NCBI RefSeq assembly: GCF_031458235.1
Contig: NZ_JAVDYB010000001.1
Location: 2,563,001-2,627,000, forward strand
Source: Catenuloplanes atrovinosus
Lineage (GTDB): Bacteria; Actinomycetota; Actinomycetes; Mycobacteriales; Micromonosporaceae
Length of the DNA: 64,000 bases
Direction: 5' to 3'
The position numbers and the translations under genes were made by a program. Below the pieces are notes generated by a model. It searched no databases, was not told the origin of the DNA, and saw nothing but the letters and a program-made list of their open reading frames with translations. This document shows positions 1 to 64,000 of the stretch, piece by piece; position 1 is the first letter of the stretch, and every line of letters starts with the position of its first letter.

Positions 1-70
1 GCGGTGCGACGGGTCGGCGCGCGGGCCGGCGGCTGTGCGAGCGTGAGGTCCCCGGCCGTTGGGAGCGCCC

Positions 71-3058
71 GTGTCCACGTACCGTCGCATCGCCGTCGTC
101 CTTGTTCTGAGCTGCCTGGCGATGCTGGTCGCCGTGCCGGCGCGCGCGGCCGTGGTGCCGGTCGCGAAGATCGACTTTCGGCCGGCGGGCGGGACGGTGC
201 CGAGCGGGTACGTGGCGGACACCGGCGCGGCGTTCGACGCGGGCCGCGGCCACGGCTGGGTGCGGGAGGACGCGCCCGGCACGCCGCTGGACCTGAGCGC
301 GAACACGCGGGACCGGGCCCGGCCCGGCGTGCCGCCGCTGCTCAACACGATCGTGCACATGCGGTACGGCGACACCGGCGGCACGAGCGGCGTGCGCACG
401 GCGGGCGCGTGGGAGTACGCGGTACCGCCCGGGACCTATCAGGTGACGGTCGGCGTCGGTGACCAGCCGGCCTACGACAGCCGGCACACCGTGCGGGCCG
501 AGGGCGTGACCGCGGTGGCGGCCTTCCAGGGCTCGGCGGCGGAGGAGTTCCGCACGGCTACGGTGACCGTGCCGGTGCTGGACGGGCGGCTGACGCTCGA
601 CGCGATCGGCGGCACCAACACCAAGCTCACCCACGCCGAGATCGCCCGCGACACCTCGGACACGGCCGCGCCGGGCCCGGTGACCGGGGTCGCGGCGACG
701 CCGGGGGACCGGCAGGCGACCGTCACCTGGGCCGCGAGCACCGCGGCCGACCTGGGCGGATACCGCGTCTACCGGGGTGGTGCGCTCGTCTCCGGGCCGG
801 GCCTGCTGACCACGGCCACGTTCACGGACACCGGCGTGACGAACGGGACCGGGTACGCGTGGACCGTGCGCGCGGTCGACCGGCACGGCAACGAGTCCGC
901 GGCCTCGGCGGCCGTCTCGGCCACGCCCGCGGCGTACACGCTGAGGGTGAACTTCTCGGACGCGGCGACCGCACCGCCGTCCGGTTACGTCCGCGACTCC
1001 GGCGATGCGTTCACGACCACCCGGGGGTACGGGTGGGTGGCGCTCGGCACCGGCACGCCGCTGTCGCTGGCCGGCAACGGCCGCAACCGGGGGAGCGGCC
1101 AGCCGGACGTGCGGCTGGCCACGCTGATCCACGCGCAGCTGCCCGCCGGGTCGTCCGGCGTGACCACGCCCGGGAGCTGGGAGGCGGCCGTGCCGAACGG
1201 CGCGTACGTGGTCACGGTCGCGGCCGGCGACGCGGGCACCGCGCTGGACAGCACCCACTACGTCAACATCGAGGACCAGAACGCGGTGGCCGCGTTCACG
1301 CCCACCGCCTCGGTGAGGCACGCCGTGGCGACCCGCACCGTGACCGTCACGGACGGGCGGCTCACGCTCAGCCCGGCCGGGGGCACCAACACCAAGCTGC
1401 ACTACGTGGACGTGACCAGCGTGCCCGCGTCGGCGGCGGTCCCGTCCGTGCGGGCGAGCACGCCGCCGAACCTGGCGTCCGACGTGCCGGTCACCGCCAG
1501 CGTGGTCGAGGACCTGCGGCTGCCCGGCGGTGGCGTCGACCCGGCCACGCTCACCGCGAGCACGGTCACGCTGACCCGGGTCGCCGACGGCGCGGCCGTC
1601 GCGGCGAACCCGATCACCAGCGGCGGCGGGGACGTCATCAACCTCTCGCCGGCCGCGCCGCTGCAACCGTCCACGCTGTACCGGTTCGACGTCACCGCGC
1701 AGGTGCGGGACGTGGCCGGGCGCGCGTTCGCGCCGTACTCGATCGTGTTCCGCACCGGTGCCGGCGGCGGCACCGGCGGGCCGATCGCGTTCACCAAGCA
1801 GGTCGGGGTGGCCACCGGCGCGCCGTTCACCACGGTCGTCACCGGCCCGGACGGCCGCCTCTACGCCGGCACGCTGGACGGGCGCATCCTCCGCTTCCCG
1901 ATCAACGCGGACGGCACGCTCGGCACCGCCACGGTGATCACCACGGTCCGGGACCACGCGGTCGCGGCGGGGCTGGCCGGCGCGCCGAACCGCACGGTCA
2001 TCGGCATGGCGTTCGACCCCGCGTCCACGCCCGCCGCGCCGATCCTGTGGATCACCGACAACTACCAGTACACGGGCCCGCTGAACGTGCCGGACTGGTC
2101 CAGCCACATCGCCCGGCTCAGCGGCCCGAACCTCAGCGTCTACACCGACGTGGTGACGAACCTGCCACGGTCGGTCAAGGACCACGAGACCAACTCGCTG
2201 GCGTTCGGCCCGGACGGCGCGCTCTACACCACCCAGGGTGCCAACAACGCGATGGGCGCGCCGGACTCCACCTGGGGCAACCGGCCCGAGCGGCTGCTGT
2301 CCGCGGCCGTGCTCCGCCTCGACCCGGCCGCGCTGCCGGCGACGCTGCCGCTCGACGCGAAGACCGAGGAGGGCGGCACCTACGACCCGTACGCGCCGGG
2401 CGCCCCGCTGACCATCCACGCGACCGGCGTGCGCAACGCGTACGACCTGGTCTGGCACTCCAACGGCCACCTCTACACGCCGACGAACGGCTCCGCGGCC
2501 GGCGGCAACACGCCCGCCACGCCGTCACCGCTGCCCGCGTCCTGCGCGCGGCGCGGCTACACCGGCCCGGCCGTGCCCGGGCTGACCGGCGTCGGCACCG
2601 CGGAGACCGACTACGTCTTCGACGTGCGGCCCGGCCGCTACTACGGCCACCCGAACCCGGCCCGCTGCGAGTGGGTGCTCGCCGGCGGCAACCCCACCAC
2701 CGGCACCGACCCGTTCCAGGTCCCGGCCTACCCCGCCGGCACGCGGCCGGACCCGAACCTGGACCTGCCCGGCATGTACGACGCCGGCCTGCACGCCTCC
2801 GCCAACGGCGTCATCGAGTACCGCGGCACCGCGTTCGGCGGCGCGCTGCGCGGAAAGCTGCTGGTCGTACGCTACTCGTCCGGTCAGGACATCCAGACCT
2901 TCGACGTGGCCGCGAACGGCACGCTCAGCAACCGCACCACCGGCCTGCCCGGGCTGACCGGCTTCAGTCAGCCCCTGGACGTCACCGAACACCTCGGCAA
3001 CCTGTACGTCACCGAGCTCGGCGCGAACCGGATCACGCTGCTCCGGCCGCAGGGCTGA
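71..3058 (+). CDS. secreted malectin-like / FN3 / beta-propeller exoprotein
   Basis: A 995-aa exported multidomain protein. I chose the GTG at 71 because GGGAG lies five bases upstream and the peptide then begins with a Sec leader (YRR, hydrophobic core, cleavage near ARA-AV, about residue 27). Visible domains in order are a malectin-like beta-sandwich (about 30-197), a fibronectin type III module (about 200-286, with the GPVTGVAATPGD start typical of the fold), a second malectin-like copy (about 291-460), an Ig-like Big_5-type module (about 462-565) and a C-terminal glucose/sorbosone-dehydrogenase-like propeller (about 571-995). The two malectin-like copies share a GGTNTKL motif. Family knowledge suggests extracellular carbohydrate binding with a possible quinoprotein-type oxidoreductase domain; the substrate cannot be read from sequence. 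Start is moderately sure, domain order fairly sure. Confidence 0.8.
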   Translation: MSTYRRIAVVLVLSCLAMLVAVPARAAVVPVAKIDFRPAGGTVPSGYVADTGAAFDAGRGHGWVREDAPGTPLDLSANTRDRARPGVPPLLNTIVHMRYGDTGGTSGVRTAGAWEYAVPPGTYQVTVGVGDQPAYDSRHTVRAEGVTAVAAFQGSAAEEFRTATVTVPVLDGRLTLDAIGGTNTKLTHAEIARDTSDTAAPGPVTGVAATPGDRQATVTWAASTAADLGGYRVYRGGALVSGPGLLTTATFTDTGVTNGTGYAWTVRAVDRHGNESAASAAVSATPAAYTLRVNFSDAATAPPSGYVRDSGDAFTTTRGYGWVALGTGTPLSLAGNGRNRGSGQPDVRLATLIHAQLPAGSSGVTTPGSWEAAVPNGAYVVTVAAGDAGTALDSTHYVNIEDQNAVAAFTPTASVRHAVATRTVTVTDGRLTLSPAGGTNTKLHYVDVTSVPASAAVPSVRASTPPNLASDVPVTASVVEDLRLPGGGVDPATLTASTVTLTRVADGAAVAANPITSGGGDVINLSPAAPLQPSTLYRFDVTAQVRDVAGRAFAPYSIVFRTGAGGGTGGPIAFTKQVGVATGAPFTTVVTGPDGRLYAGTLDGRILRFPINADGTLGTATVITTVRDHAVAAGLAGAPNRTVIGMAFDPASTPAAPILWITDNYQYTGPLNVPDWSSHIARLSGPNLSVYTDVVTNLPRSVKDHETNSLAFGPDGALYTTQGANNAMGAPDSTWGNRPERLLSAAVLRLDPAALPATLPLDAKTEEGGTYDPYAPGAPLTIHATGVRNAYDLVWHSNGHLYTPTNGSAAGGNTPATPSPLPASCARRGYTGPAVPGLTGVGTAETDYVFDVRPGRYYGHPNPARCEWVLAGGNPTTGTDPFQVPAYPAGTRPDPNLDLPGMYDAGLHASANGVIEYRGTAFGGALRGKLLVVRYSSGQDIQTFDVAANGTLSNRTTGLPGLTGFSQPLDVTEHLGNLYVTELGANRITLLRPQG

Positions 3059-3064
3059 GGCCGC

Positions 3065-3187
3065 TCACCGCAGCAGCAGGTTCGCGCCGACCGTACACAG
3101 CACGGACAGCAGGATCGACACCAGAATCATGCCCAGGCAGCCGGCCCCGCCACCGAGCGCCCGAACCTCAACATTTCCGATACGCAT
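3065..3187 (-). CDS. 40-aa small membrane protein
   Basis: Reading the minus strand from ATG at 3187 gives a 40-codon frame: a polar start (MRIGNVEVRALGGGAG), a Gly-Cys-Leu-Gly turn, one strongly hydrophobic helix (MILVSILLSVLCTVG) and a short C-terminus ending LLLR. The composition is that of the tiny one-helix membrane proteins common in actinomycete genomes; no function is assigned. It lies head to head with the DUF4126 gene starting at 3261, so a 73-bp region would carry both promoters. No strong Shine-Dalgarno is visible. The long propeller gene ends 6 bases beyond its stop. Confidence 0.55.
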   Translation of the reverse strand: MRIGNVEVRALGGGAGCLGMILVSILLSVLCTVGANLLLR

Positions 3188-3260
3188 GCGCGCCGACTAC
3201 CCACCCCGGGCCGTTCGCAACCCGCCGTTTCCGGCCGGGATGTCCGGGTATCCGGCGCAC

Positions 3261-3713
3261 ATGCCCGTACTGCGATCGTTCCTGCTCGGCGCGGTCACCG
3301 GCGGCCGCAGCATGACCGGCCTCGCCGCGCTCGCGCTCACCACCCGGCCCGGCGCGCTGCCCGGCCCACTGGCCGGGCTCGGCGGCACGCGCGGCCGCTG
3401 GCTGACGGTGGCCGGCGCGCTCGGCGAACTCGCCGGCGACAAGCTGCCGAACGCGCCGAGCCGCCTGACCCCACCGTCGCTCGGCACCCGGATGGCCACC
3501 GCGGCCGCGTCCGCCGCCGTCCTCGCGGTCCGGGAGGGTTCGTCACCCGCGGTGGCGCTGGCCCCGGCCGTGGCCGGCGCGGTGGCGGGCAGCGTGGCCG
3601 GCGCCCGCTGGCGCGCCCTCGCCGCCCGGCGCGGCTGGCCCCCGCTGGCCGCCGCCCTCCTGGAGGACGCCGTGGTCCTCACCCTCGCCGCCGCCACGGT
3701 CCGCCACCGCTGA
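3261..3713 (+). CDS. DUF4126-like membrane protein
   Basis: A 150-aa hydrophobic protein starting MPVLRSFLLGAVTGGRSMTG. The Gly-rich first helix followed by LGELAGDKLPNAPSR and then alanine-rich helices resembles the DUF4126 family of small integral membrane proteins of unknown function. An in-frame upstream start at 3129 would add 44 residues of non-membrane, low-complexity sequence and would overlap the antisense 40-aa gene, so the ATG at 3261 is preferred. Ends just before the convergent PPK2 gene. Confidence 0.65.
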   Translation: MPVLRSFLLGAVTGGRSMTGLAALALTTRPGALPGPLAGLGGTRGRWLTVAGALGELAGDKLPNAPSRLTPPSLGTRMATAAASAAVLAVREGSSPAVALAPAVAGAVAGSVAGARWRALAARRGWPPLAAALLEDAVVLTLAAATVRHR

Positions 3714-3736
3714 GCCCCCGGTCGGGTGAACGCCGG

Positions 3737-4651
3737 TCAGAGTTTCGGGAAGACGTGGGGGGAGTCGTAGGTGCCCTCGACGAGGGCGGAGGCGCGGCCG
3801 ACGATCAGCGGGTCGGGGGTGCCGACCAGGTCGTGGTCCTTGTCGGGGTAGTCGAAGCGGCAGAGGACGTAGCGCATGGCCTCGACCCGGCCGCGTTTCT
3901 TGTCGTTGCTCTTGATCACGGTCCAGGGGGCGTCGGCGGTGTCGGTGTAGAAGAACATCGCCTCCTTCGCCTCGGTGTACTCGTCCCAGCGGTCGAGTGA
4001 GGCCAGATCCATGGGGGAGAGCTTCCAGCGGCGGACCGGGTCGATCTGGCGGATCGCGAAGCGGGTGCGCTGCTCCTGGCGGGAGACCGAGAACCAGAAC
4101 TTGATCAGGTGGATGCCGGACCGGACCAGCATGCGCTCCAGTTCCGGCGTCTCGCGCAGGAACTCCAGGTACTCGGTACGGGAACAGAAGCCCATCACGC
4201 GCTCGACGCCGGCCCGGTTGTACCAGGAGCGGTCGAACAGCACGATCTCGCCGGCGGCCGGCAGGTGCTGTATGTAGCGCTGGAAGTACCACTGCCGGCT
4301 CTCCCGCTCGCTCGGCTTCTCCAGCGCCACCACGGACGCGCCGCGCGGGTTGAGGTGCTGCATGAACCGCTTGATCGTGCCGCCCTTGCCGGCGGCGTCA
4401 CGCCCCTCGAACAGGATGACCATCGGCTGGCCGGAGTCCTTCAGCCACTTCTGGAGCTTGAGCAGCTCGATCTGCAGGCGGCGCTTGATCGCGTCGTACT
4501 CCTCGCGGGTCATCCGCTTGTCGTACGGGTAGTCCTCCCGCCACGAGTCGACCGGGCTGCCGTCGGCGTGCACCAGCACCGGGTCATCCTCGTCGTCGAC
4601 CACCCGGTAGTCGCTCAGCGGTTCCAGCGCGGGTCGGGGCTCGTCGTCCAT
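3737..4651 (-). CDS. ppk2: polyphosphate kinase 2 (PPK2, class I)
   Basis: A 304-aa kinase that transfers phosphate between polyphosphate and nucleoside diphosphates in the cytoplasm. The Walker A motif GRDAAGKGG (about residue 85) and Walker B-like FDRSWYNR (about residue 145) are intact, together with the MTREEYDAIKRRLQIELLKLQ entry helix region and the C-terminal VIKSNDKKRGR segment. The length matches single-domain class I PPK2, which mainly makes ATP or GTP from polyphosphate. Start at 4651 (MDDEPRPALEPL) is the first reasonable start; the open frame upstream has unrelated composition. It is divergent from the DUF2243 gene. Confidence 0.93.
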   Translation of the reverse strand: MDDEPRPALEPLSDYRVVDDEDDPVLVHADGSPVDSWREDYPYDKRMTREEYDAIKRRLQIELLKLQKWLKDSGQPMVILFEGRDAAGKGGTIKRFMQHLNPRGASVVALEKPSERESRQWYFQRYIQHLPAAGEIVLFDRSWYNRAGVERVMGFCSRTEYLEFLRETPELERMLVRSGIHLIKFWFSVSRQEQRTRFAIRQIDPVRRWKLSPMDLASLDRWDEYTEAKEAMFFYTDTADAPWTVIKSNDKKRGRVEAMRYVLCRFDYPDKDHDLVGTPDPLIVGRASALVEGTYDSPHVFPKL

Positions 4652-4744
4652 CTGACTACTGTTACCCGACCGGGCGGCGGTGCGCACACGTTTGCGGCGG
4701 GCACCCGGGGGTACGCGCGCAGCGTCCCCGGCAGATCGGTGATC

Positions 4745-5170
4745 ATGAACGCTTCGGCCCGTACCGTCGTCTCCGGCGCGCTGCTCGGCGTCGGCCTCGC
4801 CACGTTCGTGGACGAGTTCGTCTTCCACCAGTTGCTGCACTGGCACCACTTCTACGACCGGGCGAGCGGCGCGGCCGGCATCGTCTCGGACGGCGTGCTG
4901 CACGGGATCAGCTGGTTCGCGACCGTGGCCGCGCTGTTCATGCTGGCGGACCTGCGGCGGCGCGGGGAGTTCTCGGCGCGGCGCTGGTGGGGTGCGGTGC
5001 TGGCCGGTGCGGGCGCGTTCCAGCTCTACGACGGCACGATCCAGCACAAGCTGTTCCGCATGCACCAGATCCGGTACGACGTGGAACTCGCGCCGTACGA
5101 CTGGACCTGGAACGTGATCGCGGTGGTGCTGCTGGCCGCCGGCCTGGCGATGCTGCGCACCCGTGCCTGA
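4745..5170 (+). CDS. DUF2243 membrane protein
   Basis: A 141-aa integral membrane protein with four hydrophobic segments. The histidine-rich motif FHQLLHWHHFY (about residues 27-37) and the later TIQHKLFRMHQIR are hallmarks of the DUF2243 family, whose histidines could bind a metal. It overlaps the following ctaG-like gene by eight bases, and this DUF2243-CtaG pairing suggests a joint role in haem-copper oxidase assembly or copper handling. That role is an inference. The start at 4745 is supported by the hydrophobic first helix beginning directly after MNASARTVV. Confidence 0.8.
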   Translation: MNASARTVVSGALLGVGLATFVDEFVFHQLLHWHHFYDRASGAAGIVSDGVLHGISWFATVAALFMLADLRRRGEFSARRWWGAVLAGAGAFQLYDGTIQHKLFRMHQIRYDVELAPYDWTWNVIAVVLLAAGLAMLRTRA

Positions 5171-5954
5171 GCTGCTCGCGGTCGCGCTGGCGGGCGGATA
5201 TCTCTGGGCGGTGTCCGCGGTCGCCCGGCGGGGACGCCCGTGGCCGCTCGGCCGCACGCTCGCCTGGTGCGCCGGCGCGCTCGCCGCCGGCCTGGGACCC
5301 CACCTCCGCACGCCCGGCGAGTTCACCGCGCACATGGCCGGCCACCTGCTGCTCGGCATGGTCGCACCGCTGCTGCTCGTGGCCGGCGCCCCGATCACGC
5401 TGCTGCTGCGCGCGCTCCCGGCCGCCCGCGCCCGCGCGCTGTCGCGGCTGCTCCGATCCGCGCCGGTCCGCGCGCTGACCCACCCGGTCACCGCCGCGCT
5501 GCTGAACGCCGGCGGCCTCTGGCTGCTCTACGCCACGCCGCTCTACGCCGCGTCCGCGCACCCCGGCTGGCCGCACGCCGCGGTCCACGTGCACGTGCTG
5601 GCCGCCGGGTATCTGTTCACGGCCGCGCTGATCGGCCCGGACCCGGCGCCGCACCGGCCGTCCTTCGGGGTCCGCGCGGCCGCGCTGGCCGGGTTCCTGG
5701 GCGCGCACGCCGTACTCGCGAAATGGTTGTACGCCCATCCGCCGCCCGGGGTGGGCGCCGCGGACGCGGAGGCGGCCGCGTACCTGATGTACTACGGCGG
5801 AGAGCTGATCGATCTGGTGCTGATCGTCCTCTTCTGCCGTGCCTGGTACGCGGCCGCCGCACCGGGTCAGCGGACCCGGATCACCACCCGGCTGCGGGGC
5901 AGCGCCGGGATGCGGCGCAGCGAGATCTCCAGGTCCTGGGGCGGTACCTCGTAG
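5163..5954 (+). CDS. ctaG: cytochrome c oxidase assembly factor CtaG (caa3 type)
   Basis: A 263-aa polytopic membrane protein of the caa3_CtaG family, which in Bacillus is needed for assembly of the copper-containing oxidase. GTG at 5163 overlaps the DUF2243 stop, implying translational coupling. Visible family features are FTAHMAGHLLLGMVAPLLLV (about residues 58-77), HVHVLAAGYLF (about 140-150) and YYGGELIDLVLIVLFC near the end, giving conserved histidines in the membrane. The last 29 codons run opposite the 3' end of the convergent P450 gene, an 88-bp overlap. Confidence 0.85.
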   Translation: MPELLAVALAGGYLWAVSAVARRGRPWPLGRTLAWCAGALAAGLGPHLRTPGEFTAHMAGHLLLGMVAPLLLVAGAPITLLLRALPAARARALSRLLRSAPVRALTHPVTAALLNAGGLWLLYATPLYAASAHPGWPHAAVHVHVLAAGYLFTAALIGPDPAPHRPSFGVRAAALAGFLGAHAVLAKWLYAHPPPGVGAADAEAAAYLMYYGGELIDLVLIVLFCRAWYAAAAPGQRTRITTRLRGSAGMRRSEISRSWGGTS

Positions 5955-7030
5955 TCCAGCGCGGCCAGCCGCGCCGCGATCTGCGCCATCAGCGTGACCG
6001 TGATGTCCTCGCCGGGGCAGCGGTGCAGTGCCGGGTCGCCGCCGCCCTGCGGGATGAGGTCGTCCTGGCCCGGCTCCCGCTCCAGGAACCGCTGCGGAGC
6101 GAACCGGTACGGGTCCGGCCACAGCAGGTTGTCGTGGTTCTGCCCGTAGATGTCCAGCAGCACCATCGACCCCTTGGGGATCTCCACGCCGCCGTACGTC
6201 AGCGTGTCCACGGCGCGCCCGCCGACGAACGGCGCGAACGGGTAGAAGCGCCGCACCTCGTGCGCGAACGCGCGGGCGTACTCGGCACCGCCGTCGCGCA
6301 GCGCCTGCCGCTGGCCGGGCCAGCGCCACAGCGCGTGCGCCGTGAACGCGACGAACCAGGACACCGCCACGGTCGGCCGGATGATGTTGAGCAGTTCCAC
6401 GGCGGCGGTGCGCGGCGACAGCGACGGCTGCCGCGCCACCACGTCGCACGCCGAGCCCTGCGGCACGACCGCGCTGCCGTCCCGTACCCCGGAGACCAGG
6501 GCCTGGAACTGCCGCTCCTGACGGCCGCGCGCCCGCCGGGCCCGCCAGTGCCGCGGACCGCCGGTGGCGAAGCCGTCCACCATCGCCTGCAGGTCCGCGG
6601 CCACCCGGGGCAGCGTGCCCGGCGGGAGCTGCACGCCGGCCCACCGGCAGACCGCGTCGGTGAGGATGCGCCCGGACTCCTCGAAGAGGATGACCTTCCG
6701 GCCGGGCCAGCGGGCGGACGCGGCGTCCCACGCCGCGTCCACCTCGTCGGCCAGCCGCTTGATGTGCGCGGGCTCCTTGAGCAGCGCGAGGAACATCGCC
6801 TTGCGGCGGTGGTGGTCCTCGCCGTCCAGCGTGTGCACCGCGCCCTTGCCGGTCAGCGTGCCGCGCACCGGTTCGGGGAGCGCGCCGTGCCGCCGGACGT
6901 GCCGTTCGTCGTAGAAGAACCGCACCGCGTCCGGCCCGCGCAGCGCGGTGGCGCGCACCCCGAGCAGCCGGGTGGGCGCGGGGGTGCGCCCCAGCCCCGG
7001 CAGCCAGGAGTATCCGTTGAGCAGCATCAT
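5867..7030 (-). CDS. CYP152-family cytochrome P450 (fatty acid peroxygenase/decarboxylase type)
   Basis: A 387-aa soluble P450. The haem loop QGGGDPALHRCPGED puts the axial cysteine at about residue 338 and has the shape of CYP152 peroxygenases rather than a standard FGxGxHxC loop. The I-helix reads IIRPTVAVSW: the Arg-Pro replaces the usual acid-alcohol pair and in CYP152 holds the fatty acid carboxylate, so the enzyme should use H2O2 without redox partners. At the position equivalent to BS-beta Gln85 / OleT His85 it has His (GKGAVHTLDG, residue 66). It begins in an ATGA overlap with the SDR gene. The N-terminus is somewhat shorter than usual for the family. Confidence 0.88.
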   Translation of the reverse strand: MMLLNGYSWLPGLGRTPAPTRLLGVRATALRGPDAVRFFYDERHVRRHGALPEPVRGTLTGKGAVHTLDGEDHHRRKAMFLALLKEPAHIKRLADEVDAAWDAASARWPGRKVILFEESGRILTDAVCRWAGVQLPPGTLPRVAADLQAMVDGFATGGPRHWRARRARGRQERQFQALVSGVRDGSAVVPQGSACDVVARQPSLSPRTAAVELLNIIRPTVAVSWFVAFTAHALWRWPGQRQALRDGGAEYARAFAHEVRRFYPFAPFVGGRAVDTLTYGGVEIPKGSMVLLDIYGQNHDNLLWPDPYRFAPQRFLEREPGQDDLIPQGGGDPALHRCPGEDITVTLMAQIAARLAALDYEVPPQDLEISLRRIPALPRSRVVIRVR

Positions 7031-7806
7031 GCCGAGCCCGGCTCCGCCATCTTGGCGTGCATCGCGGCCTTCGCGCTGTCCGGCATGACCTTGCTGGCCG
7101 CGCCCTGCGCCTTGGTCTTCACCGAACCGGCGACCACCTTCTCCTTGCCCTTGAGCAGCGCCTCGATGCCCTGCTCCGCGACGACCGCCGGGTCGTCCTT
7201 CTTCGCGGCGCCGACGCGGGTGTCGTCCATGTCCGCGCGGTGGAAGAAGTTCGTGTCGGTCGGGCCCGGCATCAGCGACGTCACGGTGACGCCGGTGTCC
7301 TTCAGTTCGGCGCGCAGCGCCTCCGCGAACGACTGCACGAACGACTTCGACGCGTTGTAGACCGCCTGCCAGGTGCCCGGCATGGTGGAGGCGATCGACG
7401 AGGTGAACAGCACGCCGCCCTCGCCGCGCGCGACCATCGCGGGCAGCGCGCGCTTGGCCAGGTGCACGGTGGACGTGACGTTCACGTCGATGACGTTGAA
7501 CTCCTCGCGCAGGTCGGTGCCGCCGACGAACTCGCCGCCGATGCCCCGGCCCGCGTTGAGCGCCAGCACGTCGACGTCCCGGTCGATCGCCTGCCAGACC
7601 GTCTCCACGCCCTCGTAGGTGGCGAGGTCCGCCCGGACCGTCGACACCGACGTGGTCCCGTCCCGCCGCAGGTTCGCCGCGGCCTGCTCGATGCCCTCGT
7701 CCTCCGCCGTGATCAGCAGGTCGTACCCGCGCTCGGCCAGCTGCCGGGCAAGCTCGTACCCGATTCCGCTGGACGCGCCGGTGACCACTGCAAACTGGTT
7801 AGCCAT
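7027..7806 (-). CDS. short-chain dehydrogenase/reductase
   Basis: A 259-aa classical SDR: TGASSGIG dinucleotide-binding motif (residues 9-16), NAG motif (about 88), catalytic serine in LFTSSIAS and YNASK active site (about 151-155). It should act as an NAD(P)H-dependent oxidoreductase on a hydroxy or keto substrate. The stop overlaps the start of the CYP152 gene (ATGA), so the two proteins are probably made in a fixed ratio and may act on the same lipid-like substrate; this is an inference. It is divergently transcribed from a zinc alcohol dehydrogenase across a 62-bp region holding a 9-bp inverted repeat. Confidence 0.9.
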   Translation of the reverse strand: MANQFAVVTGASSGIGYELARQLAERGYDLLITAEDEGIEQAAANLRRDGTTSVSTVRADLATYEGVETVWQAIDRDVDVLALNAGRGIGGEFVGGTDLREEFNVIDVNVTSTVHLAKRALPAMVARGEGGVLFTSSIASTMPGTWQAVYNASKSFVQSFAEALRAELKDTGVTVTSLMPGPTDTNFFHRADMDDTRVGAAKKDDPAVVAEQGIEALLKGKEKVVAGSVKTKAQGAASKVMPDSAKAAMHAKMAEPGSA

Positions 7807-7813
7807 TCCTGCC

Positions 7814-7860
7814 GGATGCCCCCGAACCCGGAGGTTAATCCCATCCTGTCCGGGGCATCC
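7814..7860. promoter_or_regulatory. 9-bp inverted repeat in SDR/ADH divergent promoter
   Basis: GGATGCCCC at 7814-7822 is matched perfectly by GGGGCATCC at 7852-7860, eight bases before the ADH start codon and eight bases upstream of the SDR start. The placement between two divergent genes suggests a shared operator. No known consensus is recognised. Confidence 0.45.
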
Positions 7861-7868
7861 GTTGAGTC

Positions 7869-9056
7869 ATGCGAGCACTCACCTGGCAGGGCACCAGCAA
7901 GGTGTCAGTCGAGACCGTTCCCGACCCGACCATCCAGGAGCCGACGGATGCGATCATCCGGGTGACCTCCACCGCGATCTGCGGCTCGGACCTGCACCTG
8001 TACGACGTGCTCGGCATGTACCTGGAGAAGGGTGACATCCTCGGCCACGAGCCGATGGGCATCGTCGAGGAGGTCGGCGCCGAGGTCACCCACATCAAGC
8101 CGGGCGACCGCGTGGTCATCCCGTTCAACATCTCCTGCGGCCGGTGCTGGATGTGCAGCCGCGGCTACTTCGCCCAGTGCGAGACCACGCAGGTCAAGGA
8201 GCACGGCAAGGGCGCGTCGCTGTTCGGCTACACCAAGCTGTACGGGCAGGTCCCCGGCGGCCAGGCCGAGTACCTGCGCGTCCCGCAGGCGCACTTCGGG
8301 CCGATCAAGGTGCCGGCCGACGGCCACCCGGACGAGCGCTACCTGTTCCTCTCCGACGTGCTGACCACCTCGTGGCAGGCCGCGAAGTGGGCCGACATCG
8401 AGCCCGGCTGCACCGTGCTGGTCACCGGCCTCGGCCCGATCGGGCAGATGTCCGCGCGGATCGCCCGCCACCTCGGCGCCGAGCGCGTGATCGGCGTCGA
8501 CAGCGTGCCGGAGCGGCTGGCGATGGCCCAGCGGAACGGCGTCGAGGTGCTGGACGACACGAAGATCGACGACATCCCGGCCGCCGTGCTGGAGCTGACC
8601 GACGGCCGCGGCGCCGACGGCGTGATCGAGGCGGTCGGCATGGAGGCGCACGGCACGCCGTTCCAGGCCGCCGCGATGACCGCGGCCGGCATGCTGCCGG
8701 ACGCGCTCGCCCGCAAGGCGATCGACACCATGGGCGTGGACCGGATGGGCGCGCTGCGCACCGCGTTCGCCTCGGTCCGGCGCGCCGGCACGATCTCGAT
8801 CGTCGGCGTGTACGGCGGGCAGGCCGACCCGATCCCGATGTTCGACCTGTTCGACAAGGGCGTCACGATGCGGATGGGGCAGGCGCACGTGCGCCGCTGG
8901 TCCGACGAGATCGTGCCGCTGCTCACCGGCGCCGGCGACCCGCTCGGCGTCGACGATCTGGTCACCCACCGCCTCCCGCTGGAGTCGGCACCGCAGGCGT
9001 ATGAGATGTTCAAGAAGAAGGAGGACGGCTGCATCAAGGTCGTTCTCAAGCCCTGA
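7869..9056 (+). CDS. zinc-dependent alcohol dehydrogenase (formaldehyde-dehydrogenase-like)
   Basis: A 395-aa medium-chain dehydrogenase. Catalytic zinc site CGSD (about residue 38) and GHEPMG (about 59-64), structural zinc cluster CGRCWMCxxGYFAQC (about 93-107), and Rossmann motif GLGPIGQM (about 183-190). The long C-terminal segment with RAGTISIVGVYGG places it with the glutathione-independent formaldehyde dehydrogenase-like branch, many members of which oxidise other alcohols. Start at 7869 directly precedes the conserved MRALTWQG opening. Divergent from the SDR-P450 pair, suggesting co-regulation. Confidence 0.9.
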   Translation: MRALTWQGTSKVSVETVPDPTIQEPTDAIIRVTSTAICGSDLHLYDVLGMYLEKGDILGHEPMGIVEEVGAEVTHIKPGDRVVIPFNISCGRCWMCSRGYFAQCETTQVKEHGKGASLFGYTKLYGQVPGGQAEYLRVPQAHFGPIKVPADGHPDERYLFLSDVLTTSWQAAKWADIEPGCTVLVTGLGPIGQMSARIARHLGAERVIGVDSVPERLAMAQRNGVEVLDDTKIDDIPAAVLELTDGRGADGVIEAVGMEAHGTPFQAAAMTAAGMLPDALARKAIDTMGVDRMGALRTAFASVRRAGTISIVGVYGGQADPIPMFDLFDKGVTMRMGQAHVRRWSDEIVPLLTGAGDPLGVDDLVTHRLPLESAPQAYEMFKKKEDGCIKVVLKP

Positions 9057-9144
9057 CGTGGTCGACCGTTTGGCGTACCAGCTCTCCCGATCCGGCCCGG
9101 CCCCGTATCCTTCTGTGGATTCCGGACCGGGAGAGCACTCCACG

Positions 9145-12100
9145 ATGACAGGACGCGTGTTCGTCGGCGACGTCGGCCGCGACCTCGCCGCGGTGGCGTG
9201 GCCGTCGACGCCGCTCGGCCCGCCGGAGGGGTGGCCGCAGAGCCTGCGCACCGCGGTCAGCCTGATGCTCTCCTCGCGCTTCCCGATGTGGATGGCCTGG
9301 GGACCGGAGCTCACGTTCTTCTGCAACGACGCCTACCGGCGGGACACGCTCGGCCGCAAGTACCCGTGGGCGCTCGGCCGCCCGGCCAGCGACGTGTGGG
9401 CGGAGATCTGGGACGACATCGGCCCGCGGATCGAGACCGTGCTCTCCACCGGCGAGGCCACCTGGGACGAGGGCCTGCTGCTGTTCCTGGAGCGGTCCGG
9501 ATACCCCGAGGAGACCTACCACACGTTCTCGTACAGCCCGCTGCGCGACGACGACGGTGCGCTGGTCGGCATGCTCTGCGTGGTCAGCGAGGACACCGAG
9601 CGGGTGATCGGCGAGCGCCGGATGGCGACGCTGCGCGACCTCGGCTCCGACCCCAGCGCGATCCGCACCGAGGCGCAGGTGCTGGCGTTCACGGGCGCCC
9701 AGCTCGGGCGGAACCTGCGCGATCTGCCGTTCACGCTGACCTACCTGTTCTCCGACGACGGCGCCGCGGAACTGGCCGGCGCCACCGGCACGGACCGGGT
9801 GGACGGCTGGTCGTTCGAGGCGCCGGATGGCGGCGAGTCGGTGCTGATACCCCTCGACGGGTACGCGGGACTGCCGACCGGGGACTGGTCCGCGCCGCCC
9901 ACCGAGGCGCTGGTCGTCCCGCTGCTCCAGCAGGGCGGCACGCCGTACGGGTTCATGGTCGCCGCGCTCAACCGGTTCCGGCCGCTGGACGAGGGCTACC
10001 GCGGCTTCGTCGAGCTGACCGCCGGGCACGTCGCCGCCGGGATCGCCAGCGCGCGCAGCTACCAGGCGCAGCAGCGGCGGGCCGAGGAACTGGCCGAGCT
10101 GGACCGCGCCAAGACCGCGTTCTTCTCCAACATCAGCCACGAGTTCCGTACCCCGCTGACCCTGATCATGGGTCCGGTCGAGGACCTCCGCGCGCGACTC
10201 GGCGCCGACGCGAACCTCGAGGTCATCCATCGCAACGCGCTGCGCCTCGGCAAGCTGGTCAACACGCTGCTCGACTTCTCCCGGATCGAGGCCGGGCGCA
10301 TGCAGGCCCGGTACGAGCCGGTCGACCTCGCCGCCACCACCGCGGAACTGGCCAGCGTGTTCCGCTCCGCGATCGAGCGCGCCGGGCTGACCCTCGACGT
10401 GGACTGCCCGCCGCTGCCGCAGCCGGTCCACCTCGACCGCGGCATGTGGGAGAAGGTCGTCCTCAACCTGCTCAGCAACGCGCTCAAGTTCACCTTCGAC
10501 GGCGGCGTGCGGGTGACCGTGCGCGCGGACGGCGACCGCGCCGAGGTGCGCGTGCGGGACACCGGCATCGGCGTGCCACCCGACGAGATCCCCCGGCTGT
10601 TCGAGCGCTTCCACCGGATCGAGCACGCGCGGTCCCGCTCCAACGAGGGCAGCGGCATCGGCCTGGCGCTGGTCAAGGAGCTGGTCGAGCTGCACGGCGG
10701 CACGATCACCGCGGTCAGCACGCTCGGCGAGGGCACCGAGTTCACCATCCGGCTGCCGTTCGGCGCCGGCCACCTGCCCGAGGACGCGCTGGTCCCGGCC
10801 GGCAGCGCCAGCACGGTCACGTCCACCTCCGACCCGTACGTGGAGGAGGTGTCCCGCTGGCTGCCGGCCGAGCCGGTGGCGCTCCCGTCGTCCACCCAGC
10901 CGACCGTGCTGATCGCGGACGACAACGCGGACATGCGCGACTACCTGGTCCGGCTGCTCCAGTCGGCCGGGCACCGGGTCGAGGCGGTCGGCGACGGGCA
11001 GGCCGCCCTGGACGCCGCCCGCCGCCGGCGCCCGGACCTGATCGTCAGCGACGTGATGATGCCGGTGCTGGACGGGCTGCAGCTGGTCGCGGCGCTGCGC
11101 GCGGACCCGCGCACGGCCGGCACGCCGGTCCTGCTGCTCTCCGCGCGCGCCGGGCAGGAGGCCTCGATCGAGGGGCTGGAGGCCGGCGCGGACGACTACC
11201 TGGTCAAGCCGTTCTCCTCGGCCGAACTGCTGGCCCGAGTCCGGGCGAACCTGGAGCTCACCCGGCTGCGCACCCACCACGCCCGGTGGCGCACCGCGCT
11301 GATCGACTCGCTCCAGGAGGCGTTCTTCGTCTGCGACGAGGACGGCGCGGTCATCGAGATCAATTCCACGTTCACCGACATCCTGGGGTACGGGCCGGAG
11401 GGCCTGCCGTACCCGATGACGCACCCGTGGTGGCCGGACGGCGGCGCGGACCCGGACGGGCACCGGCTGGTCGAGGACGCGTTCGCGCTGCTCATGGAGC
11501 GCTCCCGCGGTGCGTACACCATCCCGGTCGTACACCGCGACGGGCACCGGCTGTGGGTCGCCGCCGCATTCAACCAGGTCGAGGACCCGGAGACCGGGCG
11601 GCGCGTCATCGTCGGCACGTTCCGCGACGTCACCGCCGAGCACTACGCCGTGCAGCGGGACAACGCGCTCGCCGCGCTCGGCCTGCGCCTGGCCCAGGCG
11701 GACAACGTCGGCGCCGCGCTCCGCGGGGTACTGCCCATGCTGGCCGAACTGTGGCACGCCACCGAGGTCTACGCGGCGGTCTTCCGCGCCTCCGGCGACC
11801 CGGCCATGACCGCGGTCGACCCCGGACACCGCTGGGACACGCTGCCCGAGGAACGCCGCGTCGCGCTCCGGGCGCTGCGCGACAAGCCGCTGCTCAGCCC
11901 GGTCGCGGACGTGATGGGCGGCGCCGGCATCACCCTCGAGCACCCGGACGGCACCATGGTCCTCTGGGTCGAGCTGGCCGAGAAACGCCCGTTCACCGAG
12001 CAGGACCAGACGCTGCTCGCGCTGCTCGCCGGCCACCTCGGCCAGGGCCTGCACCGCATCCACCAGATCGACCAGCAGCGGGAGACCGCGCTGGCGCTGC

Positions 12101-13158
12101 AACACGCGATCCTCGGCCCGGCGCAGCTCCCGGCCGGCTTCGAGGTCCGCTACGCGCCCGCCACCCGCCCGCTCAAGGTCGGCGGTGACTGGTACGACAC
12201 CGTCACGCTCCCGGACGACCGGATCGGCATCGTGGTCGGCGACTGCGTCGGCCACGGCCTGCCCGCCGCGACCGTGATGGGCCAGCTCCGCAGCGCCTGC
12301 CGCGCGCTGCTGCTGCAGAACATGGACCCGGCCGCCACGCTGATGGCGCTCGACCGATTCGCCGCGCAGCTGCCCGGCGCCGCCTGCGCCACGGTCTTCT
12401 GCGGCATCCTGGACATCGCCACCGGGCGGCTGCGCTACTCCAGCGCCGGCCACCCACCGGCGATCATCACGCACGCCGGCGGCGGCACCGACCTGCTCGA
12501 CCAGGGCCGGTCCCGCCCGCTCGGCGTCCGCGGCGCGGCCGAGCGCCCCGAGGCGGAGTACGTCGTGCCCGCCCGCGCCACCGTCCTGCTCTACACGGAC
12601 GGGCTGGTCGAGCGACGACGCACCCCGCTCACCACCGGCATCGGCCGGGTCAGCACCGTCGTCCAGCGCGGGCGCTCCGCCCCGCTCGGCGACCTCGCCA
12701 CGGAGGTGATGGACAGCATGGCCCCCGACACCGGGTACGACGACGACGTCGCGCTGCTGCTCTACCGCCACCCCGGCCCGCTCGCGCTGGAGTTCCCCGC
12801 CGAGGCCACCCGGCTCGCCCCGGTCCGGTCCGCACTGCGCCGCTGGCTGGAACGCTGCGGCATCGACACCGGCACCGCGCAGAACGTCCTGGTCGCCGCC
12901 GGCGAGGCCTGCGCCAACGCGATCGAGCACGGCCACCGCCAGCTGCACGGCGGCCTGATCCGCCTGACCGCCGCCGTCACCGCGAACGACCTTCACCTGA
13001 GCGTCATCGACACCGGGCGTTGGCGTACCCCCCGCCCGGAGGACAATCCCCACCGGGGCCGCGGGCTGGTGCTGATCCGCGCCCTGATGAACGAGGTCAC
13101 CATCACCACCGGCACCACCGGCACCGTCGTCGGCATGCGAGCGAGGATCCCGCAATGA
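9145..13158 (+). CDS. hybrid sensor kinase-receiver-PP2C phosphatase-RsbW-like protein
   Basis: A 1337-aa soluble signalling protein with an unusual full chain of modules: N-terminal PAS-like sensor (about 20-150), GAF-like region (about 165-300), HisKA with phosphoacceptor in NISHEFRTPLT (His332), HATPase_c (about 430-545), receiver with SDVMMP (Asp636) and LVKPF, a second PAS (about 715-830), a GAF-like segment (about 835-970), a SpoIIE-type PP2C phosphatase with GDCVGHG, YTDGLVE and DDVALLL metal motifs, and a C-terminal RsbW-type kinase with EACANAIEHG and GRGLVLIRALM. It can thus sense, phosphorelay, dephosphorylate and phosphorylate anti-sigma antagonists. Start at 9145 gives MTGRVFVGDVG. 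The STAS gene follows after 25 bp. Confidence 0.9.
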   Translation: MTGRVFVGDVGRDLAAVAWPSTPLGPPEGWPQSLRTAVSLMLSSRFPMWMAWGPELTFFCNDAYRRDTLGRKYPWALGRPASDVWAEIWDDIGPRIETVLSTGEATWDEGLLLFLERSGYPEETYHTFSYSPLRDDDGALVGMLCVVSEDTERVIGERRMATLRDLGSDPSAIRTEAQVLAFTGAQLGRNLRDLPFTLTYLFSDDGAAELAGATGTDRVDGWSFEAPDGGESVLIPLDGYAGLPTGDWSAPPTEALVVPLLQQGGTPYGFMVAALNRFRPLDEGYRGFVELTAGHVAAGIASARSYQAQQRRAEELAELDRAKTAFFSNISHEFRTPLTLIMGPVEDLRARLGADANLEVIHRNALRLGKLVNTLLDFSRIEAGRMQARYEPVDLAATTAELASVFRSAIERAGLTLDVDCPPLPQPVHLDRGMWEKVVLNLLSNALKFTFDGGVRVTVRADGDRAEVRVRDTGIGVPPDEIPRLFERFHRIEHARSRSNEGSGIGLALVKELVELHGGTITAVSTLGEGTEFTIRLPFGAGHLPEDALVPAGSASTVTSTSDPYVEEVSRWLPAEPVALPSSTQPTVLIADDNADMRDYLVRLLQSAGHRVEAVGDGQAALDAARRRRPDLIVSDVMMPVLDGLQLVAALRADPRTAGTPVLLLSARAGQEASIEGLEAGADDYLVKPFSSAELLARVRANLELTRLRTHHARWRTALIDSLQEAFFVCDEDGAVIEINSTFTDILGYGPEGLPYPMTHPWWPDGGADPDGHRLVEDAFALLMERSRGAYTIPVVHRDGHRLWVAAAFNQVEDPETGRRVIVGTFRDVTAEHYAVQRDNALAALGLRLAQADNVGAALRGVLPMLAELWHATEVYAAVFRASGDPAMTAVDPGHRWDTLPEERRVALRALRDKPLLSPVADVMGGAGITLEHPDGTMVLWVELAEKRPFTEQDQTLLALLAGHLGQGLHRIHQIDQQRETALALQHAILGPAQLPAGFEVRYAPATRPLKVGGDWYDTVTLPDDRIGIVVGDCVGHGLPAATVMGQLRSACRALLLQNMDPAATLMALDRFAAQLPGAACATVFCGILDIATGRLRYSSAGHPPAIITHAGGGTDLLDQGRSRPLGVRGAAERPEAEYVVPARATVLLYTDGLVERRRTPLTTGIGRVSTVVQRGRSAPLGDLATEVMDSMAPDTGYDDDVALLLYRHPGPLALEFPAEATRLAPVRSALRRWLERCGIDTGTAQNVLVAAGEACANAIEHGHRQLHGGLIRLTAAVTANDLHLSVIDTGRWRTPRPEDNPHRGRGLVLIRALMNEVTITTGTTGTVVGMRARIPQ

Positions 13159-13183
13159 GCGACCGTTTGGAGGGCGATCCCGC

Positions 13184-13474
13184 ATGAGCACTGAACTGTC
13201 CTTCGCGACGACCTCGCGGCCGGACGGCGCCCTGGTCCTCGCCGTGGCCGGCGAGATCGACATGAGCAACGCGGCGGCCTTCGCGTCGGCGCTCGCGTCG
13301 GCGCACTCCGACGCGGACTCCTTCATCGTCGACCTGACCAGGGTGGAATACCTGGACAGCGCGGGTCTCGCGGTCCTCTTCCGCCACGTCGACCACGCCA
13401 AGCTGGAGGCGGCACCGCTCCTGGCCCCGGTCCTCACCATCGCCGGCCTCGACGACATCACCACCATCCAGTAG
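13184..13474 (+). CDS. STAS-domain anti-sigma factor antagonist
   Basis: A 96-aa single STAS domain protein. The phosphorylatable serine lies in YLDSAGLAVL (Ser59), as in SpoIIAA/RsbV. A GGAGGG Shine-Dalgarno lies eight to thirteen bases before the ATG at 13184. Sitting 25 bp after a protein with both PP2C and RsbW-like domains, it is the natural substrate of both activities: phosphorylated by the kinase domain and reset by the phosphatase domain. The final target, presumably a sigma factor, is not in the neighbourhood. Confidence 0.9.
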   Translation: MSTELSFATTSRPDGALVLAVAGEIDMSNAAAFASALASAHSDADSFIVDLTRVEYLDSAGLAVLFRHVDHAKLEAAPLLAPVLTIAGLDDITTIQ

Positions 13475-13480
13475 GGTTCC

Positions 13481-13560
<80 letters not shown>

Positions 13561-13672
13561 GCCGTGGTCCCGGCCCCGGGCACCGGGTCTGGCCCGCCGT
13601 GTCCCTGCCCTGGCCACCCGGCTCTGGCCCGCCGTGGCCCTTGGCCCGGCGACCGGGCCTGCCCGACGTGGG

Positions 13673-13910
13673 CTTGTCTCGGCCACCGGCTTGTCTCGGC
13701 CACCGGCTTGTCTCGGCCACCGGCTTGTCTCGGCCACCGGCTTGTCTCGGCCACCGGCTTGTCTCGGCCACCGGCTTGTCTCGGCCACCGGCTTGTCTCG
13801 GCCACCGGCTTGTCTCGGCCACCGGCTTGTCTCGGCCACCGGCCTGCCTCAGCCACCGGCTTGTCTCGGCCACCGGCCTGCCTCAGCCACCGGCCTGCCT
13901 CAGCCACCGG
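13673..13910. repeat. 17-bp minisatellite, 14 full copies
   Basis: Unit CTTGTCTCGGCCACCGG repeats head to tail at exact 17-bp steps from 13673. Ten consecutive identical units are followed by a variant (CCTGCCTCAGCCACCGG), one standard unit, two more variants and a degenerate fifteenth. The unit length is not a multiple of three, so all three frames stay open and give spurious repetitive ORFs on both strands. There are no spacers, so it is not a CRISPR array. Confidence 0.95.
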
Positions 13911-13985
13911 CCTGCCTCGGTCCCGGCACACCGCGCCCGAAATATCGTATATATGTGCGTCTCACTGTGGGTGTCGGCGACTAAA

Positions 13986-14032
13986 GATACGTAGAGCACG
14001 TAATCAGCGGCTCTTAACGTGCTCTACGTATC
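13986..14032. terminator. perfect 16-bp inverted repeat hairpin
   Basis: The arm GATACGTAGAGCACGT (13986-14001) is complemented without mismatch by 14017-14032, with a 15-nt loop. It lies in a patch much richer in A and T than its surroundings (from about 13940). It lacks a following T-run, so a rho-independent terminator is only one option; a protein-binding palindrome or a mobile-element end are others. The type label is therefore provisional. Confidence 0.5.
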
Positions 14033-14482
14033 AGTAACCAGTCGATCATGCAGTGGAGCCCAGGGCGGCATAGCGCCGCGCCGCCATAGCAAGCCGCTTT
14101 TCGGGCATACCGGATGGAGCGCCGGCGCCCGAGAGCGAGAGCGCCGACGGTGTCGGGGCTGCGGTTACGCGGCGTGGGGAACCCGGCGCGAGCACGCGCC
14201 GCCCCGCGTTCGGAGGCAACTCTCGACAACTGATTCATGGTGCCGAGCGAGACCGTGACGAAGCGTGACTGCCCCGGCCATCGCGGCCGTGGCCTCGAGA
14301 ACCTTCGACCTCTGCATGAATATGAGTGATCGCTCATCACACGAAACATGGTGAAATTTCGATCGCAGCGGCAGCTCTTGCCCCGCCCCGGACGAGGCCG
14401 CCACGCGACGAAGGCGGACGAGCGCAGCCGCGAACGCGGTAATGACCAGGTTTTCAGAGAAGGTGAGTGGTGCGGGACCGGT
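14033..14482. other. gene-free intergenic stretch
   Basis: No convincing gene on either strand: the open frames here lack ribosome sites and recognisable domains. It holds an imperfect palindrome at 14322-14337 (ATGAGTGATCGCTCAT) in a slightly AT-richer zone. Otherwise nothing is seen. Confidence 0.5.
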
Positions 14483-14523
14483 GCCCGCGGGAGCGTGCGG
14501 GCGGTGACCACGCCGGAAGCGGG
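14483..14523 (+). repeat. partial copy of dispersed intergenic repeat
   Basis: CCCGCGGGAGC-GTGCGGGCGGTGACCACGCCGGAAGCGGG in this stretch closely matches, in reverse complement, one half of the 87-bp tandem unit at 37781-37953. It ends eight bases before the stop of the GlxA-type regulator gene. Confidence 0.7.
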
Positions 14524-14531
14524 AAAAGGGA

Positions 14532-15488
14532 TCAGCGGCCGGAACGGAAGGTGCGCCGGTAGGTGAGTGGGGATACGCCGATGGCGGCGTGGAGGTGCTG
14601 GCGCAGGGAGGTGCCGGTGGCGAAGCCGACCCGGGCGGCGATCTCGTCGACCGGGAGGTCGGTGGATTCGAGCAGGTGGCGGGCGCGGGTGAGGCGTTGC
14701 TGGGTGATCCAGCGGCCGGGGCTCATGCCCACCTCGTCGGTGAAGCGGCGGGCGAACGTGCGCGGGCTCATCCGGGCGCGGGCCGCGAGGTCGTCGATGG
14801 CGAGTGGCTCGCGGAGGTGGGTGAGGACCCATTCGCGGGCGGCGGCGGTGCCGTCCTGCGGGTCGCGGGGGACGGGTGCCTCGATGTACTGGGCCTGGCC
14901 GCCGTCCCGCCACGGGGGGACCACGCAGCGGCGGGCGGCGCCGTTGGCGACCTCGGTGCCGTGGTCCCGGCGGATCAGGTGGAGCAGCACGTCGACGCCG
15001 GAGGCGGCGCCGGCCGAGGTGAGGATGTCACCGTCGTCCACGAACAGTACGTCCGGGTCGAGGTCGACGCGGGGGTAGAGGCGGCGGAACCGGTCGGCGG
15101 CCTGCCAGTGCGTGGTGGCCGGGCGGCCGTCGAGCAGTCCGGCGGCGGCCAGTACGAACGCGCCGGTGCAGATCGACACGAGCCGGGTGCCGGGGCGGAT
15201 CATCGCGAGCGCGGCGGCTATCGGCGCGGACAGTCGCGGGTGCACCTGCGTGGACGTGCCGGGGCGCGGGGCGAACGGCGTGATCACCACGGTGTCGGCG
15301 GTGGCCAGCACCTCCGGGCCGTGCTCCACCGCGATCGCGAAGTCGGCGGACGTACGCACGGGGCCGCCGTCCGCCGTGCAGGTGACCACCTCGTACCGGC
15401 CGTCGGTCGCGCCGAGGATGCGGCTCGGCATGCCCAGCTCGTACGGGTACACGCCGTCGAGCGCGAGGACGACCACCCGGTGCGTCAT
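14532..15488 (-). CDS. GlxA-family AraC-type transcriptional regulator
   Basis: A 318-aa regulator with an N-terminal DJ-1/PfpI-like amidotransferase fold (about 1-185, nucleophile-elbow cysteine in SICTGAF) and a C-terminal AraC double helix-turn-helix (about 220-318, with MSPRTFARRF and VGFATGTSLRQH). Start at 15488 (MTHRVVVLALDG) is chosen because residues further upstream are non-conserved. It is divergent from an NADPH quinone-reductase-like gene, with a TGGCA direct repeat between them. That makes the reductase its likely target, activated or repressed in response to a small reactive molecule. Confidence 0.88.
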   Translation of the reverse strand: MTHRVVVLALDGVYPYELGMPSRILGATDGRYEVVTCTADGGPVRTSADFAIAVEHGPEVLATADTVVITPFAPRPGTSTQVHPRLSAPIAAALAMIRPGTRLVSICTGAFVLAAAGLLDGRPATTHWQAADRFRRLYPRVDLDPDVLFVDDGDILTSAGAASGVDVLLHLIRRDHGTEVANGAARRCVVPPWRDGGQAQYIEAPVPRDPQDGTAAAREWVLTHLREPLAIDDLAARARMSPRTFARRFTDEVGMSPGRWITQQRLTRARHLLESTDLPVDEIAARVGFATGTSLRQHLHAAIGVSPLTYRRTFRSGR

Positions 15489-15506
15489 GGCGGGACCCCG
15501 ATTCCA

Positions 15507-15540
15507 CGATTGGCAGGATTCCATCGGAAGGTGGCAATCA
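15507..15540. promoter_or_regulatory. candidate operator of the GlxA/AraC regulator
   Basis: Two TGGCA direct repeats at 15511-15515 and 15532-15536 are 21 bp apart, two helical turns, as expected for an AraC-type protein bound to one face. The same bases also form an imperfect ATTGgCA/TGgCAAT inverted repeat. The site lies in the 92-bp divergent promoter region. Confidence 0.45.
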
Positions 15541-15580
15541 TGCCATGTCTGCGGCCGGACGATCCGGGCACACTGAGACC

Positions 15581-16540
15581 ATGACTGAGACTCCCACGAT
15601 GCGCGCGATCAGCCAGGACACGCTCGGCACCCCGGACGTGCTGCACGAGGTGCGGGTGCCCCGCCCGGTGGCCGGTCTGGGCGAGATCCTCGTCCGGGTG
15701 CACGCGGCCGGCGTCAACCCGACCGACTGGAAGCACCGCGCCGGCCTGCCCTGGATGCGCGAGCCCAAGCCGATCCTCGGCTGGGACGTCTCCGGCGTCG
15801 TCGAGCAGGCCGGCGTCGGCGTCACGCTGTTCAAGCCGGGCGACGAGGTCTTCGGCATGCTGCCGTACCCGCGCGGCGCCGGCGGATACGCCGAATACGC
15901 CAAGGCCACCGCCCGCTCGTTCACGCACAAGCCGGCGAATCTGGACCACGTGCACGCGGCCGCGCTGCCGCTCGCCGCGCTCACCGCCCACCAGGCGCTG
16001 ATCGACACGGCCGACCTCCAGCCCGGTCAGCGCGTGCTGATCCACGCCGCCGCGGGCGGGGTCGGCCACCTGGCCGTGCAGATCGCCAAGGCGCGCGGTG
16101 CGTACGTGATCGGCACCGCCAGCGAGCCCAAGCACGAACTGGTGCGCGGGCTCGGCGCGGACGAGGTGATCGACTACCGCCGGGCCGACTTCGTGGACGC
16201 CGTCGATGCCGGTTCCCTCGACGTCGTGCTCGACACGGTCGGCGGCGAGACGCGCGGCCGGTCGCTCGGCCTGCTGCGCCGGGGTGGCACGCTGGTGACG
16301 CTGGTGTTCAGCCCCGATGACACCGCGGACGCGACCAAGGCCGCCGACCTGGGGGTACGGCTCGAAGGGCTGCTCGTCGAGTCCGACCACGCCGGGATGC
16401 GGGCGATCGCGGGGCTCGCGGCGGAGGGACGGCTGCGTCCCGAGATCGACGCCACGTTCCCGCTCGCGGAGGCCGCGAAGGCACACGCGCACGGCGAGAC
16501 GGGACGCACCACGGGCAAGCTGGTCCTCACGCTCGGCTGA
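15581..16540 (+). CDS. NADP-dependent quinone-oxidoreductase-like protein
   Basis: A 319-aa medium-chain reductase of the zinc-independent quinone oxidoreductase branch: GroES-like N-terminus (VNPTDWKHRAGLP), NADP-binding AAAGGVGHLAVQIAKARGA (about residues 150-168), and no structural zinc cysteines. It probably reduces quinones or enones with NADPH. The ATG at 15581 (MTETPTMRAI) is preferred over 15545, which would reach into the operator region. Divergent from its probable AraC-type regulator. Confidence 0.87.
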   Translation: MTETPTMRAISQDTLGTPDVLHEVRVPRPVAGLGEILVRVHAAGVNPTDWKHRAGLPWMREPKPILGWDVSGVVEQAGVGVTLFKPGDEVFGMLPYPRGAGGYAEYAKATARSFTHKPANLDHVHAAALPLAALTAHQALIDTADLQPGQRVLIHAAAGGVGHLAVQIAKARGAYVIGTASEPKHELVRGLGADEVIDYRRADFVDAVDAGSLDVVLDTVGGETRGRSLGLLRRGGTLVTLVFSPDDTADATKAADLGVRLEGLLVESDHAGMRAIAGLAAEGRLRPEIDATFPLAEAAKAHAHGETGRTTGKLVLTLG

Positions 16541-16590
16541 TCCGCCGGGCCGGGGCGTCAGGTAAGGCGTGCGGGTGGGCGCCGCCCGCG

Positions 16591-16629
16591 GGTGGTCCGC
16601 CGAGGTGACGAGCGGCCTCGGCCACCCCG
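16591..16629. terminator. candidate bidirectional terminator
   Basis: Between two convergent genes, CCGAGG (16600-16605) pairs with CCTCGG (16616-16621), with outer GGTGG/CCACC bases able to lengthen the stem. No T-run follows on either strand, so the call is tentative. Confidence 0.3.
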
Positions 16630-16670
16630 GCGGCGTCCACCGTCCACGGCGGACCGTTCGGGTTGCTGGT

Positions 16671-17573
16671 TTACTCGCTGAACCTGGTCACCGAGTAGGC
16701 GTGCTCGAACCGGCCCGCGGCCAGGTCGTCGCGGTGGATCGTGAACGAGCAGAAGTAGAACTCCTCGGACGCGGGGAAGCGGGCCAGCGAGATCCACTCA
16801 CTCGCCAGCCGGTGCTGCTCCTGCTCCACGTGGGTATACCACTTCGCCACCGGAATGACGATCTCACCGGCCTTCTCGCGCCCCGCGAGCGTCTGCTCCG
16901 CGACCATCCGCAGGAACTCCTCGTCCGCGTACCCGCCGAGGTAGGCGCTGGCGAGCCCGTCGTCGAGCGGCCAGATCTCGCGGGCCGCGGCGCGCAGCTC
17001 CCTCCAGTGTGGAATGTCCCGGTCCCGCTCGTCGATCACCCTCTGCTGGAACGGCGACACGTCGTCGTCCTCGTCCTCGTCCTCGTCGTCCTCGTCCTCC
17101 TCCTGGTCCCTCGGGAGCCAGTCGGGGAACTCGGCGACGAGCACCGCCCGGACCTCGTACTGCTCGTCGTCGACCAGGCCCGGGTGCGGGGCGTCCGCGA
17201 CCTCGGTATCGGTGCCGGCCGGTACGTGCACGATTCGCGTGTGACTCCGGTCGTCGGTGCCGCCGGCCAGGTGGTCCTTCTCGTGGTCGACGAAGAACAG
17301 CAGCGAGCCGTCCGCCGGCAGCTCGAAGCCGTCCACCCGGGGCAGCGCCGCACAGTCGACGGAGAAGACGAACGGCAGCGCACCGTTTCCACCCGACGGC
17401 CACTCCGCGCCGACCGGCAGCCGCGGCAACCCGCCGAACCGCCCGACCGGCTCACCCCGCGGGCCCCCGATCAGCCAGATCGACAGCCGGAGGTGCTCGA
17501 TGAACCTGTTGATCTCGTCGTCCGGCACGCCCAACGCGACCGCCGCGCGGCGAAACCGCCCCTGATGATCCAT
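16671..17573 (-). CDS. DUF1963 (YwqG-like) protein
   Basis: A 300-aa cytoplasmic protein. The GGLPRLPVGAEWP motif (about residues 48-60) followed by PLPFVFSVDC-like and LLFFVDHE segments is typical of DUF1963/YwqG proteins, whose role is unknown. A striking run of about fourteen acidic residues (EEDEDDEDEDEDDD, about 165-178) interrupts the fold. The C-terminal half is atypical and may be a separate domain. Start taken at 17573 (MDHQGRFRRAAV), six codons inside the longest frame. Confidence 0.7.
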   Translation of the reverse strand: MDHQGRFRRAAVALGVPDDEINRFIEHLRLSIWLIGGPRGEPVGRFGGLPRLPVGAEWPSGGNGALPFVFSVDCAALPRVDGFELPADGSLLFFVDHEKDHLAGGTDDRSHTRIVHVPAGTDTEVADAPHPGLVDDEQYEVRAVLVAEFPDWLPRDQEEDEDDEDEDEDDDVSPFQQRVIDERDRDIPHWRELRAAAREIWPLDDGLASAYLGGYADEEFLRMVAEQTLAGREKAGEIVIPVAKWYTHVEQEQHRLASEWISLARFPASEEFYFCSFTIHRDDLAAGRFEHAYSVTRFSE

Positions 17574-17721
17574 GGCACAGCATGATGCCACGGACGCATC
17601 GACGATCAGCGGCGGGTGCGTGCGCGACGTTTAGGGTTATTTAGGGATGGTCCGCTTGAGGGACGATCGGGTCGGCTGTTCTCCTTGAACGGTCCCTCAC
17701 CCCGCTGGAAGAGGCCATCCC

Positions 17722-18498
17722 ATGCAGAGGCGCACCCTGTTCACCCTCGCCCTGTCCGGCACCGCCGTCGGCACGCTCGGCGCGACCGGCGTCGCCTCCG
17801 CGGCGGCGCTCGATCCGGGGCTGCCACCCGGCGGGAACTTCGACCTGTCCGTCTGGTCGTTGCAACTGCCGATCGGCTCGCCGGGAAGCCCGGAGACCAT
17901 TCCGCCCGCGCGGCTGAAGGGCCCGGCCGGATACAGCAACCCGGCCTACTTCTGGACCGACAGGAACGACGGATCAATGACGTTCTGGGCACCCGAGAAG
18001 GGCGTCACCACGCCGAACTCGAAATACGCCCGGTCGGAACTGCGCGAGATGAACCCCGACGGCAGCGCCGCCAACTGGACGCTCGCCGGAAGCCACACGC
18101 TCAGCGCCCGACTGCGCGTGGCGTCCGTGACCAAGAACGTGGCGGTCGGCCAGGTCAAGCTCGGCACCGGCGGCCCGTCGACCAAGCCACTGGCCGAGCT
18201 CTACTACCGCCCGAACGGCGACATCTTCCTCGGCACGCAGAACTCCCCGGACGCCAGCGGCCAGACGCTCCACAAGGTCGGCGTCGTCCCGCTCGGCACC
18301 ACATGGACCTACGTCATCCAGGTCAGCGACTCGACCATCAACCTCACCATCAACGGTACGCGGACGAGCTACGCCATTCCGCCCGCGTTCCACCCGTACC
18401 GCCAGTATTTCAAGGCCGGCTCGTACAACCAGTCCTCGTCGGAGAGCACCACCAACGGCGCCAAGGTGAAGTTCTACGCCCTGACCGTCCGGCATTAG
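17722..18498 (+). CDS. secreted polysaccharide lyase family 7-type (alginate lyase) protein
   Basis: A 258-aa exported protein. The twin-arginine-like leader (MQRRTLFTLALSGTAVG) ends near ASA-AA, about residue 28. Jelly-roll motifs of PL7 are present: YARSELRE (about residues 106-113, for R-S/T-E-L-R) and YFKAGSYNQ (about 231-239, carrying the catalytic Tyr). The third signature, normally QIH or QVH, reads QVK (about 145-147), losing the usual histidine. Family members cleave alginate or related uronates by beta-elimination; the substitution leaves activity uncertain. Upstream, GAGGGAC and GTCCCTC form a widely spaced inverted repeat. Confidence 0.78.
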   Translation: MQRRTLFTLALSGTAVGTLGATGVASAAALDPGLPPGGNFDLSVWSLQLPIGSPGSPETIPPARLKGPAGYSNPAYFWTDRNDGSMTFWAPEKGVTTPNSKYARSELREMNPDGSAANWTLAGSHTLSARLRVASVTKNVAVGQVKLGTGGPSTKPLAELYYRPNGDIFLGTQNSPDASGQTLHKVGVVPLGTTWTYVIQVSDSTINLTINGTRTSYAIPPAFHPYRQYFKAGSYNQSSSESTTNGAKVKFYALTVRH

Positions 18499-18748
18499 GA
18501 GCGGACCGCTGGCTGGTCCGGTGGCGGCCGACCTATTGCCAGCGCCTCGGCCGGTCCCCGCTGACATTCGCCGACGATCCCGGAGCCACGCTCGTGGTCT
18601 CGTTGCCGCACGCGCATCCGAGCGATTGGCGGGGTCTGCCGAGCGCGCCCGTCCGCCCGTCCACCGTCGCGCGAGCCGTCCGCCGGGCGCCGGCCACCGG
18701 TTGTCAGCCCGCCCGGCCGGGCCCGCCGTTCAAGCTCGGATTCGACGG

Positions 18749-18874
18749 TCAACCGAGCCCCGGGCGCCGGGCCAGTCCGTCCGCGCGGAGAATCATCACG
18801 GCGAGGTAGATCGCCGGAACAATCATCAGGAGATCGGCCGCGACGGCCACGACCTCGATCCGCGGAATCCGCAC
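18749..18874 (-). CDS. possible 41-aa single-helix membrane peptide
   Basis: A GTG at 18874 (or in frame at 18898) opens a short minus-strand frame reading RIPRIEVVAV, then a hydrophobic helix (ADLLMIVPAIYLAVMIL) and a charged tail with RADGLARRPG. The pattern of positively charged flanks around one helix is credible for a small membrane protein, but no ribosome site is clear and no family is recognised. The rest of 18499-18945 contains nothing else I can support. Confidence 0.38.
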   Translation of the reverse strand: MRIPRIEVVAVAADLLMIVPAIYLAVMILRADGLARRPGLG

Positions 18875-18945
18875 CCGCGGCGGACCACACCGGTCCACGG
18901 CGGAACGCGGCGAGCGCTTGCCGGGAGGGCTTAGCGTTGCGGGGT

Positions 18946-19503
18946 ATGGATGCTGCGCTGTTGGGTGTGGTTGCCGCTCTCGGCGGCACGGTACTCGGCG
19001 CCGGCGGCCAGTTCCTTCAATCTTGGCTCCAGCTCTCCTGGCAGCGGCACGAGCAGGCGCGCCATGTCGCCGATAGATTGATCGACGACCGCCGGAATGC
19101 GTACGTCGATTTCATGGCCGCGGCGTCGGCGCACGGTAATCGCATGGCGGAATTGTGCTTCGTCAAGAACAAGGCTCATAACCTTGGGGTGAACGGTGTC
19201 GAGCAAGCCACGACGGCCGCCTTTCAGGCTCGGCAGGACTTGATGATCCCTTTGTGGAGGATGCGCCTCGTCGCCTCGGAGCAGGTGCGCGCCGCCGGAG
19301 AAGAGGTGATGCAGGCCCTCTGGTCGATGGAGGAGCGGTACAAGACCGCCACGATGGTCGAGGTGGAGCAGTTCAACCCGCACATCTGGGTGCCCGCCCG
19401 CGAGAAGTTCCTCGCCGCCTCACGAGCCGAGATCTCGGCCCTCTCAACGGCAGATAGACCTCGTACTGGCAAGATACCTATGAGCTGGCATCGCCGCGCT
19501 TGA
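18946..19503 (+). CDS. membrane-anchored helical protein of unknown function
   Basis: A 185-aa protein with one N-terminal glycine/alanine-rich membrane helix (LLGVVAALGGTVLGAGG) followed by a mainly helical, charged cytoplasmic part (WQRHEQARHVADRLIDDRR). Similar anchored helical proteins are frequent unknowns in actinobacteria. Start set at ATG 18946, although a TTG nine bases upstream is also in frame. Base composition is clearly less GC-rich than the flanking genes, a property shared with the sigma-factor operon that converges on it. Confidence 0.65.
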   Translation: MDAALLGVVAALGGTVLGAGGQFLQSWLQLSWQRHEQARHVADRLIDDRRNAYVDFMAAASAHGNRMAELCFVKNKAHNLGVNGVEQATTAAFQARQDLMIPLWRMRLVASEQVRAAGEEVMQALWSMEERYKTATMVEVEQFNPHIWVPAREKFLAASRAEISALSTADRPRTGKIPMSWHRRA

Positions 19504-19641
19504 GGTCATCCGCGCGCGTGACGGGGGCGTGAAACGACGCCGGCGCGGGCTCCATCACCGCTACGCTGACTCGACATTCCTCGCCGATCGGACTTCAAGA
19601 TCCGCGATGTTGGTCGATGCGACTCCGAACGACCGGCCAGG

Positions 19642-19953
19642 TCAGATTCGCTGTCTGGGAAAGCTCCCGGTCAGCAGGATCGTGACGACGGCGAGGGTGC
19701 CGCTACCAACGCTGACCATGCCACCGACCGAAATCCCCGTGCCGACGAAGTAGGCGGACAGGGCCAGCGAGGCGCCGAAGACCAGTATGGCGGCGACGAG
19801 CCGGGCCCAGGCCATGCGTCTGGCGTGTCGCGCATCATGCGCAATCTCCGCCATCAGAGCGGCCGCCGACGCCGGGTCGATGTCGGCCAACTGTTTGATT
19901 GTCCCGACCGGCAGTAGCCCGGGCCACGACGATGTCTGCCGCTGCATGATCAT
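19642..19953 (-). CDS. small two-helix membrane protein in sigma-factor operon
   Basis: A 103-aa protein with a polar N-terminal half (about residues 1-45: LLPVGTIKQLADIDPASAAALMAEIAHDARHARR) and two membrane helices (about 50-70 and 76-96). It starts in an ATGA overlap with the preceding gene and is last in a three-gene unit led by a sigma factor. By position it could be part of a membrane-bound anti-sigma or sensor complex, but it has no zinc-binding anti-sigma motif. No family is recognised. Confidence 0.65.
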   Translation of the reverse strand: MIMQRQTSSWPGLLPVGTIKQLADIDPASAAALMAEIAHDARHARRMAWARLVAAILVFGASLALSAYFVGTGISVGGMVSVGSGTLAVVTILLTGSFPRQRI

Positions 19954-20519
19954 TCCTCCGGTGAGCCGGTTCGGTCCGACGAGGACCCGAGCCTCAGGTT
20001 TAGGCCCGCTCGGGTAAGTTCCTCCTCGAGCCTCAGACGCTCTGCCTCCAGATCCATGCCGGTCAGCTGGTCAAGATACTCGGGAATCCCCAGGCGTCTA
20101 CTGGCCACGCGCAGGCGTTCGTCGTACGCCCGAAGCACCGCAATCTGCCAAACTAGTGATTGAGTCGCGATGCCGAATCGATGCCGGTACAACCGGCGAA
20201 GGTCAGCGATCAATGTTGCGATCTCGGGATCGGCGGCGGGCAGTGGCATGGCCGCAAGTGTCGCTGGATACCTGTTGGTGCGTAGCGCGGCCGTCGCGAG
20301 AACTGCCTGCTCGATACGAAGGTGTGCTTTGGCGAGTAGCTGCCGGATGCGGGGTCCGATCACCACCCAAGCCGTTCGAGGCCGCACCCGTCCCATCTTG
20401 ACCTGGGCAAGGCGGCTCGTCAGTCGATCTTCAGAGATGCGCCGTTCGATCAGTTCGTCGACTCGGCCAAGGATGGCGGTGATCTCCTGCGGCGTAAGGT
20501 CCGCGAACTCGGCGTTCAT
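19950..20519 (-). CDS. helical protein of unknown function in sigma-factor operon
   Basis: A 189-aa soluble, strongly helical protein rich in Arg, Leu and Ala. It begins MNAEFADLTPQEITAILGRV and ends in a long Glu/Arg-rich helix (DLEAERLRLEEELTRA). It overlaps both neighbours by ATGA junctions, so the three proteins should be made together. I recognise no catalytic motif. By analogy with sigma-factor operons it might control or receive signals for the sigma factor, which is an inference. Confidence 0.65.
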   Translation of the reverse strand: MNAEFADLTPQEITAILGRVDELIERRISEDRLTSRLAQVKMGRVRPRTAWVVIGPRIRQLLAKAHLRIEQAVLATAALRTNRYPATLAAMPLPAADPEIATLIADLRRLYRHRFGIATQSLVWQIAVLRAYDERLRVASRRLGIPEYLDQLTGMDLEAERLRLEEELTRAGLNLRLGSSSDRTGSPEE

Positions 20520-21040
20520 CGCGGCCCCCTCTGGCCGGGGCCGTCATCCTGCCCGGTCAACATTCGCCTGACCGCAGTCCGTGCTTGCCGCAACGTGCTC
20601 CGCACTGTCTGGGGGTCCTTCTCTAGCAGCTCCGCGATCTCGGCCGGGCTCCAGCCGTCATAGGTGAACGCCATGACTGCCCGTTGTTCCTTGGGCAGAC
20701 GGCCGACTAGATCGAGCACGAGTTCTTCGCTCTCGTCGTCGGGCAGTGAGCAGTCACGCTTAGGAGTGAGGTGATCGATCATTTCCCATAGCCGCCGCGT
20801 CCGGCGCCGTTCCCTCAACCGAACCTTGAGGAAGTGGTTGCGGGCCACGCGCCACACCCACTTGTCCGGTTCGATGATCGTGTCCCATAGTGGATGCGCG
20901 GCCGACATAGCTGCTGCCGCTGCGTCCTCAGCCTCGTCGAACCGAGCTGCCTCTACCTTCACCAGCAGTGCGATCAAGCTCGTGAAGCGAGCGCGAAAAT
21001 AGTCGTCGAACGGAATCCGCCTCTCGGTCCCCTCAGCCAC
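20516..21040 (-). CDS. ECF-like sigma-70 family RNA polymerase sigma factor
   Basis: A 174-aa sigma factor with GTG start at 21040. Region 2 spans about residues 12-75, with a WDTIIEPDKWVWRVARNHFLK segment resembling region 2.3-2.4. Region 4 spans about 115-165, with RLPKEQRAVMAFTYDGWSPAEIAELL followed by the recognition helix QTVRSTLRQARTAVRR. Region 3 is absent, as in ECF factors. It leads a three-gene operon joined by ATGA overlaps. No anti-sigma with an HxxxCxxC motif is present. The genes sit in a lower-GC pocket, hinting at a different history from their neighbours. Confidence 0.85.
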   Translation of the reverse strand: MAEGTERRIPFDDYFRARFTSLIALLVKVEAARFDEAEDAAAAAMSAAHPLWDTIIEPDKWVWRVARNHFLKVRLRERRRTRRLWEMIDHLTPKRDCSLPDDESEELVLDLVGRLPKEQRAVMAFTYDGWSPAEIAELLEKDPQTVRSTLRQARTAVRRMLTGQDDGPGQRGPR

Positions 21041-21454
21041 GGCTCACCACGCTCACCGTCCCATTCTCATCGGCGGCGCCTATCGCTGCCTCTGATGAGA
21101 AGGTCCCAGCACGCACTTTCGCGTGCATCGGTCCGGGCAAGATTTTCTGGGAAGTCGATGAGAAACTCGTGCAGCCACGTCGCAGTGATGAGTCCTCACC
21201 GCACGCGATTTTCGAAGAGCAACTCGCGGGCGTCCCGAAACGATCATGCAAATCGGGAAGTCGGCCTTGCGGTTGACGACCACGCCTGCGGAGGGCGAGA
21301 CGCGGCGGACCAGGCGGCAGATCTGGCCATGCGCCGCGCCGATGCCGGCTGCGGAGTTTGCGGGACCGCCCGCGGACCGGCGGGGAGGCCGGCCACGGCC
21401 GGGCGGTGCCAGCTCCGAGCAGGCGGACCGCGACCCCGCCGGAAGCGGGAGGAT
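21041..21454. other. gene-free region upstream of the sigma-factor operon
   Basis: No gene with convincing composition or ribosome site was found on either strand. The part nearest the sigma factor keeps the lower GC content of that operon; composition returns to the GC-rich background at about 21280. It should contain the operon promoter, which I could not locate. Confidence 0.5.
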
Positions 21455-22534
21455 CTAGGAGGTCTTCAGCGCCTCCCGCACCGATCCCCAGGATTGCAGC
21501 AGCTCGCGGACGTCGTCGCGGGTCTCGGCGGCGACGGCCGTGGCGTGGGCGCGCTCGAGTACGTCGTCGATCAGGACTCGTGCGCCGGTGGACGAGGACT
21601 GGACGGCTGCCTCGACCATGGTGAGGCTCAGGACGTTCTCGTGGACCTCGCCCATCGGCGGGACGCCGGTGCGCAGCGCGTGGGTGAAGGCGCGCAGCGA
21701 GCCGGCGATCTCGTGGCCGGGGTCGGTGGGGCCGGCGGCGGTCAGGGTGGAGGTGGTTTCCATGACGGGTGGGTCGTCGCCGTTCCAGGTGGCGGAGCCG
21801 TGTTCGGCGGAGAGGCGCCAGGTGCCGTTCCAGGAGGTTTCCAGGCCGGGGGAGCACCAGCTGCCGGTGTAGACGTATCGGACGCCGCCGGTCATCTCGA
21901 ACGTGGCGGTGGCGGCGGCGTCGCCGGCGTACCAGCTCCAGGGCGGGTTGTGCTCCTCGCAGTAGACCGAGACGGGCTCGGCGCCGAGCACGAAACGGGC
22001 GGTGTCGAACGGGTGGATGGCCATGTCGAGCAGCAGCGGATGGTCCATCGTGTCGCGGAACCCGCCGAACCGGGGGGCCCTGAAGAACTCGGTGGTGAGC
22101 AGGCCGGGGCGGCCGAGGACGCGGGCCTGTTCGCGCAGGGCCCACAGGTGCGCGTTGTAGCGGCGGGACTGGCTGACCATGAACAGTTCGCCGGTGAGTT
22201 CGGCGGCGGCGACCAGGGACAGCGCCTGGGCGACGGTCTCGGCGACCGGCTTCTCGCCGAGCACGGGGAGGCCGGCGAACAACGCGGCGGTGGTGACCGG
22301 GTGGTGCGCGGCCGGAACGGTCACGTTGATGAGCGCGTCGGCGCCGGTGGACAGGGCCAGCGCGACGCCGTCGGTGCCGGTCGGGACGCGGCCCTCGGCG
22401 GCGGACTCGGCGGCGGCCGGGTCGAGGTCGGCCACGCCGACGAGATCGACATCAGGGTCATCGGCCACGGTACGGATCCAGGCGCGCCCCATCGCGCCCG
22501 CGCCGACCACGACCACGCGCAGCGGGGACGTCAC
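21455..22534 (-). CDS. Gfo/Idh/MocA-family oxidoreductase
   Basis: A 359-aa NAD(P)-dependent sugar oxidoreductase. The N-terminal Rossmann motif is [13 protein letters not shown]; the substrate-domain signature is LGEKPVAET (about residues 92-100), with the conserved lysine, and [12 protein letters not shown] (about 170-181) carries the catalytic D-x3-H pair. GTG at 22534 overlaps the stop of the ThuA-like gene. The ThuA + Gfo/Idh/MocA pairing recalls rhizobial ThuAB, which oxidise trehalose and related disaccharides to 3-keto derivatives. The true sugar here is unknown. Confidence 0.9.
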
Positions 22535-23295
22535 AGCGGGCCCCCGTAGCCGTGGCCGCGGTAGAAGTCCTCGGTGTCGTAGCGCAGCAGCGTCGGGGTG
22601 GCGCGCTCGGGGCGGTCCGTGACCGCCCACTCGACCGCGTTCGCGATGACCGTGCGCACGCCGTCGTGGTGGTACGTGGGGTAGTCCTGGTCGCCGGGGC
22701 GGAAGTAGAAGATCCGGCCGTGGCCGCGGCGGAACGTGCACCCGGACCGGAACACCTCGCCGCCGGAGAAGGACGAGATGAAGACCAACTCGTCGGGGGC
22801 GGGGATGTCGAAGAACTCCCCGTACATCTCGTCCTCTTCGATGATCATCGGGTGCGGGACGCCGCGCGCGATCGGGTGCGTGGGGTCCACGGTCCAGACC
22901 AGCTCGCGGTCGTGCGCGGACCGCCAGCGCAGCGTGCACGTCGTACCCATGAGCTTGGTGAAGATCTTGGACCAGTGGCCGGAGTGCAGCACGATCAGGC
23001 CCAGGCCGGCCAGCACGTGGCGGTGGACGCGCTCGACGACCTCGTCGCCGACGTCCGCGTGGGCGGCGTGTCCCCACCAGGTCAGGACGTCCGTTTCGCG
23101 TAGAACGTCCTCGGTCAGCCCGTGTTCGGGCTCCTGCAGCGTGGCGGTGCGGACGGCCACCCGATCGCCGAGTTTCTCCGTGATTCCCTGAGCGATCGCG
23201 CCGTGCATACCGTCCGGATAGCGCGCGGCCACCTCGGGTTCATGCTGCTCATGGACGTTCTCGCCCCACACGGTGACGCGGATCGGACTAGGCAC
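22531..23295 (-). CDS. ThuA-like domain protein
   Basis: A 254-aa ThuA-family protein (class I glutamine amidotransferase-like fold). Signature segments include [10 protein letters not shown] at the start, [11 protein letters not shown] (about 69-79), [11 protein letters not shown] (about 101-111) and [18 protein letters not shown] near the end. GTG at 23295 is preceded by a strong GAGGGGGA ribosome site. It is translationally coupled to the downstream Gfo/Idh/MocA oxidoreductase, so both probably work on keto-sugars. Confidence 0.9.
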
Positions 23296-23367
23296 GGCTC
23301 CCCCTCGATCGTTTCCTCCAGCTTTCCACGGTCGCCGCCGCTGGTCTCGGCCTGGCACCATCGGACG

Positions 23368-23967
23368 GTGACTCTCACCCGTGTCCGCACCGTCGCCTCC
23401 ATAGCCGTGGTCCTGATGGTCGCCGCGGCGGCGGTGTGGTTCATCGAGCGGGCCGTGCGCCCGCCCGGCCCGCGCCCCGCCTTCCAGCTCCCGGTCGCCT
23501 GCGGCGAGACCTGGCGGCTCAGCACGTACCCGGGCCACGGCGAGTTCGACGTCGACCTCTACCCGACGTCCGGCGAGACCTGGGGGCGGCCGGTGCTCGC
23601 CTCGTTCGGCGGCACCGTGGTGCGGGCCGGCATCAACGGCCGGCTCGGCGAGCGCACGCCGGACGACCCGGACGGCGAGATGGGCCGCGGCGGCGGCTAC
23701 TGGGTCAAGATCGACCACGGTGGCAAGTGGTCCACGCTCTACCTGCACCTGCTGGAGCCGCCCATGGTCCGCGAGGGCCAGCGCGTCGAGATGGGCGACC
23801 AGCTCGGCCGGCTCGGCAGCACCGGCGAGTCCAGCGCGCCGCACCTGCACTACGAGCAGCAGCGCGGCGGCGAGAAGGTGGAGACGCACTTCGCGGGCGA
23901 GCCGTCCACCATCACGCACGACGAGGAGGAGTACGCGGTGAACCGGGTCAGCGGCAACTGCCCGTGA
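23368..23967 (+). CDS. membrane-anchored M23 (LytM-type) peptidase
   Basis: A 199-aa protein with one N-terminal membrane helix (about residues 9-27) and an extracellular LytM domain. Zinc ligands are visible as H-x3-D in GHGEFDVD and as HLH in [13 protein letters not shown] is the usual middle motif. Such enzymes cut peptidoglycan peptide bridges or, when degenerate, activate amidases. Here the metal motifs look intact. GTG at 23368 starts just before the membrane helix. It is divergent from the ThuA-like gene. Confidence 0.85.
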
Positions 23968-24017
23968 GGCACGATCCCAGGAGCCGATGACCCCCCGCCG
24001 GTACGTACCGTGTGCGC

Positions 24018-24395
24018 ATGGATTCCCCTGATGCCGTCACGCGCGGGCCCCGGGCGGGGCGGATCGCGGTCGTCGCCGTCCTCGCGCTGCTGGTGCTGGC
24101 CGTCCTGACCGGTCGGTGGCTCTCGCCGAACCTGCTGCTCGGCACGCGCACCACCGAGCTGTCCTGCCGCGACGGTCTCTGCGTCGAGCAGGTGCGCCGC
24201 GGCGAGACGCTGATCCTCGCGCCGTACGACCGGATCCGGGTCGGCGTGCGGGGCGGCGCGCGCGCCTACGTCGCGGACAACCCGTTCGGCGACAGCCCGC
24301 TCACCGTCGAGTGGGCCGGCGGCGGCGTCCGGATCACCGACGGTACGGCCACGCTCTCCTGGGACGCGGCCGTGCTGGCCCGGCTCGGCGACTGA
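24018..24395 (+). CDS. small single-pass membrane protein of unknown function
   Basis: A 125-aa protein: a short charged N-terminus, one membrane helix ([15 protein letters not shown], about residues 18-32) and an extracytoplasmic domain with two cysteines (SCRDGLC) likely to form a disulfide. No family recognised. Start at 24018 (MDSPDAV) is preferred to a GTG six bases earlier. It ends one base before the convergent NB-ARC gene's stop. Confidence 0.6.
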
Positions 24396-24396
24396 C

Positions 24397-26835
24397 TCAC
24401 TCCAGCCCGGCCCGCGCGCGGGCCCGCTGGTCGGGGGAGCCGATGTCGTCCGCGATCGCCAGGGCCTCGGCGTGCCGGTCCCGCGCCTCCGCCCGGTCCC
24501 CGGCGGCGCGGGCGGCCTCGCCCAAGCCGTTGAGCGCACGGGCCTCGCCGTACCGGTCGCCGGTCTCCCGGTACATGGTCAGCGCCAGCCGATGCAGGTC
24601 CACGGCCTGCTCCGGCCGGCCCAGCCGGGTGTGCAGCGTGCCGAGGCTGTCCAGGATGTTCGCCTCGCCGGTGCGGCTTCCGATCTGCCAGTAGAGCGCC
24701 AGCGCCCGCTGGAACCGCGCGGCGCCCGCGTCGTACCGGCCGGCCAGCACGTCCAGGTCGCCCAGCCCGTTCAGCGCGTTGGCCTCGCCGCCGCGGTCGC
24801 CGGCCTCGCGGAACAGCCGGATCGCGCGCTCCCAGTGCCCGGCCGCGGACTCGTCGCGGCCCAGCCGCACCTCCACGTTGGCCAGGTTGTTCAGCGTGCG
24901 TGCCTCGCCGATCCGGTTGCCGGCCAGCTGGAACAGCGCCAGCGCGCGCTCGAACAGGCCGGTCGCGTCCGCGGGCCGGCCGCCGCGGTCGGTGACGATG
25001 CCGAGGCTGGTCAGCGCGCGGGCCTGGCCGTCCGCGTCGCCGGTGCGCGCGAACAGCGCCAGCGCCTCCTCGAAGTGCCGGGCCGCCGCGTCCGGCCGGC
25101 CGAGCCGCCAGTGCACCCCGCCGAGGTCGGTGAGCGCGTGCGCCTGGCCGAGCGTGTCGCCGTCGCGCCGGGCCGCGTCGGAGGCGTGGCCGTGCATGGT
25201 CAGCGCGTCCGCGAGGTGGGTGCCGGTCAGGTACCGGAACAGCGTGCGGGACAGCCGCACCGTGTGCGAGTGCCAGCCGTGCGTGGCGGTGTGCGCCGCG
25301 ACCGCGACCAGCGTGGGCTGCTCCGCGTTCAGCCAGTCCAGCGCCGTGTCCGGGTCGGACAGCTCCGGCAGCGGGGTCATGACGGGCGGCGCGGCCGGGC
25401 GCAGGTGCGCCTCCGCCGGGTGCAGCGTGTCCATGGCCGCGGACGCGGCGGCGAGGTAGTGGTCGAACAGCCGGGTCAGCGCGGCGCGCCGGTCCGGCGG
25501 GCGGTCCTCGTCCTGCGCGCGGGTGACCGTGTGCGCGCGGACCAGGTCGTGGAACGCGTACCGGCCGGGCGCGGGCTGCTGGAGCAGGTGGTCGTCGCGC
25601 AGCCGCTCCAGGCCGGCCCGGGCGGCGGCGAGACCGGTGCCGGTCAGCGCGGCGGCGGCGTACGCGTCCAGGTCCTGCCCCGGGTGCAGCGCCGCCATCC
25701 GCAGCAGCAGGCGCAGCTCAGGGGCCAGGTTCTGGTACGACAGCCCGAGCGCCAGTTCCACCCCGGAGTCCAGCCGCCGCTCCCGGTGCCGCTGGTCCAG
25801 CCGGTCCGCGTGATCGGTCAGCGTCCAGCCGGGCGTGCCCCGGATGTGCCCGGCGACCAGGCTCAGCGCCAGCGGCAGGTGCCCGCAGCGGCGCGCGATC
25901 CGGGCCGCCGCGTCCGGGTCCGTGCCGGTCGGCGTGCCGGGCGCGGCGTCGCGCAGATACGCCGTCGCCTCGCCGGGGGTGAACACGTCCACGGCCAGGC
26001 GCGTGGCCGGGCCCAGCGCGCCCAGCCGGCGGCGGCTGGTGACCAGCGCGAGGCAGCCGGGCGTGTCCGGCAGCAGCGGCCGCACCTGCGCGGCCGTGGC
26101 CACGTCGTCCAGCACCACCAGCGTGCGCGTGCCGGCCAGCCGCGCCCGGTACGCGGCCGCGCGCCCGTCCAGGTCGTGCGGCACGTCCCGGCCGGGCACG
26201 CCGAGCAGCCGCAGGAACCCGTCGAGCACCGCGGCCGGGTCGGCGGGCGGCTGGGCCGGGTCCGGGTGGAAGCCGCGCAGATGCACGAACAGCACCCGGT
26301 GGTACGGCACCTCGCGCAGCAGCAGGTGCGCGGCGCGCAGCGCGAGCTGGGTCTTGCCGACGCCGGGCATCCCCTCGATCGCCGAGATGACCACGGTGTC
26401 GCCGTCCCGCGCCGCGCGCCGCAGCAGCTCCAGCTCCGCGTCCCGACCGGTGAACCCGGCCGGGTCCGGCGGCAGCCGGTCCTGCACCCGCACCTGCGCC
26501 GACGCCTCGGACTCGCCGCCGACCACGCGCAGCACCTGACGCCACTGCGCCACGTAGCCGGTGTCCGGGTGCAGCGCGCGCACCACCTCGATCACCAGCT
26601 CGGTGTTGAGCCGGCGCCGGCCGGGCCGGAAACAGTCCGCGACCGTGGACCGGCGCGCGAGCTCCGCGGGCGGGCGGCCGGCCGCGGTCCAGGCCGCGTT
26701 GACCCGCTCCTTTATCGTCTCGTACGACGGGTCACCGGCCCAGATCTTGAGCAGCCGCAGCCGTTCCACCAGGTCGTCCAGGCCGGTCGCGCGCGCCGGA
26801 TCGGGCAGCGAGACGAAGGCGGCCGCCGGATCCAT
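24397..26835 (-). CDS. STAND NTPase with NB-ARC and TPR domains
   Basis: An 812-aa AfsR-like STAND protein lacking the SARP/BTAD region. The N-terminal 110 residues form an XRE-like helical domain. NB-ARC follows: Walker A GMPGVGKTQLA (about residues 157-167), Walker B-like TLVVLDDV (about 240) and GxPLALSLVAG. A winged-helix region precedes at least seven TPR units (about 535-812, repeating GR-x-A-ARHFEEALALF). Such proteins switch on ligand-driven NTP binding and oligomerisation, in regulation or sometimes phage defence; which one applies here cannot be decided from sequence. Confidence 0.87.
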   Translation of the reverse strand: MDPAAAFVSLPDPARATGLDDLVERLRLLKIWAGDPSYETIKERVNAAWTAAGRPPAELARRSTVADCFRPGRRRLNTELVIEVVRALHPDTGYVAQWRQVLRVVGGESEASAQVRVQDRLPPDPAGFTGRDAELELLRRAARDGDTVVISAIEGMPGVGKTQLALRAAHLLLREVPYHRVLFVHLRGFHPDPAQPPADPAAVLDGFLRLLGVPGRDVPHDLDGRAAAYRARLAGTRTLVVLDDVATAAQVRPLLPDTPGCLALVTSRRRLGALGPATRLAVDVFTPGEATAYLRDAAPGTPTGTDPDAAARIARRCGHLPLALSLVAGHIRGTPGWTLTDHADRLDQRHRERRLDSGVELALGLSYQNLAPELRLLLRMAALHPGQDLDAYAAAALTGTGLAAARAGLERLRDDHLLQQPAPGRYAFHDLVRAHTVTRAQDEDRPPDRRAALTRLFDHYLAAASAAMDTLHPAEAHLRPAAPPVMTPLPELSDPDTALDWLNAEQPTLVAVAAHTATHGWHSHTVRLSRTLFRYLTGTHLADALTMHGHASDAARRDGDTLGQAHALTDLGGVHWRLGRPDAAARHFEEALALFARTGDADGQARALTSLGIVTDRGGRPADATGLFERALALFQLAGNRIGEARTLNNLANVEVRLGRDESAAGHWERAIRLFREAGDRGGEANALNGLGDLDVLAGRYDAGAARFQRALALYWQIGSRTGEANILDSLGTLHTRLGRPEQAVDLHRLALTMYRETGDRYGEARALNGLGEAARAAGDRAEARDRHAEALAIADDIGSPDQRARARAGLE

Positions 26836-26977
26836 CGTTCGAGGCTAGCGCCGTCCGGGATCGTCCGGACTTCGCCCGGCGCCCGGAGCGGGCGCCGACA
26901 CTGCAGGGTGAGCCGGTCACCGGACGATGCCAGCACGGGGGTGGTAGCGTGCGGTGACCGGCGATGATCGTGGGGAC

Positions 26978-27454
26978 ATGGCGCGCACCGTGGAGCTGCT
27001 GCTCGATCCGGACCTCGATCGCGGCGTTCGGGCGCTGTGGGACCGGCTGGCCGCGTCCGGCGCGCGGAGCCTCGCCACCCACCCGCATGCCACCAACCGG
27101 CCGCACGTGACGCTCGCGGTCGTACCGTCGCTGTCCGGTCTTCCCGATCTCGGCCTGCCGGTCCCGGTGCGGCTGGGCCCGGCGAGGATGCTCGGGCGCG
27201 CGCTGGTCCTGGAGGTGTCCGGGCTGCGCGAGGTGCACGCGCGGGTGTGGGCCGCGGTCGGCTCGGAGAATCCGCTGCACGCGCCGGACCGCTGGGTGCC
27301 GCACGTGAGCCTCGCGCTGCGCGCCACGCCGGGGTCGGACGCGCTGCTGCACGGCCTGCCGCCGATGTCCGGCCGGGCGGTGGCCGCGCGCAGCTACGAC
27401 CTGCCGACGCGCACGGTGGTCGGCCTTCCGGCGGGGCGCGATTCCGCGGAATGA
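26978..27454 (+). CDS. 2H phosphoesterase (2'-5' RNA ligase family)
   Basis: A 158-aa protein carrying the two catalytic H-x-[ST] motifs of the 2H superfamily: RPHVTLAVV (about residues 42-50) and VPHVSLAL (about 106-113). Family members hydrolyse cyclic phosphodiesters or act on 2'-5' RNA links. Start at ATG 26978 (MARTVELLLDP). It is divergent from the NB-ARC gene, and a GTG eight codons upstream is a weaker alternative. Confidence 0.85.
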   Translation: MARTVELLLDPDLDRGVRALWDRLAASGARSLATHPHATNRPHVTLAVVPSLSGLPDLGLPVPVRLGPARMLGRALVLEVSGLREVHARVWAAVGSENPLHAPDRWVPHVSLALRATPGSDALLHGLPPMSGRAVAARSYDLPTRTVVGLPAGRDSAE

Positions 27455-27517
27455 TCACCGGAATATGGCGGTCCGGGAATCGGCCGGCGCGGTTCCCGTC
27501 CGGCCGTCCCGCCTTCC

Positions 27518-27631
27518 GTCCGATTCGGACGCATCGCCCGAGACGGTGACGCACCAGGCCGGACAGCAGGGGAAACGGCTATATACAATTCCGTCTATTG
27601 ACCGGCTAATACATTCTGTCCGATCACGGAC
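27518..27631. promoter_or_regulatory. paired GTCCG palindromes upstream of the tyrosinase gene
   Basis: GTCCGA-T-TCGGAC at 27518-27530 and GTCCG-ATCA-CGGAC at 27618-27631 are related perfect palindromes 100 bp apart. They flank an AT-richer stretch (about 27570-27615) that could hold the promoter. The arrangement suggests cooperative binding by a dimeric regulator; no consensus is recognised. Confidence 0.4.
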
Positions 27632-27707
27632 TCGCCCTTTCCGGTGCCTTTGGTGCGACACAGACTTGGACTGAATTCGCACACGAGTGATGCGTGAGGG
27701 GGCGCAG

Positions 27708-30284
27708 ATGCAACTCGTTCTGGAGAATTTCGGATATGCGTCCGGTGGCTGGCGCGTCGAACGGCACCCGCGATTCGTCACCGATCTGACCGGCGACGGC
27801 GTGGCGGACGTGCTGGGGTTCGGCGAGGGCGGGGCGTGGGTCGCGCCGAACAAGGGTGGCGGCACGGTCGGCGACGCGTTCCTGGCCGTGGCGGACTTCG
27901 GGTTCACCGCCGGCGGCTGGCGGGTGGATCGGCACCCGCGCGTGCCGGCGGACCTGACCGGCGACGGGCGGCCGGACATCGTGGGCTTCGGTGACGGCGG
28001 CGTGTGGGTGGCGCTCAACGACGGCAACGGCCGCTTCACGGCGCCGCGCCTGGTGCTCCGCGACTTCGGCTACACGGCGGGCGGCTGGCGGGTGGACCGG
28101 CACCCGCGGTTCGTGGCGGACCTGACCGGTGACGGCCGCGGCGACATCGTCGGCTTCGGCAACGGCGGCGTGTGGGTGGCGCTGAACAACGGCGACGGCA
28201 CGTTCCGCCCGCCCCAGCTGGTGCTCCGCGACTTCGGGTACGACGCCGGCGGCTGGCGGGTCGAGCGGCACCCGCGGTTCGTGGTGGACGTGACCGGCGA
28301 CGGCCGCGCGGACCTGGTCGGGTTCGGCGAGGGCGGGGTGTGGGTCGCCCGCAACAACGGCGACGGCACGTTCGCCCAGCCGGTGCTCACCGTCCGCGAC
28401 TTCGGGTACGCCGCGGGCGGCTGGCGGGTGGACCGGCATCCGCGCGTGCTGGCCGACACCACCGGCGACGGCCGGCCGGACGTCGTGGGCTTCGGCGACG
28501 GCGGCGTGTGGGTGTCCCGCAACGACGGCAACGGCGGCTTCGGCGCGCCGGCCAGGGTGGTCGCGGACTTCGGTCACAGCGCGGGCGGCTGGCGGGTGGA
28601 CCGGCACCCGCGCTACGTGACCGACCTGACCGGCGACGGCCGCGCGGACCTCGTCGGCTTCGGCGACGGTGGCGTGTGGGTGTCCCGCAACGACGGCAAC
28701 GGCGGGTTCGCCGCGCCCACCATGGTGCTCGCGCACTTCGGCTACGGCGCGGGCGGCTGGCGCGTGGAGCGGCACCCGCGCGTGCTGGCGGACGTGACCG
28801 GCGACGGCCGGCCGGACATCGTGGGCTTCGGCGACGGCGGCGTGTGGACCGCGCACAACAACGGCGACGGCACGTTCCAGCGGGTGCGCATCCGCCGCGA
28901 CATCTGGGAACTCCAGGCGGACGGCCCGTGGGACCCGATCACGCTCGCCTACGCCAGGGCGATCCGCGCGCTCCAGGCCCGGCCGGGCAGCGATCCGCGC
29001 AGCTGGGAGTACCAGGCCGCGATCCACGCCCGCGCGGAGCAGACGCCGCCCGGCTCGCTGTGGAACGAGTGCCAGCACGGCAGCTGGTACTTCCTGCCCT
29101 GGCACCGGGCGTACCTGTACTACTTCGAGGAGATCGTGCGCGCGGAGGTGATCGCGCAGGGCGGCCCGGCCGACTGGGCGCTGCCGTACTGGAACTACTC
29201 GGTCCCGGGGCGGGCCGCGCTGCCGCCCGCGTTCCGCGAGACCACGATGCCGGACGGCTCGCCGAACCCGCTGTTCATCGCGGACCGCAACCCGGCCATG
29301 AACGACGGTGCCTCGCTGCCGTCCACCGCGACCAGCGCGGCGCGGGCGATGGCGTTCACCACGTTCACGCCGCCGCCCGCCCCCGGGTTCGGCGGTGGGC
29401 GCACCACGCCGCAGCAGTTCTGGGACCTGCACGGCGAGCTGGAGTTCACGCCGCACAACGACGTGCACGTGCTGATCGGCGGCTGGATGAGCGACGCCGC
29501 CATGGCCGCGCTCGACCCGATCTTCTGGCTGCACCACGCGAACATCGACCGGCTGTGGTCGTCGTGGCTGGCGCTCGGCGGCGGCCGGGCCGACCCGGCG
29601 GACGAGGAGTGGCGCGACACCGCGTGGGGGCTGTTCGACGCGGCCGGCAACCGCGTCTCGCTCGCCAACGGGCAACTGGTCGACACGGCCGGGCAACTCG
29701 GGTACGTGTATCAGGAGGGCGTCGCGCCGGGAGCGAGGCCGGGGGTGGAGCCGATCATGAGTGCCCGATCCGACGGCGAGCCGGAGTTCGTCGGCGCGTC
29801 CGACCGGCCGATCACGCTGACCGGTGACCCGGCCCGCGTCGAGGTCCCGATCGACGCGCCCACGGTCGCCGCCCGCCGCGCCGCCGTGCCCGCGCAGGTG
29901 CTGCTCAACCTGGAGGACGTGGCGGCCGACCGCGCGCCCGCCACCGTGTACGAGGTGTACGTGCGCCCGCTCGGCACGCCGGACGCGGTGCCGCACCACG
30001 TCGGCAACGTGTCGTTCTTCGGCATCGACCACCTGGGCGGCCGGGCCGCCGCCGAGGACCGCCCGCACGGGTTCCGGCGCACGTTCGACATCTCCGCCTG
30101 GGTCGCGGAGTTGCGCGACCGCGGCGAGTGGACCGACGCGGGCGCCGCGGTGTCGTTCCGGCCGGTGCGGGTCGAGGTGCCGCCGGACGTGCGCGAGTCC
30201 GCGGACCCGGCGGTCGTGGCCGCGGCCGTCGAGGCGCAGTCCGCGCCGGTCACCATCGGCCGCGTCAGCATCTTCTACCGATGA
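27708..30284 (+). CDS. seven-repeat FG-GAP propeller fused to a tyrosinase
   Basis: An 858-aa fusion. Residues 2 to about 393 are seven near-identical repeats of about 55 aa, each with AGGWRV[DE]RHPR, a calcium-type DxTGDGxxD loop and GFGxGGVWV, predicting a seven-bladed propeller. A type 3 copper domain follows: CuA histidines at about 440, 457 and 466 (ECQHGSW, LPWHRAY), CuB at 583, 587 and 609/610 (HNDVH, WLHHANIDRLW). A C-terminal region resembles the polyphenol-oxidase KFDV-like sandwich. ATG 27708 has GAGGGGG seven bases upstream. No signal peptide is seen. It is coupled by ATGA to a DUF2182 gene. Confidence 0.9.
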   Translation: MQLVLENFGYASGGWRVERHPRFVTDLTGDGVADVLGFGEGGAWVAPNKGGGTVGDAFLAVADFGFTAGGWRVDRHPRVPADLTGDGRPDIVGFGDGGVWVALNDGNGRFTAPRLVLRDFGYTAGGWRVDRHPRFVADLTGDGRGDIVGFGNGGVWVALNNGDGTFRPPQLVLRDFGYDAGGWRVERHPRFVVDVTGDGRADLVGFGEGGVWVARNNGDGTFAQPVLTVRDFGYAAGGWRVDRHPRVLADTTGDGRPDVVGFGDGGVWVSRNDGNGGFGAPARVVADFGHSAGGWRVDRHPRYVTDLTGDGRADLVGFGDGGVWVSRNDGNGGFAAPTMVLAHFGYGAGGWRVERHPRVLADVTGDGRPDIVGFGDGGVWTAHNNGDGTFQRVRIRRDIWELQADGPWDPITLAYARAIRALQARPGSDPRSWEYQAAIHARAEQTPPGSLWNECQHGSWYFLPWHRAYLYYFEEIVRAEVIAQGGPADWALPYWNYSVPGRAALPPAFRETTMPDGSPNPLFIADRNPAMNDGASLPSTATSAARAMAFTTFTPPPAPGFGGGRTTPQQFWDLHGELEFTPHNDVHVLIGGWMSDAAMAALDPIFWLHHANIDRLWSSWLALGGGRADPADEEWRDTAWGLFDAAGNRVSLANGQLVDTAGQLGYVYQEGVAPGARPGVEPIMSARSDGEPEFVGASDRPITLTGDPARVEVPIDAPTVAARRAAVPAQVLLNLEDVAADRAPATVYEVYVRPLGTPDAVPHHVGNVSFFGIDHLGGRAAAEDRPHGFRRTFDISAWVAELRDRGEWTDAGAAVSFRPVRVEVPPDVRESADPAVVAAAVEAQSAPVTIGRVSIFYR

Positions 30285-30961
30285 CGGCGCTCCGGCTCCG
30301 GGTCGCGCGTGCGGCCCGGAGCCACCCGCACTGGCCGGCGATGCTGCTGGCGGCCGCGGCGTGGGTGGCGATCCTGCTGCCCCGGCCGGGCACGGCGCGG
30401 CACGCGCACCACGCGGACCCGGTCGGGTTCGGTGACTGGGTGCTGATGTGCGTGGCCATGATGGTGCCGATCGTGCTGCCGGCGGTCCGGCACGTCGCGG
30501 TCAACAGCCTGCGTCGCCGCCGGCTGCGCGCCATGGCGATCTTCCTGGCCGGGTACGTCGGCGTCTGGGCGCTGGCCGGCGCGGTGCTGCTGCCGGTGGC
30601 CGCGCTGCCGCCGCGGGTGCCGCTGCTGGTCGCGCTGATCGCGCTGGCCGCGGTGTGGCAGGTGCTCCCGGCCCGGCGCGCGTGCCTGCGCGCCTGCCAC
30701 CGTACGGTGCCGCTGCCGCCGACCGGACCGCGCGCGGCCGCCGGCGGGCTGCGGTTCGGCGTGTGGCACGGCCTGGCCTGCGCCGGCGTCTGCGGCCCGC
30801 TGATGGCGATCATGGCGGTGCCGGGCACCCACCACCCGCTGTGGATGATCGGCGTGACCGCGGCCGTGTTCCTCACCCGCTACCCGCCGCGCGGCCGGCG
30901 GCGCGACGGGCTGGTGCTGGACCCGCGCTTCCGCCGGGTCAGTGAGCAATCTTCAACCTGA
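30281..30961 (+). CDS. DUF2182 integral membrane protein
   Basis: A 226-aa polytopic membrane protein with the DUF2182 core motif WVLMCVAMMVPIVLP (about residues 50-64) and later CGPLMAIMAVPG with further Met, Cys and His residues in helices. The family is described as predicted metal-binding. The gene begins within the tyrosinase stop codon (ATGA), so co-translation with a copper enzyme is likely; a role in copper supply or localisation is a reasonable inference. Several histidines (HAHHAD) lie in the first extramembrane loop. Confidence 0.8.
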   Translation: MTALRLRVARAARSHPHWPAMLLAAAAWVAILLPRPGTARHAHHADPVGFGDWVLMCVAMMVPIVLPAVRHVAVNSLRRRRLRAMAIFLAGYVGVWALAGAVLLPVAALPPRVPLLVALIALAAVWQVLPARRACLRACHRTVPLPPTGPRAAAGGLRFGVWHGLACAGVCGPLMAIMAVPGTHHPLWMIGVTAAVFLTRYPPRGRRRDGLVLDPRFRRVSEQSST

Positions 30962-31022
30962 CCTGTGGGGCCGGGCGGCGTGGCGACGCGGGACGGTCCG
31001 GGTGCGCCAGGTTGACAAAGGC

Positions 31023-32216
31023 TCAGTCCACCAGCGCGGAGTAGACCAGCTGACTCAGCCGCTGTCTGATCGGGTGCGTGCTGGACGGCGAGAGCTGCGA
31101 GAAGAACAGCGCGGTCACCCGGTCCACCGGGTCGACCCAGAAGGCGGTGCTCGCGATGCCGCCCCAGTAGTAGGTGCCGGCGTTCCCGGCGCCGTGGCCG
31201 GGGACGGTGTCCTGCACCACGGCGAAGCCGAGCCCGAAGCCGACGCCGTCCAGCGTGGTCTCGGCGAAGCCGCCGGTGGACAGCGCGCCGAGGTCGAGTC
31301 CGCCGGGCAGGTGGCTGCGGGTCATCAGCCGCACGGTACGGCTGCCGAGCACCCGCCGGCCGTCCAGCTCACCCTCGTTGAGCAGCATGCGGGTGAACCG
31401 GTGGTAGTCGGCCGCGGTGCAGATCAGGCCGTGGCCGCCGGCCCGCAGCACCGGCGGCCGCAGCGCCTGCGCACCGGTCGCCGGGTCCGGCACGGCCAGG
31501 CCGGTGACCGGGTCGGCGACGTGGAACGCGGCGAGCCGGTCCACGTCCGGCCCGTCCACCCAGCGCCGGACGCCGGTCATGCCCAGCGGGCCGAGCACCC
31601 GCTCGCGCAGCACGGTGTCGAGGTCCTGCCCGGTCACCACCTCGATCAGGCGGGCCAGCACGTCGGTGGCGACCGAGTAGCCCCAGGCGGTGCCGGGCTG
31701 GAACAGCAGCGGCAGCTCGGCGTACCGGTCGCAGGTGGCGGCCAGGTCCAGCGTCTCGTCGATGCCGGCGTCGCGGTACAGGCTGTCGACCACGGAGGTG
31801 CGCAGGAAGCCGTAGGTCAGCCCGGACGTGTGGCTGAGCAGGTGCCAGACCCGGATCGGCTCGACCGCCGGCACGGTGAACGGGCGGAGCGTGGACCCCT
31901 TGTCGTAGACCCGCACCTCGGCGAAGGCGGGCAGCCACCGGCTGATCTCGTCGGTGAGCTGGAACCGGCCCTCCTCCCACAGCGACATGGCCGCGACCGA
32001 GGTGATCGGCTTGGTCATCGAGTAGATGCGCCACAGCGTGTCCGGCTCCGCGCCGTGCACGCCGCTGTGCACCACCCGGCCGTGCCGCGCCACCACGATC
32101 TGCCAGCCGGGGAGCAGGCCGTCGTCGACGTACCGGCGGAAATGCGCGTCGATGCGGCGCAGCCGCTCGGCGGAGAAGCCCTCGGCCTCGGGCTCGGCCT
32201 CGATCTCGACCGGCAC
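31023..32216 (-). CDS. serine hydrolase of the beta-lactamase/EstB family
   Basis: A 397-aa penicillin-binding-like serine hydrolase. The nucleophile motif is SMTK (about residue 66, IYSMTKPITS), the second motif is YSV in WGYSVATDV (about 180), and HLLSHTSGLTYGF is a family landmark. YSV rather than YxN points to an EstB-like esterase instead of a true beta-lactamase. GTG start at 32216 lies three bases after the stop of the upstream TAP-like gene, so they share a transcript. No leader is evident, so it should be cytoplasmic. Confidence 0.85.
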   Translation of the reverse strand: MPVEIEAEPEAEGFSAERLRRIDAHFRRYVDDGLLPGWQIVVARHGRVVHSGVHGAEPDTLWRIYSMTKPITSVAAMSLWEEGRFQLTDEISRWLPAFAEVRVYDKGSTLRPFTVPAVEPIRVWHLLSHTSGLTYGFLRTSVVDSLYRDAGIDETLDLAATCDRYAELPLLFQPGTAWGYSVATDVLARLIEVVTGQDLDTVLRERVLGPLGMTGVRRWVDGPDVDRLAAFHVADPVTGLAVPDPATGAQALRPPVLRAGGHGLICTAADYHRFTRMLLNEGELDGRRVLGSRTVRLMTRSHLPGGLDLGALSTGGFAETTLDGVGFGLGFAVVQDTVPGHGAGNAGTYYWGGIASTAFWVDPVDRVTALFFSQLSPSSTHPIRQRLSQLVYSALVD

Positions 32217-32219
32217 GGC

Positions 32220-33737
32220 TCACCGGGCCCCGGACGGCGGGAACGGCGGGTCGGGCCGGCACACCGTGCCCGGCGCGGGCGGGGTCGCGTCGATCAGGTA
32301 GCGGGTGACGTGCGCGTCCACGCAGTCGTTGCCCTGCAGGTGGAAGGCGACGTGACCCCAGCCGGCGAAGGTGAGCAGGCGCGAGTTGGGCAGCAGCCGG
32401 GCGGCGGCGAGCGCGCCCGCGTACGGCGTGGCCGGGTCGAAGTGGTTGCCGACGATCAGCACCGGCGCGGCCGTGCGCGCCGTCCACGGCCCGTCGTAGC
32501 GGTCCTGCCCGGCGCTCGGCGGCCAGGACCGGCACGCGCTCCACACCCAGGCGTAGATCCGGCCGAAGTAGCCCTGCTCCCGCTCGGCACGGTCCGCCGC
32601 GTCCCGCCAGGCCCGGAACGAGCGCGGGTTGACCGTGTCGGAGCAGGCCACGCCGAACTCGCCCTCGAACTGGTTCGGATACGCCTCCGGCGCCGGCGGC
32701 GCCCGCCGCCCCGACGGGAACAGCTGGTGCTCCACGCCGGCCAGGTAGCGGGCCAGGTCCGGCCAGCGTGCCGCGTTCCAGGTGCCCCACAGCGCGACGC
32801 CGATCAGGTCGTTGTAGGTGAGCACGACCGGCGCGCCGGTGAACGGGTCGGTGATCGGCACCGGAGCGCGCCGCACCCGCTCGGCCAGCCGCGCGAACCG
32901 GCCGCTCGCGTCGCCGGAGAAGGCGCAGGCCGCGCCCGCGGCGTCGCAGACCCGGAAGAACTCCTCCAGGGTACGGGTCGCGTCGCGGCCGGAGCCCATC
33001 CGCGTGGCGGTCGGCGTGGTGTGCCCGGCCGGGCCGGGACGGGTGGCCGTGACCGGGTCGATGACGCCGTCGATGACCAGCGCGCGGACCGTGCGCGGGA
33101 ACAGGTTGGCGTAGGTCTGCCCGAGGATCGAGCCGAACGAGTAGCCGAGGAAGGTCAGCTTCCGGTCGCCCAGCCGGACCCGCAGCAGGTCGAGGTCGCG
33201 GGCCACGTCGGCGCTGGACATGTGGTCGATGATCGGGTGGCCGCGCCGGTCGCAGGCGGCCGCGAGGCGGTCGTCGGCCCGCCGCCAGACCTCCTCCTCG
33301 GCCGGCGTCTCCGGGTAGAGGAACGGCGCCTGGTCCGCCCGCTGCTCCTCGGCCGTGGCGTAGCAGCGCAGCGCGGTGCTGGCGCCCAGCCCGCGGGAGT
33401 CGAAGCCGACGATGTCGAACCGGGCGCGCAGTTCGGCCGGCAGGTCCCGCAGGTACGTCTGGACGAACGAGACGCCGGACAGGCCCGGCCCGCCCGGATT
33501 GATCACCAGCGAGCCGATCCGCCGGTCCGGGTCGGTGGCCGGCATGCGGGTCAGCGCGATGCTGATCCGTGGCCCGGCCGGGTCGTCGTGGTCCAGCGGG
33601 ACGGGCACGGTCGCGCACTCGAAGCCGTCCGCGCACGGCGTCCAGCGCAGCGGCGGGGGCCCGGCGGAGACGGGCGCGGCCAGCACGGCGAGCAGCAGCG
33701 CGCCGGCCGCGCCGCCGACGGTGGTCCGGCGGATCAT
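32220..33737 (-). CDS. secreted alpha/beta hydrolase, TAP-like (peptidase S33 type)
   Basis: A 505-aa exported hydrolase with a Sec leader (MIRRTTVGGAAGALLLAVLAA, cleavage near VSA-GP). Features of the Streptomyces tripeptidyl aminopeptidase family are SLVINPGGPGLSG (oxyanion region, about residues 85-97), nucleophile elbow GYSFGS (about 198-203), and a C-terminal TAP-like domain with NHFDPATPY (catalytic Asp) and GWGHVAF (catalytic His). It should remove peptides from N-termini or hydrolyse related amides outside the cell. It sits between an MFS transporter (17 bp upstream) and a serine hydrolase. Confidence 0.88.
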   Translation of the reverse strand: MIRRTTVGGAAGALLLAVLAAPVSAGPPPLRWTPCADGFECATVPVPLDHDDPAGPRISIALTRMPATDPDRRIGSLVINPGGPGLSGVSFVQTYLRDLPAELRARFDIVGFDSRGLGASTALRCYATAEEQRADQAPFLYPETPAEEEVWRRADDRLAAACDRRGHPIIDHMSSADVARDLDLLRVRLGDRKLTFLGYSFGSILGQTYANLFPRTVRALVIDGVIDPVTATRPGPAGHTTPTATRMGSGRDATRTLEEFFRVCDAAGAACAFSGDASGRFARLAERVRRAPVPITDPFTGAPVVLTYNDLIGVALWGTWNAARWPDLARYLAGVEHQLFPSGRRAPPAPEAYPNQFEGEFGVACSDTVNPRSFRAWRDAADRAEREQGYFGRIYAWVWSACRSWPPSAGQDRYDGPWTARTAAPVLIVGNHFDPATPYAGALAAARLLPNSRLLTFAGWGHVAFHLQGNDCVDAHVTRYLIDATPPAPGTVCRPDPPFPPSGAR

Positions 33738-33754
33738 GTCAGCTCACCCCCGGC

Positions 33755-35098
33755 TCAGGCCGGCTCGGGCACGGACTCGTCCGGTACGGCCGGAGCGCCG
33801 CCGCCGGGCCGCCTCTCCCGCCGGATCACCAGCGCCAGGACCGGCACCAGCGCCAGCCCGACGCAGGCCGCCGCCACGATCACGTAGTAGGGCGCGAACA
33901 GGCTGCCGGTGCTCTGCTCGATCCGGCCGTACACCACCGGCCCGACGAACCCGCCGGTGATGCCGAGCGTGTTGATGAACGCCAGTCCCGCCGCCGCGGC
34001 CAGCCCGGACATCCGCGACATGGCGACCGACCAGAACAGCGGCAGCGTGCCGAACCCGAAGAAGCTGGAGATGAAGATCAGGAAGACCCGGTAGACCGCG
34101 TCCGTGGTGGTCAGGAACCCGATCATGATGAGCAGCGTGCCGGTCGCGCAGACGCCGATGAGCAGCACCTCACGGCCGAACCGGCGCTTGAGCCACGGGA
34201 AGAACAGCACGCCGGCCAGCGCGGAGATGCCACCGCTGCCGGCCACCACGCCGATCAGGAACGGGCTGGTCAGCCCCAGCTCCTGGAGCACCGCCGGGAA
34301 GTTGAAGCCAACGCCGGCCGCGATCGACTGGTTGACGAAGTAGATGCCCGCGATCAGCAGCACCACCGGGCGGCCGAAGATGAGCCGGAGGTTGCCGCGC
34401 AGGTGGGTCGCGGTGGGCGCGTCCCGGCTGACCGCATGCTCGGTGAGCACGGCCGCCTCGTCCGGCGTCAGCCACTTCGCGTCGGAGGGCCGGTCCGGCA
34501 GCGTGAGCCAGACCAGGCCGCCGACGAGGATCGTCACCAGCCCTTCGACCAGGAACATCCACTGCCAGCCGTGCAGGCCGGCGAGGCCGTCGAGCTCCAT
34601 CAGCGCGCCGCCCATCGGGGAGCCGATGAAGATGCCGATGCAGGGCGCCGTGTAGATCAGCCCGACCATGGTGACCCGGTGCTTCTGCGAGAACCAGAGC
34701 GTCACCATGTACATCAGTGCGGGGAACAGGCCCGCCTCGGCCGCGCCCAGCAGCAGGCGCAGCACGTAGAACGAGATGTCGTTCTGCACGAACATCATGG
34801 CGGCGGAGACGGCGCCCCAGGTCACCGCGATGCGGGTGATCCAGACGCGCGGGCCGACCCGGTAGAGCACCAGGTTGCTCGGCACCTCCAGCAGCGCGTA
34901 CGACACGAAGAACAAACCCGCGCCCAGCCCGTACGCCGCGGCGCTGATCCCGACGTCGGCCTCCAGCGCCGTCTTCGCGAGCGCCACGTTGGTGCGGTCG
35001 ACATAGGACATGAAGTATGCGATTCCGATGATCGGCAGGAGCCGGATCATCGCCTTCCTGGTCGCCGGTTCGTGTAGTGCGGACCTCACATCCGACAT
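33755..35098 (-). CDS. MFS transporter, anion:cation symporter family
   Basis: A 447-aa twelve-helix transporter. YFMSYVDRTNVALAK in the first helix-loop and FVSYALLEVPSNLVLYRVG in the second are characteristic of the ACS family, which imports organic anions such as tartrate, phthalate and glucarate. It leads the MFS-TAP-serine hydrolase operon. A TetR-type gene is divergent across a palindrome-bearing region. A possible reading is uptake of an organic acid or ester freed by the hydrolases; substrate unknown. Confidence 0.88.
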   Translation of the reverse strand: MSDVRSALHEPATRKAMIRLLPIIGIAYFMSYVDRTNVALAKTALEADVGISAAAYGLGAGLFFVSYALLEVPSNLVLYRVGPRVWITRIAVTWGAVSAAMMFVQNDISFYVLRLLLGAAEAGLFPALMYMVTLWFSQKHRVTMVGLIYTAPCIGIFIGSPMGGALMELDGLAGLHGWQWMFLVEGLVTILVGGLVWLTLPDRPSDAKWLTPDEAAVLTEHAVSRDAPTATHLRGNLRLIFGRPVVLLIAGIYFVNQSIAAGVGFNFPAVLQELGLTSPFLIGVVAGSGGISALAGVLFFPWLKRRFGREVLLIGVCATGTLLIMIGFLTTTDAVYRVFLIFISSFFGFGTLPLFWSVAMSRMSGLAAAAGLAFINTLGITGGFVGPVVYGRIEQSTGSLFAPYYVIVAAACVGLALVPVLALVIRRERRPGGGAPAVPDESVPEPA

Positions 35099-35123
35099 GC
35101 CGACACCTCCGTCACCGCATCTG

Positions 35124-35149
35124 ACGTGCGATACTACGGAGTATCACGT
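35124..35149. promoter_or_regulatory. palindromic operator candidate between MFS and TetR genes
   Basis: GATACT-ACGG-AGTATC (35130-35145) is a perfect six-base inverted repeat. It is flanked by ACGTG on the left and ACGT on the right, extending the symmetry with one two-base slip. Its place between divergent MFS and TetR genes is that of a TetR operator controlling both. Confidence 0.55.
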
Positions 35150-35203
35150 TATGGTGATCGATGTTTTGTGTCAACGGTCACAGTGAGATCCAGGGGGTGC
35201 CGG

Positions 35204-35830
35204 GTGGAGACGAGCCCGCAGGTGGTGGCCGACGCGCGCGTGCGGATTCTCGACGCGGCCGCGGAGGCGTTCATGCGGAGCGGCTTCTCCGGCACCACGA
35301 TCGACGACCTCGCCCGCGACGTGCACGCCACCAAAGGGCTGGTGTACTACCACTTCAAGTCCAAGTTCGACATCTTCCTCGCGGTCTACGGCGAGGGGAT
35401 GCGCCGCGCCCGCGCCCGGGTCGAGCCGTTCGCCGCCGGGCCGGGCACCGGCCGGTCGCGCATCGAGGCCATGTCCGTCGCGCACCTGCTCAACGTGATG
35501 GAGGACCTGGCGTACCACCACGCGGTGCATCAGGCCGTGCGCGGCGAGGTCTCCGCCGGGCTCAAGGCGCGCCAGCTCGAGGCGCTGAACGACCTCGGCC
35601 GGCTGCGCGCCGACTACGAGGAGATGTTCCGCGCCGTCGTCGCCGAGGGCATCGCGGACGGCTCACTGCGCCGGGTGAACCTGCGCCTGGCCGTCCGCAC
35701 GCTGCTCAGCAACCTCAACGCGGTCGACAACTGGTACCGCCGGATCGACGGCCAGACCGCGGACGACCTGCACCACCTCGCCGTGGAGATCGTCGACCTC
35801 CTGATCGGCGGCCTCGCCACGAACCCGTAG
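35204..35830 (+). CDS. TetR/AcrR-family transcriptional regulator
   Basis: A 208-aa repressor. The N-terminal helix-turn-helix is clear: ILDAAAEAFMRSGFSGTTIDDLARDVHATKGLVYYHFKSK within residues 12-52. The C-terminal helical domain (about 70-208) resembles ligand-binding TetR_C regions. GTG at 35204 is chosen because AGGGGG precedes it and upstream in-frame codons cross the palindromic operator. Its likely target is the divergent MFS-TAP-serine hydrolase operon. Confidence 0.87.
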   Translation: METSPQVVADARVRILDAAAEAFMRSGFSGTTIDDLARDVHATKGLVYYHFKSKFDIFLAVYGEGMRRARARVEPFAAGPGTGRSRIEAMSVAHLLNVMEDLAYHHAVHQAVRGEVSAGLKARQLEALNDLGRLRADYEEMFRAVVAEGIADGSLRRVNLRLAVRTLLSNLNAVDNWYRRIDGQTADDLHHLAVEIVDLLIGGLATNP

Positions 35831-35863
35831 GAACTTTCCGCGCCCCCGGCCCGACTAGGGATC

Positions 35864-36538
35864 ATGAATCGTCGATCCCTGCTCGGTGCCGCCGCTGCCA
35901 CCCACCGGAGGCCGGCCTGGTCACCCGAGAGCCCGCTCCGCGTCCAGGTGGTCGTCTTCGACGGCGTGGAGGAGATGGACTACACCGGGCCCTTCGAGAT
36001 CTTCTCGATCGCCGCCCGGATGAGTTCCGGCGCCGCGACCGTGACGCTGGCCGGCGGCGGCGAGCCCGGCGAGATCACCGGGTACTACGGTTCGCGGTTC
36101 ACCGTGACCGCGCGCCTGGACCCGGCCGCCGCCGACCTGATCGTCGTGCCCGGCGGCGGCTACGGCAACAAGACCGGCCCCGGCATCTGGGGCGAGATCG
36201 CCAAGGGCGTGATCCCGGCCGCGCTGCGGGCCGCGCCCCGGCCCGGCCTGACCATCTCCTCGCTGTGCACCGGCGCGTTCCTGCTCGCCGAGGCCGGCCT
36301 GCTCACCGGCCGCCGGTGCACCACGCACCACCTCACCACGGCCGAGATCGCCGAGCGCGGCGGCGTCATCACGAACGCGCGGGTGGTGGACGACGGCGAC
36401 GTGGTCACCGCCAGCGCGGTCACCTCCGGCATCGACCTCGCGCTGCACCTGGTCCGGCGCGAGCTGGGCGCGGACGTGGCGGTCCGGATCGAGAACCTGA
36501 TCGGATTCGAGCGCCGGGGCACGGTCTGGCGGGCCTGA
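35864..36538 (+). CDS. DJ-1/PfpI family protein
   Basis: A 224-aa DJ-1/PfpI superfamily protein. The core runs from VQVVVFDGVEEMDYTGPFEIF (about residues 25-45) through LIVVPGGGYG and the nucleophile elbow SSLCTGAFLLAEAGLL (cysteine about 136), without a C-terminal helix-turn-helix. It is thus a GlxA-like sensor domain alone or an isonitrile-hydratase-like enzyme. The first residues (MNRRSLLGAAAAT) look like the start of a Tat leader whose hydrophobic core is missing. It is converged upon by the dehydratase gene. Confidence 0.8.
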   Translation: MNRRSLLGAAAATHRRPAWSPESPLRVQVVVFDGVEEMDYTGPFEIFSIAARMSSGAATVTLAGGGEPGEITGYYGSRFTVTARLDPAAADLIVVPGGGYGNKTGPGIWGEIAKGVIPAALRAAPRPGLTISSLCTGAFLLAEAGLLTGRRCTTHHLTTAEIAERGGVITNARVVDDGDVVTASAVTSGIDLALHLVRRELGADVAVRIENLIGFERRGTVWRA

Positions 36539-36542
36539 GCGC

Positions 36543-37751
36543 TCACCAGTCGTGCACGGAACCGTCGAGGCGGCGTGCCACCGGCAGGTACTTCGCCTCG
36601 TACGGGAAGCGGGCCGCGGCCTCGTCGTCGTACTCCATGCCCAGCCCCGGCTCCTCGGACGGGAACAGCATGCCGTTCTCCAGCCGCGGCGTGCCCCGGA
36701 ACACCTCGTACGTCTCCGCCGTGTGTCCCATGTGCTCCTGGATGCCGAAGTTCGGCACGGTGATGTCCAGGTGCACGGCCGCCGCGACCGTGACCGGCGA
36801 CAGGTCGGTCGCGCCGTGCGAGCCGGTGCGCACCTGGTAGAGCGCGGCCAGGTCGAAGATGCGGCGCAGGTGCGTGATGCCGCCCGCGTGCACCACCGTG
36901 GTCCGCACGTAGTCGATCAGCTGCTCCGTGATCAGCGCCTGCACGTCCCAGATCGACGACAGCACCTCGCCGGTCGCGATCGGCGTGGTGGTGTGCCGCC
37001 GGATCAGCCGGAACGCCTCCTGGTTCTCGGCCGGCGTCGGATCCTCCATCCAGAACAGCCGCAGCCCTTCGACGCTCCTGCCGAACCGGGCCGCCTCGAT
37101 CGGGGTGAGTCGGTGGTGCACGTCGTGCAGCAGGTGGAAGCCGAACCCGAACCGCTCCCGCACCTTCGCCAGGTAGGCCGGCGCGTAGTCGAGATACGCC
37201 TCCGTGCTCCAGGCCTGCTCGTCCGGCAGGTTCGTGGCCGCCGGCTCGTAGAGCTGCCCCTTGCGCACGCCGTAACTGCCGCTCAGCCCCGGCACCGCGG
37301 CCTGCGCGCGGATCGCCTGGAAGCCCTGCTCCTGATAGCGCGCCACGTCGTCCAGCAGCGACTCCACGTCCGTGCCGCTGGCGTGGCAGTAGACCAGCAC
37401 GCCGTCCCGCGACCGGCCGCCGAGCAACTGGTAGACCGGCAGCCCCGCGACCTTGCCCTTGATGTCCCAGAGCGCCACGTCCACCGCCGCGATCGCGGTC
37501 ATCGTCACCGGCCCGCGCCGCCAGTAGGCACCGCGATACAGGTACTGCCAGGTGTCCTCGATGCGCGCCGGATCCCGGCCGATCAACAGCGGCGCCAGAT
37601 GATCCCGCAGGTAGGCGGCGACGGCCAGCTCACGCCCGTTCAGCGTGGCGTCGCCCAGCCCGGTCACACCGTCCGACGTGGTGATCCGCAGCGTCACGAA
37701 GTTGCGCCCCGGCGACGTCACCAACACCTCGACCCGATCGATCGTTGCCAC
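36543..37751 (-). CDS. enolase-superfamily mannonate dehydratase-like protein (ManD/RspA type)
   Basis: A 402-aa member of the mandelate racemase/enolase superfamily. It has the ManD-like [16 protein letters not shown] opening, LHDVHHRL metal/catalytic segment (about 210-217), the EDP and TGE metal ligands and [10 protein letters not shown] (about 313-322), which carries the general base of ManD enzymes. Close relatives dehydrate D-mannonate or D-gluconate, with many low-activity members. GTG at 37751 follows a GAGGAG ribosome site. A 115-codon in-frame extension covers a tandem repeat and is rejected as protein. Divalent metal (Mg2+) is expected. Confidence 0.88.
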
Positions 37752-37780
37752 GGTCCACTCCTCGATGTCGTAGTGCGATT

Positions 37781-37953
37781 CGCTGAGTTCGCCCCGGGGC
37801 CGAGCCCCGGACCCCACGATCGATGTGCCCGCTTCCGGCGTGGTCGCGATCCGCATGCTCCCGCGGGCGCTGAGTTTGCCCCGGGGCCGAGCCCCGGACC
37901 CCACGATCGATGTGCCCGCTTCCGGCGTGGTGCGGCCCGCATGCTCCCGCGGG
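37781..37953 (-). repeat. 87-bp tandem repeat, two copies (dispersed element)
   Basis: Copy one (37781-37867) and copy two (37868-37953) share a near-identical unit opening CGCTGAGTT and closing CATGCTCCCGCGGG, differing by a few bases and one indel. Part of the unit recurs inverted at 14483-14523, so it is a dispersed intergenic element. It contains CCCCGGGGCCGAGCCCCGG, able to fold strongly. It lies in the 341-bp gap upstream of the ManD-like gene, which otherwise has no gene. Confidence 0.85.
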
Positions 37954-38092
37954 CCAACCTCGCGCCGGCTCCGCCGCCGCTCCGCCGTCGCATCGGAGCC
38001 GGTGCCGCCGTGGGTCACCACGAGCCGCGGCCCGCGCCGTGCGCGTTTTCCGGCCGCGCGGGCCGCGCGGGCCGCAGATCGGCGACGTTCGT

Positions 38093-41000
38093 TCATGAGC
38101 CGGGGCAGCCGGCCGGGCGGGGGCGGGCCGCCGCCCGCTCGGCCGGGACGAGGACGTCGCAGACCGAGGTGAGCGCGCCCGCCGGGTCGAGCTGCCAGAG
38201 GCCCGCGGTGTTGTCGGCGGACGCGGTCAGCAGCAGGCCGGGGGAGCGGAACGTGATCGAGTAGATCAGGTTGACGTGGCCGGTGAGCTGTGCGATCAGC
38301 GTGCCGGTGGCGACGTCCCAGAGCCGGATCGTGTTGTCCACGTCGGTCGCGGTGGCGAGCGTCCGGCCGTCGGGGGAGTACGCGATCGCCCTGATCATGC
38401 CGGGGTGGGTGCCGAACGATCGGGCCGGGCCGCCGCCGTCGCCCGCGTAGATCTCGATGCGCCGGTCCACGCCGCCGACCGCGAGGTGCCGGCCGTCCGG
38501 GCTGCGGTCGGCGTCGATGATCTGGCGGGTGCCGACCGGGTGGACGGAGACCGGGGCCAGGTCGGACGTGCGCCAGGTGTGCACCCGCGCCGCGGTGGGC
38601 CGGCCGACCGCCCCGGTGACGTTCACGACCGCGCTGACCGTGCCGCCGTCCGGGCTGAACACCACGTCCACGGCGTTCTCGCCGCCGATGTCGAGCGTGC
38701 CGCGCTCGCGCAGCGTGGCCGTGTCGAACAGCAGCGCCAGCCCGGTGGAGAAGCCGTCCTCGTCCGGCGGGCCGGAGCCGGTGGCGGCCAGCATCGTGCC
38801 GTCCGGCGAGAACTCGATCTGGACCGGCGTGCCGAACCGGTCCGGCCGTCCCACGGTCAGCTCGCCGCGCACGCGGCCGTCCGGCGCGCGCACCTGCACC
38901 CGGCCGTCCGTGGTGGAGATCGCCATCGTGCCGTCCGGCGCGTACCGCAGGTCGTGGGCGGGCAGGCCGGTCTCCTCCGTGCGGACCGGGTCACGGGTGT
39001 CGGTGTCGGTGATGGTCAGCGTGCCGTCGCGGGAGACGCTGGCCACGCGCGGGCCCGCCGGGTCGGCCGCCGCGTCCACGACCGGCTCCGGATGGAAGAT
39101 CCAGTTGTCGCCGCGGCGGAACACGGCGGTCGGCGCCTCCGCGCCGGACACCACCACGACCCGGCCGTTCGCGGAGATCGCGACCGCGTTCGGCGCGCCG
39201 GTGAAGCCCACGAAGCCGCGGTTCTCCAGCCCGTCCGGCAGCGACCACGAGTTGAGGTGGGCGCGCTGGTCGGTGCCGAACGTGAGCAGCCGGTTGGTGG
39301 GCGTGATCACGAGCGGGTCGGGGGAGCGGAACCGGCCCGGATCGGTCAGCGTGCCGAGCTGCGCGCCGCCGTCCACCCGCCAGGTACGGATCACGCCGTC
39401 CTGGCCGTTGGTCACCAGCACGCCGTCCGCCGCCAGCGCGACGCGCACCGCGCCGGGCACGGCCGTCATCCGGGCGCCGTCGCGCAGCCGCCAGACCGCG
39501 GCGCCGCGCTGGGCGTCCGCGACCGCCGCGTACACCCCGTCCGGGCTGACCGCGAGGTCGAACGGGACCAGGTCGCCGATCGGGAACGACAGCGTCCGCC
39601 GCCCGGTCGCCGCGTCCCACGCGCTCAGCTCGTTGCCGTCGGCCGCGTCGATGCGCAGGGCCAGCAGCGTGTTGGTGCCGGGCTGCCAGGTGCGGGGCAG
39701 CCACGCCACGGCGCCGAGGGCGGGCAGCCGGCGCAGCAGCGTCCCGGCCGGCACCTCCCAGATCTGCACGCCGTCGGCGACCGGCACGCTGACCGCCAGG
39801 TACCGGCCGTCCGGTGAGAACGCCACGGAGAGCACGACCTGTCCGGCCGCGGCCACGAGGTCCGGGCCGATCCGGGTGAGCGTCGCGGTGTCCCACAGCT
39901 CGACGTGCCCGTCCGCGCGCCCGATCGCGATCCGCGAGCCGTCCGGGCTGACCGCGGCCGCGGGCCCGCCGAAGCCGGTGCCGAGCGTCCCGGCCGCGCT
40001 GGTCATCTGCGCGGACAGCAGGGCGCCGCGCGCCTCCGCGGTCGGCGACTCGTGCCAGGCGTCCACGGCGCGGCGCATCGCGGTCAGGTCGTCGCCGCCC
40101 AGCGCGGTCAGCGACTCCGCCGCGTACTGCCGCGACACCGCCTCCCGCCGCCGCTGCTGGGCGCCGAGCCCCTGGTCGACCGCGACCACCACGCCGGCCA
40201 CGGCCAGCAGCAGCGCCACGCCGAGCCCGGCCGCGAGCGCCCGCAGCCGGTGGGTACGCCGCCGGCGCGCGACCTCCGCCGACTCGGCCGCGACGGCGCT
40301 GGCCGCGAGGTACTCCCGGTACACGTCCGGCTCGCCGGCCGGGGCCGCGTTGGTCAGCTCCCGCGCGGCGGCCAGCCGGGCGCCGCGCAGCAGCAGGTCG
40401 GGGTCGCGGCCGGAGGCGTGCCAGTCCGTGGCCGCGTCGCCCAGCCGCTGGCGCAGCAGCAGTTCCTCGCGCGCGGTGGCCAGCCAGCCCGCCAGCCGTG
40501 GCCAGCTGGTCAGCAGCGCCTCGTGGCTGATCTCCACGGTGTCGTCGCCGGCGGTCAGCAGCCGCGCGGACACCAGCAGCCGCAGCACCTCCGCGTCGAT
40601 CACGCCGCGCGGCCCGCGCCGCCGCACCGGCGTACCGCCCTCGGCGATCGTGACCAGGCCGAGCATCGCGGTCCGCAGCCGGTCCCGCGCGCCCGGGTCG
40701 AGGCCGAGATAGATCCGCTCGGCGGTCTCCGCGACCGCGCGGTGGATGCCGCCGGTGGCCTGATAGCCGGCCACGGTCAGCCGGGTGCCCTCGCGCCGGT
40801 CCCAGGTGGCGCGCAGCGCGTGCGCGAGCAGCGGGAGCGTGCCCGGTTCGTACCGCCGGCCGGGTGTCCCCGGCGCGGTCAGGTCGCGCAGCAGCAGCTC
40901 GGTCAGGCCCGGCTCGACCTCCAGCCCGGCGCGCGCGGCCGGCCCGGTGACCGCGCGGCGCAGCTCGTCGTCGCCGAGCGGCTCGACCACGGTCATTCCG

Positions 41001-42208
41001 GCCGCGAGCATGCGGTCCAGCGGTGCCAGCTCGGTGCAGGCCGCGTAGAAGTCCGCGCGCACGCCCACCACCACGAGCGCCGGTGCGGCCTCGGCCAGCG
41101 CGGCCGCGAACGCGACCCGCTCCCGCGGGTCCGCGCACCGGGTGAACAGCTCCTCGAACTGGTCCACCACGATGATCGGCCGCTGTCCCTCCGCGGTCAG
41201 CCGCCGGATCACCGCCTGCCGCCCGTCGGTGGACGTGCCGGTCGCGGTCAGCGCCGCGATCCGCAGCGACAGCTCGGCCAGCGGGTGCTCGCCGGGCGTC
41301 ATCAGCACCCACGGCCACGCGGTCGCCTCCGCGCCGAGCCCGCCGGCCGCGATCGCGGGCAGCAGCCCGGCGCGCAACAGCGACGACTTCCCGGCCCCGG
41401 AGACGCCGGTGACGATCAGCGGCGGCCCGCCGACCCGCTGCTCCGCCAGCCGCCCGAGCAGCAGCGCGGTCTCCCGGTCCCGCCCGTGGAACCAGGGCGC
41501 GTCCTCCGGCTGGAAGCTGCTCAGCCCCGGGTACGGGCAGACCGCGTCGCCGGCCGGGGCCTCGCTCACCGCGGCCGGCACCGAGGAACGCAGCTGCGCG
41601 TAGGCGATCAGTTGCCGCCGGATGCCGTCCAGCCGCTGATGGAGCTCCACGCTCTGCACCGCCAGCCGGTCCCGCACCTCGTCCAGCACCCGCCGGGAGT
41701 CGGTCACCATCCAGCGCAGCTCAGCGACGTCCGCGCCGAGCACGGTGAACGCGGTGACCAGCTCGTCGCGCCACTCCGCGTCGTCCGCGTCGACCGCGGT
41801 CAGCGCGGTGCCGACCGCGTCCACCGCCTGCAGAAGCCGCCCCAGCTCGGCCCGCAGCGCGCGCCCGGTCTCGTCGTCGGTGGCCAGCAGCGGTTGCAGC
41901 GCCGCCGCGATCGCGGCCCGCCACTCCTCCTCGGACGGCTCCGGGCGCCCGCGGAACCGTCCCGCGGTCTTGGTGAGCGTGTCCGTGAGGACGCCGACGC
42001 CGATGCCGCCGAGCTGCCCCAGCGCCGCGGCGAACGCGGCGGGCAGCTGCAGCGCGACCGCGGCCACCGGCGCGATCGTGGACGCGGCCACGAACGCCAG
42101 GATCGCGATCGGCCCGGCCCGCCGCATCCCACGCCCGGCGCCGCGCACCCACGCGGTGACGCCCTGGCGGGCGCGATCGGCGGCGGGACGATCCACAGTG
42201 CCATTCAA
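38093..42208 (-). CDS. membrane-linked nSTAND1 NTPase with WD40 propeller
   Basis: A 1371-aa STAND protein. N-terminal hydrophobic helices (about residues 32-60) precede a helical region, then [20 protein letters not shown] (about 224-243), the classic nSTAND1 entry. Walker A is [11 protein letters not shown] (about 265), Walker [11 protein letters not shown] (about 345). Another membrane helix lies near 665-685 and is followed by about a dozen WD40-like repeats with a [11 protein letters not shown]-type pattern. The start is TTG 42208, or possibly GTG 42196. The effector output is not obvious. Regulatory and defence roles are both known for STAND proteins. Confidence 0.85.
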
Positions 42209-42227
42209 GGGCCCCGAACGACGGCCG

Positions 42228-42872
42228 TCAATCGTGGAAAGGGGCGGCCATCAGCACCTCGTCCACCGTGGGCAGTGCGAAACCTGGCACGTGCCGGCGG
42301 CCGACCTCGGCGAAGTAGTGCATCATCACGCCGGCCGGCTTCTCCGCGCAGATCGCGATCATCGTGTCCAGCGCGTCCTTCTTGAAACCCCGCCGTGGGT
42401 ACGCCGAGACGATCTCGTCCAGCGCGCCGTCCGGCAGCGCGTCGAGCCCCACGCCGGCGAAGTCCAGCCCGGACCCGAGCGCCACGATCGCGATCTCCGG
42501 CCGCTTGCGCAGCGCGATGCCGAAGGACGTGTGCAGCGCGATCGCGTCCCACACCAGGTCCGCCGTCTCCGCCGCCACGCCGTTGCCGTCCAGGAACGCC
42601 CGCGCCGCGTCCGCGCCGTCCACCTCGAACCGCTCCGCCGGCGTCCAGAACGCCCGCAGCAGCCCCAGGTCGTGCAGCACGCACGCGGCGAACGCCACCT
42701 CCTCGTCGAAGGCGGTCCCGGCCCGCCCGAGCTGGATCGCCCCGAACACGTACGTCCGCAGTACGTGATTGACCAGCAGCTCCGGCATCGTCTCCCGCGC
42801 GTACGCGATCGTCCGCCGGGCCAGCTCCGTCCGCGGGATCCGAACGCCCGCCACCTCACCGATCTCGTTCAT
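42228..42872 (-). CDS. HD-domain phosphohydrolase-like protein
   Basis: A 214-aa HD-fold metal-dependent protein. Histidine in NHVLRTYVFG (about residue 35), the HD doublet in ACVLHDLGLL (about 67-68) and a later conserved ALHTSFGIAL fit the cyanamide-hydratase-like branch of HD proteins. Its reaction cannot be set from sequence. The start at 42872 (MNEIGEVAGVRI) is the only good one. It lies 19 bp upstream of the nSTAND1 gene in the same direction, so co-transcription is possible. Confidence 0.8.
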   Translation of the reverse strand: MNEIGEVAGVRIPRTELARRTIAYARETMPELLVNHVLRTYVFGAIQLGRAGTAFDEEVAFAACVLHDLGLLRAFWTPAERFEVDGADAARAFLDGNGVAAETADLVWDAIALHTSFGIALRKRPEIAIVALGSGLDFAGVGLDALPDGALDEIVSAYPRRGFKKDALDTMIAICAEKPAGVMMHYFAEVGRRHVPGFALPTVDEVLMAAPFHD

Positions 42873-43212
42873 GCCCCGACCGTAGGCACTCCGGCCCCGG
42901 GAAACCGGCCGTGATCAGGACGAACACCGACGGATTCCCGCCATGGGCGGCGCTCAGCGCGTCCCGCCCGGGGCCGGCCGCCAGCCCGTCCCCGCAACTC
43001 CGCAGCCATGCTCCGATCATGACGGTTCGGGCCGCGACCGGTACGCGCGGGCGGCGCATCCGCTGGAGATCGCGGGGAAAAGCCCTGAAGGCCGAACTTT
43101 CGCTCATTCGGAGAAAAGTTTTTGAAGTGCGCATCGAAAGATCTAGACGTGCTGACGGAAGTGATCCAGGATGTTCACAGCCTCGCATCAAACCGGTAAC
43201 CGGGGAGCGCAC
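42873..43212. promoter_or_regulatory. promoter region of the PA14/DUF1080 gene
   Basis: No gene seen. About 110 bases before the DUF1080-protein start, CGAACTTTCG (43096-43105) and AGAAAAGTTTTT (43112-43123) form an imperfect inverted repeat around AACTTT/AAAGTT. This recalls the GAAANTTTC-like cis-elements described upstream of Streptomyces polysaccharidase genes; the link is inferential. GGGGAG at 43202-43207 is the ribosome site of the next gene. Confidence 0.4.
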
Positions 43213-46176
43213 ATGAGACGTCTGTCAGTGGCCGCCCTGCTCATCACCGCCGTCACCACGATCACCGCGGCGCCGGCACCGGCGTTCGCGGCCGATCCGC
43301 TGCCGCAGGAACCGGGGGTGACACTTCGGACGTACGACATCGGGGTGCCGCTCAGCCGGGTCTGCGAGCTCAAGCCCGGGCAGACGCCCAACGTGGACAA
43401 GCTCATGCCCACCATCGACTGGTCCACCGACGAGCACTTCGGCCTGCAGAGCAACTTCGTCACGCACGCGCTGGCGAACCTGACCGTGCCCGCGAACGGC
43501 GGCTACACGTTCCGGCTGACCAGCGACGACGGCTCGAAGCTGTGGATCGGCGACACGCTCGTCGTCGACCACGACGGGCTGCACGGCGCCGAGCCGAAGG
43601 ACGGCACGATCGACCTCACCGCGGGCGTGCACCCGCTGCGCATCGAGCACTTCGAGCGGGACGGCGGCCAGGAGCTGCGGCTGGCCTGGCGCACGCCGGG
43701 CGCGGCCGACTTCGCCACCGTGCCGAACAGCGCGCTCACCACGGACGCGGGCGTGGTCCGGGTGACCGCGCCGGGCCGCAAGGAGTGCGTCTCCGGCACC
43801 GACACGCCGGGGGACGGCCTGCCGCTCACCGCGGTCAACCCGGGGTACACGCTGACGGATCTCCGCCCGCCGGGCTTCGAGCCGCAGGTCAGCGGCATCG
43901 CGTGGCGGCCGGACAAGAAGATGGTGCTCACCACCTGGGGCGGCTCGGACAAGCTGGAGGGCGAGGTCTACCTGGTCGAGAACGTGACGGGTAAGACCGG
44001 GCCGGCCAGCGTCAAGTACACCCGCATCGCGGGCGGGCTCAAGGAGCCGATGGGCGTGGCCGTGGTCGACGGCATGGTCTACGTGTCGCAGAAGCACGAG
44101 CTGACCGAGCTGCGCGACACCGACGGCGACCAGATCCTGGACGCCCGCCGCACGGTGGCGACCTGGCCGTTCGGCGGCAACTTCCACGAGTTCGCGTTCG
44201 GCCTGCTCTACCGGAACGGCAACTTCTACCTGAACCTGTCCGTGTCGATCAACTACGGCGGCGCGACCACGGACCCGCAGCCGGTCGGCGGGCGCGGCAC
44301 GCACATCGTGGTCAACCGGCGCACCGGCAAGGTCACCACGGTCGCGGGCGGGCTCCGCACGCCGAACGGCATCGGCTGGGGGCCGAACAACTCCATCTAC
44401 GTGACCGACAACCAGGGTGGCTGGCTGCCGTCGTCCAAGCTGCTCAAGATCCAGGACAAGGCGTTCTACAACCACTACACCAACCCGGACGGGCCGTTCG
44501 ACGCGAACCCGGTGACCCGGCCGGTGCTGTGGCTGCCGCAGAACCAGATCGCGAACTCGCCCAGCACGCCGGTGCTGCTCGACTCCGGTCCGTACCGTGG
44601 CCAGCTCCTGATCGGTGACGTCACCTACGGCGGGCTGCAGCGCGCCGCGCTGGAGACCGTGCACGGCGTGGAGCAGGGCGCGGTCTTCCGGCACACGCAG
44701 GGCCTGGAGGCCGGCATCAACCGCGTGTCGATCGGCCCGGACGGCGCGATCTACGTCGGCGGGCTCGGCGCGGAGGGCAACTGGGGGCAGGCCGGCAAGC
44801 AGTGGTTCGGCCTGCAGAAGCTCACCCCGAACGGCACCAGCGTCTTCGACATGAAGACCATGAAGGCGGTGCCGGGCGGGTTCAAGATCGAGTACACCGA
44901 GCCGCTGTCCGACGCCACCGTCGCGAAGCTGCCCACCGCGTACCAGCTGGAGCAGTGGCGCTACGTGCCGACCGCGCAGTACGGCGGCCCCGAGGTCGAC
45001 CTCGAGACGCTCGCCGTGACCGCCGCGACCGTCTCCTCCGACCGCAGGACGGTCACGCTGACCGTGCCCGGGCTGCGCCGGGACCGCGTCGTGCACCTGC
45101 GCTCACCGCGCCCGTTCGCCGCCCGGGACGGCGAGGCACTGTGGAGCACCGAGGCCTGGTACACCATGAACGAGCTGCCCGGCCCGAAGGCGCAGCAGGT
45201 GTTCTACGAGGCCGAGGAGGGCAACCGGGAGGGCGGCGCGTCGCTGGCCACCGACCACCGCGGCTACTCCGGCATCGGCTTCACCGCCGGCTTCGGCAAC
45301 CTGAACGCGTCCACCACCATGCACGTCACCGTGGACAAGGCCGGCGACTACGCGGTCGGCCTGCGCTACTCCAACGGCCCCGACCCGTTCAGCGGCACCA
45401 AGACCGTCAGCGTGTACGTCAACGGCCGCAAGATCAAGCAGGTGTCGCTGCCGACCACGGTCACGTGGGAGGAATGGGCGATGGTCACGGAGAAGCTGTC
45501 GCTGCGCAAGGGCGCGAACACGATCCAGTACCGGGTGGACGCCACCGACACCGGCCACGTCAACCTGGACCTGATCAGCGTGCGCACGCCCGGCAAGCGC
45601 ATCCCACTGTTCGACGGCGCGAACCTGGACAACTGGCAGCACACCGACGGCCGCCGTCCGCAGTGGCCGCTCGTCTCCGGCGGCGCCACCGAGGTCTGCT
45701 GCGGCGACCTGCGCACCAAGGAGGCGTACGGCGACTACAAGCTGCACGTGGAGTTCAAGGTTCCGCTGCTGCCGCCGGAGGTCACCGGCCAGGACCGCGG
45801 CAACAGCGGCGTCTACCAGCAGGAACGCTACGAGGTCCAGGTCCTCGACTCGTACGGCGACACCACGCTCGCCAACAACGAGGCCGGCGCGATCTACCAG
45901 CACAAGGCGCCGGACGTCAACGCGGCCACCGCACCGGAGACGTGGCAGACGTACGACATCACGTTCCGCGCGGCCCGCTACGACGCCACCGGCGTCAAGA
46001 CCGAGAACGCCCGCATCACGGTGATCTGGAACGGCCGCAAGATCCACGACAACGTCGAGATCCCGGCCGGCACCGGCGGCAACATCGCCGAGGGCCCGTC
46101 CACCGGCGCCATCCGCCTCCAGGACCACGGCAACAAGGTGCAATACCGCAACATCTGGATCGAACCAGCCGCGTAG
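43213..46176 (+). CDS. secreted PA14 / propeller / CBM / DUF1080 glycan-active protein
   Basis: A 987-aa exported protein with a Sec leader cleaved near AFA-AD (residue 27). Domains: PA14 (about 43-182, with FRLTSDDGSKLWIGDTLVVD), glucose/sorbosone-dehydrogenase-like propeller (about 206-560), a carbohydrate-binding beta-sandwich (about 663-795, starting YEAEEGN) and a C-terminal DUF1080 domain (about 796-987, starting PLFDGANLDNWQ). Pfam calls DUF1080 3-keto-disaccharide hydrolase. Start ATG 43213 has GGGGAG upstream. The composition suggests capture and cleavage of oxidised glycosides outside the cell. Confidence 0.88.
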   Translation: MRRLSVAALLITAVTTITAAPAPAFAADPLPQEPGVTLRTYDIGVPLSRVCELKPGQTPNVDKLMPTIDWSTDEHFGLQSNFVTHALANLTVPANGGYTFRLTSDDGSKLWIGDTLVVDHDGLHGAEPKDGTIDLTAGVHPLRIEHFERDGGQELRLAWRTPGAADFATVPNSALTTDAGVVRVTAPGRKECVSGTDTPGDGLPLTAVNPGYTLTDLRPPGFEPQVSGIAWRPDKKMVLTTWGGSDKLEGEVYLVENVTGKTGPASVKYTRIAGGLKEPMGVAVVDGMVYVSQKHELTELRDTDGDQILDARRTVATWPFGGNFHEFAFGLLYRNGNFYLNLSVSINYGGATTDPQPVGGRGTHIVVNRRTGKVTTVAGGLRTPNGIGWGPNNSIYVTDNQGGWLPSSKLLKIQDKAFYNHYTNPDGPFDANPVTRPVLWLPQNQIANSPSTPVLLDSGPYRGQLLIGDVTYGGLQRAALETVHGVEQGAVFRHTQGLEAGINRVSIGPDGAIYVGGLGAEGNWGQAGKQWFGLQKLTPNGTSVFDMKTMKAVPGGFKIEYTEPLSDATVAKLPTAYQLEQWRYVPTAQYGGPEVDLETLAVTAATVSSDRRTVTLTVPGLRRDRVVHLRSPRPFAARDGEALWSTEAWYTMNELPGPKAQQVFYEAEEGNREGGASLATDHRGYSGIGFTAGFGNLNASTTMHVTVDKAGDYAVGLRYSNGPDPFSGTKTVSVYVNGRKIKQVSLPTTVTWEEWAMVTEKLSLRKGANTIQYRVDATDTGHVNLDLISVRTPGKRIPLFDGANLDNWQHTDGRRPQWPLVSGGATEVCCGDLRTKEAYGDYKLHVEFKVPLLPPEVTGQDRGNSGVYQQERYEVQVLDSYGDTTLANNEAGAIYQHKAPDVNAATAPETWQTYDITFRAARYDATGVKTENARITVIWNGRKIHDNVEIPAGTGGNIAEGPSTGAIRLQDHGNKVQYRNIWIEPAA

Positions 46177-46328
46177 CGGCCACCTTTCGGCCCCGGCGGC
46201 GAGTGTGCCGCCGGGGCCACCGGCATGCCCGGATAAGCCGGTGCCGCCAGTGCCGCTGGTGACACCAGGGTCGGCCCGCGACTCGCTGCGCCTCACTCCG
46301 CGCGTGTCGCCGCCCAGGTCACCGCCCG

Positions 46329-46922
46329 CTACGGCGCGACCGGCTGGCGGAGAAGCGTGCGCCGCCGTTCCGGAGGAACCCGGCGGAAGTCGCTGAAGTA
46401 GACCTCGTGGTGGCGGCCCGTCATGCGCAGCCCCTCACCCGGGATGAACTCGTCATGCATCCGCGCCAGCACCGCGGCCTCGTCGTCGAACGCGCCCACG
46501 TGCAGCGTCTGCACGCACCGCCCCTCGGCCAGCGTCTCCACCCGCACTCCGCCGGCCGCGGGGATCATCGCCTCGTCGATCCAGTCCGGCACCATGATCA
46601 TCAGCGTCCAGCTCCACCGCGACTTGTCCCGCGCGGCGGTGAACGCGTCCATGTCGTCCGCCCACCACAGCCCCTCCAGCGGCGGCACCACGTAGTCGCG
46701 GCCCAGCTCCGTCTTGCTGAAGAACTTCAGCCGGTACGCCACCGGATACAGCGCCTCGACCGCGGCGGTGAAGGCCGGTGACGTGTTCGGATCGCCCTGC
46801 CCGTCGGCCATCAGGTACCGCATCGCGGGCACGTCCACGAGCCGGAACCGCCCGCGCGTCGCGCGGTAGGCGTCCAGCGTCCTCTTGAAGTCGATTTTCG
46901 TCGCGTCCCCGTCCCGGCCCAC
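46329..46922 (-). CDS. GyrI-like small-molecule-binding protein
   Basis: A 197-aa protein of the GyrI-like/SOUL-type fold. FRLVDVPAMRYLMADGQGDP opens the first half and LMIMVPDWI followed by RVETLAEGRCVQTLHVGAFDDE the second, as in stand-alone GyrI-like proteins that bind or hydrolyse small ligands. GTG start at 46922. It lies 16 bp after the stop of the Tat esterase on the same strand, so they may be co-transcribed. Confidence 0.8.
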   Translation of the reverse strand: MGRDGDATKIDFKRTLDAYRATRGRFRLVDVPAMRYLMADGQGDPNTSPAFTAAVEALYPVAYRLKFFSKTELGRDYVVPPLEGLWWADDMDAFTAARDKSRWSWTLMIMVPDWIDEAMIPAAGGVRVETLAEGRCVQTLHVGAFDDEAAVLARMHDEFIPGEGLRMTGRHHEVYFSDFRRVPPERRRTLLRQPVAP

Positions 46923-46938
46923 CGGGACACTCTAAGGG

Positions 46939-48177
46939 TCAGCGGCGCCGCTGACGGGCCATCCACTCCCAGATGCTGACGCCGTCGATGCGCGGGTGGT
47001 TGCGGGCCACGTAGATCCAGGACCAGTGGCCGTTGAAGTGGTAGCCGTTCCACACGACCTCGTCGTAGAGCGTGGTCAGCGCGCCGGGGATCAGCTCGGC
47101 CGCGTGCACCGTGTTCGGCCCTGGCGGGACGGTGGGGTCGTCGAGCGAGGTGACCAGCCAGGTGGGGGTGGTGATCGCGGCCAGCTCGGCGTCGGGGATG
47201 AGCGGCGGGGCGGTGGGGCCGCCGATGGGCTGGACCACGCCGCAGATGGGCACGGACGAGGCGAACAGGTCGCGGTAGACCGTGGTCATCTTGAGGCTCA
47301 TGTAGCCGCCGTTGCTGGCGCCCACCACGTGGACGCGGGAGCGGTCGACCGGGTGCCGGCGGGCCACCTCGTCGATGATCTCGCGGATCAGCGGTGCGAA
47401 CCGGTCGCCGTCCTCCATCCAGAACGACGTGCTCTGCGGCGCGACCACGTACGCCCCACCGAAGATCTTCTGGGCCTCCGGCGTGACGAAGCCGAGCGCG
47501 CCGCGGTTGGCGCGCAGCGTGGTCTCGTTGTCGTAGTAGCCGTCCGGCAGCGACGCGCCCTCGCCGGCGCCGTGCAGCCACACCACGAGCGGGCGGCGCC
47601 CGGCGCGCGCGGGCGGGGAGAACAGCCGGTACTTCATGCCGGAGCGGGACCGGTGGTACGTGAACGCGTCCACCTCGGGGTCGGCCAGCCGCCCCTGCGC
47701 GAACTCGGTGATCGTGACCGGCCGGCCGTGGCGCCGCCGGAACGGGGCGAGCTGCGTGATCGTGTAGTCGAGGTCGAGCAGCACGTTGCGGCCCCGGTCG
47801 AGCACCCAGCCGAGCGTGCCGCCGCCGGGCACGCCCTCGCCGTGCGCGAGCTCGATCACGACGTCGCCGCGCCGGTCGAGCCGGACCGCGGTCACCGTGC
47901 GGTCGAGGTCGTACAGCCCGGCGGTGTTCGGCAGCGGGCTGGTGGCCGTGACGTGCACGCGGAACGTGCCCGGGCTCAGCGAGGCCGGGTCGATCGGCCC
48001 GAACCGCCGGGTGTCGAGCGTGAGCGAGGTGACCTGCTCGCCGCCGTCCAGGGTTCGCGCGTCCACCCGGAACCGCACCGCGGTGCCGGGCGAGGCGGCG
48101 ACCGCGCCGGGCAGGGCCAGGCCGGCGGCGGCACCCGCTCCGGCGGTCAGGACGGTACGGCGACTGAGCGCGGCCAT
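46939..48177 (-). CDS. Tat-exported esterase/peptidase (PHB-depolymerase-like alpha/beta hydrolase)
   Basis: A 412-aa exported hydrolase. The twin-arginine leader is SRRTVLTAGAGAAAGLAL, cleaved near residue 29. An N-terminal Ig-like segment (about 30-140) precedes the catalytic domain: LVVWLHGAGEG (oxyanion region, about 193), nucleophile elbow GASNGGYM (about 278) and a C-terminal histidine region near GYHFNGHWSW. Similar proteins hydrolyse esters or peptides in the exoproteome. Start at 48177 is fixed by the Tat motif. Confidence 0.85.
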   Translation of the reverse strand: MAALSRRTVLTAGAGAAAGLALPGAVAASPGTAVRFRVDARTLDGGEQVTSLTLDTRRFGPIDPASLSPGTFRVHVTATSPLPNTAGLYDLDRTVTAVRLDRRGDVVIELAHGEGVPGGGTLGWVLDRGRNVLLDLDYTITQLAPFRRRHGRPVTITEFAQGRLADPEVDAFTYHRSRSGMKYRLFSPPARAGRRPLVVWLHGAGEGASLPDGYYDNETTLRANRGALGFVTPEAQKIFGGAYVVAPQSTSFWMEDGDRFAPLIREIIDEVARRHPVDRSRVHVVGASNGGYMSLKMTTVYRDLFASSVPICGVVQPIGGPTAPPLIPDAELAAITTPTWLVTSLDDPTVPPGPNTVHAAELIPGALTTLYDEVVWNGYHFNGHWSWIYVARNHPRIDGVSIWEWMARQRRR

Positions 48178-48250
48178 GCGGGAACTCCCCGGTCGTAGCG
48201 AGGTGCGTCGATACGCCGAACCTATCGCGCCGGAAATCCGCGGGCAACAC

Positions 48251-49816
48251 TCACGACACGCGCCCGCGCCGCGCACGGATCAGCGCCAGCGCCGCGAGCG
48301 TCAGCAGCGACGCGGACACCAGCGTGAGCGGCAGCACGCCGCGCAGCCGGGTGGCCGGGGTGAGCCCGTCACGCAGCGTCACGGTCTGCACCATGGCGCC
48401 GGCCTGGAACGTGGGGAGCCGGTCGATCGTGCTGCCGTCCGCCGCGATGATCGCGCTGGTCCCGACCGTGGAGACGTTGACGACGTCGCGGCCGGTCTCG
48501 ATGGCGCGGACCCGGGCGATGGCGAGCTGCTGGACGCTCTCGTCCGTGGTGCCGAAGTCGCCGTTGTTGGACTGGGCCAGGATGAGCTGCGCACCCCGTA
48601 CCGGCAGATCGCTGATCACGTCGTCGGCGCTGATGTCGAAGCAGATCGCGGAGCCCAGCCGCAGCCCGGAGACCTCCAGCACGCCCTCCCGGGTGCCGGG
48701 CAGGTAGTCGCGGGCGACCAGGCCGATCAGGCTCGGCGCGAGCGCGGCGTAGAACGCGCGGTCCGGCACGTACTCGCCGAACGGCACCGGCCGCTTCTTG
48801 TCGTAGTAGTCCACCGCGGTGGAGGCGCCCGGCTCCCACGCCAGGCTGGTGTTGTAGAACTGCCCATCACGCTTGGTGATCGTCCCGAACACCAGCGGTG
48901 CGTCCAGCGACTCGCTGAGCTGCTGGATGCGGACGCGGCCCTCGGCGAAGCGCAGCGGGTCCACGTCCGCGCCGTCCTCCGGCCACACCACCACGTCGAT
49001 GTCCCGGCCGGCCAGCGGCGCGGTGGCGCGCACCTGCGCGTCGAGCAGGTCCCCGCGCTCCCGCTCCGCGAAGTACCCGGCCGGCCCGTTGCCCTGCACC
49101 GCGGCCACGGTGATCTCGCCGGTCGCCGGCACGTGCGCCAGCGGCACCAGCGCCAGCGCGCTCGCCGCCGCGGTCCAGCCGGCCGCCGCGGCCACCGGCA
49201 TCGCGCGGGTCCCGGAGAGACGGCCCGATATCACGGTACGGACCAGCTGGAACGCCGCCGCCGCGAACGCGACCAGCACGAACGACAGCCCGGACGCGCC
49301 CACCCAGGACAGCAGCGGCGCCAGCGGCCCCTCGCTGTGCGAGAACGCGACCCGCCCCCAGGAGAAGCCGCCGTACGGCCAGCGCGACGCGAACTCCTCC
49401 CGGGCCAGCCACAGGCCCGCCACCAGCAGCGGGTACCAGGCGGCGGAGCCGGCCAGCCGGGACGCGACGCCGATCAGCCCGCAGGCGACCGCGAAGCTGG
49501 CCGCCTGCGACGCGGACAGCGCGATCCACGGCACCGGGCCCAGGTAGAGCCCGCTCCACGACACGTGTACCAGGTAGAACGCCATCCCGGCGAGCAGCCC
49601 GAGCCCGGCGGCGGACCGGAACCGCAGGCCGTCGACGGCCGCCAGCACCAGCGCCACCCCGGCGAGCGTGAGCGGCCACCAGCCCAGGCCCGGGAAGCCG
49701 AGGTCCATCACGACCCCGCCGGCCACGGCCGTGAGCACCCGCCACACCCAGGCCCGCCGCCACCCGGCGCGCGGCCGCGTCCGTGCCGGCGCGGGCGCCG
49801 TGAGCTCCACCGTCAT
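48251..49816 (-). CDS. lnt: apolipoprotein N-acyltransferase
   Basis: A 521-aa enzyme that adds the third acyl chain to lipoproteins. Several N-terminal membrane helices (about 25-215) are followed by a nitrilase domain with the full triad: Glu in VVWPEDG (about 273), Lys in KKRPVPFGEYVP (about 346) and Cys in SAICFDIS (about 391). EFASRWPYGGFSWGR (about 145) is a further Lnt landmark. GTG and ATG alternatives are absent near the start, which is well placed at 49816. Upstream genes belong to the secretion locus. Confidence 0.92.
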   Translation of the reverse strand: MTVELTAPAPARTRPRAGWRRAWVWRVLTAVAGGVVMDLGFPGLGWWPLTLAGVALVLAAVDGLRFRSAAGLGLLAGMAFYLVHVSWSGLYLGPVPWIALSASQAASFAVACGLIGVASRLAGSAAWYPLLVAGLWLAREEFASRWPYGGFSWGRVAFSHSEGPLAPLLSWVGASGLSFVLVAFAAAAFQLVRTVISGRLSGTRAMPVAAAAGWTAAASALALVPLAHVPATGEITVAAVQGNGPAGYFAERERGDLLDAQVRATAPLAGRDIDVVVWPEDGADVDPLRFAEGRVRIQQLSESLDAPLVFGTITKRDGQFYNTSLAWEPGASTAVDYYDKKRPVPFGEYVPDRAFYAALAPSLIGLVARDYLPGTREGVLEVSGLRLGSAICFDISADDVISDLPVRGAQLILAQSNNGDFGTTDESVQQLAIARVRAIETGRDVVNVSTVGTSAIIAADGSTIDRLPTFQAGAMVQTVTLRDGLTPATRLRGVLPLTLVSASLLTLAALALIRARRGRVS

Positions 49817-49897
49817 GCCGCGCGTCCCCCAAGTCCTCCGCCGCGACGCCCGCCGCGCCCACGTCCGCGCGAAGTATCACAGTTGAACCTGAGCGAC

Positions 49898-50839
49898 CTA
49901 CGTCACGCCGTCCTCGCCGATCACGGCCGAGGTGATCACGGAGGTCTCGCCCCAGACGTCCTGCGTGTCCACCAGCCACGGCGGCACGCGCCGCCCCATG
50001 CCGCCGCCGTCCGGCGCGCCGCCCATCATGGCGCCCGGCATCATCGGCGGCATCGCGCCGCGCGCCGCACCCGCGGCGGCGCCACCGGTCGCGGCGGCCA
50101 CGCCGGGCGCGACGGCGGACGCGGTGGACACGGCCGCGGTGGCCGGCGACGACGGCAGCCCGGACGTCGACGGCGCGGTGGGCAGCGACAGGCCGGGCAC
50201 GCCCCCGCCACCGCCGCCCCCGCCGAAGCGGGCCGCCGGGACGCTCGCGGTGCCGGCCGGCCTGGGGCCGCCGGCGGCCGGTGGAGTGCTCCGCGCCGCC
50301 GCGGCGGCGGCCGTGGCGGCGAGCCCGGCCGGCATCAGCCCGCCGAACAGCGGCTCCCGCCCGGTCACCGGCGCGCCGGTGACCGGATCGGTCTCCGGCG
50401 CGGCCGGGTCGGCCGGCAGCCGGCCGAGCGCGGTGTGCATCGCGCCCGCGATGGCCAGGTACCGCTCGGCCAGGCCGGCCATGACCAGCACCGCCTGGCG
50501 GTGCGCGGCGGTGCCGCCGACCGGGGGCATCGTGGTCCAGGCGCGCTGGAGCGCCTCCGCCGCCGCGTACATCAGGTCCCGCACCTCGGCGGCGGCGGCC
50601 GCCACCGTACCGGTGCCGCCGGCCAGCTCCGTGGTCATCCGGCGGTGCCGGTCCGCGGCCGGGCCGGTCCAGTCCGCGTCCGCGGGCGTGATGTCCTGGG
50701 CCAGCTCGTGCAGCGCCGCCGCGATCACGGCCCAGGTGTCCGCGGCGGCGCGCATCACGTACGGGTTGGCCGCCGCCAGCGCCCGGATCAGCTCCTCGTG
50801 CGTCCAGCGGGAGAAGTCGGTCCACAGTGGCGTCCGCAC
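49898..50839 (-). CDS. PPE-like / WXG superfamily secretion-locus protein
   Basis: A 313-aa protein with a helical N-terminal domain (about 1-150: WTDFSRWTHEELIRAL, then DADWTGPAADRHRR, a WxG turn) like actinomycete PPE-like proteins, and a long Gly/Ala/Pro-rich tail including an eight-glycine run (about 205-212) and a final ordered segment (VPPWLVDTQDVWGE). It is downstream of the YxxxD-bearing 104-aa gene by four bases, mirroring PE-PPE pairing. Probable type VII substrate or partner. Confidence 0.7.
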   Translation of the reverse strand: MRTPLWTDFSRWTHEELIRALAAANPYVMRAAADTWAVIAAALHELAQDITPADADWTGPAADRHRRMTTELAGGTGTVAAAAAEVRDLMYAAAEALQRAWTTMPPVGGTAAHRQAVLVMAGLAERYLAIAGAMHTALGRLPADPAAPETDPVTGAPVTGREPLFGGLMPAGLAATAAAAAARSTPPAAGGPRPAGTASVPAARFGGGGGGGGVPGLSLPTAPSTSGLPSSPATAAVSTASAVAPGVAAATGGAAAGAARGAMPPMMPGAMMGGAPDGGGMGRRVPPWLVDTQDVWGETSVITSAVIGEDGVT

Positions 50840-50843
50840 CGGC

Positions 50844-51158
50844 TCAGACCGTTCCGAGGTAGGTGTCGGCCACGGCCCGGTCGGTGTCCCGGTAACCGGC
50901 CGCGATCGCGCCGGTGACCTCCTCGGCGAACCCGAGCGCGACCGCGACCGCCTGGGTCAGCCCCTGCATGCGCCGCACCAGCGCGGTGTGCTGCTCCAGC
51001 AGCGCCTGCGCCTCCGCGAACGCGCCCGGCGCGGGCGGTTCCGCGGCGAGCGCGGCCAGCCGGTCGGCCGGGTGCCGGACCGCGTCGCGGGCGCCGGTCA
51101 GCGCCGCCGCGTACGCCTCGAGCGCGCCCGGGTCGACGCGGTAGCCGTCGGTGGTCAC
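50844..51158 (-). CDS. PE-like / EspC-like type VII secretion protein
   Basis: A 104-aa helical hairpin protein of ESX-associated type: VDPGALEAYAAALTGARD start, and near the C-terminus GYRDTDRAVADTY, where Y-R-D-T-D matches the YxxxD export motif of type VII substrates. It lies four bases upstream of the PPE-like gene, so the two may form a heterodimer. The ATG is preceded by GAGGAG. Confidence 0.75.
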   Translation of the reverse strand: MTTDGYRVDPGALEAYAAALTGARDAVRHPADRLAALAAEPPAPGAFAEAQALLEQHTALVRRMQGLTQAVAVALGFAEEVTGAIAAGYRDTDRAVADTYLGTV

Positions 51159-51222
51159 GGTCTCCTCCTCTCGGTGGTGGGGGCCGGCGGCGCCGCCGGG
51201 CGGGCGGCGCCGCGCGCGGCCG

Positions 51223-51528
51223 TCAGGCGAACAGGTCCCGGTTGCGGTTCTCCAGGTCCCGCTGGATCACGCTGGCGTTGCTGACCTTGGTGGAGAACCG
51301 GTTGATCACCTCGATGACGTCGGCGATCGCGGTGCGCAGCCGGGTCTCGGAGGCCTGCGCGGCCTCACCGGCGGAGCTGCCGGAGGCGTACCACGTCTCC
51401 TTGATCGGGGAGAGCGAGGTCTGCAGCGCGTCCATGGCGGTGTTCAGCGCGCCGGCCTTCGTGGTGAGCGACTGCGCGGCGCTGTCCAGCGCGCCGAACT
51501 CGACGTTGATGATGTCTGAGGGGGCCAT
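51223..51528 (-). CDS. WXG100-family protein
   Basis: A 101-aa ESAT-6-like protein: INVEFGALDSAAQSL first helix, then ETWYASGSSAGEAAQ at the hairpin turn (about residues 45-59) in place of a strict W-x-G, then a second long helix ending NRNRDLFA. The turn variant is common in actinomycete WXG100 proteins beside EccC. Its C-terminus lacks an obvious YxxxD, so it may travel with the next small protein as a dimer. Confidence 0.85.
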   Translation of the reverse strand: MAPSDIINVEFGALDSAAQSLTTKAGALNTAMDALQTSLSPIKETWYASGSSAGEAAQASETRLRTAIADVIEVINRFSTKVSNASVIQRDLENRNRDLFA

Positions 51529-51565
51529 CGGCCGTACTCCTTCGTCCGTACCGTCGGATGGGTCG

Positions 51566-51910
51566 TCAGTTGCCGCTGAGGCGGTTGAAGATCGGGCTGG
51601 CGGCCTCGCCCTCGAGGCCGCCGATGTCCGAGGCGACCTCGTCGTCCCCGGCGCTGTAGTTGGTGGCGCTGGTGCGGACCAGCTCGGACATGGTGGTCAG
51701 CTCCCGCCCGGCGGCGAGCATGCTCTCCTTGACCCGGTTGTGCACCTGCCAGAACGCCTGCGCCTGCGCGCCCTGGTACCGCTGCAACTGGTCGCGCAGC
51801 TCGGTCTCCAGTGCGTCCATCGCGGTCCGCACGTCCTGCGCGGACTGTTCGAACCCGGCGACGCCCTTGGCCATCGCCGCCGCGTCGCTCTGATAGCCGG
51901 TCCCGGCCAT
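51566..51910 (-). CDS. WXG100-like protein with YxxxD motif
   Basis: A 114-aa two-helix protein (MAGTGYQSDAAAMAKGVAG start at ATG 51910). The turn region contains AFWQVHNRV rather than WxG, and the second helix carries NYSAGD, a YxxxD export motif (about residues 90-95). It starts one base after the eccC stop and precedes the WXG100 gene, so the pair are likely dimer partners and substrates. Confidence 0.8.
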   Translation of the reverse strand: MAGTGYQSDAAAMAKGVAGFEQSAQDVRTAMDALETELRDQLQRYQGAQAQAFWQVHNRVKESMLAAGRELTTMSELVRTSATNYSAGDDEVASDIGGLEGEAASPIFNRLSGN

Positions 51911-51911
51911 G

Positions 51912-54900
51912 TCAGCTCCCTTCGATGTGATCGGATGGTGCCCACGCGACCTGGATGACGGACGCGCCGCCACGCCGGGCCACGTGGACGCCCTGCCCCG
52001 GTGGGCGGGGCACGGTCTTGACGCCGCCGAGCAGCGCACCCTCCTCGCGCGCGCCGGACAGCAGCACGCCGGGCGTGCCGAGGTCGCGCAGCCGTTGCAG
52101 CACCGGCTCGTACATGGCCCGCGAGGCGCCGCCGGTCCGGCGGGCCACGATCAGGTGCAGGCCGATGTCGCGGGACTGCGGCAGCAGCTCGGTGAGCGCG
52201 CCGAGGGGGTTGCCCTGCTGGGTGGCGATCAGGTCGTAGTCGTCGGCGACCACGAACAGTTCGGGCCCGCGCCACCAGTCCCGGCGGCGGAGCTGGTCGG
52301 CGGTGACGTCCGGGCCGGGCAGGCGGGCCCGCATCGCCCGGGCCACCTCCGCGACCGCGGAGCGCAGCGCGGGCTCGGTGCCGGCGTACGCCAGCAGGTG
52401 CCGGCCGGTGACCGCCTCGAGCAGCCCGCGCCGGTAGTCGGCGACCAGGATCGCGGCCTGCTCCTGCGGGTAGCGGGCCGCGATGCCGCGGCAGATCAGG
52501 CGCAGCAGCCCGGTCTTGCCGGACTCGGTGTCGCCGAGCACGATCAGGTGCGGGTCCGCGTCGAAGTCCAGGCGCACCGGCGCGAGATCCTGCTCGGCCA
52601 GGCCGATCGGCACGCCGCGTCCGCCGTCGGCCGGCAGCGTCTCCGCCGGGACGAGCCGGGGCAGCAGCCGCACCGGCGGCGCCGGCGGCCCGTCCCAGGA
52701 CGCGGCGACGTGGGCCACCAGCGCGGCCGGGTCGCCGTCGAGGCGGGGGAGCGCGGCCAGGTAGTGCAGCCCGTCCCGGGTGAGGCCGCGCCCGGGCCGC
52801 TCCGGCACGGCCGCGGCGGCACGACGGTCCACCGTGGAGTCGGCGGGGTCGCCGAGCCGCAGTTCGAGCTGCGTGCCGAGCATGTCGCGGATCGCGGGAC
52901 GCAGCTCCATCCAGCGGTTCGCGGAGAGCACCACGTGGATGCCGAAGCCGAGCCCGCGCGCCGCGATGGTCTGCACCGCCTCCTCCAGCGGCTCGAACTC
53001 CTGGCGCAGCGCCGCCCAGCCGTCGATGACCAGGAACACGTCGCCGAAGTCGCGGCCGTCCGGGGCCGGTGGGCGCAGGCGCCGGAACGTGGCGGCGGAG
53101 TCGATGCCGTGCTCGCGGAACAGCGCCTCGCGCTCGGTCAGCAGCCCGGTCACCTCCGCGACCACGCGGCGGCAGCGCTCCGCGTCCTGGCGGACCCCGA
53201 CGCCGCTCACGTGCGGCAGGCCGTCCAGCGCGGCGAGCGCGCCACCACCCAGGTCGATCAGGAAGAACTGCACGTCACGCGGCGTGTGGGTCAGAGCCAG
53301 AGCGGAGACGAGGGTACGCAGCAGCGTGCTCTTCCCGCTCTGCGGCGCACCGACCACCACGCAGTGACCGGCGCCGCCGGACAGGTCCACGCGCAACGCG
53401 TCACGGCGCTGCTCGAACGGCTTGTCCACGACGGCCACCGGCACGCCGAGGCCGCCGCCCGGGCTCTGCGCCAGCAGGTCGGCCAGCGACGGCGACTCGT
53501 CCAGCGGCGGCAGCCAGATCCGGTGCGCCTCCGGGCCGTGCGCGGCCAGCCGGTCCAGCAGCGCGTCCATGGTGGACACGTCGTGCGTGACGACCGGCGC
53601 GGGCCGCTCGGTCACCGCGACCGGGTCCAGGCCGAAGCGCACCGGCCGGGCCGCGCGCGGTGCCGCCGCCGAGCGGCCGGTCAGCGGGCCGGAGACGTAC
53701 GCGGCCTTGAACCGGTGCAGCGAGGTGGTGTCCGCGCGCAGGTAGCCGCCGCCGGGCTCGGCGGGCAGCTCGTACGCGTCCGGCACGCCGAGCACGGTGC
53801 GGCTCTCCGCGGCCGAGAACGTGCGCAGCCCGATCCGGTAGCTGAGGTGGCTGTCCAGCCCGCGCAGCCGGCCCTCCTCCAGCCGCTGCGACGCCAGCAG
53901 CAGGTGGATGCCGAGGCTGCGCCCGAGCCGCCCGATCATCACGAACAGCTCGGTGAACTCCGGCCGGCTGGACAGCAGCTCGGAGAACTCGTCGATGATC
54001 ACCAGCAGCGACGGCAGCGGGGTCAGGGCGGCGCCGGACGCGCGCGCGGCCTCGTAGTCCCGGACCGACGCGTAGTTCCCGGCCGCGCGCAGCAGCTCCT
54101 GACGCCGCACCAGCTCGCCGCGCAGCGCGTCACCCATCCGGTCGACCAGGCTCAGTTCCGCGGACAGGTTCGTGATCACCGCGCAGACGTGGGGCAGCCC
54201 GGTCATCCCGGTGAACGTGGCGCCGCCCTTGAAGTCCACCAGCGCCAGGTTCAGCGTCTCCGACGAGTGCGTGGCGACCAGGCCGGTGACCAGCGTGCGC
54301 AGCAGCTCGCTCTTGCCCGAGCCGGTGGCGCCGATGACCAGCCCGTGCGGGCCCATGCCGCCCTCGGCCGACTCCTTCAGGTCCAGCTCCACCGGGGTAC
54401 CGTCCGGGCCCGGCCCGAGCGGCACCCGCAACCGGTCCCGGCCGCGCCGGACCGGCAGCGCGTGCGGCCACGGCTCCACCAGCCCGAGAAGATCCGGCAA
54501 CGTGGCCGCGACCGCGCGGGTGCCGCCCGCACCGGCGGACACGGGGTGGTGCCACGGCGCCAGCGCCCGCGCGATCGCCTCCGCGCCGATCGGGCCGAGC
54601 CGATCCGGCGCGCCGACCAGCCTGGTCCGCTCGCCGCCGATGCCGAGCCGCCCGTCCGCGGCCACCACCAGCTCCAGCGCGTGCGGTGCCCGCGACGCCG
54701 AGGCGGTCACGTGCAGCACGGTCACGCCGGCCGTGTCCTCGCCCGGCAGCGGATACGCGTCCGTGTCCGACACGATCACCACGTGCGCCGCGCCGGCCGG
54801 TGCGCCGGCCCCGCGCTGGAACGGCGGCCGCCCGGTCAGGTCCGCGGCCAGCAGCTCGCCGAGCCCGGCCGCGTCCACCGCGAACATCCGCGCCGGTCCC

Positions 54901-55688
54901 GCCGCGTCGGCCCGGGACGGGTGCGCCGCGTGCGGCAGCCACTTCGCCCACCCCCACTCGGCCACCCGCTCCGGCCCGGTGCAGACCGCGATCCGCAGCT
55001 CGTCCGGGCCGTGCAGCACGGCCAGGTGCGCGACCATCGCGCGCACCAGATCCCGCGCGGCGGCCGGGTCACCGGTGACGCTCACCCGGCTGAACGCGCG
55101 CAGCGACACCGCCACCGGCAGCCCCTCCACGGTCGCGTGCGCCCGGATGAAGTGCCGCAGCGACGTCGAGCAGACCGGATCCAGGTCGGTCAGCGGCGCG
55201 GTCTGCGGTGCGCGCAGCGCCGCGGCGGCCCGCTGCGGGCCCAGCCCGACCCGGACCCGGGCGAACGCGGCGTCACCCGGCCGGCGCGACCACATCCGGG
55301 GCGTGCCGGCCAGCTGCGGCAGCGTCTCCGGGGCGGGCAGCGCCGCCGTGGTCTCCGCGCGCTGCCGGTCGGCCGCCTCCCGTACCCGGGTGCGCAGCCC
55401 GTCCAGGTAGCGCAGGTAGTCGCGCCGCTCGTCGTTGATCTGTGCGCGCTTCGCGGCACCGTGCCGGGACAGGCCCATCACCAGCACGCCCACGATGACG
55501 ATCGCGAACAGCACACCGAAGACGATCAGGCCGCTGCCGCTCGACCGGCCGATGTAGACGAACGCCATGACACCCATGCCGATCGTCATCGGCAGCATGA
55601 ACAGCAGCTGCTGCGTACCGCCGCCGCCCGCCGCCCTCGGCAGCTCCGGCGGGGCCTGCAGCACGATCTCCGTCTCGGTGGCCCGCAT
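51912..55688 (-). CDS. eccC: type VII secretion ATPase EccC
   Basis: A 1258-aa fused EccCa-EccCb motor. Two N-terminal membrane helices (about residues 28-70) are followed by three FtsK/SpoIIIE-type ATPase domains with P-loops IGATGSGKSE (about 455), VGAPQSGKST (about 783) and LGDTESGKTG (about 1056). FPxVxx-like and SLLVIIDEFSELL Walker B segments are intact in domain 1, so it is likely the active driver. Start at 55688 (MRATETEIVLQAPPE) is preferred; a longer frame would run into the divergent promoter. Leads the left arm with its candidate substrates. Confidence 0.95.
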   Translation of the reverse strand: MRATETEIVLQAPPELPRAAGGGGTQQLLFMLPMTIGMGVMAFVYIGRSSGSGLIVFGVLFAIVIVGVLVMGLSRHGAAKRAQINDERRDYLRYLDGLRTRVREAADRQRAETTAALPAPETLPQLAGTPRMWSRRPGDAAFARVRVGLGPQRAAAALRAPQTAPLTDLDPVCSTSLRHFIRAHATVEGLPVAVSLRAFSRVSVTGDPAAARDLVRAMVAHLAVLHGPDELRIAVCTGPERVAEWGWAKWLPHAAHPSRADAAGPARMFAVDAAGLGELLAADLTGRPPFQRGAGAPAGAAHVVIVSDTDAYPLPGEDTAGVTVLHVTASASRAPHALELVVAADGRLGIGGERTRLVGAPDRLGPIGAEAIARALAPWHHPVSAGAGGTRAVAATLPDLLGLVEPWPHALPVRRGRDRLRVPLGPGPDGTPVELDLKESAEGGMGPHGLVIGATGSGKSELLRTLVTGLVATHSSETLNLALVDFKGGATFTGMTGLPHVCAVITNLSAELSLVDRMGDALRGELVRRQELLRAAGNYASVRDYEAARASGAALTPLPSLLVIIDEFSELLSSRPEFTELFVMIGRLGRSLGIHLLLASQRLEEGRLRGLDSHLSYRIGLRTFSAAESRTVLGVPDAYELPAEPGGGYLRADTTSLHRFKAAYVSGPLTGRSAAAPRAARPVRFGLDPVAVTERPAPVVTHDVSTMDALLDRLAAHGPEAHRIWLPPLDESPSLADLLAQSPGGGLGVPVAVVDKPFEQRRDALRVDLSGGAGHCVVVGAPQSGKSTLLRTLVSALALTHTPRDVQFFLIDLGGGALAALDGLPHVSGVGVRQDAERCRRVVAEVTGLLTEREALFREHGIDSAATFRRLRPPAPDGRDFGDVFLVIDGWAALRQEFEPLEEAVQTIAARGLGFGIHVVLSANRWMELRPAIRDMLGTQLELRLGDPADSTVDRRAAAAVPERPGRGLTRDGLHYLAALPRLDGDPAALVAHVAASWDGPPAPPVRLLPRLVPAETLPADGGRGVPIGLAEQDLAPVRLDFDADPHLIVLGDTESGKTGLLRLICRGIAARYPQEQAAILVADYRRGLLEAVTGRHLLAYAGTEPALRSAVAEVARAMRARLPGPDVTADQLRRRDWWRGPELFVVADDYDLIATQQGNPLGALTELLPQSRDIGLHLIVARRTGGASRAMYEPVLQRLRDLGTPGVLLSGAREEGALLGGVKTVPRPPGQGVHVARRGGASVIQVAWAPSDHIEGS

Positions 55689-55740
55689 GACTCCACGGTG
55701 GGCGAGCGGACCAGCCGCCGCCATGGGCATTTCCACCGGT

Positions 55741-55790
55741 ACGGCGTGGGTAATAACGCCGTTCACCAGGGCTTACGGTATCCCTACCGT
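55741..55790. promoter_or_regulatory. two inverted repeats in the eccC divergent promoter
   Basis: ACGGCGT (55741-55747) pairs perfectly with ACGCCGT (55756-55762), and ACGGTA (55775-55780) with TACCGT (55785-55790). Both lie in the 109-bp space between eccC and the right-arm genes, so a regulator, perhaps the LuxR-type one at 61767, could control both arms. The ATG at 55798 has no clear ribosome site. Confidence 0.5.
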
Positions 55791-55797
55791 CGATGGC

Positions 55798-56193
55798 ATG
55801 ACCGAGGGAGCGAGTGAATCTGCGGCCGTCCGCGAGACCGCCGCCTCCGGCAGGACCAGCGATCGGTACGAGGTGTCCGTCCCCGAGGTGCTGCGCGTCG
55901 TCGAGCAACTCGGCGGGCTGACCACCGACATCGGCGGCGCGATCAGGCAGCTGTCCACGCTGGCCTCGCCGGCGGCCGGCTACGGCGTGCTCGGCAACAC
56001 CGCCGGCACCGCGGCCGGCACCGCGCAGCAGCAGCTCGCCGCCACGCTGGCCGCGATGCAGGCGGTGCTGAAACTGCTGACCACACGGGTACGCGACAGC
56101 GCCCGCGCCTACGCCGAGGGGGACCGGAAGGTCGCCGAGGAGTACGCCCGGACCGTCGCCGAACTGCCCGCGATCCCGGCGGTGCGCAGATGA
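55798..56193 (+). CDS. type VII secretion-associated helical protein with YxxxD
   Basis: A 131-aa helical protein (core YEVSVPEVLRVVEQLGG from residue 22). The second helix contains YAEGDRKVAEEY, giving Y-A-E-G-D, a YxxxD type VII export motif (about residues 105-109). Composition and length resemble EspC-like and PE-like partners. It overlaps the next gene by ATGA and is divergent from eccC. Start at 55798 (MTEGASES) has no visible Shine-Dalgarno, so a leaderless mRNA is possible. Confidence 0.75.
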   Translation: MTEGASESAAVRETAASGRTSDRYEVSVPEVLRVVEQLGGLTTDIGGAIRQLSTLASPAAGYGVLGNTAGTAAGTAQQQLAATLAAMQAVLKLLTTRVRDSARAYAEGDRKVAEEYARTVAELPAIPAVRR

Positions 56194-56762
56194 CGTACCC
56201 CGACTCGAGCGCGATCGACACGGCCGCGAACGGGCGCGGGCCGGGCACGCTGCTGCTGCCGAAGCTGGAAGGCGGCCAGCCGCAGCAGATCCTGGCGCAG
56301 TTGACCCAGCTGATCACCGGCGTGCAGAAGATCACCGAGGCGATGGAGAAGGTCGGCGGCGCGCGCACCGCGCTGCGGCAGGCGTGGCCGGCCGGTGCGG
56401 CGTCCGACGGCGCGGCGGAGAAGCTCAAGGCCGTGCTGGACGCGTTCCAGACGATCCTCACGCTGGTCGGCACGCTGCAGACCGAGACGACGCACGCGGC
56501 GACGACGCTCACCCAGGCGCAGACGGCGTACCGCACAGTGGTCGGCGCCACCAACCCGACGGTCCGGAGCCTGCTCGCCCATCCGCACGGCCAGACCGTC
56601 GCCCGCGCGCTCGCCCGCTCCGTGACCGCCTCGCTCACCGCCACCGTGGAGGCGCACAAGGCCCAGCTCGACACGATCGGCCTGGTCCGGATCGCGCAGG
56701 TGACCACGCAGCTGCTCACGGTCGCGGACCAGCTGCGCACGCTGCTGAGCAAGCAGGACTGA
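56190..56762 (+). CDS. type VII secretion-associated WXG-like helical protein
   Basis: A 190-aa all-helical protein. A WPAGAAS turn (about residues 66-72, W-x-A-G variant) sits between two helices, as in WXG/PPE-type folds, and is followed by a longer C-terminal helical segment. It is translationally coupled to the 131-aa YxxxD gene, so the pair resembles a small PE/PPE- or EspC/EspF-like heterodimer. No enzymatic motif. Confidence 0.7.
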   Translation: MTYPDSSAIDTAANGRGPGTLLLPKLEGGQPQQILAQLTQLITGVQKITEAMEKVGGARTALRQAWPAGAASDGAAEKLKAVLDAFQTILTLVGTLQTETTHAATTLTQAQTAYRTVVGATNPTVRSLLAHPHGQTVARALARSVTASLTATVEAHKAQLDTIGLVRIAQVTTQLLTVADQLRTLLSKQD

Positions 56763-56778
56763 GGGAAGGGACCACACG

Positions 56779-57111
56779 ATGGAGACCGAGACCCACTACG
56801 AGATGGAACGGCTGCGCGCGGAACTCGACGGCACGCTGCACCGGGTGCGGGAGAACAACGCGCGGATCGCCGCGCTGCAGCGCGAGCTGGAGCAGACCCG
56901 GATCACCGGGTACGCCCCGAACGGCGAGGTCGTCACGCTCCTCACCGGCGCCGGCGAGTTCACCGAGATCCGCATCGACCCGGACGTCCTGCGCCGCTAC
57001 GACGCCGCCACGGTCGGCACCCTGGTGACCGCCGCCGTCAACGACGGCCTCCGCCGCCTCACCGCCGCGAACGAGGCAGCCTTCGCCCCCCTGCTGGACG
57101 GCGCGGCATGA
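56779..57111 (+). CDS. YbaB/EbfC-like protein of secretion locus
   Basis: A 110-aa protein with a long N-terminal helix (MERLRAELDGTLHRVRENNARIA) and a central beta segment (GEVVTLLTGAGEFTEIRIDPDVL), the pattern of YbaB/EbfC proteins. These bind DNA in nucleoids, but copies within ESX-type loci (like mycobacterial EspL-type neighbours) are thought to serve secretion. GAGGGAAGGGA upstream of ATG 56779 is a strong ribosome site. Confidence 0.75.
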   Translation: METETHYEMERLRAELDGTLHRVRENNARIAALQRELEQTRITGYAPNGEVVTLLTGAGEFTEIRIDPDVLRRYDAATVGTLVTAAVNDGLRRLTAANEAAFAPLLDGAA

Positions 57112-57681
57112 GCGAGCTTGCGAGCGAATCGTCAGTGCAGCGCCGGCCATACGGACACCGGGGCGTGCGGGGGGTCCGGCATGAGTGAGCGTGCGAGCGA
57201 ATCGTCAGTGCAGGGCCGGCCATACGGACGCCGCGGCGTGCGGGGGGTCCGGCATGAGTGAGCGTGCGAGCGAATCGTCAGTGCAGGGCCGGCCATACGG
57301 ACGCCGCGGCGTGCGGGGGGTCCGGCATGAGCGAGCGTGCGAGCGAATCGTCAGTGCAGCGCGGGCCATACGGACACCGCGGCGTGCGGGGAGGTCCGGC
57401 ATGAGTGAGCGTGCGAGCGAATCCTCAGCAGGGCCGGCCACACGGACACCGCGGTGTGCGGGGGGTCCGGCATGAGTGAGCGTGCGAGCGAATCGTCAGT
57501 GCAGCGCCGGCCACACGGACACCGTGGCGTGCGGGGAGGTCCGGCATGAGTGAGCGTGCGAGCGAATCCTCAGCAGGGCCGGCCACACGGACACCGCGAC
57601 GTGCGGGGAGGTCCGGCATGAGCGAGCGTGCGGTGCGGCGCCGGTCGGGCCGTGGCGTTGGCAGGCCGGTGAGGTTCGGCA
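57108..57681. repeat. about 73-bp tandem repeat array, seven copies plus a degenerate eighth
   Basis: Units begin ATGAG[CT]GAGCGTGCGAGCGA at 57108, 57181, 57254, 57327, 57401, 57472, 57546 and 57618 (steps 71-74 bp) and end GGGGGGTCCGGC. The first ATG overlaps the stop of the YbaB-like gene. Units are not multiples of three, so frames shift, and every unit offers a start codon after GTCCGGC. The AGCGAGCG core resembles intergenic repeats of this actinomycete group. The rest of 57112-57871 holds no gene. Confidence 0.92.
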
Positions 57682-57871
57682 TGGGCCGGCGTGCCGGCGA
57701 GTCTTCGTGCCGCTCACGCCGGGGCCACGGCGTGCCGGTGGACACCGTCCTGAGCGGGTGCTCAGGACGGCAATCGCTCGCGCAGCACCATGCCGGACCA
57801 GGCGGCGGGCGACGCGGCCCGGCCCGCACCGGATCACGGCGCGCTGGGCGTGGCCGGGAAGGGAACCCGAC

Positions 57872-59410
57872 ATGAGCAGTGGTGGTTATCCTGTCGTTCC
57901 GATGGCCGCGCCGCCGCCGTTTCCCGGGGGCACGTTCCCGGCGCCGCCGTTCCCCGGTGGCGCGCAGCCGCCGGTTCCGGTAGCACCCGCGCACCGGCCG
58001 GCGCCGGTGGTGGTCCACAGCGGACGGAATGGGGCGCCGCCTACCGCGCCGTGGCAGGCGCCGATGGGGCTGCCGCGGCGGGTGACGGTGGCGGGGGAGC
58101 GGTGCCGGGTGGACCTGGCGCTGCCGGGCGAGTGCACGGTCGCGGAACTCATCCCGATCCTGCGGCGGCTCACCGGTACGGACGGCGACGCGTACGCCTG
58201 GGTGCTGTGCCGGTTCGGCGGGCAGCCGCTGCCCGCGGAGGCGACCGTGGCCTCGGCCGGAATCCGCGACGGCGACCTGCTGCACCTGGTCCCGGACGAC
58301 CCGGCCGCACCGCCACTGATCTTCGACGACCCGGTCGACGCGATCGCCGGCGCCGTCGACGGCGCACCCGGCCGCTGGAACCGCGCGATCGCCGGCCGTG
58401 TCGCCGCGGCCGCCGCTACCGTGGCGTTCGGCGCGGCCGGCGCCGCCGTGGCCGCGTACCCGCCGTTCGGGCCGTTCGTGGCCGCGCTGCTCGGCGCGCT
58501 GCTGCCGCTCGCCGGATACCTGCTCGCCCGCCGTGACGTTCCCGGCGTGGGCGCCGCGCTGGCCGCCGCCGGGCCGCCGGTGCTGCTGGCCGCCGTGCTG
58601 GCGCTGCCGTACCGGCTGGTGCTGCCCGGCGGCCAGCCGCCCGCGCTCGCCGGCGGACTGACCGCGGCCGCCGGTGCCGCCGCCCTGGCCGCGGCCCTGC
58701 TGCCGAGGCATCGATCCTGGTTCACGGTGGCCGCCGGTGCCGCTGCCGCGTGCGCGACCGCCGCCGCGTCCGTGCTGATCAGCGGCGTCACCCCGGCCGC
58801 CGCGGCGGCGGTGACCGTGGTGCTGGCCGTGGCGCTCGGACCCGCGTTCCCCGCGCTCGCGCTCCGGCTCGCCGGCGTGCCCGCGCCGGAGGTCCCGGCC
58901 GACATGGAGGCGTTCCGCGCCTCCGAACAACCCCGCACGGCCGCGGAGACGGCCGGCCCGGCCCGCACCGCGGAGTCGGCGCTGACCGCGCTGCTGGCCG
59001 CCCAGGTCATGATCGTGGCGGCTGGTGCACTGGTGCTTTCGCTCACCGGGTCACGTTCCGGGATCTTGCTCGCTGCCGTGGCCGGCGCCGCGCTGCTGGT
59101 GCGCAGCCGCGGCTTCCGCTCCGTGGCTGCGCACCTGGTCCTGCTGCTCGGCGGCGCCGCGGTCCTGGCCACCGCCGCGACGCGCGCGATCACCACCGGC
59201 GGCGCCGTGACCCCCGCGCTGATCGGCGCCGCGACCGTGCTGGCCGGTGCCGGTTGCGCCTGGTTCGCGGTGCGCGCCGGGCGCCGCCCGCCGTCGCCGT
59301 ACTGGGCACGTGCCCTCGACGCCGCCGACTTCGTCGCGGTCCTCACCCTGATCCCGATCGCCGCCGCCGTCCTGGACCTCTACCGCTTGGCCGGCACCCT
59401 CGTCGGCTGA
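57872..59410 (+). CDS. eccD: type VII secretion membrane protein EccD
   Basis: A 512-aa core channel component. A proline-rich N-terminus (about 1-70) precedes a ubiquitin-like YukD domain (about 72-150: RVTVAGERCRVDLALPG through GIRDGDLLHLVP), then a block of many Ala/Leu-rich membrane helices to the end, as in EccD. ATG 57872 has GGGAAGGGA upstream; the frame extends further but into non-protein repeat sequence. It is followed by 605 bp of minisatellite before eccB. Confidence 0.9.
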   Translation: MSSGGYPVVPMAAPPPFPGGTFPAPPFPGGAQPPVPVAPAHRPAPVVVHSGRNGAPPTAPWQAPMGLPRRVTVAGERCRVDLALPGECTVAELIPILRRLTGTDGDAYAWVLCRFGGQPLPAEATVASAGIRDGDLLHLVPDDPAAPPLIFDDPVDAIAGAVDGAPGRWNRAIAGRVAAAAATVAFGAAGAAVAAYPPFGPFVAALLGALLPLAGYLLARRDVPGVGAALAAAGPPVLLAAVLALPYRLVLPGGQPPALAGGLTAAAGAAALAAALLPRHRSWFTVAAGAAAACATAAASVLISGVTPAAAAAVTVVLAVALGPAFPALALRLAGVPAPEVPADMEAFRASEQPRTAAETAGPARTAESALTALLAAQVMIVAAGALVLSLTGSRSGILLAAVAGAALLVRSRGFRSVAAHLVLLLGGAAVLATAATRAITTGGAVTPALIGAATVLAGAGCAWFAVRAGRRPPSPYWARALDAADFVAVLTLIPIAAAVLDLYRLAGTLVG

Positions 59411-59416
59411 CGCCGC

Positions 59417-59750
59417 CCCGCGCCCCACTCGCCCCGCGCCCCAGTCGCCCCGCGCTCCAGTCGCCCCGCGCTCCAGTCGCCCCGCGCTCCAGTCGCCCCG
59501 CGGTTCGGTCGGCTTGCGGTTCGGTCGGCTTGCGGTTCGGTCGCCTTGCGGTTCGGTCGGCTTACGGTCCGGTCGGCTTACGGTCCGGTCGCCTTGCGGT
59601 CCGGTCGCCCGGTGCCGGCCGTTAGCGGAGTCGGCCAGCAGGGGCGCGGGTCGCCAGGGCGCCGGTAGCCAGGGCGCCGGTAGCCAGGGGCATCGGTAGC
59701 CAGGGGCATCGGTCGCCTGGGAGCCGGTCGCCTGGGGCATCCGCCGCCTC
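59417..59750. repeat. degenerate 16-bp minisatellite arrays between eccD and eccB
   Basis: From about 59417 to 59610 a 16-bp unit (AGTCGCCCCGCGCTCC drifting to GGTCGGCTTGCGGTTC) repeats about twelve times. A second array of 15-16-bp units (GGGCGCCGGTAGCCA-like) runs from about 59646 to 59750. No gene is supported in 59411-60015. Confidence 0.88.
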
Positions 59751-60015
59751 GGGCACCGGCTGCCTTCGGGATGGCCGGCCACTGAAAGCAAGCCGCGACC
59801 GCACCGCCGTGTCTCATCGGTCGGCGCGGGCGGTGGTCGAAGCGGCACGTTCTCGATGGTTCGATCGCTGGTGCGGCGATGTGGACGGGATGTGTTCGGC
59901 CGGGGCGGGACGTGCCGGCCGAGGGCGGGCGTGCCCATGGTCGAAAAAACCCGTGAACCGTTTTCGCGATCTGTACGGAGTAGCCGTAGAACGGGATCGG
60001 TTACGGGAGAACGCG

Positions 60016-61770
60016 ATGTGGACGCAGCGGGATCAGCTTCAGGCTTACCGATTCCTGCGTCGCCGGATCGTCTCGGCGCTGCAGTTCGGAGATGCGAACC
60101 ATCCGGTGGCACCGGGCCGTCGCACGGTGCTCGCCACGGCCTCCGGTGCCGGTGCGGCGCTGCTCGCCGCGGTCGCGGTGCTGGTGTACTCGGTGCTTCG
60201 GCCAGGTAGCGGCGTGGACTGGCGGCAGCCGGGCCAGATCGTCATCGAGAAGGAGTCCGGCGCCGGATTCGTGCTCGGCGCGGACGGGCTGCTGCATCCG
60301 GTGCTCAACAACGCGTCCGCGCGGCTCCTGGTCGGCGGTGGGCGAACGGTCACGATCCCGGCCGCGAAGCTGGCGGACGCGCCGCGCGGGCTGCCGCTGG
60401 GAATCCCGGGCGCGCCGTCCTCGATCCCGGCCCGCGACCGCCTGATCACCGGCCCGTGGGCGGTCTGTACCGGCCCCGGCCAGGAACCGGTCACGCCGAG
60501 CGACGCCGAGGGCGCCGCCGGCGGCGACGCCACCGATAACGCCGCTGAAGGCGCCGCCGGAGACGCGGCAGCCGCAGCCTCCGGAAACGACACCAGCGGT
60601 GGCGCCGGGAACGACAGCAGCGGTGGCGCCGGGAACGACAGCAGCGGTGGCGCCGGGAACGACAGCAGCGGTGGCGCCGGGAACGACACCAGCGGTGGCG
60701 CCGGGAACGACACCAGCGGTGGCGCCGGAAACGACACCAGCGGTGGCGCCGGAAAAGACACCAGCGGTGGCGCCGGGAATTCGCCCGACGGCGACGCCGG
60801 AAACGGCGCCGATGGTGATGGCGGAGTCGACGTCGACGGTGTCGCCCGGAGCGTCCGCGCCGCGGATGCGGGAACGCCGGTAACGGTGCTGGTCATCGGC
60901 GGGCAGGAGCCTCCGCCCGAGCGACTCGGTGACAGGGCGCTCATCGTCGAGGGACCCGACGGCGCCCGCCACGTGATCAGCGCGGGCCGGCGGCTGCCGC
61001 TGCGGTCGGGTGCGGCCGTGGCGCTCGGCTACGACGCGGTCGATCCGCGCCCGGTCACCCGGTCCTGGCTCGACGCCATTCCGGAGGGGCCGCCGCTGGA
61101 GCTGCTCGCCGCGGACGACCCCGGCGCGCCCGGACCGCGTGTCGGTGACGGCCGTGCCCGATCGGGCCAGGTGCTGCGCACCGAGGATGTCGGCGGCGAG
61201 GCCCGCTACTACCTGGTCACCGCGAGCGCCCTGCGCCCGATCACCGAGACCGAGGCCGCGCTGCTGGTCGGCAACCCGGCGAACCGGTCCGCGTACCCGG
61301 ACGGCGAACCTCGCGCCCTGGAGACCCCGGCGGCCGACATCGCCGTGTCCGGGCTGGTGGAGCGGCGAGCGGAGACGCCCGGATATCCGGCGCGGCTCCC
61401 GGCGCCGGTGCCACCGGATCAGCTCGCGGTCCTGGTCTGCGCGACCGCGGACGGCACCACCTGGACCGCCGCCGACCCGCCGCTGCCCGCGGGCGCCCGG
61501 GCGCTGCCCGTACCGGAGAACCAGGCGTCCGCCGCGGACGCGGTCTGGCTGCCGCCCGGCAGCGGCCTGCTGGTCACCGCGGGGGACGGGGAGCAGACGT
61601 TCCTGGTCGGCGACCGCGGGGTCCGCCACCCGATCGCCGGGGACGACGCGGCCGGAGCGCTCGGCTACGACGGCGTCGCGGCCACGATTCTGGAGGAGTC
61701 GCTGATGACGTTGCTGCCCACCGGGCCGGAGTTGTCCGTCGAGGCCGCACGGCAGGAGTCACGGCGATGA
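60016..61770 (+). CDS. eccB: type VII secretion protein EccB with repeat insertion
   Basis: A 584-aa EccB. The N-terminal WTQRDQLQAYRFLRRRIVSAL (about residues 2-22), one membrane helix (about 40-62) and the extracytoplasmic beta-rich domain (RPGQIVIEKESGAGFVLGADGLLHPVLN) are diagnostic. Eight 8-aa repeats, GND[TS]SGGA, interrupt the periplasmic domain at residues 190-253 within a longer low-complexity zone (about 160-280), making the protein longer than usual EccB. The final segment carries GVRHPI and ends with a LuxR gene overlapped by ATGA. A weak GGGA ribosome site precedes ATG 60016. Confidence 0.9.
   Translation: MWTQRDQLQAYRFLRRRIVSALQFGDANHPVAPGRRTVLATASGAGAALLAAVAVLVYSVLRPGSGVDWRQPGQIVIEKESGAGFVLGADGLLHPVLNNASARLLVGGGRTVTIPAAKLADAPRGLPLGIPGAPSSIPARDRLITGPWAVCTGPGQEPVTPSDAEGAAGGDATDNAAEGAAGDAAAAASGNDTSGGAGNDSSGGAGNDSSGGAGNDSSGGAGNDTSGGAGNDTSGGAGNDTSGGAGKDTSGGAGNSPDGDAGNGADGDGGVDVDGVARSVRAADAGTPVTVLVIGGQEPPPERLGDRALIVEGPDGARHVISAGRRLPLRSGAAVALGYDAVDPRPVTRSWLDAIPEGPPLELLAADDPGAPGPRVGDGRARSGQVLRTEDVGGEARYYLVTASALRPITETEAALLVGNPANRSAYPDGEPRALETPAADIAVSGLVERRAETPGYPARLPAPVPPDQLAVLVCATADGTTWTAADPPLPAGARALPVPENQASAADAVWLPPGSGLLVTAGDGEQTFLVGDRGVRHPIAGDDAAGALGYDGVAATILEESLMTLLPTGPELSVEAARQESRR
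60583..60774 (+). repeat. 24-bp tandem coding repeat, eight copies, inside eccB
   Basis: Eight units of exactly 24 bp (GG-A/G-AACGACA-CC/GC-AGCGGTGGCGCC) encode GND[TS]SGGA. Units 2-4 are identical, as are units 5-6, indicating recent slippage; unit eight has AAG for AAC. The reading frame is kept. Confidence 0.95.
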
Positions 61771-62405
61771 CCACCACGGTGTCCGTCATCGAGCAGCACC
61801 CGCTGTTCCGGCAGGCCCTCGCCGGCGTGATCGACGAGGTGCCGGAGCTGGTCCGCGGGCCGCTGACCGGGTCGGTCGACGAGTTCCTCGCGTACCGGGC
61901 GCCGCACGGCGTGGTGGTGCTGGACACGCAGCTGCCGGGCAGGGGCGGCGCCGGGGCGGTGCTCGCGGTCGCCGAGGCCGGGTACCGGCCGCTGGTGCTG
62001 TCCACGCAGGCGACGCGCACGGACGTGCAGGCCGCGCTGGCGGCGGGCGCGCGCGGGTTCCTGACCAAGTCGGCGGACGTGCCGGAGATCGCGGCGGCGT
62101 TGCGCCAGGTGGCGTCGGGCGGTCAGTACGTGTCCCCCACGCTGGCGGCGCGGCTGCTGCACGCGCCGGCTCCGGTGCCGGCACCGCGCACGGTGCTGAC
62201 CGAGCGGGAGCGGCAGGTGCTCGCGCTGCTGGCGCACGGCGAGCGGGACGTGGACATCGCCCGCGCACTGACGATCAGCGTCCGCACCGTACGGTCGCAC
62301 CTGGACCGGATCAGGGAGAAGACCGGGCAGCGGCGCCGCTCGGAGCTGACCCGGCTGGCGATCGGCGAGGGCCTGGTGCACCACCAGGGCCACACCGCGG
62401 CCTAG
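61767..62405 (+). CDS. LuxR/NarL-type response regulator of the secretion locus
   Basis: A 212-aa regulator: receiver domain (about 3-118) with phospho-acceptor Asp in VVVLDTQLPG (about 52) and LTKSADVP lysine, and a C-terminal LuxR helix-turn-helix (about 145-205: LTERERQVLALLAHGERDVDIA). The acidic pocket at the first strand is VIEQHPLF where DD or ED is usual, so phosphorylation may be altered. It is coupled to eccB by ATGA and could control the divergent eccC promoter. Confidence 0.88.
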   Translation: MTTTVSVIEQHPLFRQALAGVIDEVPELVRGPLTGSVDEFLAYRAPHGVVVLDTQLPGRGGAGAVLAVAEAGYRPLVLSTQATRTDVQAALAAGARGFLTKSADVPEIAAALRQVASGGQYVSPTLAARLLHAPAPVPAPRTVLTERERQVLALLAHGERDVDIARALTISVRTVRSHLDRIREKTGQRRRSELTRLAIGEGLVHHQGHTAA

Positions 62406-62480
62406 GACCGCAGCGGCGGTCCCGTTCCGGCGCGAGCCGTGTCGGTGCGGGAAGCGCGTCGACGTCCGGCTCGACGGGCC

Positions 62481-63722
62481 TCAGTGCGTCGCGGGATTCG
62501 CGGCGTTCCTGGGTACCTCGTCCGCTCGCCGGCGTGCGTGCAGCCGCGTTATGGCCTCCCGTACGGCGGCCACCTCGACCCGCTGGTGCACGCGAACCTT
62601 GCCGATGCGCTCGGGCACCGGAAGGTTCAGAACGCCCCCTCGCTGCCGGCTGACGGCGTCCATCGCGTCGATGACCAGGTCTGGCTGGATGAGCTCATGG
62701 CATACCGGCGAGCCGACGCTCCGGATGACGGCGTGGATCCGATCGCGTTCGCTCGGCGGCAGCAGGCTCAGCACGGTCGAGTACTCGGCCATCAGGGCGA
62801 TGTCGATGCCCACCGCGATCCCGTGTGGCAGCAGGCCCTGCATCTCCAGCGGCGTCGCCAGCAGGTGGCCGAGGTCGACCTGCCGGTTGAGTTGATGCTC
62901 CCGCAGGTTGGGCTGGAGATGCCGCAGCATCGAGGTGATGGACAGCCGTGTCACGGTGAGCGATGACGCGCTCTGGAACCCCGTCTCGAGCATCTCCTGG
63001 GCGGAGCGTTCGAGGTTCTCCCAGAGCGCCCCTCCGTCGATGACGGCCATCTTCATGATCTCCATGAGCCCGGCGCGGAGCGTGTCTGCCGAGCACCCTT
63101 GGATCAGTGCGAGGTCGAGGCCCACGTACAGCGGCGCGAAGTAGACGCCGACGCTGTTCTTCTTCCGGCCGCGGTTGAGTGCCCCCTTGACCCCGATGCT
63201 GGCGTCGACGTACGCGGTCGGCGTGGTCGGGATGATCGCCAGCGGCATGCCCTTCCAGACCCAGGCCGCGACGCACCTACCCAGATCGGCGACGGCGCCG
63301 CCGCCGACCACGACGACGAGGTCGCGGCGCTTCGCGTTCGCCTGTACGGCGTCGGCGAGGCGATGAAGCTCGTCCGTGCTCTTGCAGCCCTCACCGCCGT
63401 CCACGACGTACAGCCAATTGTGCACGCCCGCGTCGGTGAGTTCCTGGGCCAGCGCGCGTCCGTACTTCTCGGCGCCGGAGTCGACGATGAGGTGCTGACG
63501 CGGGGACAGTGCCGCGATATCCCCACGGCGCAGCAGGCCGGGCCGCTCGTGGATGGTGTACTGCATGCCTTCGCCGCGGTGGCGCACGCACCACTCGTAC
63601 TCGGCACCGCGGCGGAGGTGGACGCCGTCCGGCCCGCGAACGGGAGATCCGAACTGGCTCACGTGCGGGCTCGATGATCGGCGGGGCCAGGTGAGTCCCA
63701 TGATTCTCGCGCTCAGCGTCAT
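62481..63722 (-). CDS. sugar phosphate cyclase (EEVS/2-epi-valiolone-type synthase family)
   Basis: A 413-aa member of the 3-dehydroquinate-synthase-like sugar phosphate cyclases. NAD motif VVGGGAVADLG (about residues 150-160), IPTTPTAYVDASIGVKGALN (about 180-199), Zn-ligand Glu in LMEIMK, and GHLLATPLE plus PHGIAVGID for the metal histidines. The GHxxxxxLE form, lacking the second histidine of GHxxGHA, resembles EEVS-type cyclases (cyclising sedoheptulose 7-phosphate), not true dehydroquinate synthase. Start at ATG 63722 overlaps the stop of the upstream gene. It probably makes a C7 cyclitol for a natural product. Confidence 0.82.
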   Translation of the reverse strand: MTLSARIMGLTWPRRSSSPHVSQFGSPVRGPDGVHLRRGAEYEWCVRHRGEGMQYTIHERPGLLRRGDIAALSPRQHLIVDSGAEKYGRALAQELTDAGVHNWLYVVDGGEGCKSTDELHRLADAVQANAKRRDLVVVVGGGAVADLGRCVAAWVWKGMPLAIIPTTPTAYVDASIGVKGALNRGRKKNSVGVYFAPLYVGLDLALIQGCSADTLRAGLMEIMKMAVIDGGALWENLERSAQEMLETGFQSASSLTVTRLSITSMLRHLQPNLREHQLNRQVDLGHLLATPLEMQGLLPHGIAVGIDIALMAEYSTVLSLLPPSERDRIHAVIRSVGSPVCHELIQPDLVIDAMDAVSRQRGGVLNLPVPERIGKVRVHQRVEVAAVREAITRLHARRRADEVPRNAANPATH

Positions 63723-64000
63723 CGAGCGGTGGCCCAGGTCTCGAGCAGTTCGCGCATGCGCTCGCCGAGCGCGGTCGCCGCCCCGGCCTCGAACCAGCGG
63801 TCCTTGACCGAGATGCGGACCTGGAGACCCGCGTCGGACTCCGCGCCGTGCACCACGACGGTCCGGTAGCCCCAACCGTCCGACATCGGCAGCTCCGTCA
63901 TGGTCAGGCCGGGCACCGGCTCCGCGGGAAAACGCTGCTCCAGCGTGGCACCGGGGTTGAACGCCGCCGTGGGATGCGGGCTCGGCCTGCCGAACTGCTC
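63719..64000 (-). CDS. condensation-domain-like protein, C-terminal part (runs off the window)
   Basis: The last 93 codons of a gene beginning beyond the window edge. Residues FNPGATLEQRF, then PGLTMTELPMSDGW, and the final helix ALGERMRELLETWATAR, resemble the C-terminal end of NRPS condensation domains or related acyltransferases. The gene ends right after this region, so any condensation domain is terminal or stand-alone. ATGA overlap couples it to the sugar phosphate cyclase. Identification is moderate because only the tail is visible. Confidence 0.6.
   Translation of the reverse strand, partial: EQFGRPSPHPTAAFNPGATLEQRFPAEPVPGLTMTELPMSDGWGYRTVVVHGAESDAGLQVRISVKDRWFEAGAATALGERMRELLETWATAR

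Follow-up and report, generated by a model that had tools for sequence, protein, structure and literature searches.

The biosynthesis of acarbose, validamycin and natural sunscreens starts with sedoheptulose-7-phosphate (S7P) cyclases, for which to our knowledge few types of product are described. Acarbose, validamycin and cetoniacytone are C7N aminocyclitols. The VOC protein AcbO belongs to this background, as does the mycosporine-like amino acid pathway, which has an NRPS-like step. AcbO is called a 2-epimerase in PMC9200736, and PMC10057719 describes the pairing of an S7P cyclase with an ATP-grasp ligase in mycosporine pathways. The locus analyzed here has a putative S7P cyclase together with aminotransferases and a candidate epimerase, likewise found in the acarbose, validamycin and cetoniacytone clusters. 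Unlike these, it adds carrier proteins, a condensation domain, an ATP-grasp ligase and MaoC proteins to the cyclase. With the mycosporine-like pathway it shares a cyclase and an ATP-grasp ligase, but its cyclase belongs to another clade with another fingerprint, and aminotransferases, a VOC protein and MaoC proteins are added.

The window, that is the whole stretch of 64,000 nucleotides that was analyzed, corresponds to positions 2563001-2627000 of a genome made of a single contig of 8,906,892 bases. The cluster continues beyond its right end, and the coordinates below are those of the window, prolonged past 64000.

51912-55766: FtsK/SpoIIIE-type ATPase (type VII secretion), left of the cyclase
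59809-61770: EccB (type VII secretion), left of the cyclase
61767-62405: LuxR-type regulator, left of the cyclase
62481..63722, minus strand: sugar phosphate cyclase, 413 aa, ATG start at 63722, stop at 62481 (open reading frame, Pfam, tree)
63719..64000, minus strand: 3' end (last 93 codons and stop) of a free-standing condensation-domain (C) gene, the full gene reaching 65011 (430 aa)
65011-65304: carrier-protein gene (PCP), 97 aa, its TGA overlapping the ATG of the C gene
66277-66564, plus strand: ACP, motif NWDSLGHM, no Pfam match
66613-67806, plus strand: MaoC1, family match
67806-69131, plus strand: MaoC2, family match
69153-70469, plus strand: DegT aminotransferase AT1, family match
70498-71331 (L006:8498-9328), plus strand: SDR, over the cut-off of a mycofactocin-coupled model
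71366-71824, plus strand: VOC protein, family match
71821-72552, plus strand: thioesterase, family match
72549-73676 (L006:10549-11676), plus strand: DegT protein AT2, without the PLP lysine
73673-74800, plus strand: DegT protein AT3, PLP lysine kept
75014-75706, plus strand: methyltransferase
75791-76570, minus strand: SDR2
76571-77548, minus strand: E1-beta, domains common to E1_dh and transketolase kinds
77545-78519, minus strand: E1-alpha, E1_dh (PF00676), no transketolase N-terminal model
78550-79983, minus strand: ATP-grasp ligase
about 80084-81493, plus strand: nitroreductase-family gene
81497-82468, plus strand: ABC ATPase, named by eye
up to 84023, plus strand: two ABC-2 membrane genes
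84032-84763, minus strand: second thioesterase
84908-88084, plus strand: NRPS (A-T-C)
88089-88325, plus strand: PCP2
88318-89727, plus strand: adenylation enzyme A2
89703-90638, minus strand: DUF2332 protein
about 90604-91926, plus strand: ligase A3
91899-92933, minus strand: luciferase-type monooxygenase
93045-93302, minus strand: PCP3
97105-100008: glycosyltransferase genes, about 4 kb past the assumed right edge

Because the LuxR-type regulator and the type VII secretion genes lie to the left of the cyclase, we let the cluster begin with the latter. From there the cluster extends over about 31 kb to a right edge drawn by eye before the glycosyltransferase genes, and it holds free carrier proteins, adenylation/ligase enzymes, an NRPS, an ATP-grasp ligase, three DegT proteins, a VOC protein and paired MaoC proteins. 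No glycosyltransferase was found among the family-scanned cluster genes up to 92933; given those located farther right, the product could nevertheless be glycosylated. In the left flank, the EccB gene carries a 24-bp tandem repeat (60581-60779, 8.3 copies, 96% matches) that encodes a repeated GNDTSGGA-type segment.

A frame of 505 aa that reaches 64000 is an open frame, the cyclase gene itself coding for 413 aa. The preliminary description had proposed that this gene overlaps by ATGA with the end of an NRPS condensation-type gene, and the junction indeed reads GCT CGA TGA / ATG ACG CTG; a TGATG overlap joins in turn the C gene to the 97-aa carrier-protein gene. Reading on beyond 64000, as had been advised there, we found adenylation, carrier and condensation genes, which is not the picture of a lone non-NRPS acyltransferase of primary metabolism. 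The C gene is complete when read in this way and its product matches PF00668 (Condensation) at 8e-25. The protein appears to be a free-standing C domain whose likeness to solved ones is weak (best match 1.6e-11), and for this reason its donor and acceptor are not readable. In place of HHxxxDG it carries DHIACDAWS, with the second His and the Asp kept and the first His and the Gly changed; its Micromonospora chokoriensis counterpart has DHLISDAWS at this position.

Among the other enzymes, AT2 has, by alignment, a Gly at the position of the PLP lysine, both here and in the M. chokoriensis copy (L049:1885-3033), whereas the adjacent AT3 keeps the lysine. AT2 is possibly a pseudo-aminotransferase acting as partner subunit of AT3. 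The SDR scores 401 bits against a cut-off of 300 for the mycofactocin-coupled NCBIfam model. In this genome the mycofactocin maturase MftC stays below its cut-off, which is passed in 4 of 21 genomes, a set that includes this one, and the mycofactocin link was dropped for want of a maturase over the cut-off here. Adenylation-domain codes read by eye against specificity tables (a small amino acid for A2, Thr-like for the NRPS) were too weak to be used.

Scanning of genome contigs gave a sole close relative of the cyclase, 68% identical, in M. chokoriensis. The cyclase search returned 21 of 151 genomes at E<=1e-25 (best 12 candidates scored per genome), 13 of 354 genomes of the family at E<=1e-38 (best 5) and, at E<=1e-40, 1 of 394 genomes of the class, the window's own (best 4). 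Among the matches listed, a close homologue occurs only in the window genome and in M. chokoriensis (G264, same contig position as G151), the others being at most 36% identical. On plasmids, matches came from 88 records for the cyclase, 29 for MaoC2 and 77 for the C domain, and among the 40, 20 and 15 rows listed the best identities were 32%, 29% and 30%.

The M. chokoriensis cluster comprises a carrier protein, an adenylation enzyme, ATP-grasp, C, AT2, AT3, SDR, AT1, MaoC2, MaoC1, ACP, VOC, cyclase and A3 genes, in an order and orientation that differ from those of the window cluster. Besides the cyclase, the proteins best conserved between the two are the VOC protein (74% identity), MaoC2 (71%), the SDR (68%), A3 (67%) and AT1 (65%), followed by the ACP (58%), AT3 (53%), C (48%), MaoC1 (48%), AT2 (40%) and ATP-grasp (35%) proteins. 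The VOC and cyclase genes are adjacent in M. chokoriensis; the C and cyclase genes are about 8 kb apart, so that the ATGA junction is not conserved. The joint presence in this second genome of ten genes in addition to those for the cyclase and the C protein argues that their association is not due to chance, and the core association looks kept rather than accidental. With identities of only 28% between the adenylation enzymes and 35% between the ATP-grasp proteins of the two clusters, the amino-acid parts of the products may differ. No match to either thioesterase, the methyltransferase or the E1 pair was found in the 60 kb examined of M. chokoriensis, where the second SDR has no counterpart beyond a general one. 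The carrier of M. chokoriensis best matches PCP3 (47% over 73 residues), the PCP beside the C gene reaching 53% over only 30; this PCP was considered as the shared carrier and dropped, since PCP3, 28 kb away, is the better match and no full-length counterpart of PCP exists there. The M. chokoriensis cluster also has, after A3, an aspartate decarboxylase gene (PanD family, PF02261 4.7e-51, L049:12804-13259) that could supply beta-alanine and, at the opposite end, an MFS gene (3.8e-30).

One could wonder whether two clusters simply adjoin here, a C7-cyclitol cluster from the cyclase to AT3 and a peptide cluster with the NRPS, PCP2 and A2, the C and PCP proteins serving the peptide only. The NRPS and A2 (84908-89727) match just one adenylation protein of M. 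chokoriensis, at 27-28%, and this would fit such a split, as would the carrier overlapping the C gene, with its partial counterpart. On the other hand, overlaps chain the PCP, C and cyclase genes together here, and in M. chokoriensis the carrier, adenylation, ATP-grasp, C, AT2 and AT3 genes stand in one row in the same cluster as the cyclase. Furthermore the M. chokoriensis cluster includes relatives, at 67% and 47%, of A3 and PCP3, whose genes lie past the NRPS in the sequence analyzed here. We thus consider a juxtaposition of two clusters unlikely.

We propose instead a single cluster whose cyclase sets it apart. The cyclase matches the Pfam families DHQ_synthase (3.4e-23) and DHQS_C (1.5e-16). 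Ranking of PDB chains placed first 4P53, the EEVS ValA (140.5 bits, E 5.8e-40), the closest solved relative, 33% identical over 328 columns, with AcbC of acarbose as a further enzyme of this kind, then 5TPR (112.6 bits, 1.8e-31), a cyanobacterial S7P cyclase that we take to be of the EVS/DDGS type. The best DHQS reached 87 bits, and the DOIS 2D2X came eighth with 67 bits against the 140.5 of 4P53, DOIS having no row in the tree. No curated NCBIfam cut-off was reached by the cyclase among the 8 models listed, the best being aroB with 162.5 bits for a cut-off of 305, nor by its M. chokoriensis counterpart, for which 5 models were listed at E<=1e-20.

In a tree of 46 rows, the two cyclases form a pair (100/100) within a 27-row S7P-cyclase clade supported at 100/98, which also contains 5TPR; the solved proteins of the whole tree are ValA, 5TPR and two DHQS rows only, the remaining group labels coming from the tree and from motifs. 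The pair sits on a long branch (2.16), and the program gave a warning about long branches that meet L012/L016. A tree rebuilt without these two rows kept the pair in a 25-row clade at 99/99, which fixes its placement to the S7P-cyclase half only. In AU tests, a clade of the pair with DHQS was rejected (p-AU 0.009), and one with EEVS was not (p-AU 0.12), the best tree placing the pair outside EEVS. A second member of the cyclase family in the window genome falls in the DHQS clade.

The metal ligands E221, H286 and H300 and the core residues K179, N183, K188 and N189 are kept in both members of the pair, the E, H, H ligands being present in all 46 rows of the alignment. D283, before the first metal His, is as in 17/17 rows of the ValA group. 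The two proteins differ from the other groups at five columns, a fingerprint which rests on two members and could narrow with more. Three residues are found in the pair alone in place of a ValA-group consensus: T290, for P in 16/17 ValA-group and 6/6 5TPR-group rows and H in 9/9 DHQS and 7/7 other rows; I/T302, for E in 17/17 ValA-group rows, with H in five and Q in one of the six 5TPR-group rows and a mixture in DHQS; and Q360, for H in 16/17 ValA-group and T in 6/6 5TPR-group rows. P168, again restricted to the pair, replaces L (17/17 ValA-group, 6/6 5TPR-group, 8/9 DHQS), and G180, otherwise seen in 1/7 of the other rows, replaces T (17/17 ValA-group, 9/9 DHQS) or V (6/6 5TPR-group). All five columns presumably line the active site. 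Two sites that mark the classes of S7P cyclases are mentioned in PMC4426668. At D283 and Q360, taken here as these sites, both members of the pair have the Asp of EEVS but Gln instead of its His, and D and Q against A and T in 6/6 rows of the 5TPR clade. A structure prediction from a two-row alignment had a mean pLDDT of 39.2, too low for a comparison of folds.

The motif GHxxxxxLE noticed earlier is present, as GHLLATPLE, and the tree confirms that the cyclase does not cluster with dehydroquinate synthases. The label of EEVS/EVS-like cyclase has to be refined: the tree and the AU test uphold the S7P-cyclase half of the family against DHQS, but the pair makes a separate clade with altered motif columns and is not simply EEVS or EVS. 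Judged by its grouping, the protein is an S7P cyclase of a clade of its own, not a textbook EEVS. That it really has this activity is, in our judgement and not by computation, quite probable. A bolder hypothesis would be that the pair is a new functional class with re-set pocket-shaping columns, making a cyclitol unlike the known S7P-cyclase products that is then finished as an undescribed, carrier-built acyl or amino-acid conjugate; we hold this to be conceivable, with the balance somewhat against it.

The same evidence bears on a mycosporine-like pathway, in which the cyclase would form a deoxygadusol-type ring and the ATP-grasp and NRPS parts would add amino acids. Both clusters do have an ATP-grasp gene, which resembles the pairing reported in PMC10057719. 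However, the A and T of the 5TPR-type clade stand against the D and Q of the pair, whose other changes are found in 0/6 of its rows, the PDB chain that most resembles the ATP-grasp protein is an L-amino-acid ligase (5.8e-11), and the window methyltransferase is one of the genes without a match in the 60 kb of M. chokoriensis. Such a pathway appears very unlikely. That the cyclase is a second dehydroquinate synthase, or an aminodehydroquinate synthase, which supplies an aromatic or AHBA-like unit, an idea that the shared family, aroB as best NCBIfam model and the TPP genes of the cluster could inspire, is the least credible reading of all, given an aroB score far under its cut-off, a T for the second His of GHTxGHA, the AU rejection of a clade with DHQS (in a tree without aminoDHQS reference) and an alpha TPP protein of the E1_dh and not the transketolase N-terminal kind, the beta domains being common to both.

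We therefore return to a single cluster, one end of which lies in the window and which we rather favor as making a C7-aminocyclitol with an amide-linked acyl and/or amino-acid tail. From the gene content, the protein families, the joint occurrence in two genomes and the conserved metal-binding and core positions of the cyclase, we infer substrates, order of steps, carrier partners and product as follows. The cyclase would close sedoheptulose 7-phosphate, its presumed substrate, to a C7 keto-cyclitol, which the VOC protein would probably epimerize, and the SDR would adjust a hydroxyl or ketone of the ring. AT1 and AT3 would then install amino groups, the latter perhaps paired with AT2, which lacks the lysine. 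The cyclase and two DegT proteins with a PLP lysine occur together in both clusters, and amination of the ring by the latter seems likely to us, again as a matter of judgement and not of computation. In parallel, A3 could charge the free ACP with a short carboxylic acid, and the MaoC1/MaoC2 pair would hydrate or dehydrate the acyl group bound there, while an adenylation enzyme could attach an amino acid to one of the free peptidyl carriers. Amide bonds to the amine or amines would finally be made by the free condensation protein and the ATP-grasp ligase. The amino-acid or peptide conjugate of an aminocyclitol suggested at the outset is plausible, and an acyl tail in place of a peptidyl one equally so. 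We also considered a crotonyl tail like that of COTC; titles and the first part of abstracts gave no account of its biosynthesis. They gave no description of the present cluster either, which apparently is undescribed, its novelty lying in the cyclase clade and in this combination of genes. This clade of cyclases with changed columns, which in two genera accompanies genes for amide formation and for acyl carriers, is where both a ring and an aminocyclitol conjugate of a new type could be sought.

Part of this cluster appears to travel on its own. Using MaoC2 as a handle, we obtained matches at E<=1e-20 in 7 of 300 genomes, of which 3 had a close one, and, at E<=1e-60, in 2 of 394 and 4 of 297 genomes, these sets overlapping. 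MaoC2 proteins at least 66% identical are present in the window, M. chokoriensis, G168, G568, G834 and G868; that of G946 is a fragment at a contig end. The order ACP-A3-MaoC1-MaoC2 is found in G168 (L058/L059), G568 (L061-L063), G834 (L082/L083) and G868 (L080), which suggests a portable maker of short acyl-ACP. In G168, the module is followed by AT1 (66%), a gene of the Inos-1-P_synth family (6.6e-22) and dehydrogenases, and the cyclase was not found within the 39.4 kb examined. This proximity of AT1 and the module to a gene of the myo-inositol-1-phosphate-synthase family ties AT1 to cyclitols. The module itself is not so tied, because in three of the six genomes with examined context no cyclitol gene is near: G568 (60 kb), G868 (40 kb) and G834 (21.5 kb) gave no match to the cyclase, to the inositol-phosphate-synthase gene of G168 or to AT1. 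Its occurrence next to two cyclitol makers that are not related to each other suggests that aminocyclitols may be dressed in a common manner. In the second half of MaoC2, five of six proteins conserve the D-x4-H pattern, G168 having R, and MaoC1 has R or W at the position of this His in 6/6. Since one relative has a MaoC2 without the His, dehydratase activity is uncertain. Remoter homologues of A3 adjoin an ACP and an SDR in Deinococcus (as annotated) and Nonomuraea (by similarity).

A parallel can be drawn with a plasmid of Streptomyces sp. NBC_01456 (L067/L071), where an adenylation gene lies between a cyclase-like gene and a condensation-domain gene that are some 4.5 kb apart. Unlike the window enzyme, this cyclase falls outside the S7P clade and has the second His. 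When 26 queries from the window cluster, the thioesterase and AT2 being out of frame, were compared with this plasmid, only the two SDRs, the cyclase, E1-alpha and adenylation proteins matched, at no more than 33% identity, and the window C domain had no match in the plasmid cluster. The same row also holds NDP-sugar synthase, TPP-enzyme, BadF-type ATPase and inositol-monophosphatase-family genes, and represents a second neighborhood combining a cyclase with a C domain.
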